Below, in pieces: positions 1-64,000 of a stretch of 64,000 nt of DNA. A program made the translations under genes and the position numbers. Position 1 is the first letter of the stretch. Each line of letters starts with the position of its first letter. Under the pieces are notes generated by a model. It worked only from the letters and a program-made list of their open reading frames with translations. It did not search any database and was not told where the DNA came from. This DNA is from Flavobacteriales bacterium (GTDB taxonomy: Bacteria; Bacteroidota; Bacteroidia; Flavobacteriales; Flavobacteriaceae), in NCBI GenBank assembly GCA_011525015.1, contig WTJC01000036.1, positions 1 to 64,000 of the forward strand, given 5' to 3'.

Positions 1-1273
1 CTAACAACCACATTTCATCTTGCTCCTCATAAAGCTGGAAATTGGTGTTGACCATTTCAATGATTTGAATTCCCTTATCTGCCATGTTTTCAAAAGTGTC
101 CATACCATTGTTTTTAAAGCCTTGTCTTGTCCTGTGTATGTTGAATTGGTTTGAGAAATCAACTCCAAAATCAGCGGATAATTGTTCGGCTCCATACATA
201 AACCCTAACAATCCACCCCAGGTGGCCGTAGGATTATCTGAGTCCCAGCCGCATAGTGCTCCTATTTTGACCGTTTCTTTAAAATCACCTTCCCCATAAA
301 AATAGCTGATCATTCCTGCACCAAAATTGATTCCAGCTGCAAAGCAACCTTGACAAATGGTGTCGGTTGTGGCCATTTTATAATTGTCCTCTTGGTTGAT
401 TTGGTATTTAAGGTGAAGTTGATCTCTAGTTTCTTCCCAGCTTTTACCTTCGAGATAATTTGATTTTACAAAGTCATACATTTTTGCAGGATATCCAGCA
501 TCATCCATTTTGGATCTAGCCTCTTCGGCCATTCCAAAAATTCGGTCTTTTGGACTTTGGTCTGAGGGAACAGCTCCAAGGGCATAGAGGCGCACATAGA
601 ATTCTGATATTTCAGCAGCCTCTTCTCGTGCAGTCGTGCGTATGGGTAAGTGTGCTAAATCGACCGCAATTTCAGGATATCCAGGTGCATAAAAACCAAA
701 AATTTCAGTAGTCAATTGGGCGTCAATCATATTAAAGTTCGAGTTCAGTTCTGGGTCTGAAGTCATTGGTGGTACTACGCCCTCACCCATTAAATCAAAA
801 GCAGTTTGATTAGAAACCCATAGGTAGTTTTCTTCTTCGGCTTTGATGTGCTTGAGCCAGCCGTTTTTAATTTGTTCACCACTTAGTTTAGGTGTTTTAT
901 TTTCCAGTAATAATTCTTGATAGATGTATTCGATGTCTGTATCGTCATCTGCTCCCCAAAGACTATCTCCTTCGGCGTAGATAAAATCAATATTTTGAGA
1001 ATAGTTGTTCGAACCCCACAAATTCGGTAAATCTTGAGCTCCCCAATTATCACGAGTATAGAATTCAGAAGAGGTGTTGGGGGTGTCAAAACCAATTTTA
1101 TCCATTTCAGTAATCAGTCCTGTCCAATTGGCGATACATTGTCCTAGCCAAAATCCATGAAGTTGATTTTTATAGTCGCTTTTTGAAATTTCGATATAAT
1201 CATCAGAGGTCGGGGCACATGAGTTTAGCAGAGCTAATGCAAAGCAAATAAAGAAGATCTTGATAGTTTTCAT
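1..1273 (-). CDS. Secreted ADP-ribosylglycohydrolase-fold lipoprotein (partial, C-terminus cut by window edge)
   Basis: The frame is open from an ATG at 1273 down to base 2, about 424 codons, with no stop in the window. The N-terminus is a lipoprotein signal: a basic start, a hydrophobic stretch and the lipobox LLNSC, so the protein should be anchored in a membrane outside the cytoplasm. After it comes a segment typical of ADP-ribosylglycohydrolase-fold proteins (GFWLGQCIANWTG). Two acidic clusters match the family's metal sites: DDDTD at residues 109-113 and the later GWDSDN (D344, D346), followed by GGLLGFMYG. Known members remove ADP-ribose from proteins or nucleotides in the cytoplasm. 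A secreted lipoprotein next to sugar genes suggests another substrate, perhaps a glycan furanoside, but that is inference. It diverges from the xyl operon with 111 bp between them. Confidence 0.85.
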   Translation of the reverse strand, partial: MKTIKIFFICFALALLNSCAPTSDDYIEISKSDYKNQLHGFWLGQCIANWTGLITEMDKIGFDTPNTSSEFYTRDNWGAQDLPNLWGSNNYSQNIDFIYAEGDSLWGADDDTDIEYIYQELLLENKTPKLSGEQIKNGWLKHIKAEEENYLWVSNQTAFDLMGEGVVPPMTSDPELNSNFNMIDAQLTTEIFGFYAPGYPEIAVDLAHLPIRTTAREEAAEISEFYVRLYALGAVPSDQSPKDRIFGMAEEARSKMDDAGYPAKMYDFVKSNYLEGKSWEETRDQLHLKYQINQEDNYKMATTDTICQGCFAAGINFGAGMISYFYGEGDFKETVKIGALCGWDSDNPTATWGGLLGFMYGAEQLSADFGVDFSNQFNIHRTRQGFKNNGMDTFENMADKGIQIIEMVNTNFQLYEEQDEMWLL

Positions 1274-1384
1274 GATTAGTTAGTTTCTAACAAAATACAA
1301 ATTTGAAATGAAATCGTATTTACTGAAAAGAATGACTTCTATTTTATAACTTTAAGCGACTAACTAAATCTAAACATCTCAAAG
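1274..1384. promoter_or_regulatory. Divergent promoter region between the ADP-ribosylglycohydrolase-fold gene and the xyl operon
   Basis: This 111-bp AT-rich spacer must hold both promoters. On the plus strand TAACTTTA at 1347-1354 is one base from the Bacteroidota -7 box TAnnTTTG, but I see no good -33 partner. Both leaders carry ACTAACTAA: minus strand at 1276-1284 just before the ATG, and plus strand at 1359-1367. The same core occurs in the susC leader. Confidence 0.3.
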
Positions 1385-2500
1385 GTGAAAAGCGCTAAAT
1401 TTTTATTTGCGTTGATGCTGTGTCTGAGTTTTTCAGGCTTCACATCAAATCTAAATGCACAGCAAGACAAAACAAAAGTTTTCTTAATTACCCTCGACGG
1501 CCTGAGATGGCAGGAGCTTTTCACGGGAGTTGATTCTGTTTTAGTTCACACTAAATCTTTCACCTCAAATCCGAAACAACTTGAAGAATTTATGAGCCCT
1601 ACTTCTGTTCAAGAAAAAAGAGCCTCCTTAATGCCTTTTGTGTGGAATTCGGTGGTAAAAATGGGTACAGTATACGGAAATCGTCATTTTCAAAACAAGG
1701 TCAACCTGACCAATAAAATGTGGTTTTCCTATCCTGGATACAATGAAATACTAACAGGAAAAGCAGATGATGAGCGCATCACCTCAAACTCCAAAATCAA
1801 CAATCCTAATGTGACCGTGCTTGAAGAGTATCAGCAAATCGCAAAAAGACCCTACGCGAGTGCAGCTTTCGGAAGTTGGGATGTATTTCCCTTTATTGTC
1901 AATGAAGAACGCTCTGGAGTATATGTCAATGCAGGTTTTGAGCCTGCAAATCACCAGGCACTGAGCCCTGAGGAAAGACTTTTAAATGATCTACAACAAC
2001 AAGTACCAAGCCCATGGTCAACTGTTCGTTTAGATGGATTTACGCATCAGTACGCCAAAGCGTTTATCAAAAAATACCATCCAGATTTGGTATACATCGC
2101 TTACGGTGAGACCGACGATTTTGCGCATAACGGAAACTATGAAGCCTATATAAAGGCGACTCACAATACTGATGCCTTATTAAAAGAACTATGGGAACTT
2201 ACTCAAAATGATGACTTTTATCGCAATCAAACCTTGTTTATTATTACCACAGACCACGGTAGAGGAACTGTTCCTATTGAGAGTTGGAAATCTCACGGCG
2301 CCTCAGTCTCTGGTGCCGACCAGACTTGGATCATGATTTATGGTGCTGGAGTAGAGCCGCAAGGAGAGCTTCAAAATCAGGGGCAGTTTTACGCGAATCA
2401 AATCGCTCCAACCATTCGAAAAATCATGGGTTTAGAAAACAAAGGAGTAGACCAAGGTTTCGGAAAAACCTTGGATATTAGATTAAATCATACAAATTAA
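1385..2500 (+). CDS. Secreted alkaline-phosphatase-superfamily phosphodiesterase/phosphatase-like enzyme
   Basis: This 371-aa protein starts at a GTG, which gives a clean signal peptide ending in NLNAQ. It has the layout of the alkaline phosphatase/nucleotide pyrophosphatase superfamily: LDGLRWQELF with a first metal aspartate, a nucleophile loop FSYPGYNEILTG (candidate Ser115), GETDDFAHNG with metal Asp/His, and TTDHGRG (D290, H291). Such enzymes hydrolyse phosphate mono- or diesters, or sulfate esters in relatives. The formylglycine-forming motif of sulfatases (CxPxR) is absent, so a sulfatase role is unlikely. The gene lies 7 bp before xylB and probably shares its transcript, which places it in the sugar locus although its substrate is unknown. 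Confidence 0.8.
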   Translation: MKSAKFLFALMLCLSFSGFTSNLNAQQDKTKVFLITLDGLRWQELFTGVDSVLVHTKSFTSNPKQLEEFMSPTSVQEKRASLMPFVWNSVVKMGTVYGNRHFQNKVNLTNKMWFSYPGYNEILTGKADDERITSNSKINNPNVTVLEEYQQIAKRPYASAAFGSWDVFPFIVNEERSGVYVNAGFEPANHQALSPEERLLNDLQQQVPSPWSTVRLDGFTHQYAKAFIKKYHPDLVYIAYGETDDFAHNGNYEAYIKATHNTDALLKELWELTQNDDFYRNQTLFIITTDHGRGTVPIESWKSHGASVSGADQTWIMIYGAGVEPQGELQNQGQFYANQIAPTIRKIMGLENKGVDQGFGKTLDIRLNHTN

Positions 2501-2507
2501 CAGTAGT

Positions 2508-3995
2508 ATGGAAAAGTATTTTTTGGGATTGGATATAGGGAGTTCTTCGGTGAAAGCCGCATTAGTTGAAGTTAATTCGGGAGAATGCAAGGCATCCATT
2601 TCAAAACCAGAACAAGAAATGCAAATCATTGCAGCGCATCAAATGTGGGCTGAACAAGACCCCGACTTGTGGTGGCGTATTTGCTGTGATTGTATTAAAG
2701 CGTTAAGAGAAGAGCATCAATTGCATGCAGAACAAATTATTGGGGTTGGTATTTCTTATCAGATGCATGGTTTGGTCACCTTAGATGTCAATGGTAACCT
2801 CCTCAGACCTTCGATTATTTGGTGCGACGGAAGAGCTGTTTCCTATGGTGAAAAGGCCTTTGAACAATTAGGGGAAACCTACAGTGCTGCTCATTTATTG
2901 AATGCGCCAGGAAATTTCACTGCTGCAAAGCTAAAATGGGTAAAAGAAAATGAACCACAGATCTTCGATAAGATTGACAAAATCATGCTTCCAGGGGATT
3001 ACATTGCCTATCGATTTACTGGGGTCATCAATACGACAATTAGCGGACTCTCTGAGGGTATTTTTTGGGATTTCGAAGGAAATAGAGTAGCTGATGCACT
3101 CTTAGAAAATCTCGGTATCCCAAGCAGGTATTTACCAGATCTTGTAGACACTTTTAGTGAGCAGTCTAAAGTAAGTGCAAAAGGAGCTCAGGAATCTGCC
3201 CTACTTGAAGGAACTCCAATTTTGTATAGAGCTGGTGATCAGCCCAATAATGCACTCTCTTTGAACGTATTGAATTCAGGAGATATTGCAGCCACTGCAG
3301 GTACTTCTGGAGTAGTCTACGCCGTTACTGATCAAAAAAAGACCAAAGAATTAAAGCGCATCAACAATTTTGCCCACGTGAATCACAGTGCTCAGCACAC
3401 AAGTATAGGTAAGTTGCTGTGTATTAATGGTTGTGGGATATTGTACAAGTGGATCAAAGAGAATTTAGACCTGGAATCTTATGTGCAGATGAATGAATTA
3501 GCTGCTAAAGTTCCTCAGGGGTCTGATGGTCTTTTAGTCTTTCCTTTTGGAAACGGCCCAGAGCGTATGTTTGAGAATAAGCCAATGAATTTTGAGCTAA
3601 GAGGAATGCAATTTAACCGGCATGATAAGGCCACCATTTGTAGAGCTGCACTCGAGGGCATTGCTTTCTCATTTTATTACGGAATCAAGATACTTTTAGA
3701 AGACGGAATACCAGATGGGGTCATCAAAGCTGGAAACGACAATTTATTTCAAGCAGAAATTTTCGGTCAAACAATTGCGGACTTAACACAGCTCGAAATC
3801 CAAATCTATGATACAACAGGAGCAATAGGTGCTGCTCGTGCGTGTCAGATGGTGAGCTTCGGTCAAGAGCAGTTCTCACAAAGCATTGAAAAAAACGATT
3901 TTGTTCGTAGCTTTCATCCCAAGGTGGAAAACGAAGACATCATTGAGGTATACAACAATTGGGAATTCATCATAACTAATCAACTTAATAACTAA
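2508..3995 (+). CDS. xylB: Xylulokinase
   Basis: This is a full-length FGGY-family sugar kinase (495 aa). The N-terminal phosphate-binding segment is FLGLDIGSSSVKAAL. The catalytic aspartate is probably D244 in AGDQPNN, and the ATP-site part near residues 405-445 carries KAGNDNLFQAEIFGQ and TTGAIGAARAC. It phosphorylates D-xylulose to xylulose-5-phosphate in the cytoplasm. Gene order with xylose isomerase 7 bp downstream identifies the sugar better than sequence alone, since FGGY kinases for other sugars look alike. The xylulose-5-phosphate made here feeds the pentose phosphate pathway, where ribulose-phosphate epimerase (22887-23543) also acts. The preceding gene ends 7 bp upstream. Confidence 0.93.
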   Translation: MEKYFLGLDIGSSSVKAALVEVNSGECKASISKPEQEMQIIAAHQMWAEQDPDLWWRICCDCIKALREEHQLHAEQIIGVGISYQMHGLVTLDVNGNLLRPSIIWCDGRAVSYGEKAFEQLGETYSAAHLLNAPGNFTAAKLKWVKENEPQIFDKIDKIMLPGDYIAYRFTGVINTTISGLSEGIFWDFEGNRVADALLENLGIPSRYLPDLVDTFSEQSKVSAKGAQESALLEGTPILYRAGDQPNNALSLNVLNSGDIAATAGTSGVVYAVTDQKKTKELKRINNFAHVNHSAQHTSIGKLLCINGCGILYKWIKENLDLESYVQMNELAAKVPQGSDGLLVFPFGNGPERMFENKPMNFELRGMQFNRHDKATICRAALEGIAFSFYYGIKILLEDGIPDGVIKAGNDNLFQAEIFGQTIADLTQLEIQIYDTTGAIGAARACQMVSFGQEQFSQSIEKNDFVRSFHPKVENEDIIEVYNNWEFIITNQLNN

Positions 3996-4002
3996 ATAAA
4001 TT

Positions 4003-5328
4003 ATGGCTTTAATAGGTGATAAAGAATATTTTAAAGGAATAAATGAAATCAAATACGAGGGAAGAGATTCAGATAATCCCTTGGCTTATAAATACTACGA
4101 TCCAGATCGAATCGTTGCGGGTAAAACCCTTCGAGAGCATTTTAAATTTGCCGTAGCTTATTGGCATTCGTTCTGCGGAACCGGAGCTGATCCTTTTGGC
4201 CCAGGAACTCAAATTTATGAGTGGGATGCTCCATCTGATCCTATTCAGGCGGCAAAAGAAAAGGCAGATGCGGCCTTTGAATTTATTACCAAACTCGGAT
4301 TTGATTACTTCTGTTTCCACGATTATGATTTGATAAGAGAGGGTTCAAATTGGAGTGAATCTGAGTCGAGATTAACGAGTATTGTGGATTACATCAACCA
4401 GAAAAAGAAGGCTTCTGGTGTTAAGGTGTTGTGGGGTACTGCAAATTGTTTTTCGAATCCACGATACATGAACGGTGCTGCTACGAATCCAGATTTTAAT
4501 GTAGTGGCCAATGCCGGAGCTCAAGTCAAATTAGCCTTGGATGCTACAATGGCTTTAGGTGGTGAAAATTATGTTTTCTGGGGTGGTCGTGAAGGCTATA
4601 TGTCGCTGCTCAATACAGACATCAAAAGAGAACTAGACCATATGGCACAGTTTTTAGCTATGGCAAGAGATTACGCCAGAGGTCAAGGCTTTAAAGGAAC
4701 CTTTTTTATCGAACCCAAACCAATGGAGCCAATGAAGCATCAATACGATTTTGATGCAGCTACGGTTATTGGGTTTTTAAATCAGTACGGATTGGCCGAT
4801 GATTTTAAAATTAATTTGGAATTTAATCACGCCACCCTTGCGAGTCACACCATGCAACACGAGATGGCTGTAGCCGGATCTAATGGTATGCTCGGGAGTA
4901 TCGATGCAAACCGCGGTGACTATCAAAACGGTTGGGATACCGATCAATTTCCGAATAATCTCGTTGAGGTAACAGAAGCCATGCTTGTCTTTTTACAATA
5001 CGGAGGCCTTCAAGGTGGTGGAATCAATTTTGATGCTAAAATTCGCAGGAATTCAACAGACCAAAAGGATATCTTTTATGCGCATATTGGAGGGGTAGAT
5101 ACCTTTGCGCGAAGTATTATTGCTGCTGATAAAATCATTTCTTCTTCGGAGTATCAAAAATTAAGAGATGAGCGTTATCATTCGTTTGACAGTGCTTCTG
5201 GAAAAGATTTTGAACAAGGGCGATTGCAACTTAAAGATTTGTTTGATATCGCGGCACGAAATGGTGAGCCCAAACGAATCTCAGGTCGTCAAGAGTACTT
5301 CGAAAATATTGTAAACCAATATATTTAA
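4003..5328 (+). CDS. xylA: Xylose isomerase
   Basis: The protein has 441 residues, the size of class II xylose isomerases. Conserved elements are the catalytic histidine H106 in FCFHDYD and the metal-binding FIEPKPMEP (E237), then [13 protein letters not shown]-like and [17 protein letters not shown] segments that hold the remaining metal ligands. It interconverts D-xylose and D-xylulose with Mg2+, Mn2+ or Co2+. It is last in the operon after xylB. Its stop codon overlaps the stop of the convergent Nudix regulator by 4 bp, so there is no room for a terminator between them. No xylose transporter lies next to it in this window. Confidence 0.96.
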
Positions 5329-6038
5329 ACAGGTTTAAAACTATATAGGTAAGGTGCTTTGTGTGCTTTGCCTGTGTATTTTTTTTCGTGTCGAACCAAG
5401 ATATCTTTAGCCAAGATTTTTCGTTGAAACGCAGTTCTGACCAATTTTTTTTGAAGAATACTCTCGTAGACGTTTTGAAGGTCTTTCATGGTGAATTTTT
5501 CTGGCAATAAATTCATGCCCACCAATTTTTCGTCTATGTTTTTTTGAAGTACTTCTAGAGCTTTTGATACCATTTCTTTGTGGTCTAGCATTAGTTCAGG
5601 CAATTCATCAAGACCGTACCATCCAACTGAATCAGAGAGTTCATCGGGTTCAAGGCTTACATCTTCAAAATTGATTAATGCATAGTAACAAACGCTTATA
5701 AAGCGGCCTAAGAGCCAATGGTCATCTTTGATTTGATGGTCGTGTACCTCGCAAATGTCTTTTAGTACTTTTTTATCTCTTCTGTTTTGGTGTCCAAACG
5801 TATGGCATTGCTCTAATTGAATGTCACTTATTCCTGTTCGGTTTTGAACGCCCTGGTAAACGGCTTCATCTAAATTTTGATTGTGTCGAACAAATCCACC
5901 AGGTAAGGCAAAGTGATTGGTTTTTTGGTATTCCAAAATCACAATTTTCAATTCAGTACCATTGAACCCAAAAATGACAGCGTCATAGGCCAGATGTGGA
6001 ATGAAATCCTCTTTTTTGGGAAGTACTATTTTTTTCAT
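5325..6038 (-). CDS. Nudix-fold transcriptional regulator (NrtR/AraR-like) with degenerate catalytic box
   Basis: The protein has 237 aa. Residues 10-150 look like a Nudix domain ([16 protein letters not shown]) and residues 165-237 like a winged helix-turn-helix. This is the architecture of NrtR-type regulators and of the arabinose regulator AraR of Bacteroides. In the Nudix box the catalytic positions are lost: Q54 for Glu, Q62 and G63 for Arg-Glu, N66 and R67 for Glu-Glu. It should therefore bind a ligand without hydrolysing it. The surroundings (xylose isomerase and kinase, esterase, PUL) suggest a sugar or sugar-phosphate effector. A perfect inverted repeat at 6074-6096, between this gene and the divergent esterase, is its likely operator. 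Repressor or activator cannot be told from the sequence. Confidence 0.85.
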
Positions 6039-6073
6039 CGTCGTAAATATAAACTAATTCACATTTGTTGTAT

Positions 6074-6096
6074 TATTGTATCTAACCGATACAATA
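6074..6096. promoter_or_regulatory. Inverted repeat, candidate operator of the Nudix regulator
   Basis: TATTGTATC (6074-6082) and GATACAATA (6088-6096) are perfect 9-bp inverted arms separated by TAACC. The repeat sits in the 64-bp gap between the divergent Nudix-regulator and carboxylesterase genes and ends 6 bp before the esterase ATG. Size and symmetry fit a dimeric winged-helix repressor. I found no second copy upstream of xylB, of the 1385 gene or of susC. Confidence 0.65.
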
Positions 6097-6102
6097 GAAA
6101 AA

Positions 6103-7728
6103 ATGAAAAATATTTTTCTTGCCTTTTTCGCAGGAGTGCTGATAGCCAACGCACAAAATCCAAATGCTTTTGCCGTTCAGGTAGAAACAGATAAAGGTGT
6201 CATAGAAGGAAGTTATGATACCCACACGGGTGTACAAACCTATTTAGGAGTTCCTTTTGCTCAGCCGCCAGTTGGAGCATTGAGGTGGAAGGCACCTGTT
6301 GAAATGCAAAATTGGCAGGGTGTCAAAGAAACCAAAAAATTTGGACCTCGACCTATGCAGCCTTTAGTCTTTGGCGATATGAAATCCAGATCTGCTGGGG
6401 TAAGTGAAGACTGCCTTTATCTAAATATTTGGACCACCGCTGATCGAAATACCAAAAATTTACCCGTATTAGTTTATTTCTATGGGGGAGGTAATGTTGC
6501 AGGTGATGCATCTGAGTATCGCTATGATGGCGAGAGCATGTCCAAAAAAGGTATCGTTGTGGTTACTGTGAATTACCGCTTGAATGTATTTGGCTATTTG
6601 GCACATCCCGAACTCAGCGAAGAAGCCTCATATAAAGCCTCTGGGAATTATGGCTTGTTAGATCAGCTTCAAGCCTTAAAATGGGTAGGTCGAAATATAG
6701 CTCAATTTGGAGGTGACCCCGACAATGTGACCATTGCAGGTGAGTCTGCAGGTTCTATTTCTGTCAGTGCACAGATGGCTTCGCCCTTGAGTAAAGAATT
6801 CATAGATAAAGCGATAGGTGAGAGTGGTGCAGCCATTAATCCTACCATGACACCAGTGACCCTTGACCAAGCCGAAAAAGAAGGTGAGAAATTCTTAGCG
6901 CAATTCGAAATCAATTCAATTGAAGAATTGAGATCCTTGTCTACCAGAGCAATTTATGAGATGTATAAAGAATCTGGCCGTTTTGGTTTTCCCATGGTGG
7001 TGGATGGCTATTTTCTCCCAAAATCGTTAAATGATATCTTTAACGAAGGGAGTCAGGCTCAAATACCCCTCTTATTGGGGTGGAATTCTGCTGAAATCCC
7101 TGCGCAGGCGATGATGCAAGATCAAGAATTGACAGAATCGAATTTTAATAAAACCATAGAATTCTTGTATCCCGATGAACATCGAAAAGTTCAGAAACTC
7201 TATGCGCCAGATAAAAACGATCCTCGAGGAGTAGAACGCATGGCAACGCGCTTGGCATCAGATCGATTCATTGTTTACAGCTCGTATAAGTGGTATGACC
7301 TGCATCGCAAAAATAGTGATCAGCCTATTTATCGCTATTTGTACGCCAAGCACAGACCTCCGTTGAAAAATGCAAATTTAGTGGCAGGATTTGCCGGCGG
7401 AACAAGAGAGCGTTCCGAAGATGATACAGTACTAACGGAACCTATTGGAGCACCTCATGCGTGCGAAATTGAGTACGCCATGGGTAACTTGCATTTAGTT
7501 GATGACTATCAGTGGACGGCCGAGGACTTTGTGGTGTCAGAGACCTTTCAAAATTACTTTGCTAATTTTATTAAAACCGGAGATCCAAATGCTGAGGGAA
7601 TGGCCATTTGGCCTAACGCCAATGTGAAGGGGAATCCTGAAGTGATGGTTATCAATACCCGAAGTGCAGCAGAAACTGCCGATAGCGATAAGCGGTTTAA
7701 ATTTTTAGATACTCAGTATGATCAATAA
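6103..7728 (+). CDS. Secreted type-B carboxylesterase
   Basis: A longer frame begins at a TTG at 6076, but the ATG at 6103 gives a proper signal peptide (MKNIFLAFFAGVLIANAQ) and leaves the operator outside the gene, so I use 6103 (541 aa). It is an alpha/beta-hydrolase of the carboxylesterase type-B family: YGGGN oxyanion region, the nucleophile Ser215 in GESAGS, probable acid Glu331 in NSAEIP, and His452 in GAPHACE. It should hydrolyse carboxylic esters in the periplasm, for example acetyl or feruloyl groups on a polysaccharide. It overlaps the DUF1593 gene by 11 bp and is probably co-transcribed with it. Confidence 0.9.
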   Translation: MKNIFLAFFAGVLIANAQNPNAFAVQVETDKGVIEGSYDTHTGVQTYLGVPFAQPPVGALRWKAPVEMQNWQGVKETKKFGPRPMQPLVFGDMKSRSAGVSEDCLYLNIWTTADRNTKNLPVLVYFYGGGNVAGDASEYRYDGESMSKKGIVVVTVNYRLNVFGYLAHPELSEEASYKASGNYGLLDQLQALKWVGRNIAQFGGDPDNVTIAGESAGSISVSAQMASPLSKEFIDKAIGESGAAINPTMTPVTLDQAEKEGEKFLAQFEINSIEELRSLSTRAIYEMYKESGRFGFPMVVDGYFLPKSLNDIFNEGSQAQIPLLLGWNSAEIPAQAMMQDQELTESNFNKTIEFLYPDEHRKVQKLYAPDKNDPRGVERMATRLASDRFIVYSSYKWYDLHRKNSDQPIYRYLYAKHRPPLKNANLVAGFAGGTRERSEDDTVLTEPIGAPHACEIEYAMGNLHLVDDYQWTAEDFVVSETFQNYFANFIKTGDPNAEGMAIWPNANVKGNPEVMVINTRSAAETADSDKRFKFLDTQYDQ

Positions 7729-9253
7729 ATTAAAATGTTTCTTTTTTGTTAGCATCTTTTTCATGCTCTCATGTGAAACAACTCCAGAGTCGACACAAGT
7801 TAAGAGTCAAAAGATTTTAGCGAGAACTATTATTACCACAGACGGAGAAATTGATGATATAGATTCATTTATACGCCTTTTACTATACGCTAATGAAATG
7901 TCTATAGAGGGCTTGGTTTACAGCAGCAGTCAATGGCATTACAAGGGAGACGGATTAGGTACTTCGTTTACTTCAGAAATGCAAATGACCAAAGAGCTTT
8001 ATGGGTCGAGAACTTCTTTGAGGTGGCCTGGAACGAATTGGATGCAAGATCTAATTTCAGCCTATGCTGAGGTTTATGACAATTTAAAAGTTCACGATTC
8101 AAATTATCCCCATCCTGATGAATTGCGCAATCAGATTTATGTAGGTAATATCGATTTTGAGGGAGAAATGAGCAAAGATACCGAGGGTTCTAATTTTATT
8201 AAGGCTAAACTCTTAGATGATGATAGGTCTCCACTTTATTTACAAGTTTGGGGAGGAACCAATACCATCGCTCGAGCCTTGAAATCTATCGAAGACGAGT
8301 TTTGGGGAACCTCTGCTTGGAATGAGGTCTATCAAAAAGTGACAGAGAAGGCCGTCATATATGCGATTCTAGATCAAGATGCTACCTATAAAAATTACAT
8401 CTCCAAAAAATGGCCAGATGTGAAAGTCTATTACAATAGCAATCAGTTTTGGAGTTTTGCTTATTTCTGGAAGCGTGTTGTTCCAGAAGATTATCAGTCG
8501 TATTTAAAGGCAGAATTTATGTCTGATCTGATTAATAATCACGGTCCATTACTAAAGAAATATTACAGCTATGGCGATGGGCAAAAACAAGAAGGAGATC
8601 CTGAGCACATACACGGTGATCCAAATCGATTGGTCAATGCGCAATGGGGAACTTTCGAGCCCTATGATTTTATCTCTGAAGGAGATTCTCCTGCTTTCTT
8701 GCATTTGGTTGATGTAGGACTTAAAAACCTAGAACACCCTGAATACGGTGGCTGGGGAGGTCGCTTGGTCCAATTGGATAGTACGCTTCCTTTCTGGTCT
8801 GATGGAGAACACATCTCAGAGTACAATCCATTTACAAAGACCATGGATTTGAGTTATGCACAAACACGATGGATTCCTGCAATTCAAAATGATTTTGCGG
8901 CAAGAGCGGATTGGTGTATTTCAGATTACAGCAGTGCCAATCACGCTCCGAGTTTTAAATTGGCAAAAACAAAAATTAAAGTGAGACCTTCGGAACAAAA
9001 TCAAATTGAATTAAAATACACGGTAGATGATCCTGACGCTGATCAGTGGAATATGTCTCACTTTTTTTATGATGAATTAAGTGAAGAAAAGATGTCAAAT
9101 TATCCAAAAGTATCCATTGAAAATGATCAAATTACTCTATCGGATTTTGACCCTGAAACCAAAGCTGGTATTTATCACTTAATTTTTGAGGTAAAAGATA
9201 GAGGTAGTCCACCTTTAAGCTCCTATCAACGCTTGCTTATTGAACTTGAATAA
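7718..9253 (+). CDS. DUF1593 nucleoside-hydrolase-like lipoprotein
   Basis: The protein has 511 aa. The N-terminus is a lipoprotein signal with lipobox FMLSC. Residues 34-330 resemble the DUF1593 domain, which has a nucleoside-hydrolase-like fold. The motif TTDGEIDDIDS contains D42, D46 and D47, matching the calcium-binding DxxxDD of nucleoside hydrolases. The C-terminal part (about residues 410-511) is a beta-rich domain like the C-terminal domain of the cellulose-binding protein Sde182. True nucleoside hydrolases cleave N-ribosides; the substrate of this secreted family is not known to me. Its place between an esterase and susC suggests that it acts on a sugar linkage. It overlaps the esterase gene by 11 bp. 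Confidence 0.85.
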   Translation: MINKLKCFFFVSIFFMLSCETTPESTQVKSQKILARTIITTDGEIDDIDSFIRLLLYANEMSIEGLVYSSSQWHYKGDGLGTSFTSEMQMTKELYGSRTSLRWPGTNWMQDLISAYAEVYDNLKVHDSNYPHPDELRNQIYVGNIDFEGEMSKDTEGSNFIKAKLLDDDRSPLYLQVWGGTNTIARALKSIEDEFWGTSAWNEVYQKVTEKAVIYAILDQDATYKNYISKKWPDVKVYYNSNQFWSFAYFWKRVVPEDYQSYLKAEFMSDLINNHGPLLKKYYSYGDGQKQEGDPEHIHGDPNRLVNAQWGTFEPYDFISEGDSPAFLHLVDVGLKNLEHPEYGGWGGRLVQLDSTLPFWSDGEHISEYNPFTKTMDLSYAQTRWIPAIQNDFAARADWCISDYSSANHAPSFKLAKTKIKVRPSEQNQIELKYTVDDPDADQWNMSHFFYDELSEEKMSNYPKVSIENDQITLSDFDPETKAGIYHLIFEVKDRGSPPLSSYQRLLIELE

Positions 9254-9581
9254 GCATCGATTTTTTGGCTCGAAAATCACAGAAAAAAAAGTAGCGTACT
9301 ATTTTATCAAAAAATGAAAAAATAATTGAATTTAGTCTTTTGATGTGATGGCGTCATTCTTTTTTTAAAATGTAAAATACTTAAAATCAATAGTTTGTAT
9401 TCATTCTGATTAAAGTGTCTCTAAAGGCTTAAGTAGTGTAATATTTTTACAAATGACCTCCTTTCATGTATAATGTTGTGAAATCCTTAACAAAATTTTC
9501 TATTCAAGAATCATTTTGTTATACTTGTTGTTATATGCCTTTATCGAAAAAGGCTTAACTAACTATTAATTCAAACAAATT
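9254..9581 (+). promoter_or_regulatory. susC leader region: repeats, a hairpin and a candidate promoter
   Basis: This 328-bp AT-rich stretch is the only gap over 300 bp, and I see no gene in it. Near susC it holds a direct repeat AAAGGCTTAA (9423-9432 and 9549-9558) and a small hairpin GCCTTT/AAAGGC (9537-9542 and 9549-9554, loop ATCGAA). It also has a tandem TTGTTATA (9516-9523 and 9528-9535) and ACTAACTA at 9558-9565. TATACTTG at 9520-9527 is one base from the -7 box TAnnTTTG; the -33 region is poor. The long leader suggests regulated expression of the transporter genes. Confidence 0.45.
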
Positions 9582-12500
9582 ATGAACCGACACAGAATTT
9601 TGATTTTGAGTAAGAAGAGTGTTCAGTCAGCATTGACGAGTCTCTTTTTATTGATGTTCGTCTTTGGTACGAGTGCCTATTCATGGGCCAACTCCAACCC
9701 AGAGATTAAGAATGACACAGGTTTAAGTCCTGTACAAATGACCGTTTCAGGTACAGTAACAGATTCAGCTGGTGAACCATTACCAGGTGCAAACGTTATC
9801 GTGCAAGGAACCACAAACGGAACCCAAACTGATTTCGATGGTAATTATTCCATCAATGCTGCATCTGATGCCGTACTTGTTGTTTCTTACTTAGGTTTCC
9901 AAACCCAAGAAGTTTCAGTAAACGGTAGATCTTCAATTGATGTAATGTTAGCTGAAGATGCTTCTGCACTTGAAGAAGTTATTGTTACGGGTTACCAAAC
10001 ATTTACTAAAAAGGAGTCTACGGCTGCGGTATCTGTTGTACAAGCAGATGAATTAGCGGGAATTCCTTCTGGTAACATTGAGCAGCAATTACAAGGACGT
10101 GTTCCTGGGGTTACTGTAATCACAAACGGACAGCCTGGTACAACATCTCAGGTTCGTGTACGTGGTTTCAACGCCTTCGGTGGAAACAGTCCATTATACA
10201 TTGTTGATGGGGTACCAACACAAGACATTTCTTTTATCAATCCAGATGACATCGCGACAGCAACAGTACTTAAAGATGCGGCTTCTGCTTCTATCTATGG
10301 TGCAAGAGCGGCGAATGGTGTAATTGTTTATACCACTAAATCAGGATCTAAAACGAAAAGAGAAACAAGTATTTCACTTAATGTATCTACAGGATTCACT
10401 GATCCAAACGTAAACGGATCTATTGAAATGTTAAATCCAACAGATATGGCGCGTTACACGCACATCGCATACGAAAATAATGCGGCGGCAAATGGAACGC
10501 CAGTAGCCTATACCCACCCACAGTATGGATCGGCTGCTACACCTGTTCTTCCAGATTACTTATTTGCAACTGGAGTAGGATCAGCAAACATTTCTCAAGC
10601 TCAAGTAGATGCTAACTTTACAGCGATTCAAGCAGCTTACGACGCAGATCCTTTAAATACGTTCTTAATTCGCTCAAACAAAGAAGGTACTAATTGGTAT
10701 GATGAGATTACCAGACAAGCACCTGTTCGAAGAGTAACATTAGGTTTTGACGGTGGTAATGAAAATTCTCGTTTCTACATCGGATTATCTGGACAAGACC
10801 AAAGCGGTATTGTTTTAGGTCAAGAATTCCAGCGTTTCGCACTCCGTGTGAACTCTGAGTTTGACGTTACTCCTTGGTTAACAATCGGTGAAAATTTCCA
10901 AACTACATATCGTTCTGCTGTAGGTATCTTCGGTGGAGGTGGTGGAGTAGAAGTTGCTGATGATGAATCAGAAGTTCTTTCTGCATATAGAATGCCAACT
11001 ATTATTCCTGTATTTGATGAATTTGGAAGTTATGCTTCTACCAAAGCAGCTGGTTTTAACAACCCACGTAACCCAGTACGTCGTTTAGTAAACAATCAAG
11101 GAAGCGATAAGAACTATAGCATTGGAGGATTTGGTAACCTTTATGCTACTATCAAGCCAATCGAAGGTCTTACCTTGAGAACAAGCTTAGGTGGACAGTT
11201 CAGTAACTATCACTATGTAGACTATGGTTTCAGATATTTTGGAGATTCAGAGCCACAGGCGTCTGATAACTTCGGTGAAGGAAGTGGATACTCGTATGCA
11301 TGGACATTCACTAACACTGCAGAATATCAAAGAGATTTCGGTAAGCACGGTCTTAGAGTACTTGGAGGTATTGAAGCCTTAAATACTGGAGCTGGTAGAA
11401 ATATCAACGGTTCGGGTATCAATCCATTCTCTACAGATTTAGACTTCCAGTCTTTAAGTGTAGTACAATCACCAGTTGTAAACTCAAACTTATTCAAAGG
11501 AGTTAATTTCTTCTCAGTATTCGGTAAGCTTGATTACAACTACGATGAGAAATACTTAGTAACTGGTATCCTTCGTCGTGACGGATCTTCAAGATTCGGT
11601 GCCAATTCAAGATACGGGGTATTCCCAGCGGTATCTGGTGCATGGAGAATTTCTAATGAAGATTTCATGTCGAACAACGATAATATCAACGAACTTGTTG
11701 TTAGAGCAGGTTGGGGTGAGATGGGTAACTCTGAAAACGTAGACCCTAACAACCAGTACTCTCTTTACAACGCAAATAGAGGAAGAACATTCTATCCAAT
11801 TGGAGGTCAGAACTCTGGAGCAGACGAAGGTTTTGCTGCAAGTAGAATTGGTAACCCTGATGCAAAATGGGAGACTTCTACAACAGTTAACATCGGTTTT
11901 GATTTAGGATTATGGAATGATAAACTTAGATTAGAATTAGACTGGTGGGATAAGACTACTGATGACTTATTATACACTGTACCTCTAGCAGCTGTTACTG
12001 GTAACTACGCTGCTGCTCCATCTGTAAATATCGCAAGTATGGCTAATACGGGTCTTGACTTTGCGATCTCAACACGAGGAGATATCGGTGATAAAATGCA
12101 GTTTAACTTAGTAATGAATAACGCGTTCTTGAGTAATGAGATTACAGCTCTTGCTCCTGGTATTGATTTCTTCGATACAGGTAGCTATAGAGGTATTCAG
12201 CCAGTTCGTAACGCAGTTGGACAGTCTATTTCTTCTTTCTTTGGATACGAAGTAATTGGATACTTTAACTCTCAGGCTGAGGTTGATTCAGCACCTGCTC
12301 AGGTAGGAGCTGGTATCGGTAGATTCCGTTATGCTGATGTAAACGGAGACGGTGCAATTACTCCAGATGATAGAACATTCATTGGAAGTCCAGTTCCAGA
12401 TTACACGGGAGGTTTAACCTTTGACTTGTACGCTGGAAACTTTGAAATGACAATGATGTGGTACTGGTCAATTGGTAATGATATCTTCAACCAAAGAAAG

Positions 12501-12908
12501 TGGTTTACTGATTTCTTTGGATCATTTGAAGGATCTGCCAAAGGTGCTGCTGCATTCAATTCGTGGACTCCTGAGTTAGGTAACAATGCTGCTGCTCCAA
12601 TTTGGGAATCAGCTTCTAACCTTTCTACAAACGGAGCTTCAAACTCTTGGTATGTTGAGGATGGTTCATTTGCAAGATTACAAATGCTATCTTTGGCTTA
12701 TAATTTTGATAGAGATAAAATCGAGCAATTCGGATTATCTAAGTTAAAATTAGGAGTTTCGGCAAATAACATTTGGACAATTACAGGTTATGAAGGATTA
12801 GATCCTATGGTAGCTGGTCCAGATACGAACTTTGGTATTGATGTTGGTAACTTCCCTGTTACTCCATCTTACTTATTCAATTTAGAATTAGGAATATTAG
12901 GATTATAA
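9582..12908 (+). CDS. SusC/RagA-family TonB-dependent outer-membrane transporter
   Basis: The protein is 1108 aa. After a long signal peptide (about residues 1-37) comes a carboxypeptidase-regulatory-like domain (VSGTVTDSAGEPLPGANVIVQ, about residues 55-125). Next are the TonB-box-like region ALEEVIVTGYQTFTKKES, a plug domain (GRVPGVTVITNGQPG, VRVRGFNAFGGNSPLYIVDG) and a 22-strand-type barrel that runs to the C-terminus. SusC proteins import oligosaccharides across the outer membrane with a SusD lid, powered by TonB. SusD follows after 21 bp. Codon use in this gene and in susD is biased towards GGT, GTT, CGT and AAC compared with neighbours, as expected for highly expressed genes. Confidence 0.96.
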   Translation: MNRHRILILSKKSVQSALTSLFLLMFVFGTSAYSWANSNPEIKNDTGLSPVQMTVSGTVTDSAGEPLPGANVIVQGTTNGTQTDFDGNYSINAASDAVLVVSYLGFQTQEVSVNGRSSIDVMLAEDASALEEVIVTGYQTFTKKESTAAVSVVQADELAGIPSGNIEQQLQGRVPGVTVITNGQPGTTSQVRVRGFNAFGGNSPLYIVDGVPTQDISFINPDDIATATVLKDAASASIYGARAANGVIVYTTKSGSKTKRETSISLNVSTGFTDPNVNGSIEMLNPTDMARYTHIAYENNAAANGTPVAYTHPQYGSAATPVLPDYLFATGVGSANISQAQVDANFTAIQAAYDADPLNTFLIRSNKEGTNWYDEITRQAPVRRVTLGFDGGNENSRFYIGLSGQDQSGIVLGQEFQRFALRVNSEFDVTPWLTIGENFQTTYRSAVGIFGGGGGVEVADDESEVLSAYRMPTIIPVFDEFGSYASTKAAGFNNPRNPVRRLVNNQGSDKNYSIGGFGNLYATIKPIEGLTLRTSLGGQFSNYHYVDYGFRYFGDSEPQASDNFGEGSGYSYAWTFTNTAEYQRDFGKHGLRVLGGIEALNTGAGRNINGSGINPFSTDLDFQSLSVVQSPVVNSNLFKGVNFFSVFGKLDYNYDEKYLVTGILRRDGSSRFGANSRYGVFPAVSGAWRISNEDFMSNNDNINELVVRAGWGEMGNSENVDPNNQYSLYNANRGRTFYPIGGQNSGADEGFAASRIGNPDAKWETSTTVNIGFDLGLWNDKLRLELDWWDKTTDDLLYTVPLAAVTGNYAAAPSVNIASMANTGLDFAISTRGDIGDKMQFNLVMNNAFLSNEITALAPGIDFFDTGSYRGIQPVRNAVGQSISSFFGYEVIGYFNSQAEVDSAPAQVGAGIGRFRYADVNGDGAITPDDRTFIGSPVPDYTGGLTFDLYAGNFEMTMMWYWSIGNDIFNQRKWFTDFFGSFEGSAKGAAAFNSWTPELGNNAAAPIWESASNLSTNGASNSWYVEDGSFARLQMLSLAYNFDRDKIEQFGLSKLKLGVSANNIWTITGYEGLDPMVAGPDTNFGIDVGNFPVTPSYLFNLELGILGL

Positions 12909-12929
12909 AAACTTTAAAAGAATTACAAA

Positions 12930-14651
12930 ATGAAACAATTTAATACTATGAAGAAGTATTTTGCTGTTGGTGTTACCGCACTTATGTTAGTCGTTTCTTG
13001 TAGCGATGACTTTCTAGAAGTGGCACCTACGGGTTCTCTTGCCGATGCGCAAGTGGGAACCAAAGCCGGTATTGAAGGACTTTTAATTGGTACTTATTCT
13101 GCTCTAAATGGAGTATTTGGAAGTCGATTTGAAGGTCCAAACCACTGGGTAACAGGATCTGTTGTTGGTGGTGAAGCAAACAAGGGTACAGATGCGGGAG
13201 ATTATTCTGCTATCAACCCTGTACAACGCTATGAAGTAGACCCTACTTCTGGTGATTTATTTAACCTATGGAGAGGTCGATACGAAGGTGTTGCTCGTGC
13301 TAATGGTGTGTTACGCGCACTTGCTAATGCAACTGACGTGTCTGGAGCTGACGCTGCTCGAATTGAAGGAGAGGCAAAAATGCTTAGAGGGCATTTCTAC
13401 TTTGATTTGAAAAAGCACTTTAACAGCATTCCTGTTTTTGACGAAACAGTTGCTGCTACTGATGTTGTTTTAGTTCCTAACACTACTGATGTTTGGGGCC
13501 AGATTGAAGCAGATTTCCAGTCAGCTTACGACAACCTACCTGTAAACAATGGACCAGGTCGCGTGAGTAAAATGGCTGCTGCTGCCTACATGGGTAAAGC
13601 TAAATTATACCAAGGTAAGTGGTCTGAAGCTAAGCAATGGTTCGATATCGTAATTGGTAGTGGACAGTACATGCTTTTAGATGATTACATGCAAATCTTT
13701 AACGCTGAAAACGATAACCACGCGGAGTCAGTAATGGATGTAGAATCTGCCAACAACACTGGTAGTACGCAAAATGCTAACTATTTTGATGATTTGAATT
13801 ATCCATACAACACAGGACCTGACGGACCTGGTAACTGCTGTGGATTCTTTCAGCCTTCTTTTGAATTAGGAAATTCGTTTAGAACTTCTGGTGGATTACC
13901 ACTATTAGACGGTTCTTACAATGATCCAGCGAATGAAATCGCAACTGATTACAATGTTGAATCATCTGATTCATTTACAGAAGATGCTGGTGAATTAGAT
14001 CCAAGAATTGACTTTTCACTTGGTCGTAGAGGTATTCCTTACCTAGATTGGATAGAACACCCAGGTAAAGCTTGGATTCGTTCTCAGCCATATGCTGGAC
14101 CATACTCACCAAAGAAATTTATCTACTATAGATCTCAAGAAGGTTCTTTCACAGATGCTTCATCTTGGACTCGTGGATATGCACTTATGAACTACAACAT
14201 TATTCGTTATGCTGATGTATTGTTAATGCAAGCAGAAGCAGAAGTAGAATTAGGTAACCTAGAGGCTGCAAGAGCGCTAGTGAACCAAGTTCGTGCAAGA
14301 GCTGCAAATTCTGCATATTGGGTAATGGAGTATGACGGTTCTGCACCAGCTGCGAACTATGTTATCTCTGAGTATACTGCTGCGTGGACCGATGCTAACA
14401 CGGCTAGAGCTGCTGTTAGAATGGAGCGTAAATTGGAATTATCAGGTGAAGGGCACCGTTTCTTTGACCTTGTACGTTGGGGAATTGCTGCTTCAGCGCT
14501 TAATGATTATCTAGCTTACGAGTCTCAGTACTTAGTGACTAAATTTGGTGGTGCTTCATTTACTACTGGTAAAAACGAGTACTATCCAATTCCACAATCA
14601 CAGATTGATATTCAAGGATCTGATGTATTATCTCAGAACCCAGGATACTAA
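12930..14651 (+). CDS. SusD/RagB-family glycan-binding lipoprotein
   Basis: The protein has 573 aa with a lipoprotein signal (VVSCSDDFLEVAPTG; lipid on the cysteine at residue 24). The N-terminal part has the TPR-like repeats of SusD (ADAQVGTKAGIEGLLIGTYSALNG), and the C-terminal half has YADVLLMQAEAEVELGN, VRMERKLELSGEGHRFFDLVRWG and YYPIPQSQID, all signatures of the family. It forms the outer-membrane lid on SusC and binds the glycan. Starts at 12930 and 12948 are both possible; the first is used. A 20-bp palindrome covers its stop codon and a terminator follows. Confidence 0.96.
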   Translation: MKQFNTMKKYFAVGVTALMLVVSCSDDFLEVAPTGSLADAQVGTKAGIEGLLIGTYSALNGVFGSRFEGPNHWVTGSVVGGEANKGTDAGDYSAINPVQRYEVDPTSGDLFNLWRGRYEGVARANGVLRALANATDVSGADAARIEGEAKMLRGHFYFDLKKHFNSIPVFDETVAATDVVLVPNTTDVWGQIEADFQSAYDNLPVNNGPGRVSKMAAAAYMGKAKLYQGKWSEAKQWFDIVIGSGQYMLLDDYMQIFNAENDNHAESVMDVESANNTGSTQNANYFDDLNYPYNTGPDGPGNCCGFFQPSFELGNSFRTSGGLPLLDGSYNDPANEIATDYNVESSDSFTEDAGELDPRIDFSLGRRGIPYLDWIEHPGKAWIRSQPYAGPYSPKKFIYYRSQEGSFTDASSWTRGYALMNYNIIRYADVLLMQAEAEVELGNLEAARALVNQVRARAANSAYWVMEYDGSAPAANYVISEYTAAWTDANTARAAVRMERKLELSGEGHRFFDLVRWGIAASALNDYLAYESQYLVTKFGGASFTTGKNEYYPIPQSQIDIQGSDVLSQNPGY

Positions 14652-14667
14652 GAATTATAATTCTTAG
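14648..14667. repeat. 20-bp perfect palindrome over the susD stop codon
   Basis: CTAAGAATTATAATTCTTAG is its own reverse complement and contains the susD TAA (14649-14651). It lies 9 bp before the terminator stem. In RNA it would make an AU-rich stem at the very end of the susD coding region, which may protect the 3' end. It could also be a protein-binding site. Confidence 0.6.
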
Positions 14668-14676
14668 CATAAAATT

Positions 14677-14707
14677 AAAGCTGCCTAGATTTAGGCAGCT
14701 TTTTTTA
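14677..14707 (+). terminator. Rho-independent terminator after susD
   Basis: An 11-bp stem (AAAGCTGCCTA, 14677-14687) pairs with TAGGCAGCTTT around a GATT loop and runs into seven T residues. It ends 26 bp before the next gene of the locus, so it should limit read-through from susCD into the FG-GAP and rhamnosidase genes. Confidence 0.9.
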
Positions 14708-14733
14708 TTAAGTTTATTGTACGATTAAGACCA

Positions 14734-17700
14734 ATGATGAACATGAGATATTTAGTACTATTACTAGTAGGAGCCTTTATTTTTTCTTGTACAAACCAAA
14801 CCCAACCGCCTTTATTCAAAGTCTTAAATGCAGAGACCTCAGGAATAGACTTCAACAATAGATTAGTAGAAGATGATACCATTAATATTTTAGATAATGA
14901 ATTTGTCTATAACGGAAGTGGAGTGGCCATTGCAGATCTTAATAACGATGAATTACCTGACCTTATTTTTACCGGAAATCAGGTTGCCAATAAAATTTAC
15001 CTCAATAGGGGAGAACTTCAATTTTCAGATATCTCAAAAGAGGCCGGATTTATAAAACCTGATTCATTAATGTGGTCTTCAGGGGTAAGTATTGTCGATG
15101 TCAATGCAGATGGATTAAATGATATCTATGTGTGTAATACGTTTAGAAAGCAAAGTACACTTCGCAAAAACTTATTGTACATCAATCAAGGTCTAAATGA
15201 GCAGGGACTACCCGTCTTCGTTGAAAAAGCCGCTGAATACGGCCTAGATAATGATTCGTATTCTTCAAATGCTCAATTTTTTGATGCAGATAATGACGGA
15301 GATTTGGATGTTTTTATTGGTGTCAATCAAATCGATGGAATTAATCCGAATGAATTTAGACCCAAACAAGACGATGGAACCTCACCAAGTCGAGATCGAC
15401 TACTACTTAATTCAACCGAAGGGGGTCAGATGAAATATCAAGACGTCTCGGCATTGGCTGGTATTAAATTCCACGGTTATACACACTCGGCATTAACCTA
15501 CGATTTTAATGCAGATGGATTTTTAGATATTTTCGTCGCCAATGACTTTTTAAGCAATGACCTCTTGTACATTAACAATCAAGACGGAACTTTTAGTAAT
15601 CAAATAAGTGATAGTTTTAAACACCTGAGTCTTTCTTCAATGGGAAGTGACATTGGTGACATCAATAGCGATGGAAGGGCAGATTTATATGTCACAGAAA
15701 TGCAGCCCTTCTACAACAAAAGAAAAAAATTATTTCAGGGTCCGAGTAATTATCAAAAAGAAATTTTCACCAAGCGCTACGGGTTTGAAAAGCAGTATGC
15801 ACGTAATGTATTGCATGTAAACCAAGGCATTTCTTCGCCTGATGGACTTCCTGTCTTTAGCGATTTAGGAATGATGGCAAAGGTTCAGGAAACCGACTGG
15901 AGCTGGACGCCTCTTTTTATGGATGCTGACAACGACGGCTTACAAGATTTATTTGTGACCAACGGTTTTCCAAAAGACGTTACAGATCGTGATTTTGGAG
16001 ACTTTCGGGTAACAGCCAGTCGTCTGGAAACAAAAGAACGACTCTTAGCGGCCATACCTGAGATTAAAATCTCCAATTTTATTTTTAAAAATAAGGGGGC
16101 TTATGATTTTGAAGATTACACCCAGAAGTGGGGGCTTGATTTTGGCACCTATTCTCATGGTGCTGCATACGGAGATTTAGACGGAGACGGAGATTTAGAT
16201 TTGGTCGTCAACAATATGAATGACACGGCAAGTGTTCTGGTCAATCAGCTCAATACAACCGAGTCTGAGACACATTGGGCGACATTTAATTTGAAGGGTC
16301 CTGACTCGAATAAAAACGGAATAGGGGCTGAATTAAGCCTTTACACTAATAATGGTATTCAGTCTCGTTATCAACTGACCAATAGAGGCTACTTATCTCA
16401 ATCTGATTTAAAACTTCATTTCGGACTGGGGACAACAAATCAAATCGACAGTGTAGTTGTGAACTGGCCGGGTAATCAAAGTCAAGTATTTTATGATTTA
16501 GCAATTAATGCAAAAAATACACTGACCTACGATGCGGATCAAATTGAAGAGCGCACTCTTAAGACCATGAATAGTTCACAATTTGTAAATGCAAATCAAC
16601 AATTAGGCTTGGATTATTTGTCAAGAGACATCGACTTCATCGATTTTAATTTTCAGCGAACAATACCACATAAATTTTCATCATATGGACCCTCAATCGC
16701 GGTAGGAGACGTAAATGCTGACGGTATTGAAGACTTTTTTCTATCCGCCAGTCGAAATTTTAAAGAGGTCTGGTTTATGGGGCAGGCTGACGGAAGTTAT
16801 GCCAAACAAGAAGTCAATTATAAGGCTAATATAGAGTTAGAAGAAGAAGATTCTTCGAGCTTGCTTTTTGACGCCGATCAAGATGGAGATTTAGATCTTT
16901 ACATCGCAAGAGGATGCGCACAATATCCAGAAAATCATCCCTATTACAAAGATGAGTTATGGATGAATGATGGAGCTGGAAACTTCACGCTTAGTAAAGA
17001 TGTACTGCCAGAATTTTTATCAAATACCTCCGCAGTCAAAGCAGCGGATTTTGATCGAGATGGTGATTTGGATCTCATCGTAAGTGCCTCTGTAAAGCCA
17101 TTTACTTATCCTTATGGCGATTCGCATTACATTTTCATCAATGAACTCGATTCAGGGTCATTAAAATTCAGTCTTGCTGATGAGTCAATCGCACCAGAAT
17201 TAAGCGATATAGGCATGTTGAGTGACGTTTTATGGACCGATTACAACAATGATGGCTGGGTGGATTTACTGCTCGCAGGTGACTTTATGCCCATTACTTT
17301 TTTAGAAAATCGCAAAGGGAAATTTAAACGATTGAAAAACTCAGGCTTAGAAGACCATTTAGGATGGTGGAGCAGTCTTAGTGCAGCAGATTTCGACCGA
17401 GATGGTGACATGGATTATGTCGTCGGAAATATTGGGCGAAACATCAATACACAAGCAAAGGCAGATGAACCCATAAGAATCTACGCCAAAGATTTAGATC
17501 AAAATGGAACCATAGATCCTTTAGTTTCCTATTTTTTAAGAGACAGTTTAGGTGCAAAGAAAGAATACCTCTATCATCCTTGGGATGATATATCAAAGCA
17601 ATTTGTAGGCATAAGAAAACGCTTTAATTCCTATGGGCAGTTCGGTGAATTATCTGTGCCTGATATGTTTGAGGATGGCTTATTGGCAGACGCGGATGTC

Positions 17701-18291
17701 TACACCTTGAACGAAATGAATTCGGTTTGGATTGAAAACCTCTCCAATGGAAAATTTAAAATTCATTATCTCGATGTGGAAGCCCAAATTGCACCCATTT
17801 TCGGAACGCTAACCACTGATATCGATGCTGATGGATATACCGACATTTTATTAGTCGGAAATGACTTCGGCATGGAGGTGCAGCAAGGTCCAGCAGACGC
17901 TTTTAACGGTTTGGTATTGCGCAATGATCAGCAAGGTTCATTCGCAGTAGTTCCCAAAGAGGAGACGGCTTTTTATGTACCAGGTAATGCCCGTGCCCTT
18001 GCAACTGTTTTTAGAGAAAATGATCCTGTTGTTCTGGCTTCTGTAAATAATGATACCCTCCAAAGCTTTGTATGGAACAATGCGAATCAAAAAAGCAAAT
18101 ACCTAAAACTAGATGCCAAGGAGGTAACAGCTTTGGTGAATTATAGCGATGGAAGTACTCAAAAAATAGAACAATTTTACGGTGATGGCTTTATGTCACA
18201 ATCCAGTCGTTTTTTGACACTCTCAAAAGAAGTCAGTCAGGTAGAAACCTTTAATACTGAGCAACAACAAATTCGATTGCTCAAATTCTAA
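14734..18291 (+). CDS. FG-GAP/VCBS-repeat lipoprotein with ASPIC/UnbV domain
   Basis: The protein has 1185 aa. It has a lipoprotein signal (FIFSC); ATGs at 14734, 14737 and 14743 are all possible starts. Calcium-binding-type loops recur through the first 500 residues (DLNNDELPDLIF, DADNDGDLDVFI, DLDGDGDLDLVV) and form a beta-propeller. An ASPIC/UnbV-like segment follows at about residues 505-600 (NKNGIGAELSLY, GYLSQSDLKLHFGLG). A second propeller runs from about 640 to 1110 (DRDGDLDLIV, DFDRDGDMDYVV). Such large surface proteins often follow susCD in flavobacterial PULs and are thought to bind glycans. No catalytic site is evident. The GH78 gene begins 2 bp after its stop. Confidence 0.88.
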   Translation: MMNMRYLVLLLVGAFIFSCTNQTQPPLFKVLNAETSGIDFNNRLVEDDTINILDNEFVYNGSGVAIADLNNDELPDLIFTGNQVANKIYLNRGELQFSDISKEAGFIKPDSLMWSSGVSIVDVNADGLNDIYVCNTFRKQSTLRKNLLYINQGLNEQGLPVFVEKAAEYGLDNDSYSSNAQFFDADNDGDLDVFIGVNQIDGINPNEFRPKQDDGTSPSRDRLLLNSTEGGQMKYQDVSALAGIKFHGYTHSALTYDFNADGFLDIFVANDFLSNDLLYINNQDGTFSNQISDSFKHLSLSSMGSDIGDINSDGRADLYVTEMQPFYNKRKKLFQGPSNYQKEIFTKRYGFEKQYARNVLHVNQGISSPDGLPVFSDLGMMAKVQETDWSWTPLFMDADNDGLQDLFVTNGFPKDVTDRDFGDFRVTASRLETKERLLAAIPEIKISNFIFKNKGAYDFEDYTQKWGLDFGTYSHGAAYGDLDGDGDLDLVVNNMNDTASVLVNQLNTTESETHWATFNLKGPDSNKNGIGAELSLYTNNGIQSRYQLTNRGYLSQSDLKLHFGLGTTNQIDSVVVNWPGNQSQVFYDLAINAKNTLTYDADQIEERTLKTMNSSQFVNANQQLGLDYLSRDIDFIDFNFQRTIPHKFSSYGPSIAVGDVNADGIEDFFLSASRNFKEVWFMGQADGSYAKQEVNYKANIELEEEDSSSLLFDADQDGDLDLYIARGCAQYPENHPYYKDELWMNDGAGNFTLSKDVLPEFLSNTSAVKAADFDRDGDLDLIVSASVKPFTYPYGDSHYIFINELDSGSLKFSLADESIAPELSDIGMLSDVLWTDYNNDGWVDLLLAGDFMPITFLENRKGKFKRLKNSGLEDHLGWWSSLSAADFDRDGDMDYVVGNIGRNINTQAKADEPIRIYAKDLDQNGTIDPLVSYFLRDSLGAKKEYLYHPWDDISKQFVGIRKRFNSYGQFGELSVPDMFEDGLLADADVYTLNEMNSVWIENLSNGKFKIHYLDVEAQIAPIFGTLTTDIDADGYTDILLVGNDFGMEVQQGPADAFNGLVLRNDQQGSFAVVPKEETAFYVPGNARALATVFRENDPVVLASVNNDTLQSFVWNNANQKSKYLKLDAKEVTALVNYSDGSTQKIEQFYGDGFMSQSSRFLTLSKEVSQVETFNTEQQQIRLLKF

Positions 18292-18293
18292 GT

Positions 18294-21200
18294 ATGAAAA
18301 TTCGATTAATTCTTGGCTCATTCTTGATTTGCTGTATTACCCAAATTCAGGCGCAAGTTGATACAGGTGTACTTTCTTTAGAAGGTTTAAAGACAGAATA
18401 CTTAAGTGAGCCCTTGGGAATTGATGTGGCTTCTCCACGATTTTCGTGGCAATTAGGGGAAGATATTTCTAGAAGAAACATAACACAAAAAAGATATCGA
18501 ATCACGGTATTTAATGAAAATCAAGAGTTAGTCTGGGACTCAGGACTTCGCGATAGTTCTAATGCTCATGGTGTGTACTACCAAGGAGTACCCTTAACTC
18601 CTAAAACCAAATACGAGTGGAAACTTTGGGTTGAAGATCAGCAAGGCTATATCGCTCAAAGATCCTCCTGGTTTGAAACGGGAATAATGTCTACCTCACC
18701 TGACAATGAAGGTTGGATGAATGCAGAATGGATTGGCAGTAACGAGCTTGTTTTCAATGCCCAATACTTGACTGTGTTCAAATTGGATTATGCCCTTCAA
18801 TTAGATGAAAAGTCGCAATCTACAAAAGCCAGTATCCTTTTTGGAGGAAATGACCCGAGATTACTCGATATTAACAAGAATATACAAGGTGTAGAGTCAG
18901 AAATAGACCGCTCCTATATAGAAGTTGAATTAGATTTATCTTCTTTACCTACTACCCAAAACGCACAATTACATATCTACCGCCAAGGTTACAGCAAAAC
19001 TGACGATGGACAGCAGCCCTTTGCATCCTTTGATATTCCTGATGCTTTGATTAATGGTAAAAATAAATACGATTCACATCAATTTGAGATTCACGCTGTT
19101 TTTGGATTAATTCAGCTGTACTACAAAGAAGGAGACCGTCTTCATTTAATCAATAAGCCACCTGCAAACGCGCCTAGATTTGGGGGTAGAGGATTGAATT
19201 TGAATCCCGTAGGTAGTGGAAATAATTACATCTGTTTTCCGGCATTAGGAGAGGTCGGTTTTAAGATGAAACCCGATCAACACGCTCGTTTTTCAAAATT
19301 TGAAATCCGACATTTTAGAGCTCCTTCGAATTCGCTTTTTAGTGAAGAGGGACAATCAGAATCTGTATTTGATACTGCTGGATTAAGCTTTGAAAAGGGC
19401 GTTTATAGTTTTGATCATAACAGTCAAGAGGTATTTGTTTTAAAAGATGTAAGCTTTCGAGGTACTCCCTACCTCAGAACTGACTTTAGCGTTGAATCGA
19501 AGCCCATTCGCAAAGCGAGGGTGTATACAACAGCACAGGGTGTTTATGAATTATACCTCAATGGAAAACGCGTTTCAGAAAATTATTTTGAGCCCGGCCT
19601 AACCCAATACAATAAGACCTTGAGTTACCAGACCTATGACGTTTCTGAAATGATCGAAGAAAACAATAATGCCTTTGGTGCTATTCTTTCTGAAGGTTGG
19701 TGGAGCGGGAATATTACCTATGAAGGAGAAAATTGGAATTATTTTGGAGATCGTCAAGCGATTAAGACACTCTTACAAATTACTTACGAAGATGGAACTG
19801 AACAATACGTGAGTAGTACTCCAGATACATGGAAATACACTCATAATGGACCCGTTCGTTACGGTAGTTTCTTTCAGGGAGAGGTTTACGATGCCACAAG
19901 AGAAGCAGAAATTGCCCTGTGGAATACAGCTATGTATGACGACTATCATTGGTCTGCAGCAGAGCGCATTGAGCCAGAACACTCCTTTTATTTGGCCGAA
20001 GATTTTAATTATGACACTCAACAGTACATCGGAAAAGTAGATGAAGGTGTTCGTGTTGTTGCCACTTTAGAAGCCAAATCAGTGGAGGAGGTGAGACCTG
20101 GAGTTTTTGTATATGACATGGGACAAAACATGGTAGGTTTTCCAGAAATAATCATTTACGAAGGAGAGGAGGGCGAAAAAATTACCATGCGCTATGCCGA
20201 AGTTCGATATCCTGAATTAGAAGAATACCAAGGACAAGAAGGTATGATTATGCTGGAGAACTTAAGAGCAGCATTAGTTCAAGATGAATACATCCAAAAA
20301 TCCGGATATCAGCTTATCGCTCCGAGATTTACCTTTCACGGCTTTAGATATCTAGAAATAATAGGAATCGACAAAGCCTTACCTCTTGAACAGGTGAAAG
20401 CTAAGGTGCTTAGTTCGGTAAGTGAGCTCAGTTCTGAGTTTGTAAGTTCGAATAAATTGGTCAATAGATTATGGGAAAATGTAACCTGGTCGCTCAGATC
20501 AAACTTTCTCTCGATTCCAACAGACACTCCTGCTCGAAATGAGCGTATGGGGTGGAGTGGAGATATTAATGTTTTTTCACGTTCGGCAACCTATTTGGCA
20601 GAAGTAGGACCTTTTTTAAACAGGCACATGCGCGCCATGCGCGATATTCAATCCGCTGAAGGTCGTTTTACAGATGTTGCTCCGGTAGGAGGTGGTTTTG
20701 GAGGTACCCTCTGGGGATCTGCAGGAATAGTAATTCCATGGGAGGTTTATCGTCAATACGGAGATCTAGAAATTTTAAAGGACAACTATAGTGCTATGAG
20801 CGCATATTTGGCCTTTTTAGACGCTAAGATTGACGCAGATACTGGAATCATTCAAGAAGGCCCCTTAGGGGATTGGTTAAGTCCAGAGGCGTATAAAAAC
20901 GACCCTACCTTGTTTTGGACTACTTATTATATCTATAATCTTGAAGTAATGCAAAAGGTTGCTGCTCTTCTTGGTCATAAAGAAGATGAGTTGATGTATG
21001 CTCAAAAATACCAGGCGCAGAAAGCATTTTTTAATTCGGTATATGTTGATCAAAACTCTGTAAAAACCTTACATCAAGGCAATCAAAGTTTGAGATTTGG
21101 CCCGCCTTTATCAGATCATTTAAGGAAATCCAAAGGAGATACTATAGATACTCAGGCTTCTTATGCGATTCCTTTGCGTTTTGATGCTTTTCATGAAAAT

Positions 21201-21899
21201 TTAAAGCACATAGCTGCTCAAAATTTAGTTCGTACTATTGAGCGTAGTAATATTGATGAGTTAGAACAAGCCAGGCCACCTTATTCGCTAATGACAGGCT
21301 TCATTGGCACAGCTTCTATAAATCAAGCACTTTCTAAGTATGGATATCACGATGTGGCTTATCGCTTATTACAACAAGAGCATTATCCTTCATGGTTGTA
21401 TCCGGTCATCAATGGGGCAACAACCATATGGGAACGATTAAACTCCTATACTATAGAAAATGGTTTTGGTGGAAATAACGCTATGAACTCCTTTAATCAT
21501 TATTCTTTTGGAGCGGTTACCGCCTGGATGTATGAAACTATTTTAGGAATTAAGCCCGAAGAAGAAAATCCTGCATTTAAGTCATTTGTGTTGCAACCCG
21601 TTCCAGATCCAACCGGGCAAATGTTGTGGGCTAAAGGTTATTTCAATACCGTTTACGGTCAAATCGTCAGTGCATGGCAGTGGGTAGATGAAGAGAAAAA
21701 ACTTTGTGAGTTCATTGTAAAAATACCTTCTAATACTAAGGCTAGGATCCGTTTCCCCTTAGGGGTTTCGGTTGAAGAATTCTACGATAATAAGTTTGAA
21801 CCTGTAAAGGATTGGCAGGTGTCTTCAGATGAGAGCTGGCAAGACTGGCAAGAATCGACCTATGGCTCTGGTATTTATAAGTTCAAGGTGCAGTATTAA
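18294..21899 (+). CDS. Alpha-L-rhamnosidase, GH78, with inserted domain
   Basis: The protein has 1201 aa and a signal peptide (MKIRLILGSFLICCITQIQAQ). Residues 30-145 form the usual N-terminal beta-domain. Residues 150-388 are an insertion, then YLRTDFSV and YELYLNGKRVSENYFEPG resume the family pattern. The (alpha/alpha)6 catalytic domain has the acidic signature DTPARNERMGWSGD (D744, E750, D757) and GATTIWERLNSY with the putative base E1047, followed by NAMNSFNHYSFGAV. It should release terminal alpha-L-rhamnose from oligosaccharides or glycosides in the periplasm. It is the only clear glycoside hydrolase in the locus, so it best indicates the substrate. It ends 10 bp from the convergent ypdA-like gene. 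Confidence 0.95.
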   Translation: MKIRLILGSFLICCITQIQAQVDTGVLSLEGLKTEYLSEPLGIDVASPRFSWQLGEDISRRNITQKRYRITVFNENQELVWDSGLRDSSNAHGVYYQGVPLTPKTKYEWKLWVEDQQGYIAQRSSWFETGIMSTSPDNEGWMNAEWIGSNELVFNAQYLTVFKLDYALQLDEKSQSTKASILFGGNDPRLLDINKNIQGVESEIDRSYIEVELDLSSLPTTQNAQLHIYRQGYSKTDDGQQPFASFDIPDALINGKNKYDSHQFEIHAVFGLIQLYYKEGDRLHLINKPPANAPRFGGRGLNLNPVGSGNNYICFPALGEVGFKMKPDQHARFSKFEIRHFRAPSNSLFSEEGQSESVFDTAGLSFEKGVYSFDHNSQEVFVLKDVSFRGTPYLRTDFSVESKPIRKARVYTTAQGVYELYLNGKRVSENYFEPGLTQYNKTLSYQTYDVSEMIEENNNAFGAILSEGWWSGNITYEGENWNYFGDRQAIKTLLQITYEDGTEQYVSSTPDTWKYTHNGPVRYGSFFQGEVYDATREAEIALWNTAMYDDYHWSAAERIEPEHSFYLAEDFNYDTQQYIGKVDEGVRVVATLEAKSVEEVRPGVFVYDMGQNMVGFPEIIIYEGEEGEKITMRYAEVRYPELEEYQGQEGMIMLENLRAALVQDEYIQKSGYQLIAPRFTFHGFRYLEIIGIDKALPLEQVKAKVLSSVSELSSEFVSSNKLVNRLWENVTWSLRSNFLSIPTDTPARNERMGWSGDINVFSRSATYLAEVGPFLNRHMRAMRDIQSAEGRFTDVAPVGGGFGGTLWGSAGIVIPWEVYRQYGDLEILKDNYSAMSAYLAFLDAKIDADTGIIQEGPLGDWLSPEAYKNDPTLFWTTYYIYNLEVMQKVAALLGHKEDELMYAQKYQAQKAFFNSVYVDQNSVKTLHQGNQSLRFGPPLSDHLRKSKGDTIDTQASYAIPLRFDAFHENLKHIAAQNLVRTIERSNIDELEQARPPYSLMTGFIGTASINQALSKYGYHDVAYRLLQQEHYPSWLYPVINGATTIWERLNSYTIENGFGGNNAMNSFNHYSFGAVTAWMYETILGIKPEEENPAFKSFVLQPVPDPTGQMLWAKGYFNTVYGQIVSAWQWVDEEKKLCEFIVKIPSNTKARIRFPLGVSVEEFYDNKFEPVKDWQVSSDESWQDWQESTYGSGIYKFKVQY

Positions 21900-21909
21900 A
21901 AAGTAAGGC

Positions 21910-22890
21910 CTAATTTTTTGCTGTGGCAATGTGCTGAGCAATCAGATCGGCATGTACAATAGAATTTTCGATGAACCATTTGTGCGTTTTCATTCCGCCT
22001 ACAATAACTCCAGCGAGATAAATTCCAGGGATATTACTTTGCATACTCTGCTCGTCGTAAGAGGGTGCTTTATGTTCATCCTCACTTAAGCTTACCCCTA
22101 ATTCATTGAGGAATTGAAAATTGGGCTGATACCCCGTCATGGCTAATACAAAATCGTTTTCTAATCGAAGGGTCTCATCAGGGGTTTGTACAACCACTTC
22201 ACTAGGGGTAATTTCAAGGAGCTCACTTTGGTAATAAGCCTTTATACTGCCTTCTTCAATACGGTTGATGATATCGGGTCTAACCCAATATTTAACGCGT
22301 TGACCTACTTCAGCTCCTCTTATGACTAAGGTTACATCAGCACCTTTTCGATGGCATTCAAGAGCAGCATCAATGGCAGAGTTACTGGCACCTACAACAA
22401 CGAGTTTTTGGTTGACGTAATAAAAGCCATCATCAAAATAATGACTGACTTTGGGTAGCTCTTCGCCTTTGATATTCAATGCTTTGGGAATGTCAAAAAA
22501 TCCAGTGGCCAGAATTACATGCTGGGCACTGTAAGTGTTTTTATCCGTGTGAACGATGAATTTTGTTTCTGTAGAGATACTCTTATTCTCAATCCGTTCT
22601 ACTTTTTCAAATAAGTGAAGATTTAGCTGATGCTGTTGTGCGACTCTTCGGTAATATTCAAGAGCTTGATCTCTAGTGGGTTTAGTTTGATCACAAACGA
22701 ATGGAATCTCGTCGATTTCTAATTTTTTTGAGGATGAAAAAAAACGCATGTTTTTGGGATAGTTGAACAGCGAATTTACAAGCGTTCCTTTTTCGATAAT
22801 GGTATATTCTATACCTCTTTTTTGTAGCGCAATTCCACAGGCAATACCTATGGGACCTCCACCAACAATGACGACCTCAGTAGATCTCAT
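21910..22890 (-). CDS. ypdA: YpdA-family putative bacillithiol disulfide reductase
   Basis: This is a 326-aa flavoprotein of the thioredoxin-reductase-like type. The FAD-binding GGGPIG is at residues 10-15, a second nucleotide site VVGASNSAIDAALE lies at about residues 165-178, and the C-terminal FAD motif is GIYLAGVI. There is no CxxC redox pair, which separates YpdA from thioredoxin reductase. YpdA reduces bacillithiol disulfide with NADPH in species that make bacillithiol. Its ATG overlaps the stop of rpe (ATGA), so the two are translationally coupled. Confidence 0.85.
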   Translation of the reverse strand: MRSTEVVIVGGGPIGIACGIALQKRGIEYTIIEKGTLVNSLFNYPKNMRFFSSSKKLEIDEIPFVCDQTKPTRDQALEYYRRVAQQHQLNLHLFEKVERIENKSISTETKFIVHTDKNTYSAQHVILATGFFDIPKALNIKGEELPKVSHYFDDGFYYVNQKLVVVGASNSAIDAALECHRKGADVTLVIRGAEVGQRVKYWVRPDIINRIEEGSIKAYYQSELLEITPSEVVVQTPDETLRLENDFVLAMTGYQPNFQFLNELGVSLSEDEHKAPSYDEQSMQSNIPGIYLAGVIVGGMKTHKWFIENSIVHADLIAQHIATAKN

Positions 22891-23543
22891 GATCCTTTTT
22901 TAAGGTCTAAAATCATTTGCTTAGGGTTTGCACTTTTAAATACAGCGCTTCCAGCGACTAGAACATTGGCGCCTGCCTGGTGAATGATGTGTGCATTTCC
23001 TAAGTCTACCCCTCCATCAATTTCTATGAGCGCATTGGAATTATTGCGATCGAGTAGGCTTCTTAGTTGTTTTATTTTGTCTATAGTTCTGGGAATAAAT
23101 TTTTGACCACCAAATCCTGGATTTACCCCCATCAAACAGATGATATCTATGTCTTCTATACAATCCTCAATTAAATCAATCCGACTGTGTGGATTTAAGG
23201 CAACACCTGATTTAAGACCGAGTTGTCGAATGTGATTTAGGGTTCTGTGCAAATGATTACAAGCTTCGAGGTGAACTGTAATATGATCTGCACCTAAATC
23301 GGCAAAAGTATCCAGGTAACGATCCGGATCGACAATCATCAAATGAACATCTAAAGGTTTTTGAGCAATAGGTTTGAGTTGTTTAATGATAGGCATTCCA
23401 AAGGAAATATTCGGAACAAATACCCCGTCCATAACATCGACGTGAATCCAATCTGCTTGAGATTCTTCAATCATTTTAATTTCTCGCTCTAGGTTCATGA
23501 AATCTGAAGCTAGAATAGAGGGTGCAATTAAGGGCTGTTTCAT
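22887..23543 (-). CDS. rpe: Ribulose-phosphate 3-epimerase
   Basis: The protein is 218 aa, normal for this TIM-barrel enzyme. Family segments are APSILASDFMNLEREI, DWIHVDVMDGVFVPNISFG with metal-binding His/Asp, PLDVHLMI, MGVNPGFGGQ and EIDGGVDLGNA. It interconverts ribulose-5-phosphate and xylulose-5-phosphate, so it also handles the product of xylB. A strong terminator of the rpoD transcript lies about 20 bp before the start codon, so rpe needs its own promoter or read-through. Confidence 0.97.
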   Translation of the reverse strand: MKQPLIAPSILASDFMNLEREIKMIEESQADWIHVDVMDGVFVPNISFGMPIIKQLKPIAQKPLDVHLMIVDPDRYLDTFADLGADHITVHLEACNHLHRTLNHIRQLGLKSGVALNPHSRIDLIEDCIEDIDIICLMGVNPGFGGQKFIPRTIDKIKQLRSLLDRNNSNALIEIDGGVDLGNAHIIHQAGANVLVAGSAVFKSANPKQMILDLKKGS

Positions 23544-23564
23544 GTTGTAAAATTACGACAAAGC

Positions 23565-23594
23565 AAAAAAAAACTCCGACATAAGTCGGAGTTT
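23565..23594 (-). terminator. Rho-independent terminator after rpoD
   Basis: On the minus strand, AAACTCCGAC pairs with GTCGGAGTTT (stem 10, loop of four) and is followed by a T-tract (plus-strand A-run 23565-23573). A 14-bp palindrome ACAGTTATAACTGT (23616-23629) lies between it and the rpoD stop. Confidence 0.85.
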
Positions 23595-23653
23595 AAATCA
23601 TCAATCAAAAAACGAACAGTTATAACTGTCGACTGCAAAATAATCATTTTTTT

Positions 23654-24517
23654 TTAACCGAGATAGGTTTTGAGAATTTTGCTTCTTGATGTGTGTTTTA
23701 GTCTTCGGATTGCCTTTTCTTTAATTTGTCGAACGCGTTCGCGGGTCAAATCAAAGGTTTCTCCTATTTCTTCAAGTGTCATAGAGTGCTGTCCAGCAAG
23801 GCCAAAATACAATCTTACCACGTCGGCTTCCCGAGGTGTTAAAGTGTCTAAGGCACGCTCGATTTCTGTTCTCAAAGATTCGTGTAATAATTCTTTATCT
23901 GGATTTGGTGATTCTCCTGAACGCAATACGTCATAAAGATTTGAATCTTCTCCATCAATTAAGGGGGCGTCCATAGATACATGACGTCCAGAATTTTTAA
24001 GAGATTGCTTTACATCTTCTACCGTCATGTCTAATTCTTTGGCAATTTCTTCAGCTGAAGGAACACGCTCGTGCGCTTGTTCTAAATGTGCAAAAGTTTT
24101 ATTGATTTTGTTGATAGAACCAATCTTATTCAGCGGGAGTCTCACAATTCTCGATTGTTCAGCCAGAGCTTGTAAAATCGATTGTCTAATCCACCAAACG
24201 GCGTACGAAATAAATTTGAATCCTCTAGTTTCGTCAAAACGCTGAGCGGCTTTGATGAGTCCAAGATTTCCTTCATTGATAAGATCAGGAAGGGTTAAGC
24301 CTTGATTTTGATATTGTTTTGCAACCGATACCACGAATCTCAAATTCGCTTTTGTAAGTTTTTCAAGTGCAATTTGGTCTCCTGCTTTGATTTTTTGAGC
24401 GAGTTCGACTTCCTCTTCTGCTGTGATTAAGTCGACCTTACCAATTTCTTGCAAATACTTGTCAAGGGATGCGGTCTCTCTGTTAGTGACCTGTTTTGTA
24501 ATCTTGAGCTGTCTCAT
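23654..24517 (-). CDS. rpoD: Primary RNA polymerase sigma factor (sigma-A type)
   Basis: At 287 aa it is short, as usual for the Bacteroidota housekeeping sigma: region 1.1 and the non-conserved region are missing. Region 1.2 starts [15 protein letters not shown]. Region 2 contains [18 protein letters not shown] and [16 protein letters not shown]. Region 4 contains [28 protein letters not shown], whose helix-turn-helix reads the -33 element. It directs transcription from TAnnTTTG promoters such as those noted here for rpsO, nqrA, ubiE and gpmI. The gene follows pnp after 100 bp that contain two hairpins. Confidence 0.97.
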
Positions 24518-24538
24518 AGTTGTGAATTAATTCTTACC

Positions 24539-24577
24539 GTGTAACCTTTATACGTAGAAAAACGCAAAAGGTTACAC
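24539..24577 (-). other. Long inverted repeat in the rpoD leader
   Basis: GTGTAACCTTT (24539-24549) and AAAGGTTACAC (24567-24577) are perfect 11-bp arms around 17 bp. It ends 22 bp before the rpoD start and follows another hairpin. It could be a second pnp terminator, an mRNA stabiliser or an operator for rpoD. Confidence 0.55.
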
Positions 24578-24585
24578 CAGTAATA

Positions 24586-24612
24586 CATTTTAACGCGAAA
24601 TCGCGTAAAATG
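24586..24612 (-). terminator. Probable terminator after pnp
   Basis: CATTTTAACGCG (24586-24597) pairs with CGCGTAAAATG (24602-24612) with one bulged base and an AAAT loop. It lies 5 bp after the pnp stop. There is no long T-tract, so it may be weak or a 3'-end stabiliser. Confidence 0.55.
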
Positions 24613-24617
24613 GTATA

Positions 24618-26822
24618 TTAATCTCTCTTTCTATGGTCTCTTCGCTGTCCTGATCTTGGTTTACCGCCGCGATCTGATCTCGGTGGGCGCTCCTGATATC
24701 CTTCAGGTTTTTCAAGAAGTGCTTTGCGAGAAACTTTTTCTTTCTTGGTGCGAGGGTCGAAACCAAAATACTTTACTTCAATGATATCACCTAGGTTAAC
24801 CACATCAGTAACATTTTCTGTTCTTTCCCAAGCCAATTCAGAAACGTGCAGTAGAACTTCGTTTCCAGGTGCCTCTGTATATTCAACGACCGCTCCAAAA
24901 TCAAGAACTTTAATCACCTTAACTTCATAACGTTCTCCAACTTCGGGCTTAAACTGTAGCGATTCAATAGCTTTGAGAACCTTGTCGATTCCCTCTTGGT
25001 CAGTTCCTAATATTTCAACAACACCTTCACCATCTTCATTTTCATTAATAACGATAGTAGTGTTAGTGTCTGCTTGAAGATCTTGTATATTCTTACCGCC
25101 ACTTCCAATAAAGGCTCCGATTAAATCACCCGGTAAAATAGTCGTTACGATTTTCGGTGCATGCGACTTAACCTCTGCATTAGGCGTGTCTATTGTTTCA
25201 ACAAGTTTATCTAAGATGTGAAGTCTACCATCTTTAGCTTGCGCTAAGGCTTTGGTTAAGATTTCATACGACAATCCCTTTACTTTAATGTCCATCTGGC
25301 AAGCTGTGATACCATCAGCTGTTCCAGTCACTTTAAAGTCCATGTCACCTAAATGGTCTTCGTCTCCTAAAATGTCTGAAAGCACAGCATACTTGCCGCT
25401 TTCAGCATCCGTAATGAGCCCCATGGCAATACCAGAAACTGGTTTTTTGATCTGTACCCCAGCATCCATAAGAGCCAGTGTTCCTGAACATACTGTAGCC
25501 ATTGATGAAGAACCGTTTGATTCTAAAACCTCAGAAACTACACGAACAGTATAAGGGCAGTCTTCAGGAATCATCCCTTTTAGGGCGCGTTGAGCTAAAT
25601 TTCCGTGTCCAACTTCTCTTCGTGATGTTCCTCTTAAAGGACGAGCCTCACCCGTTGAAAAAGGTGGAAAGTTGTAGTGTAAATAAAAACGCTCTTCGCC
25701 TTCAAGTGAGGGCATATCAATGATGTTGGCGTCTCTAGAAGTACCTAAAGTTACCGTTGACAACACCTGTGTTTCTCCACGAGTAAAAATACCAGAACCG
25801 TGTGTAGATGGTAAGTAATCTATCTCACACCAAATGGGTCGAATTTCATCTGTCTTTCTACCGTCTAGTCTAAGGCCTTCTTCTAAGGTTAAATTTCGAA
25901 CTGCATTTTTCTCAGTTTTACTGTAATACTTTGAAATTAAATCTTTCTTTTCTTCCAATTCTTCTTCTGAGAATTCGGCCATTAAGGCTTCTTTGATTTC
26001 TGAAAAAGCGCTTCCTCTTTCTTTTTTAGAAGAACCTTGTTTAGCTACTTCATAGACCTTGTCATAAACCATTGAGTTTACCTTTTCTTCTAATTCAAGG
26101 TCTTGAGCTTCAGGTTCGTACTCGCGTTGTTCTTTCTGACCAACTTGAGCTACGAGATTCTTTTGGGCCTGACATTGCACTTTAATTGCTTCGTGAGCGA
26201 ATTTGATGGCTTCTACCATCTCTTCTTCTGAAATCTCTTTCATTTCTCCTTCAACCATCATTACCGAGTCTTCTGAAGCACCGATGATCATATCGATATC
26301 AGATTCTTTCAATTGAGCAAGTGAAGGATTGAGAATGAGCTCTCCATCTATTCTTCCAACTCTTACCTCAGAAATAGGGCATTCGAATGGAATATCAGAA
26401 AGCTGGATTGCTGTTGAAGCAGCTATTCCGACTAGAGCATCAGGTGTGATACTGTCGTCATAAGACATCATTTGAATCATCAATTGTGTCTCTGAGTGGT
26501 AATCTTTCGGGAATAATGGGCGTAATACACGGTCCACAATTCGCATGGTTAAGACTTCTCCATCACTTGGTCGAGCTTCACGCTTAAAAAATCCACCAGG
26601 AAAACGTCCTGCAGATGCAAATTTTTCGCGGTAGTCAACGGTTAGCGGAAGAAAGTCTACGTCTGCCGCTTTATAGTTTGATACTACAGTACATAACAGC
26701 ATGCAGTTACCCGATTGTACGACAACCGAGCCATGAGATTGTTTGGCTAATTTGCCAGTTTCAATAGAGATGCTTCTACCATCTCCGAGGTCGATGACCT
26801 CATTATACGTTTTTGGAATCAT
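24618..26822 (-). CDS. pnp: Polyribonucleotide nucleotidyltransferase (PNPase)
   Basis: The 734-aa protein has two RNase PH domains (first with [23 protein letters not shown], second with [17 protein letters not shown] and [14 protein letters not shown]). A KH domain follows ([15 protein letters not shown], about residue 565), then an S1 domain ([20 protein letters not shown]). It degrades RNA 3'-5' with phosphate and works in mRNA turnover. The C-terminal tail of about 25 residues is Arg/Lys/Gly-rich. Gene order rpsO-pnp is the classic one. The leader contains three small hairpins, which is interesting because pnp in E. coli is autoregulated through its leader. Confidence 0.97.
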
Positions 26823-26932
26823 AAAATTTTCGCATATGCGATGTTTTGGAGTTTAATACTCCGTTGTTAAATTGATCGTACGTCGTCCTGACGTTAAGGG
26901 TTGTGTTGTGGTGATCAATAAAAGACTGAGGC
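26823..26932 (-). promoter_or_regulatory. pnp leader with three small palindromes
   Basis: Between the rpsO terminator and the pnp ATG are ACGTC/GACGT (26880-26884 and 26890-26894), GGAGT/ACTCC (26848-26852 and 26858-26862) and the perfect palindrome CGCATATGCG (26831-26840), which is 8 bp before the ATG. I see no TAnnTTTG box. Confidence 0.45.
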
Positions 26933-26968
26933 AAAAAAAGGTGCGCTTTGATAAAAAACACACCTTTT
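26933..26968 (-). terminator. Rho-independent terminator after rpsO
   Basis: On the minus strand AAAAGGTGTG (26968-26959) pairs with CGCACCTTTT (26945-26936), with one G-T pair and a 13-base loop, and runs on into more T residues. It begins 5 bp after the rpsO stop. Confidence 0.8.
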
Positions 26969-26973
26969 CAAGA

Positions 26974-27243
26974 TTATTTTCGAATACCGAGCTCTTTGAT
27001 TAGCTCACGATATTTTTGAATGTCTTTGTTTTTCAAATAGTCTAACAGCGCTCTTCGCTTTCCTACCAGTTTAACAAGAGATCTCTCTGTATTAAAATCC
27101 TTGTGATTTTTTTTAAGATGTTCTGTTAAATGGTTAATTCTGAAAGTGAATAAGGCGATTTGACCTTCTGTAGATCCAGTGTTACCTGCATCTCCACCGA
27201 AATTTGAAAATATTTCGCGTTTTTTGTCTTTAGATAAATACAT
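26974..27243 (-). CDS. rpsO: 30S ribosomal protein S15
   Basis: The ATG at 27243 gives 89 aa, the usual length for S15. A longer frame to 27288 would only add residues with no family match. Conserved parts are TGSTEGQIALFTFRINHLTEHLKKN and LVGKRRALLDYLK, which bind 16S rRNA and the S6/S18 region in the platform of the small subunit. It has its own promoter (27297-27326) and terminator. Confidence 0.97.
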   Translation of the reverse strand: MYLSKDKKREIFSNFGGDAGNTGSTEGQIALFTFRINHLTEHLKKNHKDFNTERSLVKLVGKRRALLDYLKNKDIQKYRELIKELGIRK

Positions 27244-27296
27244 GCTAATATTATTTAAATGATTTTTATGTATTTCATTGATTATCAATGAGAGCG

Positions 27297-27326
27297 CAAA
27301 GGTAACACATTAATTCTAATCTGCAA
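27297..27326 (-). promoter_or_regulatory. rpsO promoter, exact Bacteroidota consensus
   Basis: Minus strand: TTG at 27326-27324, a 19-bp spacer, then TACCTTTG at 27304-27297, an exact TAnnTTTG. Transcription should begin about 45-50 bases before the rpsO ATG. The -33 element lies 5 bp from the accD stop. Confidence 0.8.
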
Positions 27327-27330
27327 GGTG

Positions 27331-28191
27331 CTAGGAGCGAATTGGCAGGTTTAGAATCAAATCGATATAAAGGTTGATTTTTGCTTTTAACTCTTTGCGA
27401 TGTACGATAAAGTCTAAAAATCCGTGTTCTTTTACGAATTCAGAAGTTTGAAAGCCATCTGGTAATTCTTGACCCGTTGTATCTTTTACTACCCTTGGCC
27501 CAGCAAATCCGATTAATGCTCCTGGTTCAGCGATGTTCACATCACCGAGCATAGCATAAGAAGCAGTTGTACCCCCAGTTGTTGGATCTGTACAAAGTGA
27601 GATATACGGAATTTTGGCCTCCGCTAACTGCGCCAACTTTGCAGATGTTTTTGCCATTTGCATAAGAGATAAGGCAGCTTCCATCATTCTCGCTCCTCCA
27701 GATTTCGAAATCATTACGAAAGGAACTTTCTTTTTACGAGCGACATCTATGGCTCTAGAAATTTTTTCACCCACAACACTACCCATAGATCCTCCAATAA
27801 AACTGAAATCCATACAAGCAATTACAACATCTCTGCCATTTGATTTACCAATGGCAGTTCGCACTGCATCTTGCAGACCTGATTTTATTTTAGCCGCCTT
27901 GAGTCGGTCGCTGTACTTTTTAGTGTCCTCAAATTGAAGGGGATCTTTAGAATTTATTTGCTCGTTGAGTTCTTTGAATTCTCCATCAAACAAAATTTCA
28001 AAGTATTCTTTAGACCCTATGCGAACGTGATAGTCGTCTTCTGGGCTGACAAAGGCATTCTTTGCAAGTTCTTCGGATTCTACGATTTTTCCCGTTGGGG
28101 ATTTGTACCAAAGACCTTTGGGGGTGTCCTTCTTTTCTTCGGTTAAGGTTTGTATACCTTTTTCTTTTCTTTTAAACCAAGCAGATGACAT
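27331..28191 (-). CDS. accD: Acetyl-CoA carboxylase carboxyltransferase subunit beta, without zinc ribbon cysteines
   Basis: This is a 286-aa carboxyltransferase beta subunit ([64 protein letters not shown]). With the alpha subunit it transfers carboxyl from carboxybiotin to acetyl-CoA, making malonyl-CoA for fatty-acid synthesis. The N-terminal zinc ribbon normally has four cysteines. Here the equivalent WYKSPTGKI and [12 protein letters not shown] segments have none, so no zinc can bind. I recall the same change in other flavobacteria, so it is probably a lineage trait and not decay. The gene follows fba after 18 bp. Confidence 0.95.
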
Positions 28192-28209
28192 AGTCCTATT
28201 AATTAAGGG

Positions 28210-29277
28210 TTACAATGTATCAATATTGTTTAAATCCTCAAAGGCTTTTTTCAATCTGTTTCTAAGGGTATCTTCTCCTTTTCTCAACCAAACTCTTGGG
28301 TCGTAGAATTTTTTATTCGGTACATCATCTCCTTCTGGGTTACCAATTTGTGCCTTGAGGTAGGCTGCTTTTTCACCCATGTAGTCTCGGATACCTTCTG
28401 TGAAAGCGTATTGTAAATCAGTGTCAATGTTCATTTTGATAACACCGTAACCTATTGATTCACGAATTTCATCTAGGCTTGATCCAGATCCGCCGTGAAA
28501 GACAAAATCGATATGATTGTGAGGAACACCGTATTTGTTGCTGATGTATTCCTGTGAGTTTTTCAAAATTTCAGGAGTGAGTTTAACGTTTCCTGGTTTG
28601 TATACACCGTGTACATTTCCAAAGGCAGCAGCTACGGTAAAACGAGGGCTGACTTTAGAAAGCTCTTCGTAAGCATAAGCTACTTCTTCAGGTTGAGTAT
28701 AGAGTTTTGAACTGTCGATATCAGTATTGTCTACACCATCTTCTTCACCACCTGTAACACCCAATTCAATTTCAAGGGTCATGCCCATTTTGTGCATTCG
28801 CTCCAAATATTGTTTACAGATCTCTATATTCTCTTCTATAGGTTCTTCGGATAAATCAATCATATGCGAACTGAAAAGCGGCTTTCCTGTGAGTTCGAAA
28901 TGTGCTTCAGAGGCATCGAGGAGTCCGTCGATCCAAGGTAAAAGCTTTTTAGCGCAGTGGTCTGTATGCAAGATAACAGACGCTCCATAGGCTTCAGCTA
29001 AATCGTGTACGTGTTTTGCTCCGGCAACGGCACCAAGGATGGCTGCTTTTTGTCCTTCATTAGAAAGTCCTTTTCCTGCGTTGAAAATTGATCCTCCGTT
29101 TGAAAATTGAATAATAACAGGTGCATTTAATTCTGCAGCTGTTTCCAAAACGGCATTGATCGAGTTTGATCCAACAACATTTACTGCTGGAAGCGCGAAC
29201 GCTTTTTCTTTTGCCAGTGAAAAAATAGCTTGAACTTCATCTCCGGTAGCTACTCCGGCCTTGATTTGAATTGACAT
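28210..29277 (-). CDS. fba: Class II fructose-bisphosphate aldolase
   Basis: The 355-aa protein belongs to the zinc-dependent aldolases. The first zinc-ligand segment is VILHTDHCAKKLLPW; later come LEIELGVTGGEEDGVDN, AAAFGNVHGVYKPGNVKL and FVFHGGSGSSLDEI, which hold the other zinc histidines and phosphate-binding residues. It cleaves fructose-1,6-bisphosphate in glycolysis and makes it in gluconeogenesis. accD follows 18 bp downstream, and a -7 box lies 28 bp upstream of the start. Confidence 0.97.
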   Translation of the reverse strand: MSIQIKAGVATGDEVQAIFSLAKEKAFALPAVNVVGSNSINAVLETAAELNAPVIIQFSNGGSIFNAGKGLSNEGQKAAILGAVAGAKHVHDLAEAYGASVILHTDHCAKKLLPWIDGLLDASEAHFELTGKPLFSSHMIDLSEEPIEENIEICKQYLERMHKMGMTLEIELGVTGGEEDGVDNTDIDSSKLYTQPEEVAYAYEELSKVSPRFTVAAAFGNVHGVYKPGNVKLTPEILKNSQEYISNKYGVPHNHIDFVFHGGSGSSLDEIRESIGYGVIKMNIDTDLQYAFTEGIRDYMGEKAAYLKAQIGNPEGDDVPNKKFYDPRVWLRKGEDTLRNRLKKAFEDLNNIDTL

Positions 29278-29305
29278 TTGATTATAATTTGGTTTGTTCT
29301 GCCGG

Positions 29306-29313
29306 CAAATGTA
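29306..29313 (-). promoter_or_regulatory. fba promoter -7 element
   Basis: Minus-strand TACATTTG is an exact TAnnTTTG, 28 bp before the fba ATG. The -33 region at 19 bp is poor (CGTT). Confidence 0.55.
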
Positions 29314-29327
29314 CTAATAAATAAAGA

Positions 29328-31883
29328 TTAGAACGGATAGTTAATACCAATATTAAAAACGGCTTCTTTCCAATTTAAATCTCGAAACCATCTTTCAGTT
29401 CTAGGTCTTATAGGATTGTAGGTTTTAAAACCGGTATCAAATCGAAAAATAAAATAAGAAAAGTCAAATCGAAGCCCTAATCCAGACCCAATCGCGCTAT
29501 CCCTTAAGGATGAAAAGCCTCGGAAAATAGCGGCCTCATCTTGTTGGTTGTCTAAGACATTCCATATGTTTCCAGCGTCGACGAAAAGTGCCCCTCTCAA
29601 ATTGGAAAAGAGCGGAAAACGATATTCCAGATTTAGATTGAGTTTGAAATTCGCTTCGTTGAATTCATTGGTACTTCTCGTTGTTCCAGGCCCTAAACCA
29701 TAAGCATTCCAGGCTCTGTTGTCATTGGAACCTCCGGCGAAATAGGAGCGAACAAAAGGAATGTTTTGCGCATTACCCAAAGGAATGGCCACTCCACCAA
29801 AAAAACGAAAAGCCAGGTGGTTGTTTTCGCCAAAACGAAAGTGTTTGATGTAATCCAATTCGCCCTTAACATATTGAGAGTAGGCCACACCAAACAAACG
29901 CTGTCGAACTTCTGCCTTGTTGATCGAGAAATTGTTGAGCAAATTTCCCGCGGCTTCTAATTTGAACCTAAACTGCCTAAAGTCATCGCTTGAGGTGGTA
30001 CCATTAATGGCCGAAACAAAAGTATATGCTGTTGAAACAATAAGGTTGTTTTCGGTAAGTCGACTTCTTCGTTCTTCTATGCGATTGACTTCTGTAACAG
30101 CCTGCTCGTCTAACTCGATACTGCTGTTTTGAACACCTTCGATAAATAAATTTGCCCCTGAGGGTATTGAAAGAACAAGCTGGTCACCTTGAAGGTCGAA
30201 AAGGTTTTGGTATTCACTTTGGTCTTCAATTTGATTGGCTATTTCGTCTAAAGCTTCGAATGTATTGGAGTATACCCTAAAAAAGTTATCTGGATTTAAG
30301 TTTCTGACATATTCAATTTTAGCCAATTCGAAGTTTTTTCGATTTGTTCTTTTTTGCCAGTTGTAGCTGAAGATTGTATTGAAACGCTGCCTGTCAAGGC
30401 CGATATTGTTTTGAAAATTTGTTCCTATTGAAAACAGTGTCTTTGGTAATTTCTCAGAGGATACCAGGGAATTCTTGGTGAATGGAATCCAAAATCGAGG
30501 AAAAGTTAAATTGATATCTGCTCCAAATTCTGAAGTGTTTGTTTGAGTCGGCCCACTATCCCCTAAAACACCCACTGATCCACGAACAGACAAACCTAAA
30601 TTCGCCATTTGTCCAAAAACATTTCGAGAGAGAATAGAACTACTAAATGCCGTACTAATTGGTCTGATGTTGGAATGCGTGATGTCAAAGTCTAAACTTA
30701 AAGCATACTTTGATTTTGGTCGCAGATAAATATTGGTATTGAGCTGCTTAGTCTCTTCATCGGGAATAAACTCAATAGAGGGATAGGAAAATACATTCAA
30801 ACTACTGAGCTGCCTGCTGGTCAAGGTTCTATTGATTTCTTGGTAGGTCTCTCCTTGCCTTAAAAAAATAAAAGGTGACAACAATTCTGGCTTGTATTTC
30901 AACTTATCGATGTAAAAAAAGTTTGCTCCTTCTTGTGTTAAGGAGCTGTAATTTTGATTTTCTACAGCCGGTTGAAAATCCGTGTAGACATTAATGTCGC
31001 CAATGGTGTAGGCACTGTACTCTTCATTTGAAATTCCCCTGGGGTTATCGATATTTAAAAGTACTTTGACCTTTGGTTCAGCATCTGAGGCAATTGCTGT
31101 AGTATCGCCCAGAATATCAAAAGAAATAGAACTCTCTTGGAAGTTATAAACTCCTTGGTTTCGAAACAAGGAGGTAAGGCGTTTACGCTCATCGCTAAAG
31201 TTTCTCACCAAAAAAGGAGCACCCACCTTAATGACTGAGGTGCTGTCACCTTCTTTAGCGTAGATTTCATCAATAACTGTTGAAGCGATATTGGTGTCAA
31301 ATTCTTCGATTTTATACTGCTCACCTGTATCGATTTGATACACAATTTGACTTTTTTGTTTACCCTTGGTGTTTTTTTCGAAATGGATATCTGCATTAAA
31401 GTACCCTCTGTTTTTGTGATACAATTTTAATCGGTTGACATCGGATTGTATCGCTAATGAATCTACTAAAACAGGCTCTTCACCAATATTTTGAAGAAAT
31501 TGATGAATGCCACTGACAAGAAAAGATTCGGATAGTCTATTGGCCTGTTTTTCAGATAAAAGCCGTTTTAGACGATCAGCTCGTTTGGGTTTTTTATTGA
31601 GCCAGTTTTGATAATTGCCTTCTGCATCACTGCTGCTGAGATTGTAGAGGTGCAATCGCAATGGAATACCAAGAATTTTACTGTTGGTATTTTGAGTGAG
31701 TAAATCTTTAAGTTCAGTTTGATTGGTTGTTTTTCCGTTGAGCTCGATTTTTTGTTGGACCAACAATTCCTGGTCAGGGAGAACTTTTTTTGTGGTTTTA
31801 CAACTTGTAGTAAGAATTAAAAAAAGAATCCAACATTTTGGCCAAATGGCAAAAGCTTTTGATATATTTAGGCTTTTCGGCAT
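29328..31883 (-). CDS. tamL: TamL-like BamA/TamA-family outer-membrane lipoprotein
   Basis: The start is the ATG at 31883; the longer frame begins with a TTG inside the -7 box. The protein has about 851 aa. It has a lipoprotein signal ending LTTSC, POTRA-like domains over about residues 30-400 (LYHKNRGYFNADIHFE, LTSLFRNQGVYNF) and a C-terminal Omp85 barrel (GGSNDNRAWNAYGLGPG, LEYRFPLFSNLRGALFVDAGNIW, GSGLGLRFDFSYFIFRFDTG). A lipidated TamA homologue, TamL, is the Bacteroidota partner of TamB in outer-membrane assembly. tamB is not in this window. It diverges from a SpoU methyltransferase gene with only 22 bp between starts. Confidence 0.87.
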   Translation of the reverse strand: MPKSLNISKAFAIWPKCWILFLILTTSCKTTKKVLPDQELLVQQKIELNGKTTNQTELKDLLTQNTNSKILGIPLRLHLYNLSSSDAEGNYQNWLNKKPKRADRLKRLLSEKQANRLSESFLVSGIHQFLQNIGEEPVLVDSLAIQSDVNRLKLYHKNRGYFNADIHFEKNTKGKQKSQIVYQIDTGEQYKIEEFDTNIASTVIDEIYAKEGDSTSVIKVGAPFLVRNFSDERKRLTSLFRNQGVYNFQESSISFDILGDTTAIASDAEPKVKVLLNIDNPRGISNEEYSAYTIGDINVYTDFQPAVENQNYSSLTQEGANFFYIDKLKYKPELLSPFIFLRQGETYQEINRTLTSRQLSSLNVFSYPSIEFIPDEETKQLNTNIYLRPKSKYALSLDFDITHSNIRPISTAFSSSILSRNVFGQMANLGLSVRGSVGVLGDSGPTQTNTSEFGADINLTFPRFWIPFTKNSLVSSEKLPKTLFSIGTNFQNNIGLDRQRFNTIFSYNWQKRTNRKNFELAKIEYVRNLNPDNFFRVYSNTFEALDEIANQIEDQSEYQNLFDLQGDQLVLSIPSGANLFIEGVQNSSIELDEQAVTEVNRIEERRSRLTENNLIVSTAYTFVSAINGTTSSDDFRQFRFKLEAAGNLLNNFSINKAEVRQRLFGVAYSQYVKGELDYIKHFRFGENNHLAFRFFGGVAIPLGNAQNIPFVRSYFAGGSNDNRAWNAYGLGPGTTRSTNEFNEANFKLNLNLEYRFPLFSNLRGALFVDAGNIWNVLDNQQDEAAIFRGFSSLRDSAIGSGLGLRFDFSYFIFRFDTGFKTYNPIRPRTERWFRDLNWKEAVFNIGINYPF

Positions 31884-31889
31884 AAGCTC

Positions 31890-31919
31890 CAAAATTAATT
31901 ATTTAATGCTTACTTCAAA
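31890..31919 (-). promoter_or_regulatory. tamL promoter overlapping the divergent start codon
   Basis: Minus strand: TTTG (31919-31916), an 18-bp spacer, then TAATTTTG (31897-31890), an exact TAnnTTTG. Only six bases separate it from the tamL ATG, so the leader must be almost absent. The site covers the start of the plus-strand methyltransferase gene. Confidence 0.6.
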
Positions 31920-32622
31920 CGAATTTAAGCGCATCAAAAAGCTGCATCAAAAAAAACACCGAATCCTTCAGCAACTATTTATTGCAGAAGGGGTAAAGGT
32001 AGTAGAGGAATTTATCGCAGAAGGCCTAAAACCACGCTATATTCTGGCAGATCAGAGTTACGACGGAAAAGTCTCCGCATCAGTTGAACGAATTTCAAGT
32101 AAACAACTCGAGCAGCTGAGTGCATTCAAAAAAAGCCCTGGTTTATTAGCTGTTTTTGAAATGCCTATTGAGAAAAAATTGAACTACAGCCGTTGGATTG
32201 TCGCTTTAGACGCAATTAATGACCCCGGAAACTTAGGAACAATTATCAGAACCTGCGACTGGTTTGGAATCGATCAAATTCTGTGTTCATTAGATACTGT
32301 TGATTGCTATAATCCAAAAGTGGTTCAGGCCTCAATGGGCTCTTTAGCGCGAGTACAATGTCATTATGCTGATTTAGCGCATGAATTGAAAGGAGCTGAT
32401 CAAGCTGTTTTCGCCGCTGATCTCAAAGGAGAACGTTTCGATGAGGTAGAGTGGCCTGAGACTGGTATTTTGCTTATGGGTAGTGAATCCCATGGTCTCA
32501 GTTCTGAACTCAACTCGAACATCGATCGTTATGTACACATCCCGAAATCTAAAAATGCCAAGGCTGAAAGTTTAAATGTGGGGGTGGCAGCGGCAATTCT
32601 ACTCAGTGCGCTACAGAACTAA
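31906..32622 (+). CDS. SpoU (TrmH)-family RNA 2'-O-methyltransferase
   Basis: The frame opens at 31723 inside tamL, but the ATG at 31906 gives the expected N-terminus (MLTSNEFKRIKKLHQKKHR) and 238 aa. It has an N-terminal substrate-binding domain (IAEGVKVVEEFI) and the SPOUT knot domain with motif 1 NDPGNLGTIIRTCDWFG (about residue 106), motif 2 LLMGSESHGLS and motif 3 IPKSKNAKAESLNVGVAAAI. It transfers methyl from SAM to a ribose of rRNA or tRNA. The exact RNA target cannot be read from the sequence. Confidence 0.93.
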   Translation: MLTSNEFKRIKKLHQKKHRILQQLFIAEGVKVVEEFIAEGLKPRYILADQSYDGKVSASVERISSKQLEQLSAFKKSPGLLAVFEMPIEKKLNYSRWIVALDAINDPGNLGTIIRTCDWFGIDQILCSLDTVDCYNPKVVQASMGSLARVQCHYADLAHELKGADQAVFAADLKGERFDEVEWPETGILLMGSESHGLSSELNSNIDRYVHIPKSKNAKAESLNVGVAAAILLSALQN

Positions 32623-33432
32623 TTATTCAAAGGTCAGTACAAAGAAAACACCGCGGTTTTTAAGCCCTCTTCTTCGGGCAATGTCAACAATGGTATTACT
32701 CCAATGCGAAATGTCATTTTTGTCAATCAACAATTCGTTTTCTCTTCCATAGATGGCTCTAATGGCTGGGGTAAATTTGAAGTAGGGCAAATAGAGGTCA
32801 ACACCAAGACCAATCTCTAATTGATTGACATTTGACCTTAGGTCTATAATGTTACGTCTAACCTCATCGTTTTTTGCACCCAATCTTACCGATTTAGAGA
32901 TACCTGCCACCACAAAAGGCCTAAAATTATCATAACGTGTGCTACTGAGTTTAATCAAAAAAGGCAAGTAGAGCATACTTTGCTTTAACTCAAGAGTCTC
33001 ATCTCCGATGGAATTAAAATTTACCTTGATGGAATTGAAATCGATATTGGTGCGCCCGTAGAGATAGCCAGGTTCAAATCGCAAGTCGACGTGATCAGAA
33101 AGTCTTAATTCAGTAATGAATCCAACGCCAAATCCGGTTTGGGGCTGAAAAATGATTTCTTTCACCTCATAGGATGGATTGAATCCTGCGACCGAGTTAC
33201 GAGGCAGGGTATTTTTATAGTTGAGGTCGTAATTCATTTGGTAGGCCCCTAAATAATACCCGAAGTTGAAGTCTTTTAAATCTTCATTTTGTCGAAACAT
33301 GGGTTTGTCGGCACCGTAGTTGTAATTGGAATATCGAATGCGGTCCAAAAGTTTTTTGATGCCTCGTGCTTGACCAAAAGCATTTAAGCTAAAACCAAAA
33401 ACAATCAAGCTAAGAATGAGTTTTTTCATCAT
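32623..33432 (-). CDS. PorT/SprT-like outer-membrane beta-barrel protein (type IX secretion/gliding)
   Basis: The ATG at 33432 overlaps the ubiE stop in an ATGA, which fixes the start and gives 269 aa. A signal peptide (MMKKLILSLIVFGFSLNAFGQ) is followed by a small beta-barrel of the PorT family with alternating strands (VDLRFEPGYLYGRTNI, MLYLPFLIKLSSTRYDNFRPFVVAGISKSVRLGAK). PorT (SprT in Flavobacterium) is needed for T9SS protein export and gliding. Gene order ubiE-porT is typical of flavobacteria and supports the call. It is convergent with the SpoU methyltransferase gene with no spacer. Confidence 0.85.
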   Translation of the reverse strand: MMKKLILSLIVFGFSLNAFGQARGIKKLLDRIRYSNYNYGADKPMFRQNEDLKDFNFGYYLGAYQMNYDLNYKNTLPRNSVAGFNPSYEVKEIIFQPQTGFGVGFITELRLSDHVDLRFEPGYLYGRTNIDFNSIKVNFNSIGDETLELKQSMLYLPFLIKLSSTRYDNFRPFVVAGISKSVRLGAKNDEVRRNIIDLRSNVNQLEIGLGVDLYLPYFKFTPAIRAIYGRENELLIDKNDISHWSNTIVDIARRRGLKNRGVFFVLTFE

Positions 33433-34160
33433 GATTTGGAACCGAAATACAAACAAGCGACACCCAGCGTTTGGGAATCATACCTGCAATTTATAAATCC
33501 TACAGATTCTAAAATACTTATAAAATCAGCGCGATACGGAAATTTTGTTGCAGATTTCGACAAATAACCATAGGCGTTTCCATCTTTTGAAAAGAGTTTG
33601 CCAACGCCTGGAAGTACAACTTTTGAGTGCAGCATATATCCCATTCGAATGATTGGATTGGCAGGTACAGAGGTTTCAAGTACCCCTAAAAGACCTCCAG
33701 GCTTCAAGACTCTTAAAATTTCTGCAAGTCCCACTTCTAAGTTCTCAAAGTTTCGCACGCCAAAGGCCACAGTGACCGCATCGAATGTGTTGTCTTCAAA
33801 AGACAAGCGCTCCGAATCACCGATAACCATTTCAATGTGTTTCCCTAATCCTTGATGGTTGATTTTTTCTTTTCCGATTTCAAGCATTCCAGGCGAAAGA
33901 TCTAAGCCTGTGACTTCTTGCACACCTTTTTGAGCCAATTCAATCGCCAAATCGCCAGTTCCTGTAGCGACGTCTAGTACTCGATTTGGGTTTGATTGCA
34001 AAATTTGTTCAATCAAATTTCGTCTCCATTTTAAATCAATACCGAAGGTGATGACCCTATTTAATTGGTCATACTCTTCAGAAATTCCATCAAACATTTT
34101 CTGTACTTGCTGCTTTTTGGACGCTTCTGAATTCTGGTAAGGAACAACAGGTTTTGACAT
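33429..34160 (-). CDS. ubiE: Demethylmenaquinone methyltransferase (UbiE/MenG)
   Basis: The ATG at 34160 is chosen over a TTG at 34178, which would lie in the -7 box. The 243-aa protein has the UbiE signatures YDQLNRVITFGIDLKWR and RVLKPGGLLGVLE, plus the SAM site VLDVATGTGDLAIELA. It methylates demethylmenaquinone to menaquinone, the main respiratory quinone of Bacteroidota and a substrate class of the Na+-NQR encoded later in the window. It is first in an operon with the PorT-like gene. Confidence 0.96.
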   Translation of the reverse strand: MSKPVVPYQNSEASKKQQVQKMFDGISEEYDQLNRVITFGIDLKWRRNLIEQILQSNPNRVLDVATGTGDLAIELAQKGVQEVTGLDLSPGMLEIGKEKINHQGLGKHIEMVIGDSERLSFEDNTFDAVTVAFGVRNFENLEVGLAEILRVLKPGGLLGVLETSVPANPIIRMGYMLHSKVVLPGVGKLFSKDGNAYGYLSKSATKFPYRADFISILESVGFINCRYDSQTLGVACLYFGSKS

Positions 34161-34175
34161 AAAAGGTCTTTTGTG

Positions 34176-34183
34176 CAAAGATA
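34176..34183 (-). promoter_or_regulatory. ubiE promoter -7 element
   Basis: Minus-strand TATCTTTG is an exact TAnnTTTG, 15 bp before the ubiE ATG. A TTTTG lies only 14 bp further upstream, shorter than the usual spacing, so the -33 element is uncertain. Confidence 0.5.
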
Positions 34184-34358
34184 AGGGGTATTCTCAGCAA
34201 AACGAGGTTTTAATAAAGCTTCGATTGCCATCTTTTTTGTTCCACACCTTTAATTGGATTTTGACAAGAATATTTCAAATACTCATAAAAATTGTACTTT
34301 TATTCTGTGATTGACTGTCAGAAAAACAATGAAATGGACAGTTTACTGAACAAAACCA

Positions 34359-35708
34359 ATGAAAATTATCATTTCTGGAGCAGGGGAGGTAGGAACCCAT
34401 CTTGCTAAACTCCTCTCCTTTGAAGCGCAAGATATTACCTTAATTGATCATGATCGCGAACGTTTAGCGGTCATCGAATCTCAGCTCGATATACGAACCA
34501 TTCACGGAAACGCTACCTCGATCGAAACTCTGCTTGAAGCCCAGGTTGATACGGCCGATTTAATGGTGGGTGTAACCTCGAATGAAGCAGCCAATTTCAC
34601 TCTTTGCGTTTTAGCGAAGCAATTGGGGTGCAATAAAACGGTAGCCCGAATTCGAGACACTTCATTTATCAAACACAAAGAAAGAGTCAATTACCAAAGT
34701 CTGGGTATTGATGAACTCATTTCACCTGAGGAGCTTGCAGCTGATGAAATCAAAGAGTTACTCAATCAATCGGCCTTCAATGATGCCCATGATTTTGAGG
34801 GAGGCTTATTGAGAATGATCGGCTTAACCCTACCCCCTCAATCGAAGTTCAATGCCAAGTCGATAAAGCAAACCGCAGAAGAGTATCCCGATTTACACTT
34901 TATGCCAGTGGCTATGAAGCGATTTGAAAGTGAACAAACCATTATACCTCGAGGAGATACGGTTTTAAACGAAGGAGATACGGTCAACTTTATTACCAAT
35001 GCTGAAGGGATCAATGAAATCAATAAGCTGATCGGTAATATTAAAACCACCATCAAAACGGTAATGATTTTAGGAGGAGGTAGTGTTGGTGTCAATACGG
35101 CCAAAGATTTAGCGGAGCAGCGCTTCAATGTCAAACTGATTGAACGCAAAAAAGAAAAAGCTGAGCTGCTTACTGATTTATTACCCAATACCTTAATCAT
35201 TCACGGAGATGGTCGCAACGTAGAATTGCTCGATGATGAAGCCTTAGATTCTATGGATGCCTTTATCGCGGTAACAGGCGACAGTGAAACCAACATTATA
35301 TCCTGCTTGTTGGCCAAAACAAAAGGCGTGAAAAAAACCATTGCCCTGGTAGAGAATATGGATTACTTTCAACTTTCACAATCCATAGGAATAGACACCT
35401 TAATCAACAAAAAGCTCATCGCCGCAAATGCCATTTTCAGATACGTCAGAGAAGGAACAGTTTTAGCTGTGGCAATGCTCAATAACCTTGAAGCAGAAAT
35501 ATTGGAGTTTGAGGTGCAGTCGAATACACTGATCGAAAACAGATTCATCAAAGATTTAGATTTTCCGAGAGAAGCAGTGATTGGAGGAGTTATACGACAA
35601 GGAATGGGAAAAATAGCCCTGGGTAATTTTAAAATTATTGAAGGAGATAAGGTACTTGTTTGCGCCACTTCGAACGCCATTAAAAAAGTCGAACGCTTGT
35701 TTAGATAA
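34359..35708 (+). CDS. trkA: Trk potassium uptake regulatory subunit TrkA
   Basis: The 449-aa protein has two tandem NAD-binding RCK_N domains, each followed by an RCK_C domain. The first starts MKIIISGAGEVGTHLAKLL, the second ILGGGSVGVNTAKDLAEQ (about residue 230). It binds the cytoplasmic face of TrkH and gates K+ uptake in response to nucleotides. trkH begins 3 bp after its stop. The upstream 198-bp gap has a weak -7 candidate TACTTTTA at 34295-34302. Confidence 0.96.
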   Translation: MKIIISGAGEVGTHLAKLLSFEAQDITLIDHDRERLAVIESQLDIRTIHGNATSIETLLEAQVDTADLMVGVTSNEAANFTLCVLAKQLGCNKTVARIRDTSFIKHKERVNYQSLGIDELISPEELAADEIKELLNQSAFNDAHDFEGGLLRMIGLTLPPQSKFNAKSIKQTAEEYPDLHFMPVAMKRFESEQTIIPRGDTVLNEGDTVNFITNAEGINEINKLIGNIKTTIKTVMILGGGSVGVNTAKDLAEQRFNVKLIERKKEKAELLTDLLPNTLIIHGDGRNVELLDDEALDSMDAFIAVTGDSETNIISCLLAKTKGVKKTIALVENMDYFQLSQSIGIDTLINKKLIAANAIFRYVREGTVLAVAMLNNLEAEILEFEVQSNTLIENRFIKDLDFPREAVIGGVIRQGMGKIALGNFKIIEGDKVLVCATSNAIKKVERLFR

Positions 35709-35711
35709 GAG

Positions 35712-37187
35712 ATGAACAGCAGAATCATCATGTATATTATGGGGCTCTTGCTCGTCTGTAATGCGAGCTTCATGTTATTGGCCAGCATCATCAGTTTTGC
35801 AATGGGCGATGATGTGGCAACTGACATACTCACTGCAGCCTTGATGAATTTGTCTTTAGGTGGTTTAGGGATGTATGCTTTTCGCAACCACAAAAAAGAG
35901 CTTCGTAAACGAGAAGGTTTTTTTATTGTAGGTGCAGGATGGCTTTTACTAGTTTTTTCAGGAGTGTTACCCTATGTCTTTAGCGGCAGCATAAAGGGTT
36001 TTGAAAATGCCTTTTTTGAAACCATGTCAGGTTATACCACTACAGGTGCCACCGTGATTGATCAAATTGAGATCCTACCCAAGGGAATATTACTTTGGAG
36101 AAGTTTAACCCATTGGATTGGGGGAATGGGAATCATTGTATTAGCCATTGCGATTATACCACTATTGGGAATTGGAGGAATGCAGTTGTTCGCTGCAGAG
36201 GCACCAGGACCTGGAGGAGATAAATTACATCCTCGAATTACGGATACTGCAAAGCGACTTTGGTACATTTATGTAGGCTATACCTTGGTAGAAACTATTT
36301 TGTTATGGGGTGCTGGAATGAGCCTTTTCGATGCGCTCAATCATTCACTCTCCACCATGTCTACCGGTGGTTTTTCTACCAAAAACAGCAGTATTGCCTT
36401 TTGGAATGATCAGCCATTGATTCAGTACATCATCATTGTATTTATGTTTTTAGCGGGTACAAATTTTGTATTGTCTTATTATGCGCTCACTGGTAAGGTG
36501 CAAAAAGTGCTTCAAGATGACGAGTTTAGATTTTACTTTAAACTGATTATAGCCTTTGCCATCATCACTGCCTTAGGAATACGCTACTACAGCGATTTCT
36601 CTGCTGTTCAAACAGGATGGGATTCTATAGAAACCGCATTTAGACATGGACTATTTCAAGTGGTTGCCGTAATAACCACAACGGGTTTTGTCACCTCTGA
36701 TTTTACGGCATGGAATTCATTTTTAACTGTGCTCTTCTTTGGGTTAATGTTCGCTGGAGGATCTTCAGGTTCAACCAGTGGAGGTGTTAAAATTGTTCGT
36801 CATTTATTGATCATCAAAAACAGTCTTTTGGAATTTAAACGAAGTCTGCATCAAAATGCGATTATTCCAGTTCGCTTCAACTCGAGAGCAGTAGATAAGC
36901 AAATCGTTGACAATGTCATCGGATTTTTTGTGCTCTATATGTTATTGTTTATCGCAGGATCTGCAATTCTTGCCCTTTGTGGATTAGATTTTGAAACAGC
37001 GATAGGTGGCGCAGCATCTGCTTTAGGAAATGTAGGGCCTGCCTTAGGAGAAATTAATCCCGTAAGTACTTATGCCGCACTTCCAGTTGCAGCCAAAATC
37101 TGTCTCAGTGTTCTTATGCTGTTGGGAAGACTTGAACTCTTTACCATATTGATTCTAGTCAGCCCATCGTTTTGGAGAAACTTTTAG
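35712..37187 (+). CDS. trkH: Trk potassium transporter membrane subunit TrkH
   Basis: The 491-aa membrane protein has the four pore repeats of the TrkH/KtrB family; visible selectivity segments are TMSGYTTTGATV, TMSTGGFSTKNSS, ITTTGFVTSDF and ALGNVGPALGE. It forms the inner-membrane channel for K+ uptake and works with TrkA encoded directly upstream. Its 3' end overlaps the convergent aminotransferase gene by 4 bp. Confidence 0.96.
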   Translation: MNSRIIMYIMGLLLVCNASFMLLASIISFAMGDDVATDILTAALMNLSLGGLGMYAFRNHKKELRKREGFFIVGAGWLLLVFSGVLPYVFSGSIKGFENAFFETMSGYTTTGATVIDQIEILPKGILLWRSLTHWIGGMGIIVLAIAIIPLLGIGGMQLFAAEAPGPGGDKLHPRITDTAKRLWYIYVGYTLVETILLWGAGMSLFDALNHSLSTMSTGGFSTKNSSIAFWNDQPLIQYIIIVFMFLAGTNFVLSYYALTGKVQKVLQDDEFRFYFKLIIAFAIITALGIRYYSDFSAVQTGWDSIETAFRHGLFQVVAVITTTGFVTSDFTAWNSFLTVLFFGLMFAGGSSGSTSGGVKIVRHLLIIKNSLLEFKRSLHQNAIIPVRFNSRAVDKQIVDNVIGFFVLYMLLFIAGSAILALCGLDFETAIGGAASALGNVGPALGEINPVSTYAALPVAAKICLSVLMLLGRLELFTILILVSPSFWRNF

Positions 37188-38374
37188 CTTACCGCTTCTT
37201 CAATTCTTCTAAGTGCTTCAAGCAATTCCTTTTCTGATGCAGCATAGGAGATTCTTATACAATCTGGATTTCCAAAAGCCTCACCTGTAACAGTAGCTAC
37301 ATGCGCTTCTTCTAATAAGTATAAGGCGAAGTCAGAGGCGTTTGTAATCTGCTTGTTTTTAAGTGTTTTTCCAAAAAAGTATGAGATATCAGGAAATACG
37401 TAAAAGGCTCCTTCAGGCACATTGACCTTGAATCCTTGTATGTCATTCAATCGTTGTAGTACCAAGTCTCTTCGCTCTTTAAATTCATCTACCATGTACT
37501 GAATTCTACTTGGAGATTCTTGAAGAGCGGTAATTACTGCGCGTTGAGCAATAGCATTGGCTCCACTTGTTACCTGCCCTTGTAGCTTGTTGCATGCTCT
37601 AGCAATCCATTCTGGAGCTCCGATGTATCCGATTCTCCATCCTGTCATGGCAAAGGCCTTAGAAACTCCATTAACCGTTACCGTTCGCTCTTGCATACCT
37701 TCAATAGTTGCAAAACTGGTATGACCTCCACTGCTAAAATTAATGTGTTCGTAGATTTCATCAGAAACCACGATAATGTCTGGATGCTTTTTTAACACCT
37801 GAGCTAAAGCTTCTAATTCTTCTTTGCTGTAAAAGGATCCACTTGGATTACAAGGTGAACTGAACCACAGCATTCGAGTCTTATCATTAATAGCGGCCTC
37901 TAACTGCTCAGCGGTCATTTTAAAATCATTTTCAATAGAAGTTGAAACTTCAACAGGAACACCTTCGGCTAGTTTGACAATATCGCTATAACTCACCCAA
38001 TACGGTGCGGGTAAAATAACTTCGTCACCTTTATTGAGCACCACCATAGCCACATTGTAAAGCGATTGCTTAGCTCCAGTCGAGACGACAATTGAATTAG
38101 CTGTATAATCGATTTTATTATCTCTTTTAAACTTATGTATGATAGCCTCTTTTAAATCGGCATAACCATCTACAGGAGTGTATGAGCTGTAATTGTCATC
38201 TATTGCTTGTTTGGCTGCTTCTTTGATAAAATCTGGAATATCGAAATCGGGCTCTCCCAGAGAGAGTCCAATGACATCGACGCCATCATTTTTTAAACTT
38301 CTCGCTTTGGCAGCCATGGCAAGCGTGGCTGAGGTTGACATTTTTTGTAATCTTTCGGATACTTGATTATTCAT
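37184..38374 (-). CDS. Class I/II PLP-dependent aminotransferase (aspartate aminotransferase type)
   Basis: The 396-aa fold-type I protein resembles the bacterial Ib aspartate aminotransferases: LSLGEPDFDIPDFIKEAA, STGAKQSLYNVAMVVL, WFSSPCNPSGSFYSKEEL, SDEIYEHINF and the PLP lysine K239 in VSKAFAMTGWRIGYIG. It probably converts aspartate and 2-oxoglutarate to oxaloacetate and glutamate. Close relatives also use aromatic or prephenate substrates, so specificity is open. It is separated by 12 bp from the upstream desaturase gene and is probably co-transcribed. Confidence 0.92.
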   Translation of the reverse strand: MNNQVSERLQKMSTSATLAMAAKARSLKNDGVDVIGLSLGEPDFDIPDFIKEAAKQAIDDNYSSYTPVDGYADLKEAIIHKFKRDNKIDYTANSIVVSTGAKQSLYNVAMVVLNKGDEVILPAPYWVSYSDIVKLAEGVPVEVSTSIENDFKMTAEQLEAAINDKTRMLWFSSPCNPSGSFYSKEELEALAQVLKKHPDIIVVSDEIYEHINFSSGGHTSFATIEGMQERTVTVNGVSKAFAMTGWRIGYIGAPEWIARACNKLQGQVTSGANAIAQRAVITALQESPSRIQYMVDEFKERRDLVLQRLNDIQGFKVNVPEGAFYVFPDISYFFGKTLKNKQITNASDFALYLLEEAHVATVTGEAFGNPDCIRISYAASEKELLEALRRIEEAVS

Positions 38375-38386
38375 TTTTTTGACTGA

Positions 38387-39487
38387 TTAAACTGCAACAG
38401 CAGGTTTGTTTCCTAAGTGTTTAAGGTGATTAAAATGTGATTCTATGGCTACCCAAATTGAACTGTATTCGTGATAGGGTAGATTAAATTCTTTTGCCGT
38501 TGATTTGACGATTTCGGCAATCTTGGTATAGTGTACGTGACTGATGTTTGGAAAAATGTGATGTTCGATTTGATGGTTTAATCCACCGCTAAACCAGTTC
38601 AAAAATTTGCTTTTCGTGCCAAAATTAGCCGTAGTAAACAATTGGTGAATGGCCCATGTATTTTTCATAAATCCCGATTCGTTTGGAGTCGGTGTTTCTG
38701 CTTTTTCTACAATATGCGCCAATTGGAAAATCATACTCAAAATGAGTCCTGCAATGTAATGCATGACAAAAAATCCAATAATAACCTGATACCAAGCAAT
38801 GTCAAAGACAACAATAGGCAACACAATCCAAATGATGAAGTACAATATCTTGGTCAGAATCAACATGCTCCACATATAAATGTCACTTTTTTCAGCCCCA
38901 ACCGATAGTTTTCGTTTTCTGTACCTGATCATTTGAGTAAAATCACTGGTTAATGACCAGTTGATGGTGAGCAATCCATAGAGAAGAATCGAGTAGAGGT
39001 GTTGATAGCGGTGATGCTTTTTCCATGGAGTGTGTTTTGAAAACCTCAAAATTCTACCGGCCTCTAAATCTTCGTCGTGCTCGTGAATATTGGTAAAGGT
39101 GTGGTGTAGTAGATTGTGCTGCACTTTCCAGTTGTAAACATTACCTGCCAATAAGTAAATACTGCTTCCCATGATTTTGTTTACCCATTTTTTTGAGGAA
39201 AATGAACCGTGATTGGCATCGTGCATTACATTCATGCCGACTCCAGCGACTCCAATTCCCATGACGATACAAAGGGCAAAATCTAAGACAAAGTGAAAAT
39301 CAAAAATGGTAATCAGGAAATAAGGAGTCACAAGGAGTATAAACATGATGAGTGTTTTAAAATACAACTTGAAATCCCCCGTTTTTTTTAGTGATTTTTG
39401 TCTGAAATAGTCGTTGACTCTTTTGTTAAGGGTGGTAAAGAACTTGCGTTGATCCGCTCGTTCAAATCGAATACTCTTCTTTTTCAT
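38387..39487 (-). CDS. Membrane fatty-acid (acyl-lipid/acyl-CoA) desaturase
   Basis: The 366-aa protein has several membrane segments and the three histidine boxes of front-end-type desaturases: HDANH (89-93), HNLLHH (124-129) and HQIEHH near residue 305. The boxes bind the di-iron centre that introduces a double bond in acyl chains. The third box HQIEHH is typical of linoleoyl-CoA/delta-6-like desaturases. No fused cytochrome b5 domain is present, so an external electron donor is needed. It would help adjust membrane fluidity, for example in cold sea water. Confidence 0.93.
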   Translation of the reverse strand: MKKKSIRFERADQRKFFTTLNKRVNDYFRQKSLKKTGDFKLYFKTLIMFILLVTPYFLITIFDFHFVLDFALCIVMGIGVAGVGMNVMHDANHGSFSSKKWVNKIMGSSIYLLAGNVYNWKVQHNLLHHTFTNIHEHDEDLEAGRILRFSKHTPWKKHHRYQHLYSILLYGLLTINWSLTSDFTQMIRYRKRKLSVGAEKSDIYMWSMLILTKILYFIIWIVLPIVVFDIAWYQVIIGFFVMHYIAGLILSMIFQLAHIVEKAETPTPNESGFMKNTWAIHQLFTTANFGTKSKFLNWFSGGLNHQIEHHIFPNISHVHYTKIAEIVKSTAKEFNLPYHEYSSIWVAIESHFNHLKHLGNKPAVAV

Positions 39488-39540
39488 AACTCGGTTAATT
39501 AGCCTGTTTAGAATGATTAATTTAGCGCAAAATTCTCTTA

Positions 39541-40167
39541 ATGTCCAAAGAAAAAGTCTCTAAATACTTCACTGAACTCAGTTCAAAACAGAGAGCGCAA
39601 ATTAGCGAATTAGAACGGTTATACAATGACTGGAATCTTAAAATCAACGTAGTTTCTAGAAAAGATATAGAGCAGATTTACCTCAGACATGTTTTGCATT
39701 CGATGTGTATTGCAAAGTTCATTTCCTTCAAAGCAAATTCAAATGTCATTGATGTCGGCACTGGAGGTGGTTTTCCGGGAATTCCCCTTGCCATTTTATT
39801 TCCAGAGGTCAACTTCACGCTTGTTGATTCCATCGGTAAAAAATTAAAAGTTGTTGAAGAAGTAGTTTCGGGTTTGAACCTATCTAACGTAAAAACCATT
39901 CACAGTAGGGCAGAAGATTTGACTTCAGGTCAATTTGACTTTGTAGTCTCTAGAGCGGTAGCCTATATGCCAACATTTGTGCATTGGACACAACACCTGC
40001 TCTCAAAAAAGAACAGGCACCAAATCGCTAATGGAATTCTATACCTCAAAGGAGGAGACTTAGAAGAAGAGCTTTCATCCTTTCCAAAAAGTCAAATCTA
40101 TGAACTCACCGATTGGATTCCTGAAGAAGAGTTCCAAACAAAGAAGTTGGTATACCTACCTCTTTAA
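39541..40167 (+). CDS. rsmG: 16S rRNA (guanine-N7)-methyltransferase RsmG
   Basis: The 208-aa SAM-dependent methyltransferase of the GidB family carries NDWNLKINVVSRKDIEQIYLRH near the N-terminus, the SAM loop VIDVGTGGGFPGIPLAI and FVVSRAVAYM later. It methylates N7 of G527 (E. coli numbering) in 16S rRNA. The gene stands alone between a divergent desaturase and the convergent pruA, whose stop overlaps its own by 4 bp. Confidence 0.96.
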   Translation: MSKEKVSKYFTELSSKQRAQISELERLYNDWNLKINVVSRKDIEQIYLRHVLHSMCIAKFISFKANSNVIDVGTGGGFPGIPLAILFPEVNFTLVDSIGKKLKVVEEVVSGLNLSNVKTIHSRAEDLTSGQFDFVVSRAVAYMPTFVHWTQHLLSKKNRHQIANGILYLKGGDLEEELSSFPKSQIYELTDWIPEEEFQTKKLVYLPL

Positions 40168-41795
40168 CTTTCTAAGAAAGGATAGCTATAGTCTTCAGGA
40201 CTTACGAAGGTCTCTTTGATCAATCTCGGAGAAACCCATCTGAGTAGGTTTAGTGCTGATCCCGCCTTGTCATTTGTTCCAGAGGCTCTAGCACCCCCAA
40301 AAGGCTGTTGACCAACCACAGCACCAGTAGGTTTGTCATTGATGTAAAAGTTTCCTGCTGAATTTTCTAAAGCTTCTAACGCCTCGTTGATGAGGTAACG
40401 GTCCTTTGCAAATACAGCACCAGTTAGCGCGTACTCCGATGTAGTATCTACAAGTTTGAGCGTTTCTTTCCACTGATCGTCTTCGTAAACATAGACTGTG
40501 ACCACTGGACCAAAAAGTTCGGTTTCCATGGTTTCATATCTTGGATTTGTGGTGACTATAACCGTAGGGTCTATAAAGTAACCACAGCTGTCATCGTATT
40601 GACCTCCTGCATAAATAGTGGCCTCATTGCTTTTTTTGGCGCGTTCGATAAAATGTACGTTGCGATCAAAGGCTTGCTGGTGAATTACAGCAGTTACAAA
40701 GCGCGTCATATCCTCAGGGCTTCCTGGTTTTCCGATTTTATCGATATCCTGTTTTACCTGGTCTAAAATCGTATCGGCTTTTGATTTAGGAAGGTATACC
40801 CTAGATGCAGCACTACACTTTTGACCTTGTAATTCAAAAGCTCCTCTAACAATAGCAGTACTAACTTGTTTGCTGTTCGCAGAAGGGTGCGCAATGATAA
40901 AGTCTTTACCTCCAGTTTCTCCTACGATTCTCGGATAGGTTTTGTAGTTGTGAATATTATTTCCGATTTGCTTCCAAAGGTTCTTAAAGACCTCTGTAGA
41001 TCCGGTAAAGTGTAATCCAGAAAAATCAGCATGGCCTAAAACTTGGTCACTGATCATGACAGGATCTCCGTAAACCATATTGATTACCCCCGCAGGTAAC
41101 CCGGCTTCTTGAAAGACTTCCATAATGACTTGAGCACTATACACCTGCGCGTCACTGGGCTTCCACACCACAGTATTTCCCATTAGAGCTGCAGATGCTG
41201 GTAAGTTTCCTGCAATAGCGGTGAAGTTAAAAGGTGTAATGGCGTATATAAATCCTTCTAAAGGTCTGTAGCTGACTTGATTCCACATTCCTGAAGCTGA
41301 CTGTGGTTGATCAGAATAAATCTGAGTTAAAAAGCTGGCATTGAATCGCAAAAAGTCAATTAGCTCGCAAGCAGCGTCGATTTCTGCTTGATGAATTGTT
41401 TTTGATTGAGCGAGCATTGTAGCCGCATTGATTCGAGCTCTATAAGGACCTGCCAAAAGATCTGCAGCTTTTAAAAATACAGCCGCACGGGATTGCCATG
41501 GTGTCTGTCCCCATTTGTCTCTCGCATTGAGTGCGCTGTCAATCGCCATTTGAACTTCTTTTTCTGAGGCCAAATGGTATTTACCAATTTCGTGCTTGTG
41601 GTCGTGAGGAGGTGCAATCGATTTGCATGTTCCGGTGCGTACCTCTTCACCATTGATATACATCGGGATGTCAATGTGATTTTTATACAGTGATTTATAA
41701 GTCTGCAAAACATTTTGTTTTTCAGCACTGTTTTTTTTGTAATCCAGCACTTTTTCATTTGCAATTGCTGGAACCTTAAATAGAGCGTTCGACAT
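40164..41795 (-). CDS. pruA: L-glutamate gamma-semialdehyde (1-pyrroline-5-carboxylate) dehydrogenase
   Basis: The ATG at 41795 gives MSNALFKVPAIANEKVL and 543 aa; the longer frame starts at a TTG. This is an aldehyde dehydrogenase with GETGGKDF, catalytic C327 in GQKCSAASR and the NDKPTGAVVGQQPFGGARASGTNDKAG end typical of P5C dehydrogenases. It oxidises glutamate semialdehyde from proline breakdown to glutamate with NAD+. It is a stand-alone enzyme; the proline dehydrogenase gene is not in this window. Confidence 0.96.
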   Translation of the reverse strand: MSNALFKVPAIANEKVLDYKKNSAEKQNVLQTYKSLYKNHIDIPMYINGEEVRTGTCKSIAPPHDHKHEIGKYHLASEKEVQMAIDSALNARDKWGQTPWQSRAAVFLKAADLLAGPYRARINAATMLAQSKTIHQAEIDAACELIDFLRFNASFLTQIYSDQPQSASGMWNQVSYRPLEGFIYAITPFNFTAIAGNLPASAALMGNTVVWKPSDAQVYSAQVIMEVFQEAGLPAGVINMVYGDPVMISDQVLGHADFSGLHFTGSTEVFKNLWKQIGNNIHNYKTYPRIVGETGGKDFIIAHPSANSKQVSTAIVRGAFELQGQKCSAASRVYLPKSKADTILDQVKQDIDKIGKPGSPEDMTRFVTAVIHQQAFDRNVHFIERAKKSNEATIYAGGQYDDSCGYFIDPTVIVTTNPRYETMETELFGPVVTVYVYEDDQWKETLKLVDTTSEYALTGAVFAKDRYLINEALEALENSAGNFYINDKPTGAVVGQQPFGGARASGTNDKAGSALNLLRWVSPRLIKETFVSPEDYSYPFLES

Positions 41796-41821
41796 GACGT
41801 TTGAATTCAAATGTTATGTCG

Positions 41822-41829
41822 CAAAGGTA
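41822..41829 (-). promoter_or_regulatory. pruA promoter -7 element
   Basis: Minus-strand TACCTTTG is an exact TAnnTTTG, 26 bp before the pruA ATG and 14 bp after the stop of the ApaG-like gene. No clear -33 element. Confidence 0.5.
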
Positions 41830-41843
41830 GAAGATTTAATGTA

Positions 41844-42257
41844 TTAATTCATGTAATATTCAGGGTGTAACTGAATGAGAACAGACTTTATTTCGATATA
41901 GTCTTTTGTTATGACATCTTGAAAAAGAAAGTAAGCTTCAATAGCCCCAAATTCAGATTCTATCGCCAGATTTGACTCGTAAGTGAAAGAATCTTGCGGT
42001 AGAATAACCGGCTTTTGCCCTTTTAAGGTAGTATTGAATATTTCGTAATTCTTGTTGAATTCGTAGATGTTCCACTTCACATTGATAAAGCGAAGTGCAA
42101 TACCACTTTCATTGGTGATTGTGGTCTTGTAACTGTAGCCGTATAATGGCCTGTCGTTTTTGTAAAAAATCTCATCGTTTTTGATGGAGTTTTTTATGAA
42201 TATAAGTTGGTTGATATCGGCGTCCATATCGGTTAAAGTAGACCAATGGGCTTGCAT
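41844..42257 (-). CDS. ApaG-domain-like small protein
   Basis: The 137-aa protein has no signal peptide. From residue 40 on it follows the ApaG/DUF525 beta-sandwich pattern: YSYKTTITNESGIALRFINVKWNIYE, then a proline-glycine turn QKPVILPQDSFTYESNLAIESEFGAIEAYF. ApaG domains bind small molecules and occur alone or in F-box proteins; a defined role is lacking. The match is by pattern and is divergent. It lies 53 bp after the T9SS Plug gene on the same strand. Confidence 0.6.
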   Translation of the reverse strand: MQAHWSTLTDMDADINQLIFIKNSIKNDEIFYKNDRPLYGYSYKTTITNESGIALRFINVKWNIYEFNKNYEIFNTTLKGQKPVILPQDSFTYESNLAIESEFGAIEAYFLFQDVITKDYIEIKSVLIQLHPEYYMN

Positions 42258-42260
42258 TTC

Positions 42261-42284
42261 GTCGAATCGGATTATTAATTCGAC
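42261..42284. repeat. Inverted repeat upstream of the ApaG-like gene
   Basis: GTCGAAT (42261-42267) and ATTCGAC (42278-42284) are perfect 7-bp arms around 10 bp, between the Plug and ApaG-like genes and 3 bp before the latter's ATG. It could be a weak terminator or a regulatory stem. Confidence 0.35.
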
Positions 42285-42310
42285 AAAGGCTCAAAAATTA
42301 AGACAAACGC

Positions 42311-43534
42311 TCAAAGTCCGAGGTCGGAGGAGTAAATTTTTTGATAACCGATTAGGCGGTCGTAATTCAAATCAAAATCCTTGTAGTAAAATAAAATCTG
42401 ATAGGCATTTTCAGTGGTTAGAAAACTGCCATTGATACTGCTGGCGTCTATCGCACCTTCTTTGTTTTTAGTGACAAAAAGATAATTGTATATACCTTGT
42501 TTGAGTAATAGTCTTGTCTTCCAGATATTGGCTTTTTCATCGAATTGAAGTTGAGACTCCTTATTGAGTTCAAAATTGTTGAATCCACCGATGATATATA
42601 CCTCGTTAAAATCTCCGACATTCTCTAAACTAAAATCAATATTAAGATAGTCAGCTTCTATTGCAGGTTCTGTTCCTTGTAGGGTTTGTATCACAAAATC
42701 ACCGTTGATATCTGGGTTGTACGTGTAGGGCAGGAGTTGTCTGTTTCTTTGGGTGTATAGTGTCATGAGAATAGGCGTCTCATAACTAATTTCTCTTACG
42801 CTGTTATTGGTACTTCTGATATCCTTGGTATCAAAGAACAAGAATTCATTTTGTCCATAAAACTGAATTTCATCTCGGTTAAAAATGAGCTGATTGCTAT
42901 TTTGAAAATCAGGATTTATAAATGTCTTTTGAGTGCTCCACTGAAAGTTTTGAATGATAGAAAGAGATGTGCGTTGTTCGAAGTCAATCAGTGCGTTGCG
43001 ATTGATGTTTACTCGCACCTCAATGCGCTGCTGCTCATTCCCAAAGCTTATTTTTCGCGGTCGCTTCACTATTCCGGCGATTTGAGCTAAAGGCTCATAG
43101 ACCAAAAATTTTCGTTCTAGAACGAGTTCATTTTGACTGTTTTTAATTAAAATCTTGTAATGTCCGCTTTTGGTGATTCGAATTTGATCATTGGGAATGG
43201 TCAAGGTGTAATTCGAATAAGAAATTAAGGTGTTAAAACTGTTTTGATAATTGATAATTCGCTGCCCGTCAAAACCAGAAATATATTCTGTTTGAAACAG
43301 GTTTGATTTGCTCCAATCCTTGTTGTAATGTTCAATGTAGTAGTAATAATCTTCTTCTAGGTTTGCCAGGTCGTCGAAACTTAGGTGTATGGCCTCTCCA
43401 AGAGCTACTACAGGTAGTACGTCAGTTGGGTCACTTCCTCTTAAAATGACCGTTTGGAGCTGCTTTTGTTGACTGTAAACCACGGTGTACATCAGACAAA
43501 AAATCAAGCAAAGAATACGGATATGCTTTTGCAT
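42311..43534 (-). CDS. Type IX secretion system Plug-domain protein (DUF5103)
   Basis: The ATG at 43534 gives a signal peptide (MQKHIRILCLIFCLMYTVVYSQ) and 407 aa. The conserved DUF5103 block is clear: YYYYIEHYNKDW, TEYISGFDGQRIINYQNSFNTL and YSNYTLTIPNDQI. This family includes the Plug protein that closes the periplasmic end of the SprA translocon in the T9SS. The C-terminal quarter (about 305-400) has a second beta domain with YIIGGFNNFELN. Together with the PorT-like protein it shows that the organism has T9SS, though the core genes lie elsewhere. Confidence 0.85.
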   Translation of the reverse strand: MQKHIRILCLIFCLMYTVVYSQQKQLQTVILRGSDPTDVLPVVALGEAIHLSFDDLANLEEDYYYYIEHYNKDWSKSNLFQTEYISGFDGQRIINYQNSFNTLISYSNYTLTIPNDQIRITKSGHYKILIKNSQNELVLERKFLVYEPLAQIAGIVKRPRKISFGNEQQRIEVRVNINRNALIDFEQRTSLSIIQNFQWSTQKTFINPDFQNSNQLIFNRDEIQFYGQNEFLFFDTKDIRSTNNSVREISYETPILMTLYTQRNRQLLPYTYNPDINGDFVIQTLQGTEPAIEADYLNIDFSLENVGDFNEVYIIGGFNNFELNKESQLQFDEKANIWKTRLLLKQGIYNYLFVTKNKEGAIDASSINGSFLTTENAYQILFYYKDFDLNYDRLIGYQKIYSSDLGL

Positions 43535-43546
43535 GGTGTAAAAAAA

Positions 43547-43554
43547 CAAAATTA
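43547..43554 (-). promoter_or_regulatory. -7 element for the Plug-protein gene
   Basis: Minus-strand TAATTTTG is an exact TAnnTTTG, 12 bp before the ATG at 43534. The -33 region is not convincing. Confidence 0.4.
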
Positions 43555-43601
43555 TAAGCGCATTTGTAATACGAAAGAACCAATAATTTATTTAAACAAA
43601 A

Positions 43602-43633
43602 TTGTGTTGGTACGCTTTCCTGTCTTATTTTTG
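43602..43633 (+). promoter_or_regulatory. nqr operon promoter
   Basis: TTG at 43602-43604, a 21-bp spacer and TATTTTTG at 43626-43633 (exact TAnnTTTG) lie 36 bp upstream of the nqrA ATG. It diverges from the Plug gene promoter within the same 135-bp gap. Confidence 0.65.
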
Positions 43634-43669
43634 CCGCGTCTAATAGTAAATAAACTTTTCTAATCAATT

Positions 43670-45022
43670 ATGTCTAAAGACATTCGAATCAAGAAAGGAT
43701 TGTCTATTTCGTTAAAAGGAGAGGCTGAAATGCGCACCGAAAGTGCCAAAGAAAGCCAAACTTTTAAAGTGAGATTGGATGATTTTCACGGGTTAACTCC
43801 AAAATTAATTCACAAAGAAAACGCTCAAGTTTCTAAAGGTGAACCTCTTTTTTTCGACAAGAATAATGAAGAAATACTTTTCGTTTCACCAGTAAGTGGC
43901 ACTGTTGCCGAAATTGAAAGAGGAGCGCGCAGAAGAGTGCTGAATATTTCGATCAAAGCGGATGGTAAAAATAACTGTGTCGATCACAAGGCTTTCGACT
44001 TTTCTGGTAAAAATGCAGAAGACGTCAAACAACATTTATTGAAATCTGGATGTTGGCCTTACATCAAACAAAGACCTTATGACGTTATCGCAAGACCAGA
44101 TCAAAATCCTAAGGCAGTTTTTATTTCAGCCTTCAACTCTGGTCCCTTACAACCAAACCTAGAATACATCCTCAAAGGAAATGAAGATAAAATTCAAGCG
44201 GCTATTGATGCCCTAAATATTTTGACTCCAGGTAAGGTTCATGTATCCGTTCCAAATAAAGAAGGTTCTGTTTTTGAAGCGATTAAAAATATTGATTTAC
44301 ACGCGGTATCTGGTCCTCATCCTGCAGGACTTGTCGGTACTCAAATCGGACAGATTGATCCTATCAATAAAGGAGAGGTCGTTTGGACTATCGGAGCACA
44401 AGACCTTCTGATCATAGGAGAGTTGCTGCTAACAGGAAAATATAACCCAGAGCGCATTGTCGCTGTAACAGGGTCTTCAATCAATGAACCCATGTACGTG
44501 AGAACCACTTATGGCGCCTCTTTAGAAAATACCATTGAGAGTTGTGGATTAAAAGAAGGCAATCACCGTTTGATCAATGGTGACGTCCTCACAGGTTACA
44601 CCTCAGAAATGGATGGAGCTATTGGATTCTACACCACTCAGATTACTGCTATTCCCGAAGGTGACGATTATGAATTTTTTGGTTGGAATAAACCCGTTTT
44701 TGATAAAATTTCAAGCACTAGGGCATTTACCTTTTCGTGGTTGACCCCTAAGAAAAAATACGATTTGACCACCAATACAAATGGTGAGCACAGGGCATTT
44801 GTGGTAACGGGAAGTTATGAAAAAGTCTTTCCGTTAGACATCTATCCGATGCAATTGCTCAAGGCTTGTATGGTCAAAGATTTAGACGAAATGGAACAGC
44901 TCGGTTTGTATGAGGTTGCTCCCGAAGACTTTGCCTTGACAGAGTTTATTTGCATCTCAAAACAACCGCATCAACAAATTATTAGAGAAGGATTAGATCT
45001 ATTACTCAAAGAAATTGGATAA
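43670..45022 (+). CDS. nqrA: Na+-translocating NADH:quinone reductase subunit A
   Basis: The 450-aa protein is a soluble NqrA with the opening IRIKKGLSISLKGEAE, a lipoyl/biotinyl-like segment (VSKGEPLFFDKNNEEILFVSPVSGTVAEIERGARR) and HPAGLVGTQIGQIDPI. It sits on the cytoplasmic side of the six-subunit Na+ pump and contributes to quinone binding. It is the first gene of nqrABCDEF. NQR replaces or complements complex I in many marine bacteria and makes a sodium-motive force. Confidence 0.97.
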   Translation: MSKDIRIKKGLSISLKGEAEMRTESAKESQTFKVRLDDFHGLTPKLIHKENAQVSKGEPLFFDKNNEEILFVSPVSGTVAEIERGARRRVLNISIKADGKNNCVDHKAFDFSGKNAEDVKQHLLKSGCWPYIKQRPYDVIARPDQNPKAVFISAFNSGPLQPNLEYILKGNEDKIQAAIDALNILTPGKVHVSVPNKEGSVFEAIKNIDLHAVSGPHPAGLVGTQIGQIDPINKGEVVWTIGAQDLLIIGELLLTGKYNPERIVAVTGSSINEPMYVRTTYGASLENTIESCGLKEGNHRLINGDVLTGYTSEMDGAIGFYTTQITAIPEGDDYEFFGWNKPVFDKISSTRAFTFSWLTPKKKYDLTTNTNGEHRAFVVTGSYEKVFPLDIYPMQLLKACMVKDLDEMEQLGLYEVAPEDFALTEFICISKQPHQQIIREGLDLLLKEIG

Positions 45023-45025
45023 AGC

Positions 45026-46264
45026 ATGAAACAGGCATTACACAATTACAAAGAAAAAATTAAGGGCAATAAGTGGGCCCCAGCATTTAATGCGATACAC
45101 ACTTTTTTGTACACGCCAAATGAGGTAACCCAAAAAGGAACGCATGTAAAGGCAGTTGACGATTTGAAAAGAACGATGAACACGGTAATTTTATCGCTTG
45201 TTCCTTGTTTGCTTTTTGGAATATTCAACGCAGGATACCAGCACTACAGTGCCATCAATGGTTTTCCAGAATCATTTTCACTTTTTGAACACTTCATCAA
45301 CTGGGAGAATTTCATATTGGGAATCACCACAGTACTCCCGCTTTTAATCGTTTCCTATGGAGTAGGATTAGCGGTTGAATTTGTTTTCGCCGTGATTAAA
45401 GGACACGAAGTGGAGGAGGGTTATTTGGTCACTGGAATGCTAGTTCCCCTAATTGTGCCAATTGACACTCCATTGTGGATGCTGGCCATCGCTGTTATTT
45501 TCGGTGTGGTTATCGGAAAGGAAGTTTTTGGAGGAACAGGGATGAATATCTTGAATCCTGCCTTAACGATTAGAGCCTTTTTGTTTTTTGCCTATCCAAC
45601 TTGGATGAGTGGAGACAAAGTTTGGGTGCACGATGCGGTAAACGGAGTGACCAAAGCAAATAGTACAGACGCCATCTCAGGAGAAACTGTTCTAGGTTAT
45701 CTCGCTCAAAATAGAACAGACGAATACGCCTATTCACTTTCAGACATGTTCTACGGATTTATTCCTGGATCTGTCGGAGAGACCTCTGCATTTTTGATTC
45801 TATTGGGAGGATTATTTTTAATCTTCGCCAAAATTGGAAGTTGGAGAATCATGTTAAGCGGCGTGCTTGGAGCTTTAGCCATGGGACTAATTTTTAATGC
45901 CGTTGTCGATTTTGGATGGATAGGTTCTTACAGTAAATTTTACAGCCTAATGGCCTTTGATTATTGGAAACATTTAATCGTGGGTGGGTTGGCCTTTGGT
46001 ATTGTCTTTATGGCAACCGATCCAGTAACTGCGGCACAAACCAATAGAGGTAAGTGGATTTACGGATTTTTGATCGGATTTATATCTGTGATGATTCGTG
46101 TTTTCAACCCAGGATACCCAGAAGGTGTATTCCTCGCCATTTTACTGATGAACGTTTTTGCGCCTACTATTGATCATTACGTCGTTCAAGCCAATGTAAA
46201 GAGAAGAATGAAAAGAGCTTCACTTGCACAAGCCAATTCAAATTTTAATACTCAAAACGCCTAA
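45026..46264 (+). CDS. nqrB: Na+-translocating NADH:quinone reductase subunit B
   Basis: The 412-aa membrane protein has about ten helices (GYLVTGMLVPLIVPIDTPLWMLAIAVIFGVVIGKEVFGGTGMN-type core, split here by helices 3-5). The covalent FMN site is expected at T221 in DAISGETVLG; most homologues have SGAT, so Glu replaces Ala. A flavin-riboflavin and Na+ channel region follows (GFIPGSVGETSAFLILLGG). It lies 3 bp after nqrA. Confidence 0.96.
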   Translation: MKQALHNYKEKIKGNKWAPAFNAIHTFLYTPNEVTQKGTHVKAVDDLKRTMNTVILSLVPCLLFGIFNAGYQHYSAINGFPESFSLFEHFINWENFILGITTVLPLLIVSYGVGLAVEFVFAVIKGHEVEEGYLVTGMLVPLIVPIDTPLWMLAIAVIFGVVIGKEVFGGTGMNILNPALTIRAFLFFAYPTWMSGDKVWVHDAVNGVTKANSTDAISGETVLGYLAQNRTDEYAYSLSDMFYGFIPGSVGETSAFLILLGGLFLIFAKIGSWRIMLSGVLGALAMGLIFNAVVDFGWIGSYSKFYSLMAFDYWKHLIVGGLAFGIVFMATDPVTAAQTNRGKWIYGFLIGFISVMIRVFNPGYPEGVFLAILLMNVFAPTIDHYVVQANVKRRMKRASLAQANSNFNTQNA

Positions 46265-46266
46265 TC

Positions 46267-47016
46267 ATGTCAATCAATACTGAAAAAAATTCATACACCA
46301 TCATTTTTGCAGTCGTCATGGTTGCGGTTGTAGGATCGCTTTTGGCATTAATGGCCACAGGTTTAAAATCTAAAATCAAAGAGAATGAGCGTTTTGAAAA
46401 ACAGCAAAACATTCTTTACGCTATGGGTGTTAATCGCAATCAAGATGATTCCTCAGTTAATTTCATTCCTACCACAGAAGTTGAATCTATTTTTAACAAC
46501 ACCATAGAAGGACAATACGTGCTAACAGGAGGAGAAATTAAAGCTCAAGAAGAAGCCTATCTCATTGATCTGAAAAAAGAAATCACCAAAATCAAAAATG
46601 GAGATAAGGCGAGCCTTCCACTTTTTGTTGGAAGCAACGACAATCAGAAATACTACATCATACCGATGTACGGAAAAGGGCTTTGGGATGCCATTTGGGG
46701 TTATATGGCTGTTGATGAACAAATGATCATCAAGGGTGTTTATTTTGACCACAAAGCAGAAACACCAGGGCTAGGCGCTAACATCAAATTGCGTTATTTC
46801 ATGGATGATTTTATTGGCGAATCTATAGCTCCAAACGGAAAGTTTGGAGGGGTCAGTGTTGTCAAAGGAAATAACGACCCCCTTAATGAAGACAAATCCG
46901 ATGCTGAAGTAGATGCTTTAGCAGGTGCAACCATAACAGGTAATGGAGTATCAGACATGATCAAAGAAAGTGTGAAACTCTATCAACCTTTTTTACAATC
47001 AATAATGACCAATTAG
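46267..47016 (+). CDS. nqrC: Na+-translocating NADH:quinone reductase subunit C
   Basis: The 249-aa protein has one N-terminal membrane helix (SYTIIFAVVMVAVVGSLLALMATGL) and a periplasmic FMN-binding domain. The flavinylation threonine is T222 in LAGATITGNGV, matching the AGAT/SGAT motif used by ApbE. GLWDAIWGYMAVD and ETPGLGANIK are further conserved parts. It is 2 bp after nqrB and 1 bp before nqrD. apbE downstream (50154-51149) supplies the flavin-transfer enzyme. Confidence 0.96.
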   Translation: MSINTEKNSYTIIFAVVMVAVVGSLLALMATGLKSKIKENERFEKQQNILYAMGVNRNQDDSSVNFIPTTEVESIFNNTIEGQYVLTGGEIKAQEEAYLIDLKKEITKIKNGDKASLPLFVGSNDNQKYYIIPMYGKGLWDAIWGYMAVDEQMIIKGVYFDHKAETPGLGANIKLRYFMDDFIGESIAPNGKFGGVSVVKGNNDPLNEDKSDAEVDALAGATITGNGVSDMIKESVKLYQPFLQSIMTN

Positions 47017-47017
47017 T

Positions 47018-47665
47018 ATGGCACTACTATCAAAAAAAGACGCAAACCTAATACTAGATCCCCTCGCGGACAATAATCCTATTACCATTCAGGTATTAGG
47101 AATCTGTTCAGCGCTGGCCATTACTGCAGAGCTTAAAGCTTCTGTGGTTATGTCTATTTCGGTTTTATTCGTAATGGGTCTTGGTAATGTTGTTATCTCT
47201 TTACTGAGAAACCTCATTCCATCAAAAATTAGAATTATCGTACAACTTATCGTAATTGCTGCTTTGGTGATTATTGTAGACCAGGTGTTAAAGGCATTTG
47301 CCTATGAACTCAGCAAGACCTTATCGGTTTTCGTGGGATTGATCATTACCAACTGTATCATCATGGGACGTTTTGAAGCCTTCGCTTTAGGTAATGGGCC
47401 ATGGCGTTCATTTTTAGACGGTATCGGAAATGCTTTTGGTTATGGAATCATCTTAATTATCGTTGGATTTTTGAGAGAATTATTGGGTTCAGGAACCTTA
47501 TTCGGTATTCCAGTCTTGGGAGATCCTATCGCTAAAACCGGTTTATATGCCTTTGGATACGAAAACAATGGTTTTATGATTATTCCTCCAGCCGCTCTTA
47601 TCGTTGTTGGGGTTTTAATATGGATTCAACGCGCACAAAACAAATCATTAATTGAAGAGGCCTAA
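47018..47665 (+). CDS. nqrD: Na+-translocating NADH:quinone reductase subunit D
   Basis: The 215-aa membrane protein has six predicted helices (NPITIQVLGICSALAIT, VFVGLIITNCIIMGRFEAFALGNG). The GLIITNCIIMGR segment contains the conserved cysteine of the intramembrane iron site shared with NqrE. It belongs to the NqrDE/RnfAE family; the surrounding nqr genes exclude an Rnf complex. Confidence 0.96.
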   Translation: MALLSKKDANLILDPLADNNPITIQVLGICSALAITAELKASVVMSISVLFVMGLGNVVISLLRNLIPSKIRIIVQLIVIAALVIIVDQVLKAFAYELSKTLSVFVGLIITNCIIMGRFEAFALGNGPWRSFLDGIGNAFGYGIILIIVGFLRELLGSGTLFGIPVLGDPIAKTGLYAFGYENNGFMIIPPAALIVVGVLIWIQRAQNKSLIEEA

Positions 47666-47677
47666 AACAGAGCAGTT

Positions 47678-48436
47678 ATGTTAGAACACTTAGAATTATT
47701 TTTCAAATCGATCTTTATTGACAACATGGTATTCGCTGTGTTTTTAGGGATGTGCTCTTATCTAGCCGTTTCTAAAAAAGTGGCGACTGCAGTAGGTTTA
47801 GGAGCCGCGGTTATTTTTGTCTTAACAGTGACGGTTCCCTTAAACTGGCTTTTAGACCAATACATTCTTCAAGAAGGGGCTTTGACCTGGTTAGGACCTG
47901 AATTTGCAGATTACGACCTAAGCTTTTTGTCCTTTATTTTATTTATCGCTACCATCGCCACTATGGTGCAGTTGGTAGAAATTGTGGTAGAGAAGTTTTC
48001 TCCAGCCCTGTATAACTCACTGGGAATCTTTTTACCATTAATCGCGGTGAACTGTGCTATTTTAGGGGGTTCACTTTTTATGCAGGCTCGTGAAATTTCA
48101 AGCTTTGCACTGGCTTTAAATTACGGTTTCTCTTCGGGTATTGGATGGTTTTTAGCTATACTCGCTATCGCAGCAATTCGAGAGAAAATTAGATATTCAG
48201 CTGTTCCTGCACCCTTACGAGGTTTGGGAATCACTTTTATCATTACAGGACTCATGGGAATTGGTTTCCAAAGTTTTGGGGGAATGCTTACAGGAGATAA
48301 TGAACCACCAGCAGCTGAAGAGGTTGTTGAGACCATTGCTCCAGTAGACCTCAAAGAACTGACTCAGGATCAAACTGAGACCGAAAAAGACCAAGAGACT
48401 GAAGAAACAAACAAAGACTTAGTACTAAATCCTTAA
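47678..48436 (+). CDS. nqrE: Na+-translocating NADH:quinone reductase subunit E, with acidic C-terminal tail
   Basis: Residues 1-205 are a normal NqrE with six helices and the conserved cysteines ([36 protein letters not shown]). The family usually ends shortly after the last helix (here GIGFQSFGG). This protein continues for about 45 residues rich in Glu, Thr, Asp and Gln (ending KDLVLNP), giving 252 aa. The tail should be disordered and hang out of the membrane. Its function is unknown. Confidence 0.95.
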
Positions 48437-48446
48437 TATCGTTCAA

Positions 48447-49754
48447 ATGACTTTAGCAGCAATAGGTGGTACAATAGCAATTACAGTGGCAGCATTCTTG
48501 ACGTTAATTTTAGCGTTGGTTGCCTTGTTGTTATTTACGAAAGAAAAATTAGCGCCTTCAGGGCCGGTTAAAATTCTTCTTAACGGAGAGCGAGAAATCG
48601 AAGTAGCCTCAGGGGATTCACTTTTGACAACTCTAGGTAATCAAAAAATCTTTTTGCCTTCAGCATGTGGAGGTGGTGGATCATGTATTCAATGTGAATG
48701 TCATGTTTTAGCTGGTGGAGGAGAAGCACTTCCGACTGAAACCCCTCACTTTTCTAAAAAAGAATTACAAGGCGGTGCGCGTTTAGCCTGTCAAGTGAAG
48801 GTGAAACAAGATATGGAAATTACCATTCCTGAAGAGGTTTTTGGAATCAAAAAATGGCAAGCTAAGGTGGTGCGTAATTACAACGTAGCTTCATTCATCA
48901 AAGAATTTGTAGTTGAGATTCCAGAGGAAATGAATTACAAAGCGGGTGGATATATTCAAATCGAAATTCCACCTTGCGAGGTGCGCTATGCTGATATGGA
49001 CATCACAGCACATCCAGAGGAGCACGAAACACCGATGAAATTTAAAGCCGAGTGGGATAAGTTCAAGCTTTGGCCATTGGTGATGAAAAACACTGAACTC
49101 GTAGAACGTGCCTATTCCATGGCCTCTTTTCCTGCAGAAGGAAGAGAGATCATGTTAAATGTGAGAATTGCGACTCCTCCTTTCGATCGCGCTAAAGGCG
49201 ATTGGATGGATGTTAATCCAGGAGTGGCCTCTTCGTATATTTTTGGACTCAAACCAGGTGACGAAGTGACCATCTCGGGTCCTTTTGGTGAATTCTTCAT
49301 CAATGAATCAGAATCTGAAATGCTTTACGTAGGAGGTGGTGCAGGAATGGCTCCAATGCGCTCTCACCTATATCACCTTTTCAAAACCTTGAAAACCAAC
49401 AGAAAAGTAACCTATTGGTATGGAGGACGTTCAAAAAGAGAATTGTTCTACCTTGAACACTTTAGAGCCTTAGAAAAGGAATTCCCGAATTTCAAATTCT
49501 ATTTGGCACTCTCTGAGCCTCAAGAGGAAGACAACTGGAAAGTAAAAAAAGACATCAATGATACAGATGGAGATGGATTCGTTGGATTCATACACAACTG
49601 TGTAATCGATAACTATCTCAACGATCACGAAAGTCCAGAGGACATCGAATTGTATTTCTGTGGACCTCCACTTATGAACCAGGCTGTTCAGAAAATGGGA
49701 GAAGATTTCGGTATTCCAGACGAGCACATCAGATTTGATGACTTCGGAGGATAA
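48447..49754 (+). CDS. nqrF: Na+-translocating NADH:quinone reductase subunit F
   Basis: The 435-aa protein has an N-terminal membrane helix (residues 5-30), a [2Fe-2S] ferredoxin domain and an FAD/NADH oxidoreductase domain. The cluster cysteines are C74, C80, C83 and C115, with the family spacing. FAD is bound near ERAYSMASFP and NADH near EMLYVGGGAGMAPMRSHL, with FCGPPLMNQAV near the end. It takes electrons from NADH and starts the path to quinone. Confidence 0.97.
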   Translation: MTLAAIGGTIAITVAAFLTLILALVALLLFTKEKLAPSGPVKILLNGEREIEVASGDSLLTTLGNQKIFLPSACGGGGSCIQCECHVLAGGGEALPTETPHFSKKELQGGARLACQVKVKQDMEITIPEEVFGIKKWQAKVVRNYNVASFIKEFVVEIPEEMNYKAGGYIQIEIPPCEVRYADMDITAHPEEHETPMKFKAEWDKFKLWPLVMKNTELVERAYSMASFPAEGREIMLNVRIATPPFDRAKGDWMDVNPGVASSYIFGLKPGDEVTISGPFGEFFINESESEMLYVGGGAGMAPMRSHLYHLFKTLKTNRKVTYWYGGRSKRELFYLEHFRALEKEFPNFKFYLALSEPQEEDNWKVKKDINDTDGDGFVGFIHNCVIDNYLNDHESPEDIELYFCGPPLMNQAVQKMGEDFGIPDEHIRFDDFGG

Positions 49755-49788
49755 TCCTCTTCTAAGAATCGGATTTTAGTAGACTGGG

Positions 49789-50157
49789 GTGCGAAAATTA
49801 ACCGAACAAGAGTTACACAACTTGGCCATGAATATTGTGGGTAAGGAACTCGAACGCCATGGATTTGAGTTTTTAGCTGTTAATTCTAAACCCAAGAAAA
49901 ACCCTCAGTTCGTTTGTCTTAAAGAAAAAAAAACACACTTTATTGTAGTGCGTGCAGTGCCTTATCCAGAAGATCCGCTTGCACCCGATCTCAAGCTTTT
50001 GACCAAAGTAAAAGACCATGCGGAGAAATTCGAGGCCATGTCTTATTATGCCGGAGTGGGACTCTACAACGCTGAAGACAAGGAGGAGGCTGTTTTATTA
50101 GACCAGCCCTATGAAATTAATTTTAAAGGGATGATTCCTATTCAAGAATTCTTATGA
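49789..50157 (+). CDS. Conserved small protein of the nqr-apbE locus, function unknown
   Basis: The 122-aa protein starts at a GTG and has no signal or membrane segment. Similar proteins in flavobacterial genomes, from memory, are often labelled Na+-NQR subunit F, but this one has no ferredoxin cysteines, FAD or NADH motif, so the label must come from position only. Recognisable parts are LTEQELHNLAMNIVGKELE, KKTHFIVVRAVPYPEDP and AMSYYAGVGLYNAED. It looks like a small alpha/beta protein. Its stop overlaps the apbE start (ATGA), so it is translated with apbE and may aid NQR assembly. Confidence 0.85.
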   Translation: MRKLTEQELHNLAMNIVGKELERHGFEFLAVNSKPKKNPQFVCLKEKKTHFIVVRAVPYPEDPLAPDLKLLTKVKDHAEKFEAMSYYAGVGLYNAEDKEEAVLLDQPYEINFKGMIPIQEFL

Positions 50158-51149
50158 GAAAGCTTATAGTAATTGCGTTATTTCTCGGGATTTCTTGCAG
50201 TCCAAAAAAAGAAGTTATACGAATACAAGGCAGTGCCCTGGGAACGACCTATGGCATTGTTTGTTACGATTGTAATATCGAATCATCTGCCTTACAATTC
50301 GCCGTAGATTCAATTGTAGAATCTGCGAATAATTCAATGTCGACTTACAGGCCTAATTCTTTAATCAGCAGAATCAATAAAGGTGAAGAAAATGTGCTTG
50401 TCGATGATCAATTCAAAAAAGTATTTGACCTAGCCCAACAAATTCACAAAGAAACCGACGGTTATTTTGACCCTACTGTGGGTATACTTGTCGATGCTTA
50501 CGGATTTGGAGCACAAGAGGCAGTAGAGGTGACAGATGAGCTGCGAGATAGTCTTTTACAATACGTTGGATTTGATAAACTTTCCCTAAAACAAAATGTG
50601 CTGCTAAAAGCGAATTCCAATACACAATTTGATTTTAATGCCATTGCCAAAGGTTACACCTTAGATTTAATTGCTTTATATCTAACTCAAACAGGGGGTG
50701 CTAATTATTTAATAGAATTAGGCGGTGAAATCGTAGCTAAAGGACAAAATCTTGATTCGTTGAGAGCTTGGACTGTTGGGATCGACGATCCTCAGCGCTT
50801 CGAAGAACGTGTGCTCAAACAAAAAATCCAGTTCAGCGATAAGGCTATGGCCTCCTCAGGTAATTACCGAAAATTTAGAGTGGATGAAAAGGGCAACAAA
50901 TACGTACACACCATAGACCCTTTTACAGGTGAGGCCAAAATGTCTAATGTTTTAGCAACCTCTGTGATAGCGGATGACTGCGCCACTGCTGATGCTTGGG
51001 CCACCTCGTTTATGGTGATGGATTTGCCAAAGTCACTCTCCATTTTAAAAGGCCGCTCTGATTTATGGGCTTATATCATTTACAGCGATGAGCAAGGAGA
51101 AATCAAAGAGTGGTTTTCGCCCGAATTTGAGGCCTTACTGATCGATTAA
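50154..51149 (+). CDS. apbE: FAD:protein FMN transferase (ApbE) lipoprotein
   Basis: The 331-aa protein has a lipoprotein signal (LFLGISC). ApbE features are GSALGTTYGIV, SMSTYRPNSLISRIN, the FAD and Mg2+ part DFNAIAKGYTLDLI and LIELGGEIVAKG, and YVHTIDPFTG with ADAWATSFMV. It transfers FMN from FAD to threonines of NqrB and NqrC in the periplasm, which explains its place at the end of the nqr operon. Its last 15 bp overlap the convergent methyltransferase gene. Confidence 0.95.
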   Translation: MRKLIVIALFLGISCSPKKEVIRIQGSALGTTYGIVCYDCNIESSALQFAVDSIVESANNSMSTYRPNSLISRINKGEENVLVDDQFKKVFDLAQQIHKETDGYFDPTVGILVDAYGFGAQEAVEVTDELRDSLLQYVGFDKLSLKQNVLLKANSNTQFDFNAIAKGYTLDLIALYLTQTGGANYLIELGGEIVAKGQNLDSLRAWTVGIDDPQRFEERVLKQKIQFSDKAMASSGNYRKFRVDEKGNKYVHTIDPFTGEAKMSNVLATSVIADDCATADAWATSFMVMDLPKSLSILKGRSDLWAYIIYSDEQGEIKEWFSPEFEALLID

Positions 51150-51920
51150 TTTTTGAACCAAAGGCAGAATTTCAGTCTCATCTAATCTGTACCTTTCGAT
51201 TTCTTCTTTGGTGTAGAGTTCTTTCACGGCGATTTTTTGAACTTGAAAATCGTGTTTTTCAAGCTGATTGAAAAAATCCATTCCATAAATGCGCAGGTGA
51301 TCGTACTGTCCAAAAATGGCTGTTCTTTCTTCTTTATCTACGATAGAATCGTCTTCAAAGGTCTTGCTGCGACTGTAGTCAATGGGAACTTGAAATATTC
51401 CCCATCCGCCAGGTTTTAATACGCGGTACAATTCAGTAATCGCGTCTTGATCGTTTTTAATATGCTCGAGTACATGATTGCACAAAATCACGTCAAAGTA
51501 ATTGTTTTCAAAAGGTAAATCACAGATGTCCGCATGAACTTCAGCAATTGGAGAATCTAAATCACAGCTGGTATAGTCGATGTGCGAAAGGCGTTTAAAT
51601 CGTTTGTAAAAAGCTTGTTCTGGTGCCATATGTAATAACTTGATAGGCATAGATTCATCAAAAAACGAAGTCTTCGCCTTTAAAAACAACCACAGAAAGC
51701 GATGTCTTTCGAGTGAAAAGGTTCCTGGGGCCAGTACACCTTCGCGTATTTTTTTATAACCATAGGGTAGAAACTTGCGATAGCTTTTCTGGTCTATGGG
51801 GTCTTTATAGGTAGTTCCTGTGTAAAATAAGGCGATAAAAGGTCTAAGCCCTAAACTGATTTTAATCAGTAGGGGTCTAGGTATGCTGTTTAAAATTTTT
51901 TTTACGAACCTTTCGAACAT
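51135..51920 (-). CDS. Class I SAM-dependent methyltransferase
   Basis: The 261-aa protein has a SAM-binding domain of the Methyltransf_11 type: HIDYTSCDLDSPIAEVHADICDLPF, then YFDVILCNHVLEHIKNDQDAI and YRVLKPGGWGIFQVPID. The N-terminus is basic with a hydrophobic patch (IPRPLLIKISLGLRPFIALFY) that could attach to the membrane. Its substrate is unknown. It begins 3 bp after map on the minus strand and probably shares the gpmI-map transcript. Confidence 0.85.
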   Translation of the reverse strand: MFERFVKKILNSIPRPLLIKISLGLRPFIALFYTGTTYKDPIDQKSYRKFLPYGYKKIREGVLAPGTFSLERHRFLWLFLKAKTSFFDESMPIKLLHMAPEQAFYKRFKRLSHIDYTSCDLDSPIAEVHADICDLPFENNYFDVILCNHVLEHIKNDQDAITELYRVLKPGGWGIFQVPIDYSRSKTFEDDSIVDKEERTAIFGQYDHLRIYGMDFFNQLEKHDFQVQKIAVKELYTKEEIERYRLDETEILPLVQKLIDQ

Positions 51921-51923
51921 CGA

Positions 51924-52733
51924 TTATGTTATTTCCCATCTGTAGGGGTCTTCTTCGTCTGTAGAAATACCCAAAGCCTCGTGCACGTAGTCAAACGTAG
52001 ACAATAGCCTTGGAGCGCCATCTACGATTGCCACATTGTGCTCAAAATGCGCAGAAGGCATTTTATCTGCTGTGACAATACTCCATCCATCCTTGAGTTG
52101 TACAACGCGATGAGTGCCCATATTGATCATAGGTTCAATAGCCACCGCAAGGCCTTCTTGAAATTTTTTCCCCCATCCACGTTTACCGTAATTGGGCATT
52201 TCTGGACTCTCGTGCAATTTTTTACCCAAGCCATGGCCTACCAGTTCTCTGACAACCCCATATCCTGCGTCTTCACAATATTTCTGAATGGCATGGCCTA
52301 CATCTCCCACACGATTGTTAACTTTAAAATGAGAAATACCTACATAGAGCGACTCCCTTGTGGTTTTTAAAAGTTGTTTCACCTTTTCATCCACTTCACC
52401 CACTTCAAAGGTGTAGGCGTGATCCCCGTAAAATTCATTCATCAGTACTCCACAATCTACAGAAATGACGTCGCCTTCTTGAAGTGGAATGTCTCCAGGA
52501 ATACCGTGAACCACTTGCTCATTAGGGCTCCAGTTTAGGGTATTGGGAAATCCATACATGTTCAAGAATCCCGGGACTCCTTTGTGATCTCGTATAAACT
52601 CTTCAGCCATTTGATCCAGCTTTAGCGGATGAGCTCCTGGCTTTATTTCACTAGCCAACATCCCTAGGGTTTTAGATACGAGTCTCGCGCTCTCACGCAT
52701 AAGTATCAATTCTTCTTTTGACTTAAGTACCAT
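51924..52733 (-). CDS. map: Type I methionine aminopeptidase
   Basis: The 269-aa protein is a pita-bread metalloprotease. Metal ligands are visible: Asp in VISVDCGVLMNEFYGDHAYTF (two Asp), His in VGHGLGKKLHESPEMPNYG, Glu in AIEPMINMG and Glu in AHFEHNVAIVD. It removes the initiator methionine from new proteins. There is no N-terminal zinc-binding extension. It is 6 bp after gpmI. Confidence 0.96.
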   Translation of the reverse strand: MVLKSKEELILMRESARLVSKTLGMLASEIKPGAHPLKLDQMAEEFIRDHKGVPGFLNMYGFPNTLNWSPNEQVVHGIPGDIPLQEGDVISVDCGVLMNEFYGDHAYTFEVGEVDEKVKQLLKTTRESLYVGISHFKVNNRVGDVGHAIQKYCEDAGYGVVRELVGHGLGKKLHESPEMPNYGKRGWGKKFQEGLAVAIEPMINMGTHRVVQLKDGWSIVTADKMPSAHFEHNVAIVDGAPRLLSTFDYVHEALGISTDEEDPYRWEIT

Positions 52734-52739
52734 TAGTTA

Positions 52740-54263
52740 TTACTTAGAGATTAAGGAGTGTCGGGTCATTTCTTCAGGTTGGTCAATACCCATTAAATCT
52801 AAGACCGTCGGGGCGATATCCCCAAGAATACCATCTTTGATTTTTGTGCCCTCCTTATCGATAAGAATGATCGGAACAGGATTAACGGTGTGTGCTGTGT
52901 TTGGGCTTTGATCTTCATTAACCATGGTATCACAGTTTCCGTGGTCTGCGATGACAATAATACTCATGTCTTGTTGCAAAGCACTCTCGACAATTCTAGA
53001 AGTGCATTCATCAACGGTTTCCACGGCTTTTACGGCCGCACTCATGATTCCAGTGTGACCTACCATATCTGGATTGGCAAAATTCAGGCATATAAAATTA
53101 GGACGGTCGTTTTCAATACTTTCTATAACGGCCTCGGTAATTTCGTAAGCGCTCATTTCAGGCTTTTCATCATAGGTAGCCACTTTCGGCGAAGGACACA
53201 AAATGCGTTTTTCGCCTTCGAATTCTTCTTCTCTACCACCGTTAAAAAAGAAGGTCACGTGAGGATATTTTTCAGTTTCAGCGATTCGCAATTGTGAAGA
53301 TCCAGCCTTTGAAATGACTTCTCCTAAGGTATTACTGAGCTTGTCCTTGTCGTAGATGACTTCGATGCCTTTGAAGTTTTCGTCGTAATTAGTCATAGTT
53401 AGAAAATGCAAATCAAGAGGTTTCATATCCTGATCAGTATGCTCTGTTTGCGTGAGAACCTCAGTGAGTTCTCGACCTCTATCAGTTCTAAAATTGAAGA
53501 ATATAACCACATCTCCTGCCTTTATTCTTGAAGATTGAATAAGTTGCTGGTCACCAACAGTTACTGGACTTATAAATTCATCCGTAATGTCATCGGCATA
53601 AAAGGAGTCCATTTGTTCTAAGGGATGTTCAGTTGATGCGCCTTCTCCTTTGACCAATAAGTCATAGGCCTGCTTTACGCGTTCCCATCGCTTATCTCTG
53701 TCCATAGCATAGTAACGTCCTATGATACTAACCAGGTTTGTTTTTGAGGAATCAGAGGCATCCAAAACATCAGCGATAAATTGCTTTCCACTTTTGGGGT
53801 CAACGTCTCGTCCATCAGTGAAAGCGTGTACAAAAGTATTGGGATGTCCATTGGCCTCGCATATTTCAATCAGTGCTTTGAGGTGGTTGATGTGTGAATG
53901 TACACCTCCATCGCTTAAAAGACCGAGCAAATGTATAGGCTTGTTGTGCTCAGCTGCGTAGGCTAATGCTGATTTTAATTTTTGTTCGTCTTTAAAGGTA
54001 TTTTCTGCAATGGCTTTATTGATTCTTGCAAAATCCTGATAAACGATTCTTCCTGCTCCAATATTCATATGTCCTACTTCGGAGTTACCCATTTGTCCTT
54101 CGGGTAATCCAACGTCCATTCCGTAGGTCTTTAGTGTTGCATTGGAGTAGGTTTCAAGGGCTCTATCGTAAAATGGCGTATGCGCCTGTGCTACGGCAGA
54201 AACCTTCGGGTCTGGAGAAATTCCCCACCCATCTAAAATCATTAAAAGTACATTCTTGTTCAT
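52740..54263 (-). CDS. gpmI: 2,3-bisphosphoglycerate-independent phosphoglycerate mutase
   Basis: The 507-aa protein belongs to the alkaline-phosphatase superfamily. The nucleophile is S61 in GQMGNSEVGHMNIGAG; metal ligands are in MILDGWG, PDMVGHTG and IVIADHGNCD. It interconverts 3- and 2-phosphoglycerate in glycolysis and needs Mn2+. It is first of the gpmI-map-methyltransferase cluster and has its own -7 box. Confidence 0.97.
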   Translation of the reverse strand: MNKNVLLMILDGWGISPDPKVSAVAQAHTPFYDRALETYSNATLKTYGMDVGLPEGQMGNSEVGHMNIGAGRIVYQDFARINKAIAENTFKDEQKLKSALAYAAEHNKPIHLLGLLSDGGVHSHINHLKALIEICEANGHPNTFVHAFTDGRDVDPKSGKQFIADVLDASDSSKTNLVSIIGRYYAMDRDKRWERVKQAYDLLVKGEGASTEHPLEQMDSFYADDITDEFISPVTVGDQQLIQSSRIKAGDVVIFFNFRTDRGRELTEVLTQTEHTDQDMKPLDLHFLTMTNYDENFKGIEVIYDKDKLSNTLGEVISKAGSSQLRIAETEKYPHVTFFFNGGREEEFEGEKRILCPSPKVATYDEKPEMSAYEITEAVIESIENDRPNFICLNFANPDMVGHTGIMSAAVKAVETVDECTSRIVESALQQDMSIIVIADHGNCDTMVNEDQSPNTAHTVNPVPIILIDKEGTKIKDGILGDIAPTVLDLMGIDQPEEMTRHSLISK

Positions 54264-54280
54264 CTGTGGTAAATATGCTG

Positions 54281-54288
54281 CAAATGTA
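54281..54288 (-). promoter_or_regulatory. gpmI promoter -7 element
   Basis: Minus-strand TACATTTG is an exact TAnnTTTG, 17 bp before the gpmI ATG, and identical to the fba box. No clear -33 element. Confidence 0.5.
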
Positions 54289-54305
54289 CTGGATTCAGCA
54301 TAAAA

Positions 54306-55046
54306 TTAAGAACGCAACTCAGGATTTATATCCTTGACGTGCTCTTCGATATAGCGTTCAATTAAGTCCTCGCTCAAAAGAGTAGCTCCTTTGAAATTAG
54401 CCTGGCGCAAAACCGATTTAAGATCATGACCCAGATAAGTATCCAACATAGGTTTTGACAATCCTTTGAAGCTGTAGTGCCATGGCTCATAGTTAAACCC
54501 TTTGCGATTGTGATCATTGGTATACACAAGATAAAATCCATAGTCGTTGGCATTCAGATCCATCCATTTTTTAAGTTTTACATAGGGGCCGTTACCATGA
54601 AATTTTTCTTCAACGAGTACGTCGCCTACCCGGGGTTTGCTACCGTCTATGATATCAATTTCAGTACCCCAGTGATGTCTACTTGTTCCTGGTATAGTCG
54701 AATACTCAATGATCTTTTCGAAAGCTGCTCGAGGGCTCAATCCATCGTTTTGAGTGAAACGTGTATACTTTCGCTCAAAAATGGCTTTCTGCCTGTCAAA
54801 ATTTCGATAACTAGAAACGGCCTCGATAGCGATGCCTTCTTTTAAGGCTGCTTTTTGCATTGCAGTATAGGCGTCAAATGCCTTTTGCAAAAGCTGTACT
54901 TCAGATGTTGAAACGCCTTTAAAAGTCGCAATACCCATGAGTTGATCTAAAGAAAAATCTTCTAGTTGAGTAGCGCAAAGTTCTGATGTAAACAGCAGAC
55001 CAATACTTGCTAAGCTTTGTTTTTTGATGTAATCTCTTCTATTCAT
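54306..55046 (-). CDS. M15-family D-Ala-D-Ala carboxypeptidase-like protein with twin-arginine signal
   Basis: The ATG at 55046 gives 246 aa and begins MNRRDYIKKQSLASIGLLF, a twin-arginine (Tat) signal pattern. The M15/VanY zinc site is visible: SRHHWGTEIDI with His and Asp, and EPWHYSFKG with the third ligand. SSYRNFDRQKAIFERK is also typical. It should trim D-Ala from peptidoglycan stem peptides in the periplasm. The stop of the upstream GNAT gene overlaps its start region by 8 bp. A tatA gene is 5 kb away. Confidence 0.88.
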   Translation of the reverse strand: MNRRDYIKKQSLASIGLLFTSELCATQLEDFSLDQLMGIATFKGVSTSEVQLLQKAFDAYTAMQKAALKEGIAIEAVSSYRNFDRQKAIFERKYTRFTQNDGLSPRAAFEKIIEYSTIPGTSRHHWGTEIDIIDGSKPRVGDVLVEEKFHGNGPYVKLKKWMDLNANDYGFYLVYTNDHNRKGFNYEPWHYSFKGLSKPMLDTYLGHDLKSVLRQANFKGATLLSEDLIERYIEEHVKDINPELRS

Positions 55047-55491
55047 TTTGTAATTCTTTATACATCCGTTGGTGCATCCCAATAGGGGGGATGTCAAATA
55101 AGTCTCCTACCGATAAAAATTGTAGTTTTTCGTAAAATGCAATAGCCCCTATTCGCGCATTCATCCATAAGATGTGAACGCCTTGCTCTTTTAAAAGTGC
55201 TGTGCCGTGTTTCAATATTTGGGCGCCAAATCCTCTTCCTTGGTATGCTTCTAAAACCGCCATACCTCTGAGTTGAAAAGTGGGTTTTGTGGTTTTTTGT
55301 TCAGGAAATGCTCGAGGGATAAAGCTCGCTATTCCGACAATTTCATTTTGAACAAATAGACCTAAATGAAAACAATGTTCATTCTGGTCATCCTCAAAGG
55401 CACAAGAAGATAAGGGCCTGCCTTTTCGTAAAATAGCGTGTCGTACGGGATAGCATTCTTTTGCACTAACCTCTTTGATGAGTTCCTTCAT
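55039..55491 (-). CDS. GNAT-family N-acetyltransferase
   Basis: The 150-aa protein has the GNAT acetyl-CoA motif LRGMAVLEAYQGRGFGAQILKHG at residues 72-94 and a preceding strand EIVGIASFIP. Acceptor unknown. It overlaps the M15 peptidase gene by 8 bp, and the two are probably co-translated. Its start is 29 bp from the divergent start at 55521, so both promoters are crammed into or beyond that gap. Confidence 0.85.
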   Translation of the reverse strand: MKELIKEVSAKECYPVRHAILRKGRPLSSCAFEDDQNEHCFHLGLFVQNEIVGIASFIPRAFPEQKTTKPTFQLRGMAVLEAYQGRGFGAQILKHGTALLKEQGVHILWMNARIGAIAFYEKLQFLSVGDLFDIPPIGMHQRMYKELQNE

Positions 55492-55520
55492 TTGTCAATA
55501 AAATTAGTACTTTTAGGACT

Positions 55521-56261
55521 ATGAGATTAGGATTTTGCGCTTTTGTACTTTTTATGAGTTTGAGCTCAACACTTTTGGCACAAAAAAGTGAAATTTTAAG
55601 AGGTCAGGTTTTGTATCAAAATAGTTTTGTGATGAATCAAAACGTGATCAATGCTTCAAAAGAAACCATGACCATCACAGATGAAAACGGTGCCTTTGCT
55701 ATAGAGGTCTCTCTTGGGGATGACCTTGTTTTCACTGCCGTAAATTACGAGCTTAAAGTGGTTGAGGTGACTCAGGAGATGTTGACCAATAGAAGGTTGG
55801 TTGTCAATGTTGAAGAGAAAGTAACCACCCTAGAAGAAGTGGTTGTACGCCCTGAAAATCAGGAGGCTTTTTTGTCTGTCGAAAACGAACGCTTTAAGGG
55901 ATATGAATACGAGATAGATCGGGGAAGTAAAACTCAAAACGTAGCCATGTCAAAATCTGTACGCGGCATGCAAAACGGGCTCAATTTTGTATCCATCTAC
56001 AGGGCCATGCAAAAGTTACTTACTTCCGAAGATGAAGGCGAAGAATTAATGCGAATTAAACTGAGTGAAGTTCTTCGCACGGTCTATGAACCAGAGTTTT
56101 TTATTTTAGACTTACAGCTCAAACCAGATGAAGTTGAGGCTTTTTTGAGTTATTGTGACGCCCAAGAATTAGACCCCAATCTGATTAAAAAAGAAAACGA
56201 ATTCGAGTTGATTGAATACCTCGTCAATCAGAGTGCAAAATTTAAGAGTGAAATCGATTAA
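55521..56261 (+). CDS. Secreted carboxypeptidase-regulatory-like domain protein (paralogue 1)
   Basis: The 246-aa protein has a signal peptide (to LLAQ) and then a short beta-sandwich domain with LRGQVLYQNSFVMNQNVINASKETMTITDENGAF and DDLVFTAVNYELKVVEV, as at the N-terminus of SusC proteins, followed by TTLEEVVVRPENQEA. No barrel follows; the C-terminal 120 residues are mostly helical. It is the first of four co-directional genes ending with an M1 peptidase. Function unknown. Confidence 0.8.
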   Translation: MRLGFCAFVLFMSLSSTLLAQKSEILRGQVLYQNSFVMNQNVINASKETMTITDENGAFAIEVSLGDDLVFTAVNYELKVVEVTQEMLTNRRLVVNVEEKVTTLEEVVVRPENQEAFLSVENERFKGYEYEIDRGSKTQNVAMSKSVRGMQNGLNFVSIYRAMQKLLTSEDEGEELMRIKLSEVLRTVYEPEFFILDLQLKPDEVEAFLSYCDAQELDPNLIKKENEFELIEYLVNQSAKFKSEID

Positions 56262-57024
56262 GACTTGTTGTGTTGTTGTACTGTTCAGCTTTTGTTTTTC
56301 GAAGAGTATTGCACAAGAACAGTTTTTAAACGGAGAGGTGAAATTCCAAGAAATAGATCGTTCAGGAGTGGCAGTTCAAAATTTGCAAAAAGCAATTGCT
56401 GGAATCACTGATGTGGCTGGCGTGTTTCGAATAAAGGCGTCGGTTGGAGACACCATTGTCTTTTCATCTATACAACTCAAACAAAAAGAATTGGTCGTCG
56501 ATGACGCCATGTTAAATGCTGCCAAAATTATAGTGCCCCTTGAGATGCAAATCAACCGTCTAGAAGGGGTGACGCTTTCACAGTACAAATTGACTGGAAA
56601 CCCAACTTTAGATACTGAACAAAGTGCAACAACCAAAATGTATGACGCTCAACAATTGGGTTTACCCAATGCGGATGTTCGAATCATCACTCAAAGTGAG
56701 CGCATGTTGCACGAGGCTACAACAGGTGGTGGAATAGTGCCTTTAAACCCAATTCTAAATGCGATTAGTGGAAGAACTAAAATGCTTAAAGAGCGTATTC
56801 GTATAGACAAGGCACGAAATCGAATGAACAGCATACGCGAACACTTAAACGATTCACTTTTTTGGGAAGAATTGGATATTGAGTCTAAAGACCGCAATCG
56901 ATTCTTGTATTTTTGTCAAGCAGATTCTTTGTACACTCCACTAATGGAAAAAGGTGATTGGTTGGCTTTTAGGGAATTTGTGGCACAAAAATCGATAGCG
57001 TTTAAAAATGATGCAGTTGAATAA
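56248..57024 (+). CDS. Secreted carboxypeptidase-regulatory-like domain protein (paralogue 2)
   Basis: The frame is open from 56212, but the GTG at 56248 begins a good signal peptide (VKSIKTCCVVVLFSFCFSKSIAQ), giving 258 aa and a 14-bp overlap with paralogue 1. The order of elements matches paralogue 1: LNGEVKFQEIDRSGVAVQNL, DVAGVFRIKASVGDTIVFSSI, then NRLEGVTLSQYKLTG and a helical C-terminus. The pair looks like an old tandem duplication. No enzymatic motif. Confidence 0.8.
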   Translation: MKSIKTCCVVVLFSFCFSKSIAQEQFLNGEVKFQEIDRSGVAVQNLQKAIAGITDVAGVFRIKASVGDTIVFSSIQLKQKELVVDDAMLNAAKIIVPLEMQINRLEGVTLSQYKLTGNPTLDTEQSATTKMYDAQQLGLPNADVRIITQSERMLHEATTGGGIVPLNPILNAISGRTKMLKERIRIDKARNRMNSIREHLNDSLFWEELDIESKDRNRFLYFCQADSLYTPLMEKGDWLAFREFVAQKSIAFKNDAVE

Positions 57025-57529
57025 ATACATTAAGAACAGTTTACTAGCGGTAATCGTACTCTTAGTATCCAGCTTTTCTAAGGAGCACAAATTCTATTTA
57101 AGTGTCTCAGAAGTGAATTTCAATGAAGAAAAAGCGGCTTTTGAAATCATAGGGCGTTACTTTATTGACGACATGCAAGAAGTATTGCAAATGCGCTATG
57201 ATAAAGAACTCAGTCTTGACCCTGAACAATTATCGCCGAATGTGGACTTTTACCTTGAACGCTATTTCGCACAGAAGTTTGACCTTCGTCTCAATGCGCA
57301 AAAACAAAACTTAAACTATGTGGGTAAGACATTCAAAGGAGATCAAATCGTCATTTTATTGCAGTCAGAAGCTATAGACGATTTGAATGGTAAGCCCTTA
57401 GAAATAGAAAACAAAGTACTTATGGAATTGTTTGAGGAACAAAAAAACCTCGTTCACCTACGAATGTCAAACCTCAAAAAAAGTGCGGTATTGATTTCAG
57501 GAAATAGTGTATTGAAATTAATGCTTTAA
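57008..57529 (+). CDS. DUF6702-like secreted protein
   Basis: The 173-aa protein has a signal peptide (SLLAVIVLLVSSFS) and then HKFYLSVSEVNFNEEKAAFEIIGRYFIDDMQEVLQ, the DUF6702 pattern. It overlaps the preceding gene by 17 bp and lies 56 bp before the M1 peptidase. This neighbourhood recurs in flavobacteria from memory, which suggests a shared role at the cell envelope. Function unknown. Confidence 0.78.
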   Translation: MMQLNKYIKNSLLAVIVLLVSSFSKEHKFYLSVSEVNFNEEKAAFEIIGRYFIDDMQEVLQMRYDKELSLDPEQLSPNVDFYLERYFAQKFDLRLNAQKQNLNYVGKTFKGDQIVILLQSEAIDDLNGKPLEIENKVLMELFEEQKNLVHLRMSNLKKSAVLISGNSVLKLML

Positions 57530-57585
57530 AATTTTCAAATCATTCGAATTCTTAATAATTTCAGCAGTTAATAACAAAACCCATT

Positions 57586-59892
57586 ATGAAAAAAAGTCTT
57601 TTAATACTCACAGCTCTAGGTTTGCTATTTAATATCAATCTTCAAGCACAAGAAGAAGGTCAAGTAGAACGTAAGCCAGGACACTACAATCAGAGTAAGT
57701 TTAAACAATTATACGAGGAGTTTTCTTCGCCGAATACGTACAGATCAGCCTCAGGTGCTCCTGGGCCCGATTACTATCAGCAGCAGGCCGATTACGATAT
57801 GAAGATTACCCTTGACGACAAAAATGCACGTATCTATGGAGAAGAGACTATTACCTATACCAATAACTCTCCTGATGCATTAGAATTCTTGTGGGTGCAA
57901 TTAGACCAGAACGTCAGAGCGGCAGATTCGAAGTCACCACTGAGAAACGGTAATGGAGTGAATATGGCCTACACTGCAGGCAATTTTGCACAAACCTATA
58001 TGACAGAGGCCTTTGATGGAGGATTTAATATTGACTACGTCAAAAATGCCAATGGAAAGCCACTTTCTTATACCATTAATCAAACGATGATGCGAATCAA
58101 TTTGCCTTCAGCATTGCAAAGTGGGGGGCAGGTTTCATTTTCTATAAAGTGGTGGTATAATATCCCAGATCACACCGTTAATCGCGCTAGATCTGGTTAT
58201 GAGTATTTTGCCAAGGATGGTAACCGTGCCTATGTGATTGCGCAGTTCTTCCCAAGAATGGCGGTATACAATGATGTTGAAGGATGGCAGAACCATCAGT
58301 TCTGGGGAAGCGGAGAATTTGCGCTGCCTTTTGGTAATTACACTGTTGAAATTACTGCTCCATCAGATCACGTTTTAGACGCAACAGGAGTTTTACAAAA
58401 CAGAAAAGACGTTTTTTCTAAAACGATGATGAAAAGATACAATCAGGCTAAGAAGTCTTATGATACTCCCGTAATGATTGTAACTCAAGAAGAAGCAGAA
58501 GAAGCAGAAAAAGGGTTTTCAGATAAAACCAAAACTTGGAAGTTTTACGCCGAGAATGTAAGAGATTTTGGATTTGCAAGTTCTCGTAAATTCATTTGGG
58601 ATATGATGGCCGTTAAAATTGGCAATAAAGACGTAATGGCCGTTTCGATGTATCCAAAAGAAGGAAACCCGCTTTGGGAAGAATGGTCTACAAAAGCAGT
58701 AGCTTCAACACTTATTTCTTATTCTGAGCACACTTTCGATTATCCTTATCACAAGGCCATCTCTGTACACGCTAAGAATCAAGGAATGGAATACCCGATG
58801 ATTTGTTGGAATTACGGACGCCCGAATGAAGACGGTTCATACTCAGATCGCACCAAATATGGAATGATGAGTGTCATCATTCACGAGGTGGGTCACAATT
58901 TCTTCCCTATGATTGTAAACTCCGATGAGCGACAGTGGGGCTGGATGGATGAAGGCCTAGATACCTTTATGCAATACATCGCAGAACAAGAATTTGGTCA
59001 GGCCTATCCTGACGCTATTGGCGAATTAGACAAATACCCTTCTCGAAGAGGAGAGCCTTCTAAGATTGTTCCTTATATGTCAGGTGATCAAGATTATATC
59101 GCTCCCATCATGTCTAATCCAGAAAACGTTTACAGCCTTGGGCCAAATGCCTACGGAAAACCAGCAACTGCACTCAATATCTTAAGAGAAACGGTAATGG
59201 GTAAAGAACTCTTTGATCACGCATTTAAAACCTATGCACAAAGATGGATGTTTAAACACCCTACTCCAGAGGACTTTTTTAGAACTATGGAAGATGCTTC
59301 AGCGGTTGATTTGGATTGGTTTTGGAGAGGATGGTTCTACACCACAGATTACGTTGATATCGGAGTCAAAGACGTTAAAAAATATTACGTTTCTTCAGAG
59401 CCTAGCGATCAGATGAAGGCTTATATGGCAGCACAAGGTATTACAGAGGCAGACCTTCCTCCTTTAGTTTATCTCGCCAGTGAGGATTCTCCAAATTTCT
59501 CTGAAGAATTAAAAGGAAAATCACCATCTGAATCTTCTAAGAGTTTAAACGAATTCATGCTTGATAATATGACTGCTGCAGAGCGTTCTGCAGTAAAAGA
59601 GCCAAAGTATTTTTACGAGGTCACCTTTGACAAGCCAGGAGGAATTCCAATGCCTCTAATCGTTGAATACTCTTATGCTGACGGTTCAAAAGAACGCATC
59701 ACCTATCCGCCAGAGATATGGAGAAAGAACGATGCTGAGGTGAGAAGAGTTATTGCTTCTGAAAAAGAACTGACAGGTATTATCGTAGATCCACAGGCTG
59801 AAACTGCAGACATTGACACTACAAATAATGCATGGCCAAAAGAGGCTCCTAAGTCAGAATTTGACAGTTTAAGAGAAGAAATCAAAGGTTAA
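57586..59892 (+). CDS. M1-family metallopeptidase
   Basis: The 768-aa protein has a signal peptide (LLFNINLQAQ). The gluzincin zinc site is perfect: HEVGH at 433-437, then 18 residues, then E456 in WMDEG. The N-terminal part (YDMKITLDDKNARIYGEETITYTN) is the beta-saddle domain of M1 enzymes. The GxMEN exopeptidase motif is not obvious: GMEYPMICWNYG takes its place, so aminopeptidase activity is not certain. It is probably periplasmic or exported. It ends in a strong hairpin. Confidence 0.9.
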   Translation: MKKSLLILTALGLLFNINLQAQEEGQVERKPGHYNQSKFKQLYEEFSSPNTYRSASGAPGPDYYQQQADYDMKITLDDKNARIYGEETITYTNNSPDALEFLWVQLDQNVRAADSKSPLRNGNGVNMAYTAGNFAQTYMTEAFDGGFNIDYVKNANGKPLSYTINQTMMRINLPSALQSGGQVSFSIKWWYNIPDHTVNRARSGYEYFAKDGNRAYVIAQFFPRMAVYNDVEGWQNHQFWGSGEFALPFGNYTVEITAPSDHVLDATGVLQNRKDVFSKTMMKRYNQAKKSYDTPVMIVTQEEAEEAEKGFSDKTKTWKFYAENVRDFGFASSRKFIWDMMAVKIGNKDVMAVSMYPKEGNPLWEEWSTKAVASTLISYSEHTFDYPYHKAISVHAKNQGMEYPMICWNYGRPNEDGSYSDRTKYGMMSVIIHEVGHNFFPMIVNSDERQWGWMDEGLDTFMQYIAEQEFGQAYPDAIGELDKYPSRRGEPSKIVPYMSGDQDYIAPIMSNPENVYSLGPNAYGKPATALNILRETVMGKELFDHAFKTYAQRWMFKHPTPEDFFRTMEDASAVDLDWFWRGWFYTTDYVDIGVKDVKKYYVSSEPSDQMKAYMAAQGITEADLPPLVYLASEDSPNFSEELKGKSPSESSKSLNEFMLDNMTAAERSAVKEPKYFYEVTFDKPGGIPMPLIVEYSYADGSKERITYPPEIWRKNDAEVRRVIASEKELTGIIVDPQAETADIDTTNNAWPKEAPKSEFDSLREEIKG

Positions 59893-59900
59893 TACAATTT

Positions 59901-59935
59901 CCCATGACTGAAGTGCATTTCAGTCATGGGTTTCT
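59901..59935 (+). terminator. Terminator after the M1 peptidase gene
   Basis: CCCATGACTGAA (59901-59912) and TTCAGTCATGGG (59919-59930) are perfect 12-bp arms with a 6-base loop, followed by TTTCTTT. The ATG within the left arm is therefore not the tatA start. Confidence 0.85.
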
Positions 59936-59936
59936 T

Positions 59937-59944
59937 TACTTTTG
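59937..59944 (+). promoter_or_regulatory. tatA promoter -7 element
   Basis: TACTTTTG is an exact TAnnTTTG and ends 4 bp before the tatA ATG, so the mRNA would start at or very near the ATG. The -33 element would fall in the terminator stem. Confidence 0.5.
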
Positions 59945-59948
59945 CACT

Positions 59949-60227
59949 ATGGGTTATTTATTTATTAGCGGAGCGGAAATATTTTTTGTAGTCTTTGTGT
60001 CTGTACTGATTTTTGGTTCAGACAAGCTGCCAGAAATTGTTCGTGGCCTGGCAAAAGGGATGAGACAACTCAAAGATGCTACTGAAGACATTAAAAGAGA
60101 AATCAAAAAAACCGCTGATAATCAAGGATTAGATACCAATCTTGGTCAAGAAATCAAAAAAGAATTCAACGAGGTTAAAAAATCTGTTGAAGAAGTTGGT
60201 GGAAGCATCAAAAGAGGTGGAATGTGA
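59949..60227 (+). CDS. tatA: Twin-arginine translocase subunit TatA/TatE
   Basis: The ATG at 59949 gives 92 aa beginning with one membrane helix (AEIFFVVFVSVLIFG) followed by SDKLPEIVRGLAKGMRQLKDA, the amphipathic helix of TatA. The C-terminal tail is charged. TatA forms the pore for folded proteins carrying Tat signals, such as the M15 peptidase at 54306-55046. No tatC is nearby. Its stop overlaps the PAP2 gene start (GTGA). Confidence 0.93.
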   Translation: MGYLFISGAEIFFVVFVSVLIFGSDKLPEIVRGLAKGMRQLKDATEDIKREIKKTADNQGLDTNLGQEIKKEFNEVKKSVEEVGGSIKRGGM

Positions 60228-60805
60228 ATTTGATCGAAACTCTTGATCGCGATATTCTCTTATTTTTAAATCAATTGGGTAGCCCAGCCTATGATGAATT
60301 TTGGCTGCTCATCACTCGTTTTACCACTTGGATTCCGCTTCTTGTTTGTTGCATCGTTTTTTTCTTCTACCGATTACAACTAAAAACCTTTGGTATTTTA
60401 CTGCTGTGTTCATTGCTCAATGTGGCAACGGTTTTAGGTTTAATGTTTTGGTCTAAACCCTTTTTTAAACGTTTAAGACCAGTTAACGATCCTGAGTTTA
60501 ACGATCTACTCCGCGTACTCATACAACCCGCTGACTTTAGCTTTTTCTCTGGACATGCCGCGAGTTCTTTTGCCACCGCTTTTTTTGCTTGGTACTATTT
60601 CAAAAAGTTGAATTTCAAGTACGCCCCTCTAATTTTTATTTGGCCACTGCTTTTTACCTACAGTCGATTGTATCTTGGGGTTCACTATCCAACGGATGTT
60701 GTTGTTGGAGGTGTAGTAGGTCTTTTAAGCGCGGTTATATATATTGCCTTAATCAATCGTTTCTTTTTCGATGTAAGCTCAAACCATCGCGAACAGGAAG
60801 TATAA
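60224..60805 (+). CDS. PAP2-family membrane phosphatase
   Basis: The 193-aa protein begins with GTG in a GTGA overlap with tatA. It has five hydrophobic segments and the three PAP2 signatures: KPFFKRLRP, FSGHAASSF with the His, and SRLYLGVHYPTD with the second catalytic His. It dephosphorylates lipid phosphates such as phosphatidic acid or undecaprenyl pyrophosphate at the inner membrane. Its last 53 bp overlap the convergent methyltransferase gene. Confidence 0.9.
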   Translation: MNLIETLDRDILLFLNQLGSPAYDEFWLLITRFTTWIPLLVCCIVFFFYRLQLKTFGILLLCSLLNVATVLGLMFWSKPFFKRLRPVNDPEFNDLLRVLIQPADFSFFSGHAASSFATAFFAWYYFKKLNFKYAPLIFIWPLLFTYSRLYLGVHYPTDVVVGGVVGLLSAVIYIALINRFFFDVSSNHREQEV

Positions 60806-61400
60806 TCGATTCGAAATTTGTATCCTCGTGTAGTCTTTTATTAAATGCCAATAGTTCATTGGTCGCTTTGTCATTGTCTGCCACTTCTTCAACGACCTTA
60901 CCAGACCATAAAATATTATCCGCCAGTAAGAGGCCGTTTTTTGACATCAGCGGAAGCACCAAGTCTAAATAGCTGTTGTACAGGGCTTTTTTTGCATCTA
61001 TAAAGACTAAATCATAGGATTCTTTGAGTTGGGGAAGTACCTTTAAAGCATCACCGTATAGCACTCGTATTTGATTTGCATATTGAGATTGATGTAGGTG
61101 TTTTTGATGCATATGTATGAGCTCCTCATTAATTTCAATGGTGTCTAACCGCCCGTCATCACCTAAGCCTTCAGCCAAACACAAAGCAGAATATCCCGTA
61201 TAGGTGCCAATTTCAAGAATTCTATGCGGTTTTACGAGTTTAGAAATAAACGATAAAAGACGTCCCTGATAATGCCCGCTGATCATTCTTGGTTGAATGA
61301 CTTTTCTGTGCGTCTCAGCTCTTAAAGCTTGAAGGTATTCAAATTCTTCTTCAGCGTGCTGGCTAATATAATTTTCGAGGGATTCAGAGAAGAAATGCAC
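60753..61400 (-). CDS. O-methyltransferase (class I SAM-dependent)
   Basis: The start is a GTG at 61400 (215 aa). The sequence follows the caffeoyl-CoA/catechol O-methyltransferase family: PHRILEIGTYTGYSALCLAEGL for SAM, LDTIEINEEL, YDLVFIDAKKALYNSYLDLVLP with the metal-binding Asp, and LLLADNILWSG. It methylates a hydroxyl group of an unknown acceptor. The C-terminal 17 codons overlap the PAP2 gene in the other strand. Confidence 0.9.
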   Translation of the reverse strand: MHFFSESLENYISQHAEEEFEYLQALRAETHRKVIQPRMISGHYQGRLLSFISKLVKPHRILEIGTYTGYSALCLAEGLGDDGRLDTIEINEELIHMHQKHLHQSQYANQIRVLYGDALKVLPQLKESYDLVFIDAKKALYNSYLDLVLPLMSKNGLLLADNILWSGKVVEEVADNDKATNELLAFNKRLHEDTNFESIILPVRDGLSLHRKRND

Positions 61401-61477
61401 TTTTCTTGTTTTGTATTCTACAGAGATGAACTAATTTCATCACTGTTTTAAATCAGAACTCGAAAATAAATCTTTTT

Positions 61478-62740
61478 ATGCAAAACACCCGGGATTTTGC
61501 CATAGCCTGTGATCAAAAGGATGCATTGAATTACCTTAGAAAGGAATTCATTTTTCCTCAGTTCAAAGGAAGAGACGTGCTCTACTTCACAGGTAATTCC
61601 TTAGGTCTTCAACCAAAAATAAGCCAATCTTATGTAGATGAAGTAATGAATGCTTGGGGTGAGCTTGCCGTAGAAGGACATTTTAACGGAGATCGACCCT
61701 GGTGGGAATATCACGAAAAGTTGACACCTACACTTTCAAAAATCATGGGGTGCCAGCAAGAAGAATTGACCGTAATGAATACGCTTTCGGTGAATTTACA
61801 TTTCTTATTAGTTTCTTTTTTTAGACCCGAGGGTGCTAAAACAAAAATTTTGTGTGAGCAAAAGGCCTTTCCTTCAGATAAGTATATCATGGACTCTCAA
61901 TTGCGATTCAGAGGTCTTAATCCCGAAGATGAACTCATTCAGGTCCCCAAGAGAAAAGATGGCTTGTACCACACCGCAGATTTCATAGAAGCCATTGAAC
62001 AAAATGCTTCAGAATTGGCACTTGTCTTTTTGGGAGGAGTAAATTATTACAATGGTCAAGTATTCGATATTCAAAAAATAACAGAGGTAGCCCGAAAACA
62101 CAATATAATAGTTGGCTGGGATCTCGCCCATGCAGCAGGTAACATCGAATTGGAACTTCACGACTGGGGAGTCGACTTTGCAGCCTGGTGCAGCTATAAA
62201 TACCTCAATGCCGGGCCAGGAAATGCCTCAGGCGTTTTCATTCACAAGCGACATTTAAATGATAAAGACATCCAGAGATTTGAGGGGTGGTGGGGAAATA
62301 AAAAAGAGACGCGTTTTAAAATGACAGACCGTTTTGACCCCATACCAACAGCAGACGCCTGGCAGGTGAGTAATGCACCCATTCTATCTCTCGCTCCCTT
62401 TTTGGCCTCTTTAAGCCTTTTTGAAAAAGTGGGTATGTCAGCACTGATTGAAAAGCGCGATCAATTAACCGGATACTTAGAATTTGTGCTCAAGGATATC
62501 GCCAAAGAACTCGACCTCAATTTTGAAATTATTACACCGCCACAACGCGGAGCCCAATTATCGATTTATTTGCACGGACAGAACAAATCGATTTTCGAAT
62601 ACCTGACTTCCAATGGTTGTATTCCAGACTGGCGTGAACCTAATGTCATTCGTATGGCTCCTGTGCCCATGTACAACTCGTTTGAAGATATTTACAATTT
62701 TGGTCAACTCTTAAAGCAGGCCGTAGCGCATCAGTCATGA
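61478..62740 (+). CDS. kynU: Kynureninase
   Basis: The 420-aa PLP enzyme of fold-type I has YFTGNSLGLQPK at the start, VNYYNGQVFDI and GWDLAHAAGNIELELHDWGVDFAAW, and the PLP lysine K241 in WCSYKYLNAGPGNASG. It cleaves kynurenine or 3-hydroxykynurenine to anthranilate or 3-hydroxyanthranilate plus alanine, in tryptophan breakdown or quinolinate synthesis. Other kynurenine-pathway genes are not in this window, unless the truncated gene at the right edge belongs to it. Its stop overlaps the MFS gene start (ATGA). Confidence 0.96.
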   Translation: MQNTRDFAIACDQKDALNYLRKEFIFPQFKGRDVLYFTGNSLGLQPKISQSYVDEVMNAWGELAVEGHFNGDRPWWEYHEKLTPTLSKIMGCQQEELTVMNTLSVNLHFLLVSFFRPEGAKTKILCEQKAFPSDKYIMDSQLRFRGLNPEDELIQVPKRKDGLYHTADFIEAIEQNASELALVFLGGVNYYNGQVFDIQKITEVARKHNIIVGWDLAHAAGNIELELHDWGVDFAAWCSYKYLNAGPGNASGVFIHKRHLNDKDIQRFEGWWGNKKETRFKMTDRFDPIPTADAWQVSNAPILSLAPFLASLSLFEKVGMSALIEKRDQLTGYLEFVLKDIAKELDLNFEIITPPQRGAQLSIYLHGQNKSIFEYLTSNGCIPDWREPNVIRMAPVPMYNSFEDIYNFGQLLKQAVAHQS

Positions 62741-63897
62741 AGTCACTTCTACTTATTTTAAGTCATAAAAAGTATTTTGCAGCTGCCTTTGCTTTCGCTA
62801 CTTTAAACTTTTGGTTTGGAACTTGGGCGATTTATATCCCTACAGTTAAAGACAAGCTTGACATATCAAAAGATGAATTGGGTATTGCCATCTTCTTTTT
62901 GGCTTTTGGAGTATTTGCCGTGCTGCCATTTGCTTCGCGTATTATTCAGCGCCTCGGTGCCGGTAAATCAACTTGGTACGCTATAATAGCGGGATGTATT
63001 TGCTTTATTTTTCCGCTTTCTGCACCAAGTTATATCAGTCTTTGCGCCGCACTTTTTGTATTTGGATTGTGTAATGGTTTTTTGGATATCGCAATGAATT
63101 CATTGGTCTCAGAAATTGAAACCATTGACCGCGTTCAATTTATGTCATCTGCACACGGATTTTTTTCGTTGGGGGGCGTTTGTGCCGGCTTAGGATCTTT
63201 TTTTATTCCTTTAATCGATAATCCATTGCTTCATGTAGCAACATTGTCTATGGTATTACTTGCTGTCAATTTTTTTCTCAAGAATCAATACATATCTATT
63301 GAAGGATCGATAAAAGAAAAGGCTTCTGCAAAATTTGGAATACAGGTTTTTAAAGCTATGATTTTACTTTCAGTGATTTCTTTTGTTGCTATGGGAAGTG
63401 AAGGTGCAATTATCGATTGGTCGACCTTGTTTATGAAAGAAGTAGTTAAGGCTCCGGAGCAGTATATAGGTGTAGGCTTTATCATGTTTTCTGTGTGTAT
63501 GACACTCGGACGCTTTTTAGGCGATGGAATTTCTTCCCGCGTTGGTTCGAGAAAAACCTTACTCATCAGCTCATCAGTGTCTATTTTAGCCTATGTCTTC
63601 ATTCTTCAAGAACACCAGATTTTCAGTGTTATTGGATTTTCACTGGGCGGTTTAGGTTTTTCAGTAATCATTCCAGAACTCTTTCGAATAGGAGGAAAAA
63701 TGAAAGACGTTCCCGCTTCTACAGGCGTTTCTTTTATTGCGGGATCCGGCTATTTAGGATTTCTTTTTACACCGGTTATCTTAGGCTTTATTGCAGAGCA
63801 ATACTCCTTGACCGAAAGTTTCAGTTTAATGTTTGTCGTGGCGATAGCGATGCTTGTCGCTATTATTTTTGCGAAGTTTCCACCTTCAAATCACTAA
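62737..63897 (+). CDS. Major facilitator superfamily transporter
   Basis: The 386-aa protein has about 12 hydrophobic segments. GLCNGFLDIAMNSLVSEIE and FVAMGSEGAIIDWSTLFM match the YfkF/FucP-like MFS group with unknown substrates. It is translationally coupled to kynU through an ATGA overlap. Export or import of a kynurenine-related metabolite is possible, but this is guesswork from position. Confidence 0.88.
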   Translation: MKSLLLILSHKKYFAAAFAFATLNFWFGTWAIYIPTVKDKLDISKDELGIAIFFLAFGVFAVLPFASRIIQRLGAGKSTWYAIIAGCICFIFPLSAPSYISLCAALFVFGLCNGFLDIAMNSLVSEIETIDRVQFMSSAHGFFSLGGVCAGLGSFFIPLIDNPLLHVATLSMVLLAVNFFLKNQYISIEGSIKEKASAKFGIQVFKAMILLSVISFVAMGSEGAIIDWSTLFMKEVVKAPEQYIGVGFIMFSVCMTLGRFLGDGISSRVGSRKTLLISSSVSILAYVFILQEHQIFSVIGFSLGGLGFSVIIPELFRIGGKMKDVPASTGVSFIAGSGYLGFLFTPVILGFIAEQYSLTESFSLMFVVAIAMLVAIIFAKFPPSNH

Positions 63898-64000
63898 AGA
63901 ACAGGGCACGTTCGTTATTGGCTCGAGCGTAGTTTTGTGCAAGTCGTAAACCTCCAATTTCGATATAATCTTTACAGGCTGAACTGATATTAGGTTCTGC
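63863..64000 (-). CDS. 3' end of an unidentified gene (N-terminus beyond window)
   Basis: On the minus strand a frame is open from base 64000 to a TAA at 63863-63865, 45 residues. The visible end reads ISSACKDYIEIGGLRLAQNY and then ARANNERALFFSDLKVETSQ, which looks like natural protein. It overlaps the convergent MFS gene by 35 bp. I do not recognise the family from these residues. Confidence 0.5.
   Translation of the reverse strand, partial: AEPNISSACKDYIEIGGLRLAQNYARANNERALFFSDLKVETSQK

Follow-up and report, generated by a model that had tools for sequence, protein, structure and literature searches.

A conserved inverted repeat as the likely operator of an NrtR-family Nudix regulator associated with carboxylesterase genes in Flavobacteriaceae

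In the stretch of flavobacterial DNA analysed here (64,000 nucleotides, referred to as the window), the genes for a Nudix-related regulator and a carboxylesterase diverge from a 64-bp intergenic gap that holds a perfect inverted repeat. This raises the question of whether the repeat is a DNA operator, which protein would read it, and which genes would be controlled through it.

The inverted repeat and its flanking genes

The repeat is composed of TATTGTATC (6074–6082), the spacer TAACC and GATACAATA (6088–6096), with core half-sites TATTGT and ACAATA and inner bases ATC and GAT. As a candidate operator (6074–6096, no strand assigned), it lies 6 nt (GAAAAA) ahead of the esterase ATG at 6103, and 35 nt separate it from the start codon of the regulator (6038, minus strand); the 9-5-9 architecture, spacer and distance to the esterase given in the original prediction proved exact. 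Since perfect repeats with 9-nt arms and loops of 3–8 nt are not unusual in the window (10 entries, or 6 distinct places after merging nested ones, compared to a mean of 3.2 entries per Markov shuffle, n = 15), symmetry alone is a weak argument, and it is conservation that settles whether the repeat matters. When only the 64-bp intergenic gap was shuffled, 0.4% of 20,000 shuffles contained a perfect 9-nt-arm repeat. The repeat is also the sole match in the window at up to three mismatches (at least one match occurred in 3 of 100 shuffles).

Elsewhere in the window, further perfect inverted repeats (arms of 9 nt or longer) are situated at 2452–2474, 14677–14702, 23571–23594, 58862–58882 and 59903–59928, and those close to gene ends may be terminators. 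An Rfam scan of the window returned only an S15-Flavobacteria ribosomal leader (RF03161, 71.4 bits) at 27241–27304, and a sigma-70 scan yielded no useful promoter at the repeat, with fewer matches than in shuffles (8 vs. 13.3).

The regulator (237 aa; 5325–6038, minus strand), i.e., the proposed binder of the operator, belongs to the NrtR family of Nudix-related transcriptional regulators, as indicated by homology, Pfam, a structural model and Foldseek. Its C-terminal NrtR winged-helix domain scores 66.8 bits with PF21906 (cut-off of 27). The Nudix profile PF00293 reaches 20.4 bits, slightly below its cut-off of 21.1, and the N-terminal Nudix fold was accepted on the basis of the AlphaFold2 model (pLDDT 84, pTM 0.67), which aligns with AraR and NrtR chains along almost its full length. 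AraR and NrtR also rank top in Foldseek (TM about 0.5, rmsd about 10, with uncertain domain placement), and the AraR_C profile PF19368 stays below its cut-off (20.6 vs. 23.8 bits). The Nudix catalytic motif REUXEE is impaired (QGVQNR in the window, mostly RGLKER-like in the printed relatives), and the degenerate Nudix domain is probably inactive. Typically for NrtR-family members, the sequence places a palindromic candidate operator near the regulator's own gene and its proposed targets. In its own genome, the regulator is the only match to itself (E of 0.01) and to the NrtR_WHD profile (E of 0.001).

On the other side of the repeat lies the proposed target, a type-B carboxylesterase with an N-terminal hydrophobic stretch (6103–7728, plus strand; COesterase PF00135, E of 2.7e-109). 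Although the list of open reading frames begins this gene at a TTG within the repeat, the ATG at 6103 is the better start because the hydrophobic leader begins there. The esterase stop is overlapped by a gene for an Sde182/nucleoside-hydrolase-like protein (7718–9253, plus strand), designated DUF1593 in the original prediction, and both genes probably share one transcription unit.

Conservation of the site with the regulator and with carboxylesterases

At an E-value of 1e-20, four of the 11 genomes in the genus hold a match to the regulator (own genome included, and one match only 33% identical), and at 1e-55 matches occur in 25 of 397 genomes of the family and in 62 of 395 of the order, the latter being nearly all from another family and 41–48% identical. 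Named contigs were searched as well, with the best 80 matches kept. The original prediction would have been refuted by a lack of conservation in orthologous loci, and the element is in fact kept upstream of all 27 examined orthologous regulators (at least 54% protein identity; two loci, L014 and L015, that look like named records of L011 and L012 were counted once). In 24 of these promoters it is exact to TATTGTCTC-N8-ACAATA, and the remaining three, i.e., L101 and two congeners of the window's organism (the congeners having ATC), deviate by one mismatch. The orthologous regulators form a single clade (support 100/98), whose site-bearing members include metagenome-assembled genomes labelled Ferruginibacter (L019), Flammeovirgaceae (L018) and Sphingobacteriales (L017). 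Most relatives have an asymmetric site, with CTC on one side and GTAAC on the other, and perfectly symmetric versions were encountered in L019 and the window's genus.

At 42–48% identity, 34 loci (L020–L024 and L121–L149) lacked ATTGT-N10-12-ACAAT in the 220 bp upstream, as did L025, L033 and L042, the three loci tested from L025–L093. The footprint does not include these 42–48% relatives, which their tree position or title assigns to the Weeksellaceae in all but a few cases. In the congener G001 (L015), the regulator has no esterase or DUF1593 gene beside it, and the palindrome and SusC/SusD are retained, which suits either autoregulation or recent loss.

Co-occurrence was scored in two sets of 20 family genomes each: one in which the regulator was matched at 1e-55 and one in which nothing reached that cut-off, the latter genomes being taken from lists (i.e., not at random) and some of them holding a paralogue (e.g., G042). 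The exact TATTGTCTC-N8-ACAATA was found in 19 of the 20 regulator-positive genomes versus none of the 20 regulator-negative ones. With one mismatch allowed, this contrast shrinks to 20/20 versus 9/20, which is near noise. Within the genus, exact TATTGTNTC-N8-ACAATA occurs in all three genomes with the regulator and in none of the eight without a close one. Since the genomes are related, such site counts are not independent.

The 26 exact places in the 40 genomes comprise 19 regulator promoters, one second regulator copy (in G267) and six others (in G234, G355, G236, G390, G084 and G231). All six of the latter are situated upstream of carboxylesterase genes, about 10–70 nt from the predicted start, and the encoded enzymes share a cluster with the window esterase. 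As G236 and G390 belong to one genus, these amount to about five independent cases. Control of the esterase, as originally proposed, is thereby supported, and the predicted regulon extends beyond that proposal to other carboxylesterases. At three of these loci (L221–L223), a separate gene diverges on the far side of the site. Among eight one-mismatch places that were fetched, one precedes a carboxylesterase (L226), three lie ahead of other Nudix regulators (L228, L230 and L233) and four fall within genes (L227, L229, L231 and L232).

DNA reading, promoter geometry and competing explanations

The nearest solved relative of the regulator is BtAraR (BT0354; PDB 5bs6, 5dd4, 5ddg and 5deq; phmmer E of 2.1e-27 and best Foldseek hits), a Bacteroides arabinose regulator of the NrtR family that likewise combines a Nudix with a winged-helix domain. 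Table 2 of its structural description (PMC4666351) places the half-site GTGT at positions –7 to –4 from the dyad of the BtAraR–DNA crystal. At the same offsets the window site reads GTAT, and its relatives GTCT on one side, so that the register G(–7) T(–6) N(–5) T(–4) agrees on both sides. The degenerate Nudix box and the length of the operator core are shared as well. In contrast, the recognition helix of BtAraR (D178-K179-R180-N181) corresponds to V-R-T-A in the window regulator, which thus lacks the DNA-intercalating Arg180, and no aligned counterpart was found for the ligand residue Arg34. Moreover, Lys179, Arg180, Asn181, Lys184, Lys204 and Arg205, described in PMC4666351 as absolutely conserved among AraR orthologues, align with R, T, A, R, H and K (numbering via an inferred 3-residue offset). 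The two regulators also differ in that carboxylesterases are the proposed targets of the window regulator.

According to the same description, Asp178 of BtAraR contacts the C paired with the third half-site base. In the alignment, regulators linked to GH3 genes and L013 have D or E at this position, and the esterase-linked regulators R, H, G or V. Of the rows that combine an acidic residue with a site, 7 of 8 show G at –5 in one half-site or both (L120 being the exception), compared to 0 of 26 for the others (p-value of 1.5e-6, which overstates independence since few clades are involved). This count dropped L101, the acidic row L119, the Weeksellaceae (without a printed site) and the window's congeners.

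Two further family members invite comparison. BtXylR (BT0791) is listed in PMC3878776 as a predicted xylose regulator, and the adjacency of the regulator gene to xylBA in the window's genus recalls it; however, xylA was seen in just 3 of 35 loci, all from this genus (the window, L014 and L015), and the window shows no site ahead of xylBA. The ADP-ribose-responsive SoNrtR of Shewanella oneidensis (3gz5, 3gz6) has fold and family in common with the window regulator, but no NAD gene was found among the latter's neighbour clusters analysed with Pfam.

Paralogous Nudix regulators next to GH3 genes (L170, L171, L173–L175, L230 and L233) carry related palindromes, with TATTGTGT-N7-ACACAATA in the best cases and one half or none with GTGT in the others. 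In L170, L171 and L173–L175, the regulator starts at about position 9450–9700; L172 shows no palindrome. These paralogues probably represent a sister regulon with an AraR-like half-site.

The left half-site of the window repeat overlaps TATTATTG (6071–6078, plus strand), a putative –7 box of the esterase that agrees in 7 of 8 positions with TAnnTTTG, given as the Bacteroidetes –7 consensus in PMC2483708, and of which the first two bases (TA) fall outside the operator core. All 17 orthologous sites for which a divergent ORF was found within about 140 nt have this box with its TA, versus 3 of the 10 other sites (Fisher p-value of 1.4e-4). An operator over the –7 box and the probable start site is in a blocking position. 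No good –33 element was seen for the window esterase, nor a clear promoter for the window's regulator gene. In the direction of the regulator, 19 of the 27 promoters have TTG-N17-23-TnnnTTTG right after the operator (compared to 0.63 in shuffles), an element absent from the window's genus. This arrangement would put the operator near –50, which fits an activator, so that autoregulation could have either sign; autoregulation as such, which the original prediction had read from position and symmetry, is plausible.

Taken as a DNA operator of the adjacent regulator, which we consider likely from comparative sequence evidence, the repeat at 6074–6096 would be bound by a regulator dimer with one winged helix per TATTGT half-site and the dyad at 6085. 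The bound protein would block the esterase and the following gene via the likely –7 box and would also influence its own divergent gene, until a small ligand in the degenerate Nudix domain releases it. In the same genome, a second operator on another contig would head a unit with another carboxylesterase. Computation establishes the repeat itself, its conservation, its register and the fact that it accompanies both the regulator and carboxylesterases; binding, repression and a sugar-like effector are what we infer.

The repeat could instead form a hairpin in the esterase mRNA leader that acts as an attenuator or occludes the ribosome site, and the window leader indeed folds better than shuffles (z of –2.4, with a 9-bp hairpin), as does that of L105 (z of –2.6). 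However, the L016 leader folds little better than shuffles (z of –0.8). Of the three inner pairs, one is broken in 16 and another in 20 of the 22 distinct sequences compared, the six outer pairs vary in a single sequence, and covariation is on a par with that of shuffled columns (0.054 vs. 0.052). Moreover, no Rfam family coincides with the site, and in L221–L223 and L226 a promoter-like stretch is seen by eye downstream of it, which would leave the site untranscribed. Since the pairing is not conserved, the RNA hairpin was rejected and is considered highly improbable. It is also unlikely, if somewhat less so, that the site serves another transcription factor and neighbours the Nudix gene by chance. 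While an AraC-family-like gene (cluster C8) is a neighbour in 6 of 35 loci, such a reading must explain why regulator and site co-occur across genomes, why the site stays with the regulator in the 10 of 27 rows without a divergent ORF and recurs at the second regulator copy in G267, and why it has the register of the BtAraR operator. It must also account for the related palindromes, several with GTGT inside, at the GH3-adjacent paralogues. The tie to the Nudix regulator is thus strengthened.

With the Nudix regulator as the preferred reader of the site, the sign of its action can still be construed differently, i.e., as that of an activator, or of a protein that blocks where the site covers a –7 box and activates or tunes where it abuts a –33 box. 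The two architectures described above are in line with this, as are four extra esterase sites (L221–L223 and L226) with a similar promoter-downstream layout by eye. On the other hand, the promoters concerned are predicted ones, and BtAraR is described in PMC4666351 as bound to DNA in its ligand-free state and displaced by L-arabinose, which is repressor behaviour. We therefore regard activation, alone or depending on the promoter, as possible but doubtful.

The proposed regulon in the own genome and its meaning

A scan of the window with TATTGTNTC-N8-ACAATA revealed nothing besides 6074–6096 below three mismatches, in agreement with the earlier observation that the polysaccharide utilization locus holds no second copy. 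At 9300, ahead of susC, lies an A/T-rich match with three mismatches, which belongs to a group of about ten such matches and was not counted. Consequently, xylAB and susCD, without a site in the window, were rejected as targets. Outside the window, a genome-wide motif scan revealed more copies. The genome has two full-length COesterase genes, one in the window and one on contig C47, and sites head the transcription units of both. The C47 unit encodes an esterase-like hydrolase, a sodium:solute symporter and the carboxylesterase, and starts 30 nt from C47:114764–114786 (minus strand, TATTGTCTCAAATATAAACAATA), a site exact to the consensus derived from other genomes. On its other side lie genes for an aldolase/dehydrogenase, a TIM-barrel protein (with a RhaA match below the cut-off) and an FGGY kinase, a sugar catabolic operon that most likely serves L-rhamnose. 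The C47-type site recurs with one mismatch in G001, where the counterpart unit holds the hydrolase and symporter without a carboxylesterase, and with two mismatches in G002.

The full-length COesterase matches in nine regulator-bearing genomes number 21. According to the author's reading of the site lists, ten of them come right after a site or belong to a unit headed by one, one (on C62 of G002) follows the two-mismatch site, three are situated downstream of the regulator gene and in the same orientation, and one lies behind a sited esterase. The other six have no site nearby in whole-genome scans (three in G355 and one each in G084, G231 and G001); around the only COesterase of G001, 15 kb hold no site at up to two mismatches.

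Two further sites of the own genome precede regulator genes of other families. One of its three exact TATTGTNTC sites, TATTGTATCATTTTAATACAATA (G000:C55, 3973; L006 3973–3995, see also L251 6837; exact to TATTGTNTC-N8-ACAATA), precedes an HxlR gene instead of an esterase. Its arms are kept and its centre is changed in G002, and the site is degraded in G001. The HxlR gene is not claimed as a regulon member. A palindrome with one mismatch at C43:59207 (G000:C43; L007 5208–5230, see also L250 6504) precedes an AraC-like gene followed by genes for a GMC oxidoreductase, gluconate-dehydrogenase subunit 3 and a TIM-barrel protein. It is kept in G001, and G002 has no close copy of the AraC-like gene. 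This operon is not claimed either.

The literature found on the topic consists of papers on BtAraR, the B. thetaiotaomicron regulon, RegPrecise and Pseudomonas NrtR, and in the literature searched, i.e., that outside subscription journals and the RegPrecise database, no carboxylesterase regulon was described for the NrtR family. While the kind of system is known, the branch, consensus and targets appear to be new. Tentatively, and with much less confidence than in the operator itself, this branch can be pictured as sugar-sensor-type NrtR regulators in several Bacteroidota families that would mainly control carboxylesterases through one operator in two geometries, blocking at –7 and possibly activating at –33. 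The half-site would have shifted from GTGT to GTCT or GTAT via the residue at AraR position 178, with an R-to-V change in the window's genus accompanying the passage from the asymmetric CTC site to the perfect ATC palindrome.

The analysis thus offers a regulator–operator pair and a testable carboxylesterase regulon for a number of Flavobacteriaceae and a few Bacteroidota outside that family. Moreover, its natural series of recognition-helix and operator variants bears on the determinants of protein–DNA specificity, which the BtAraR paper (PMC4666351) leaves unsettled for this family.
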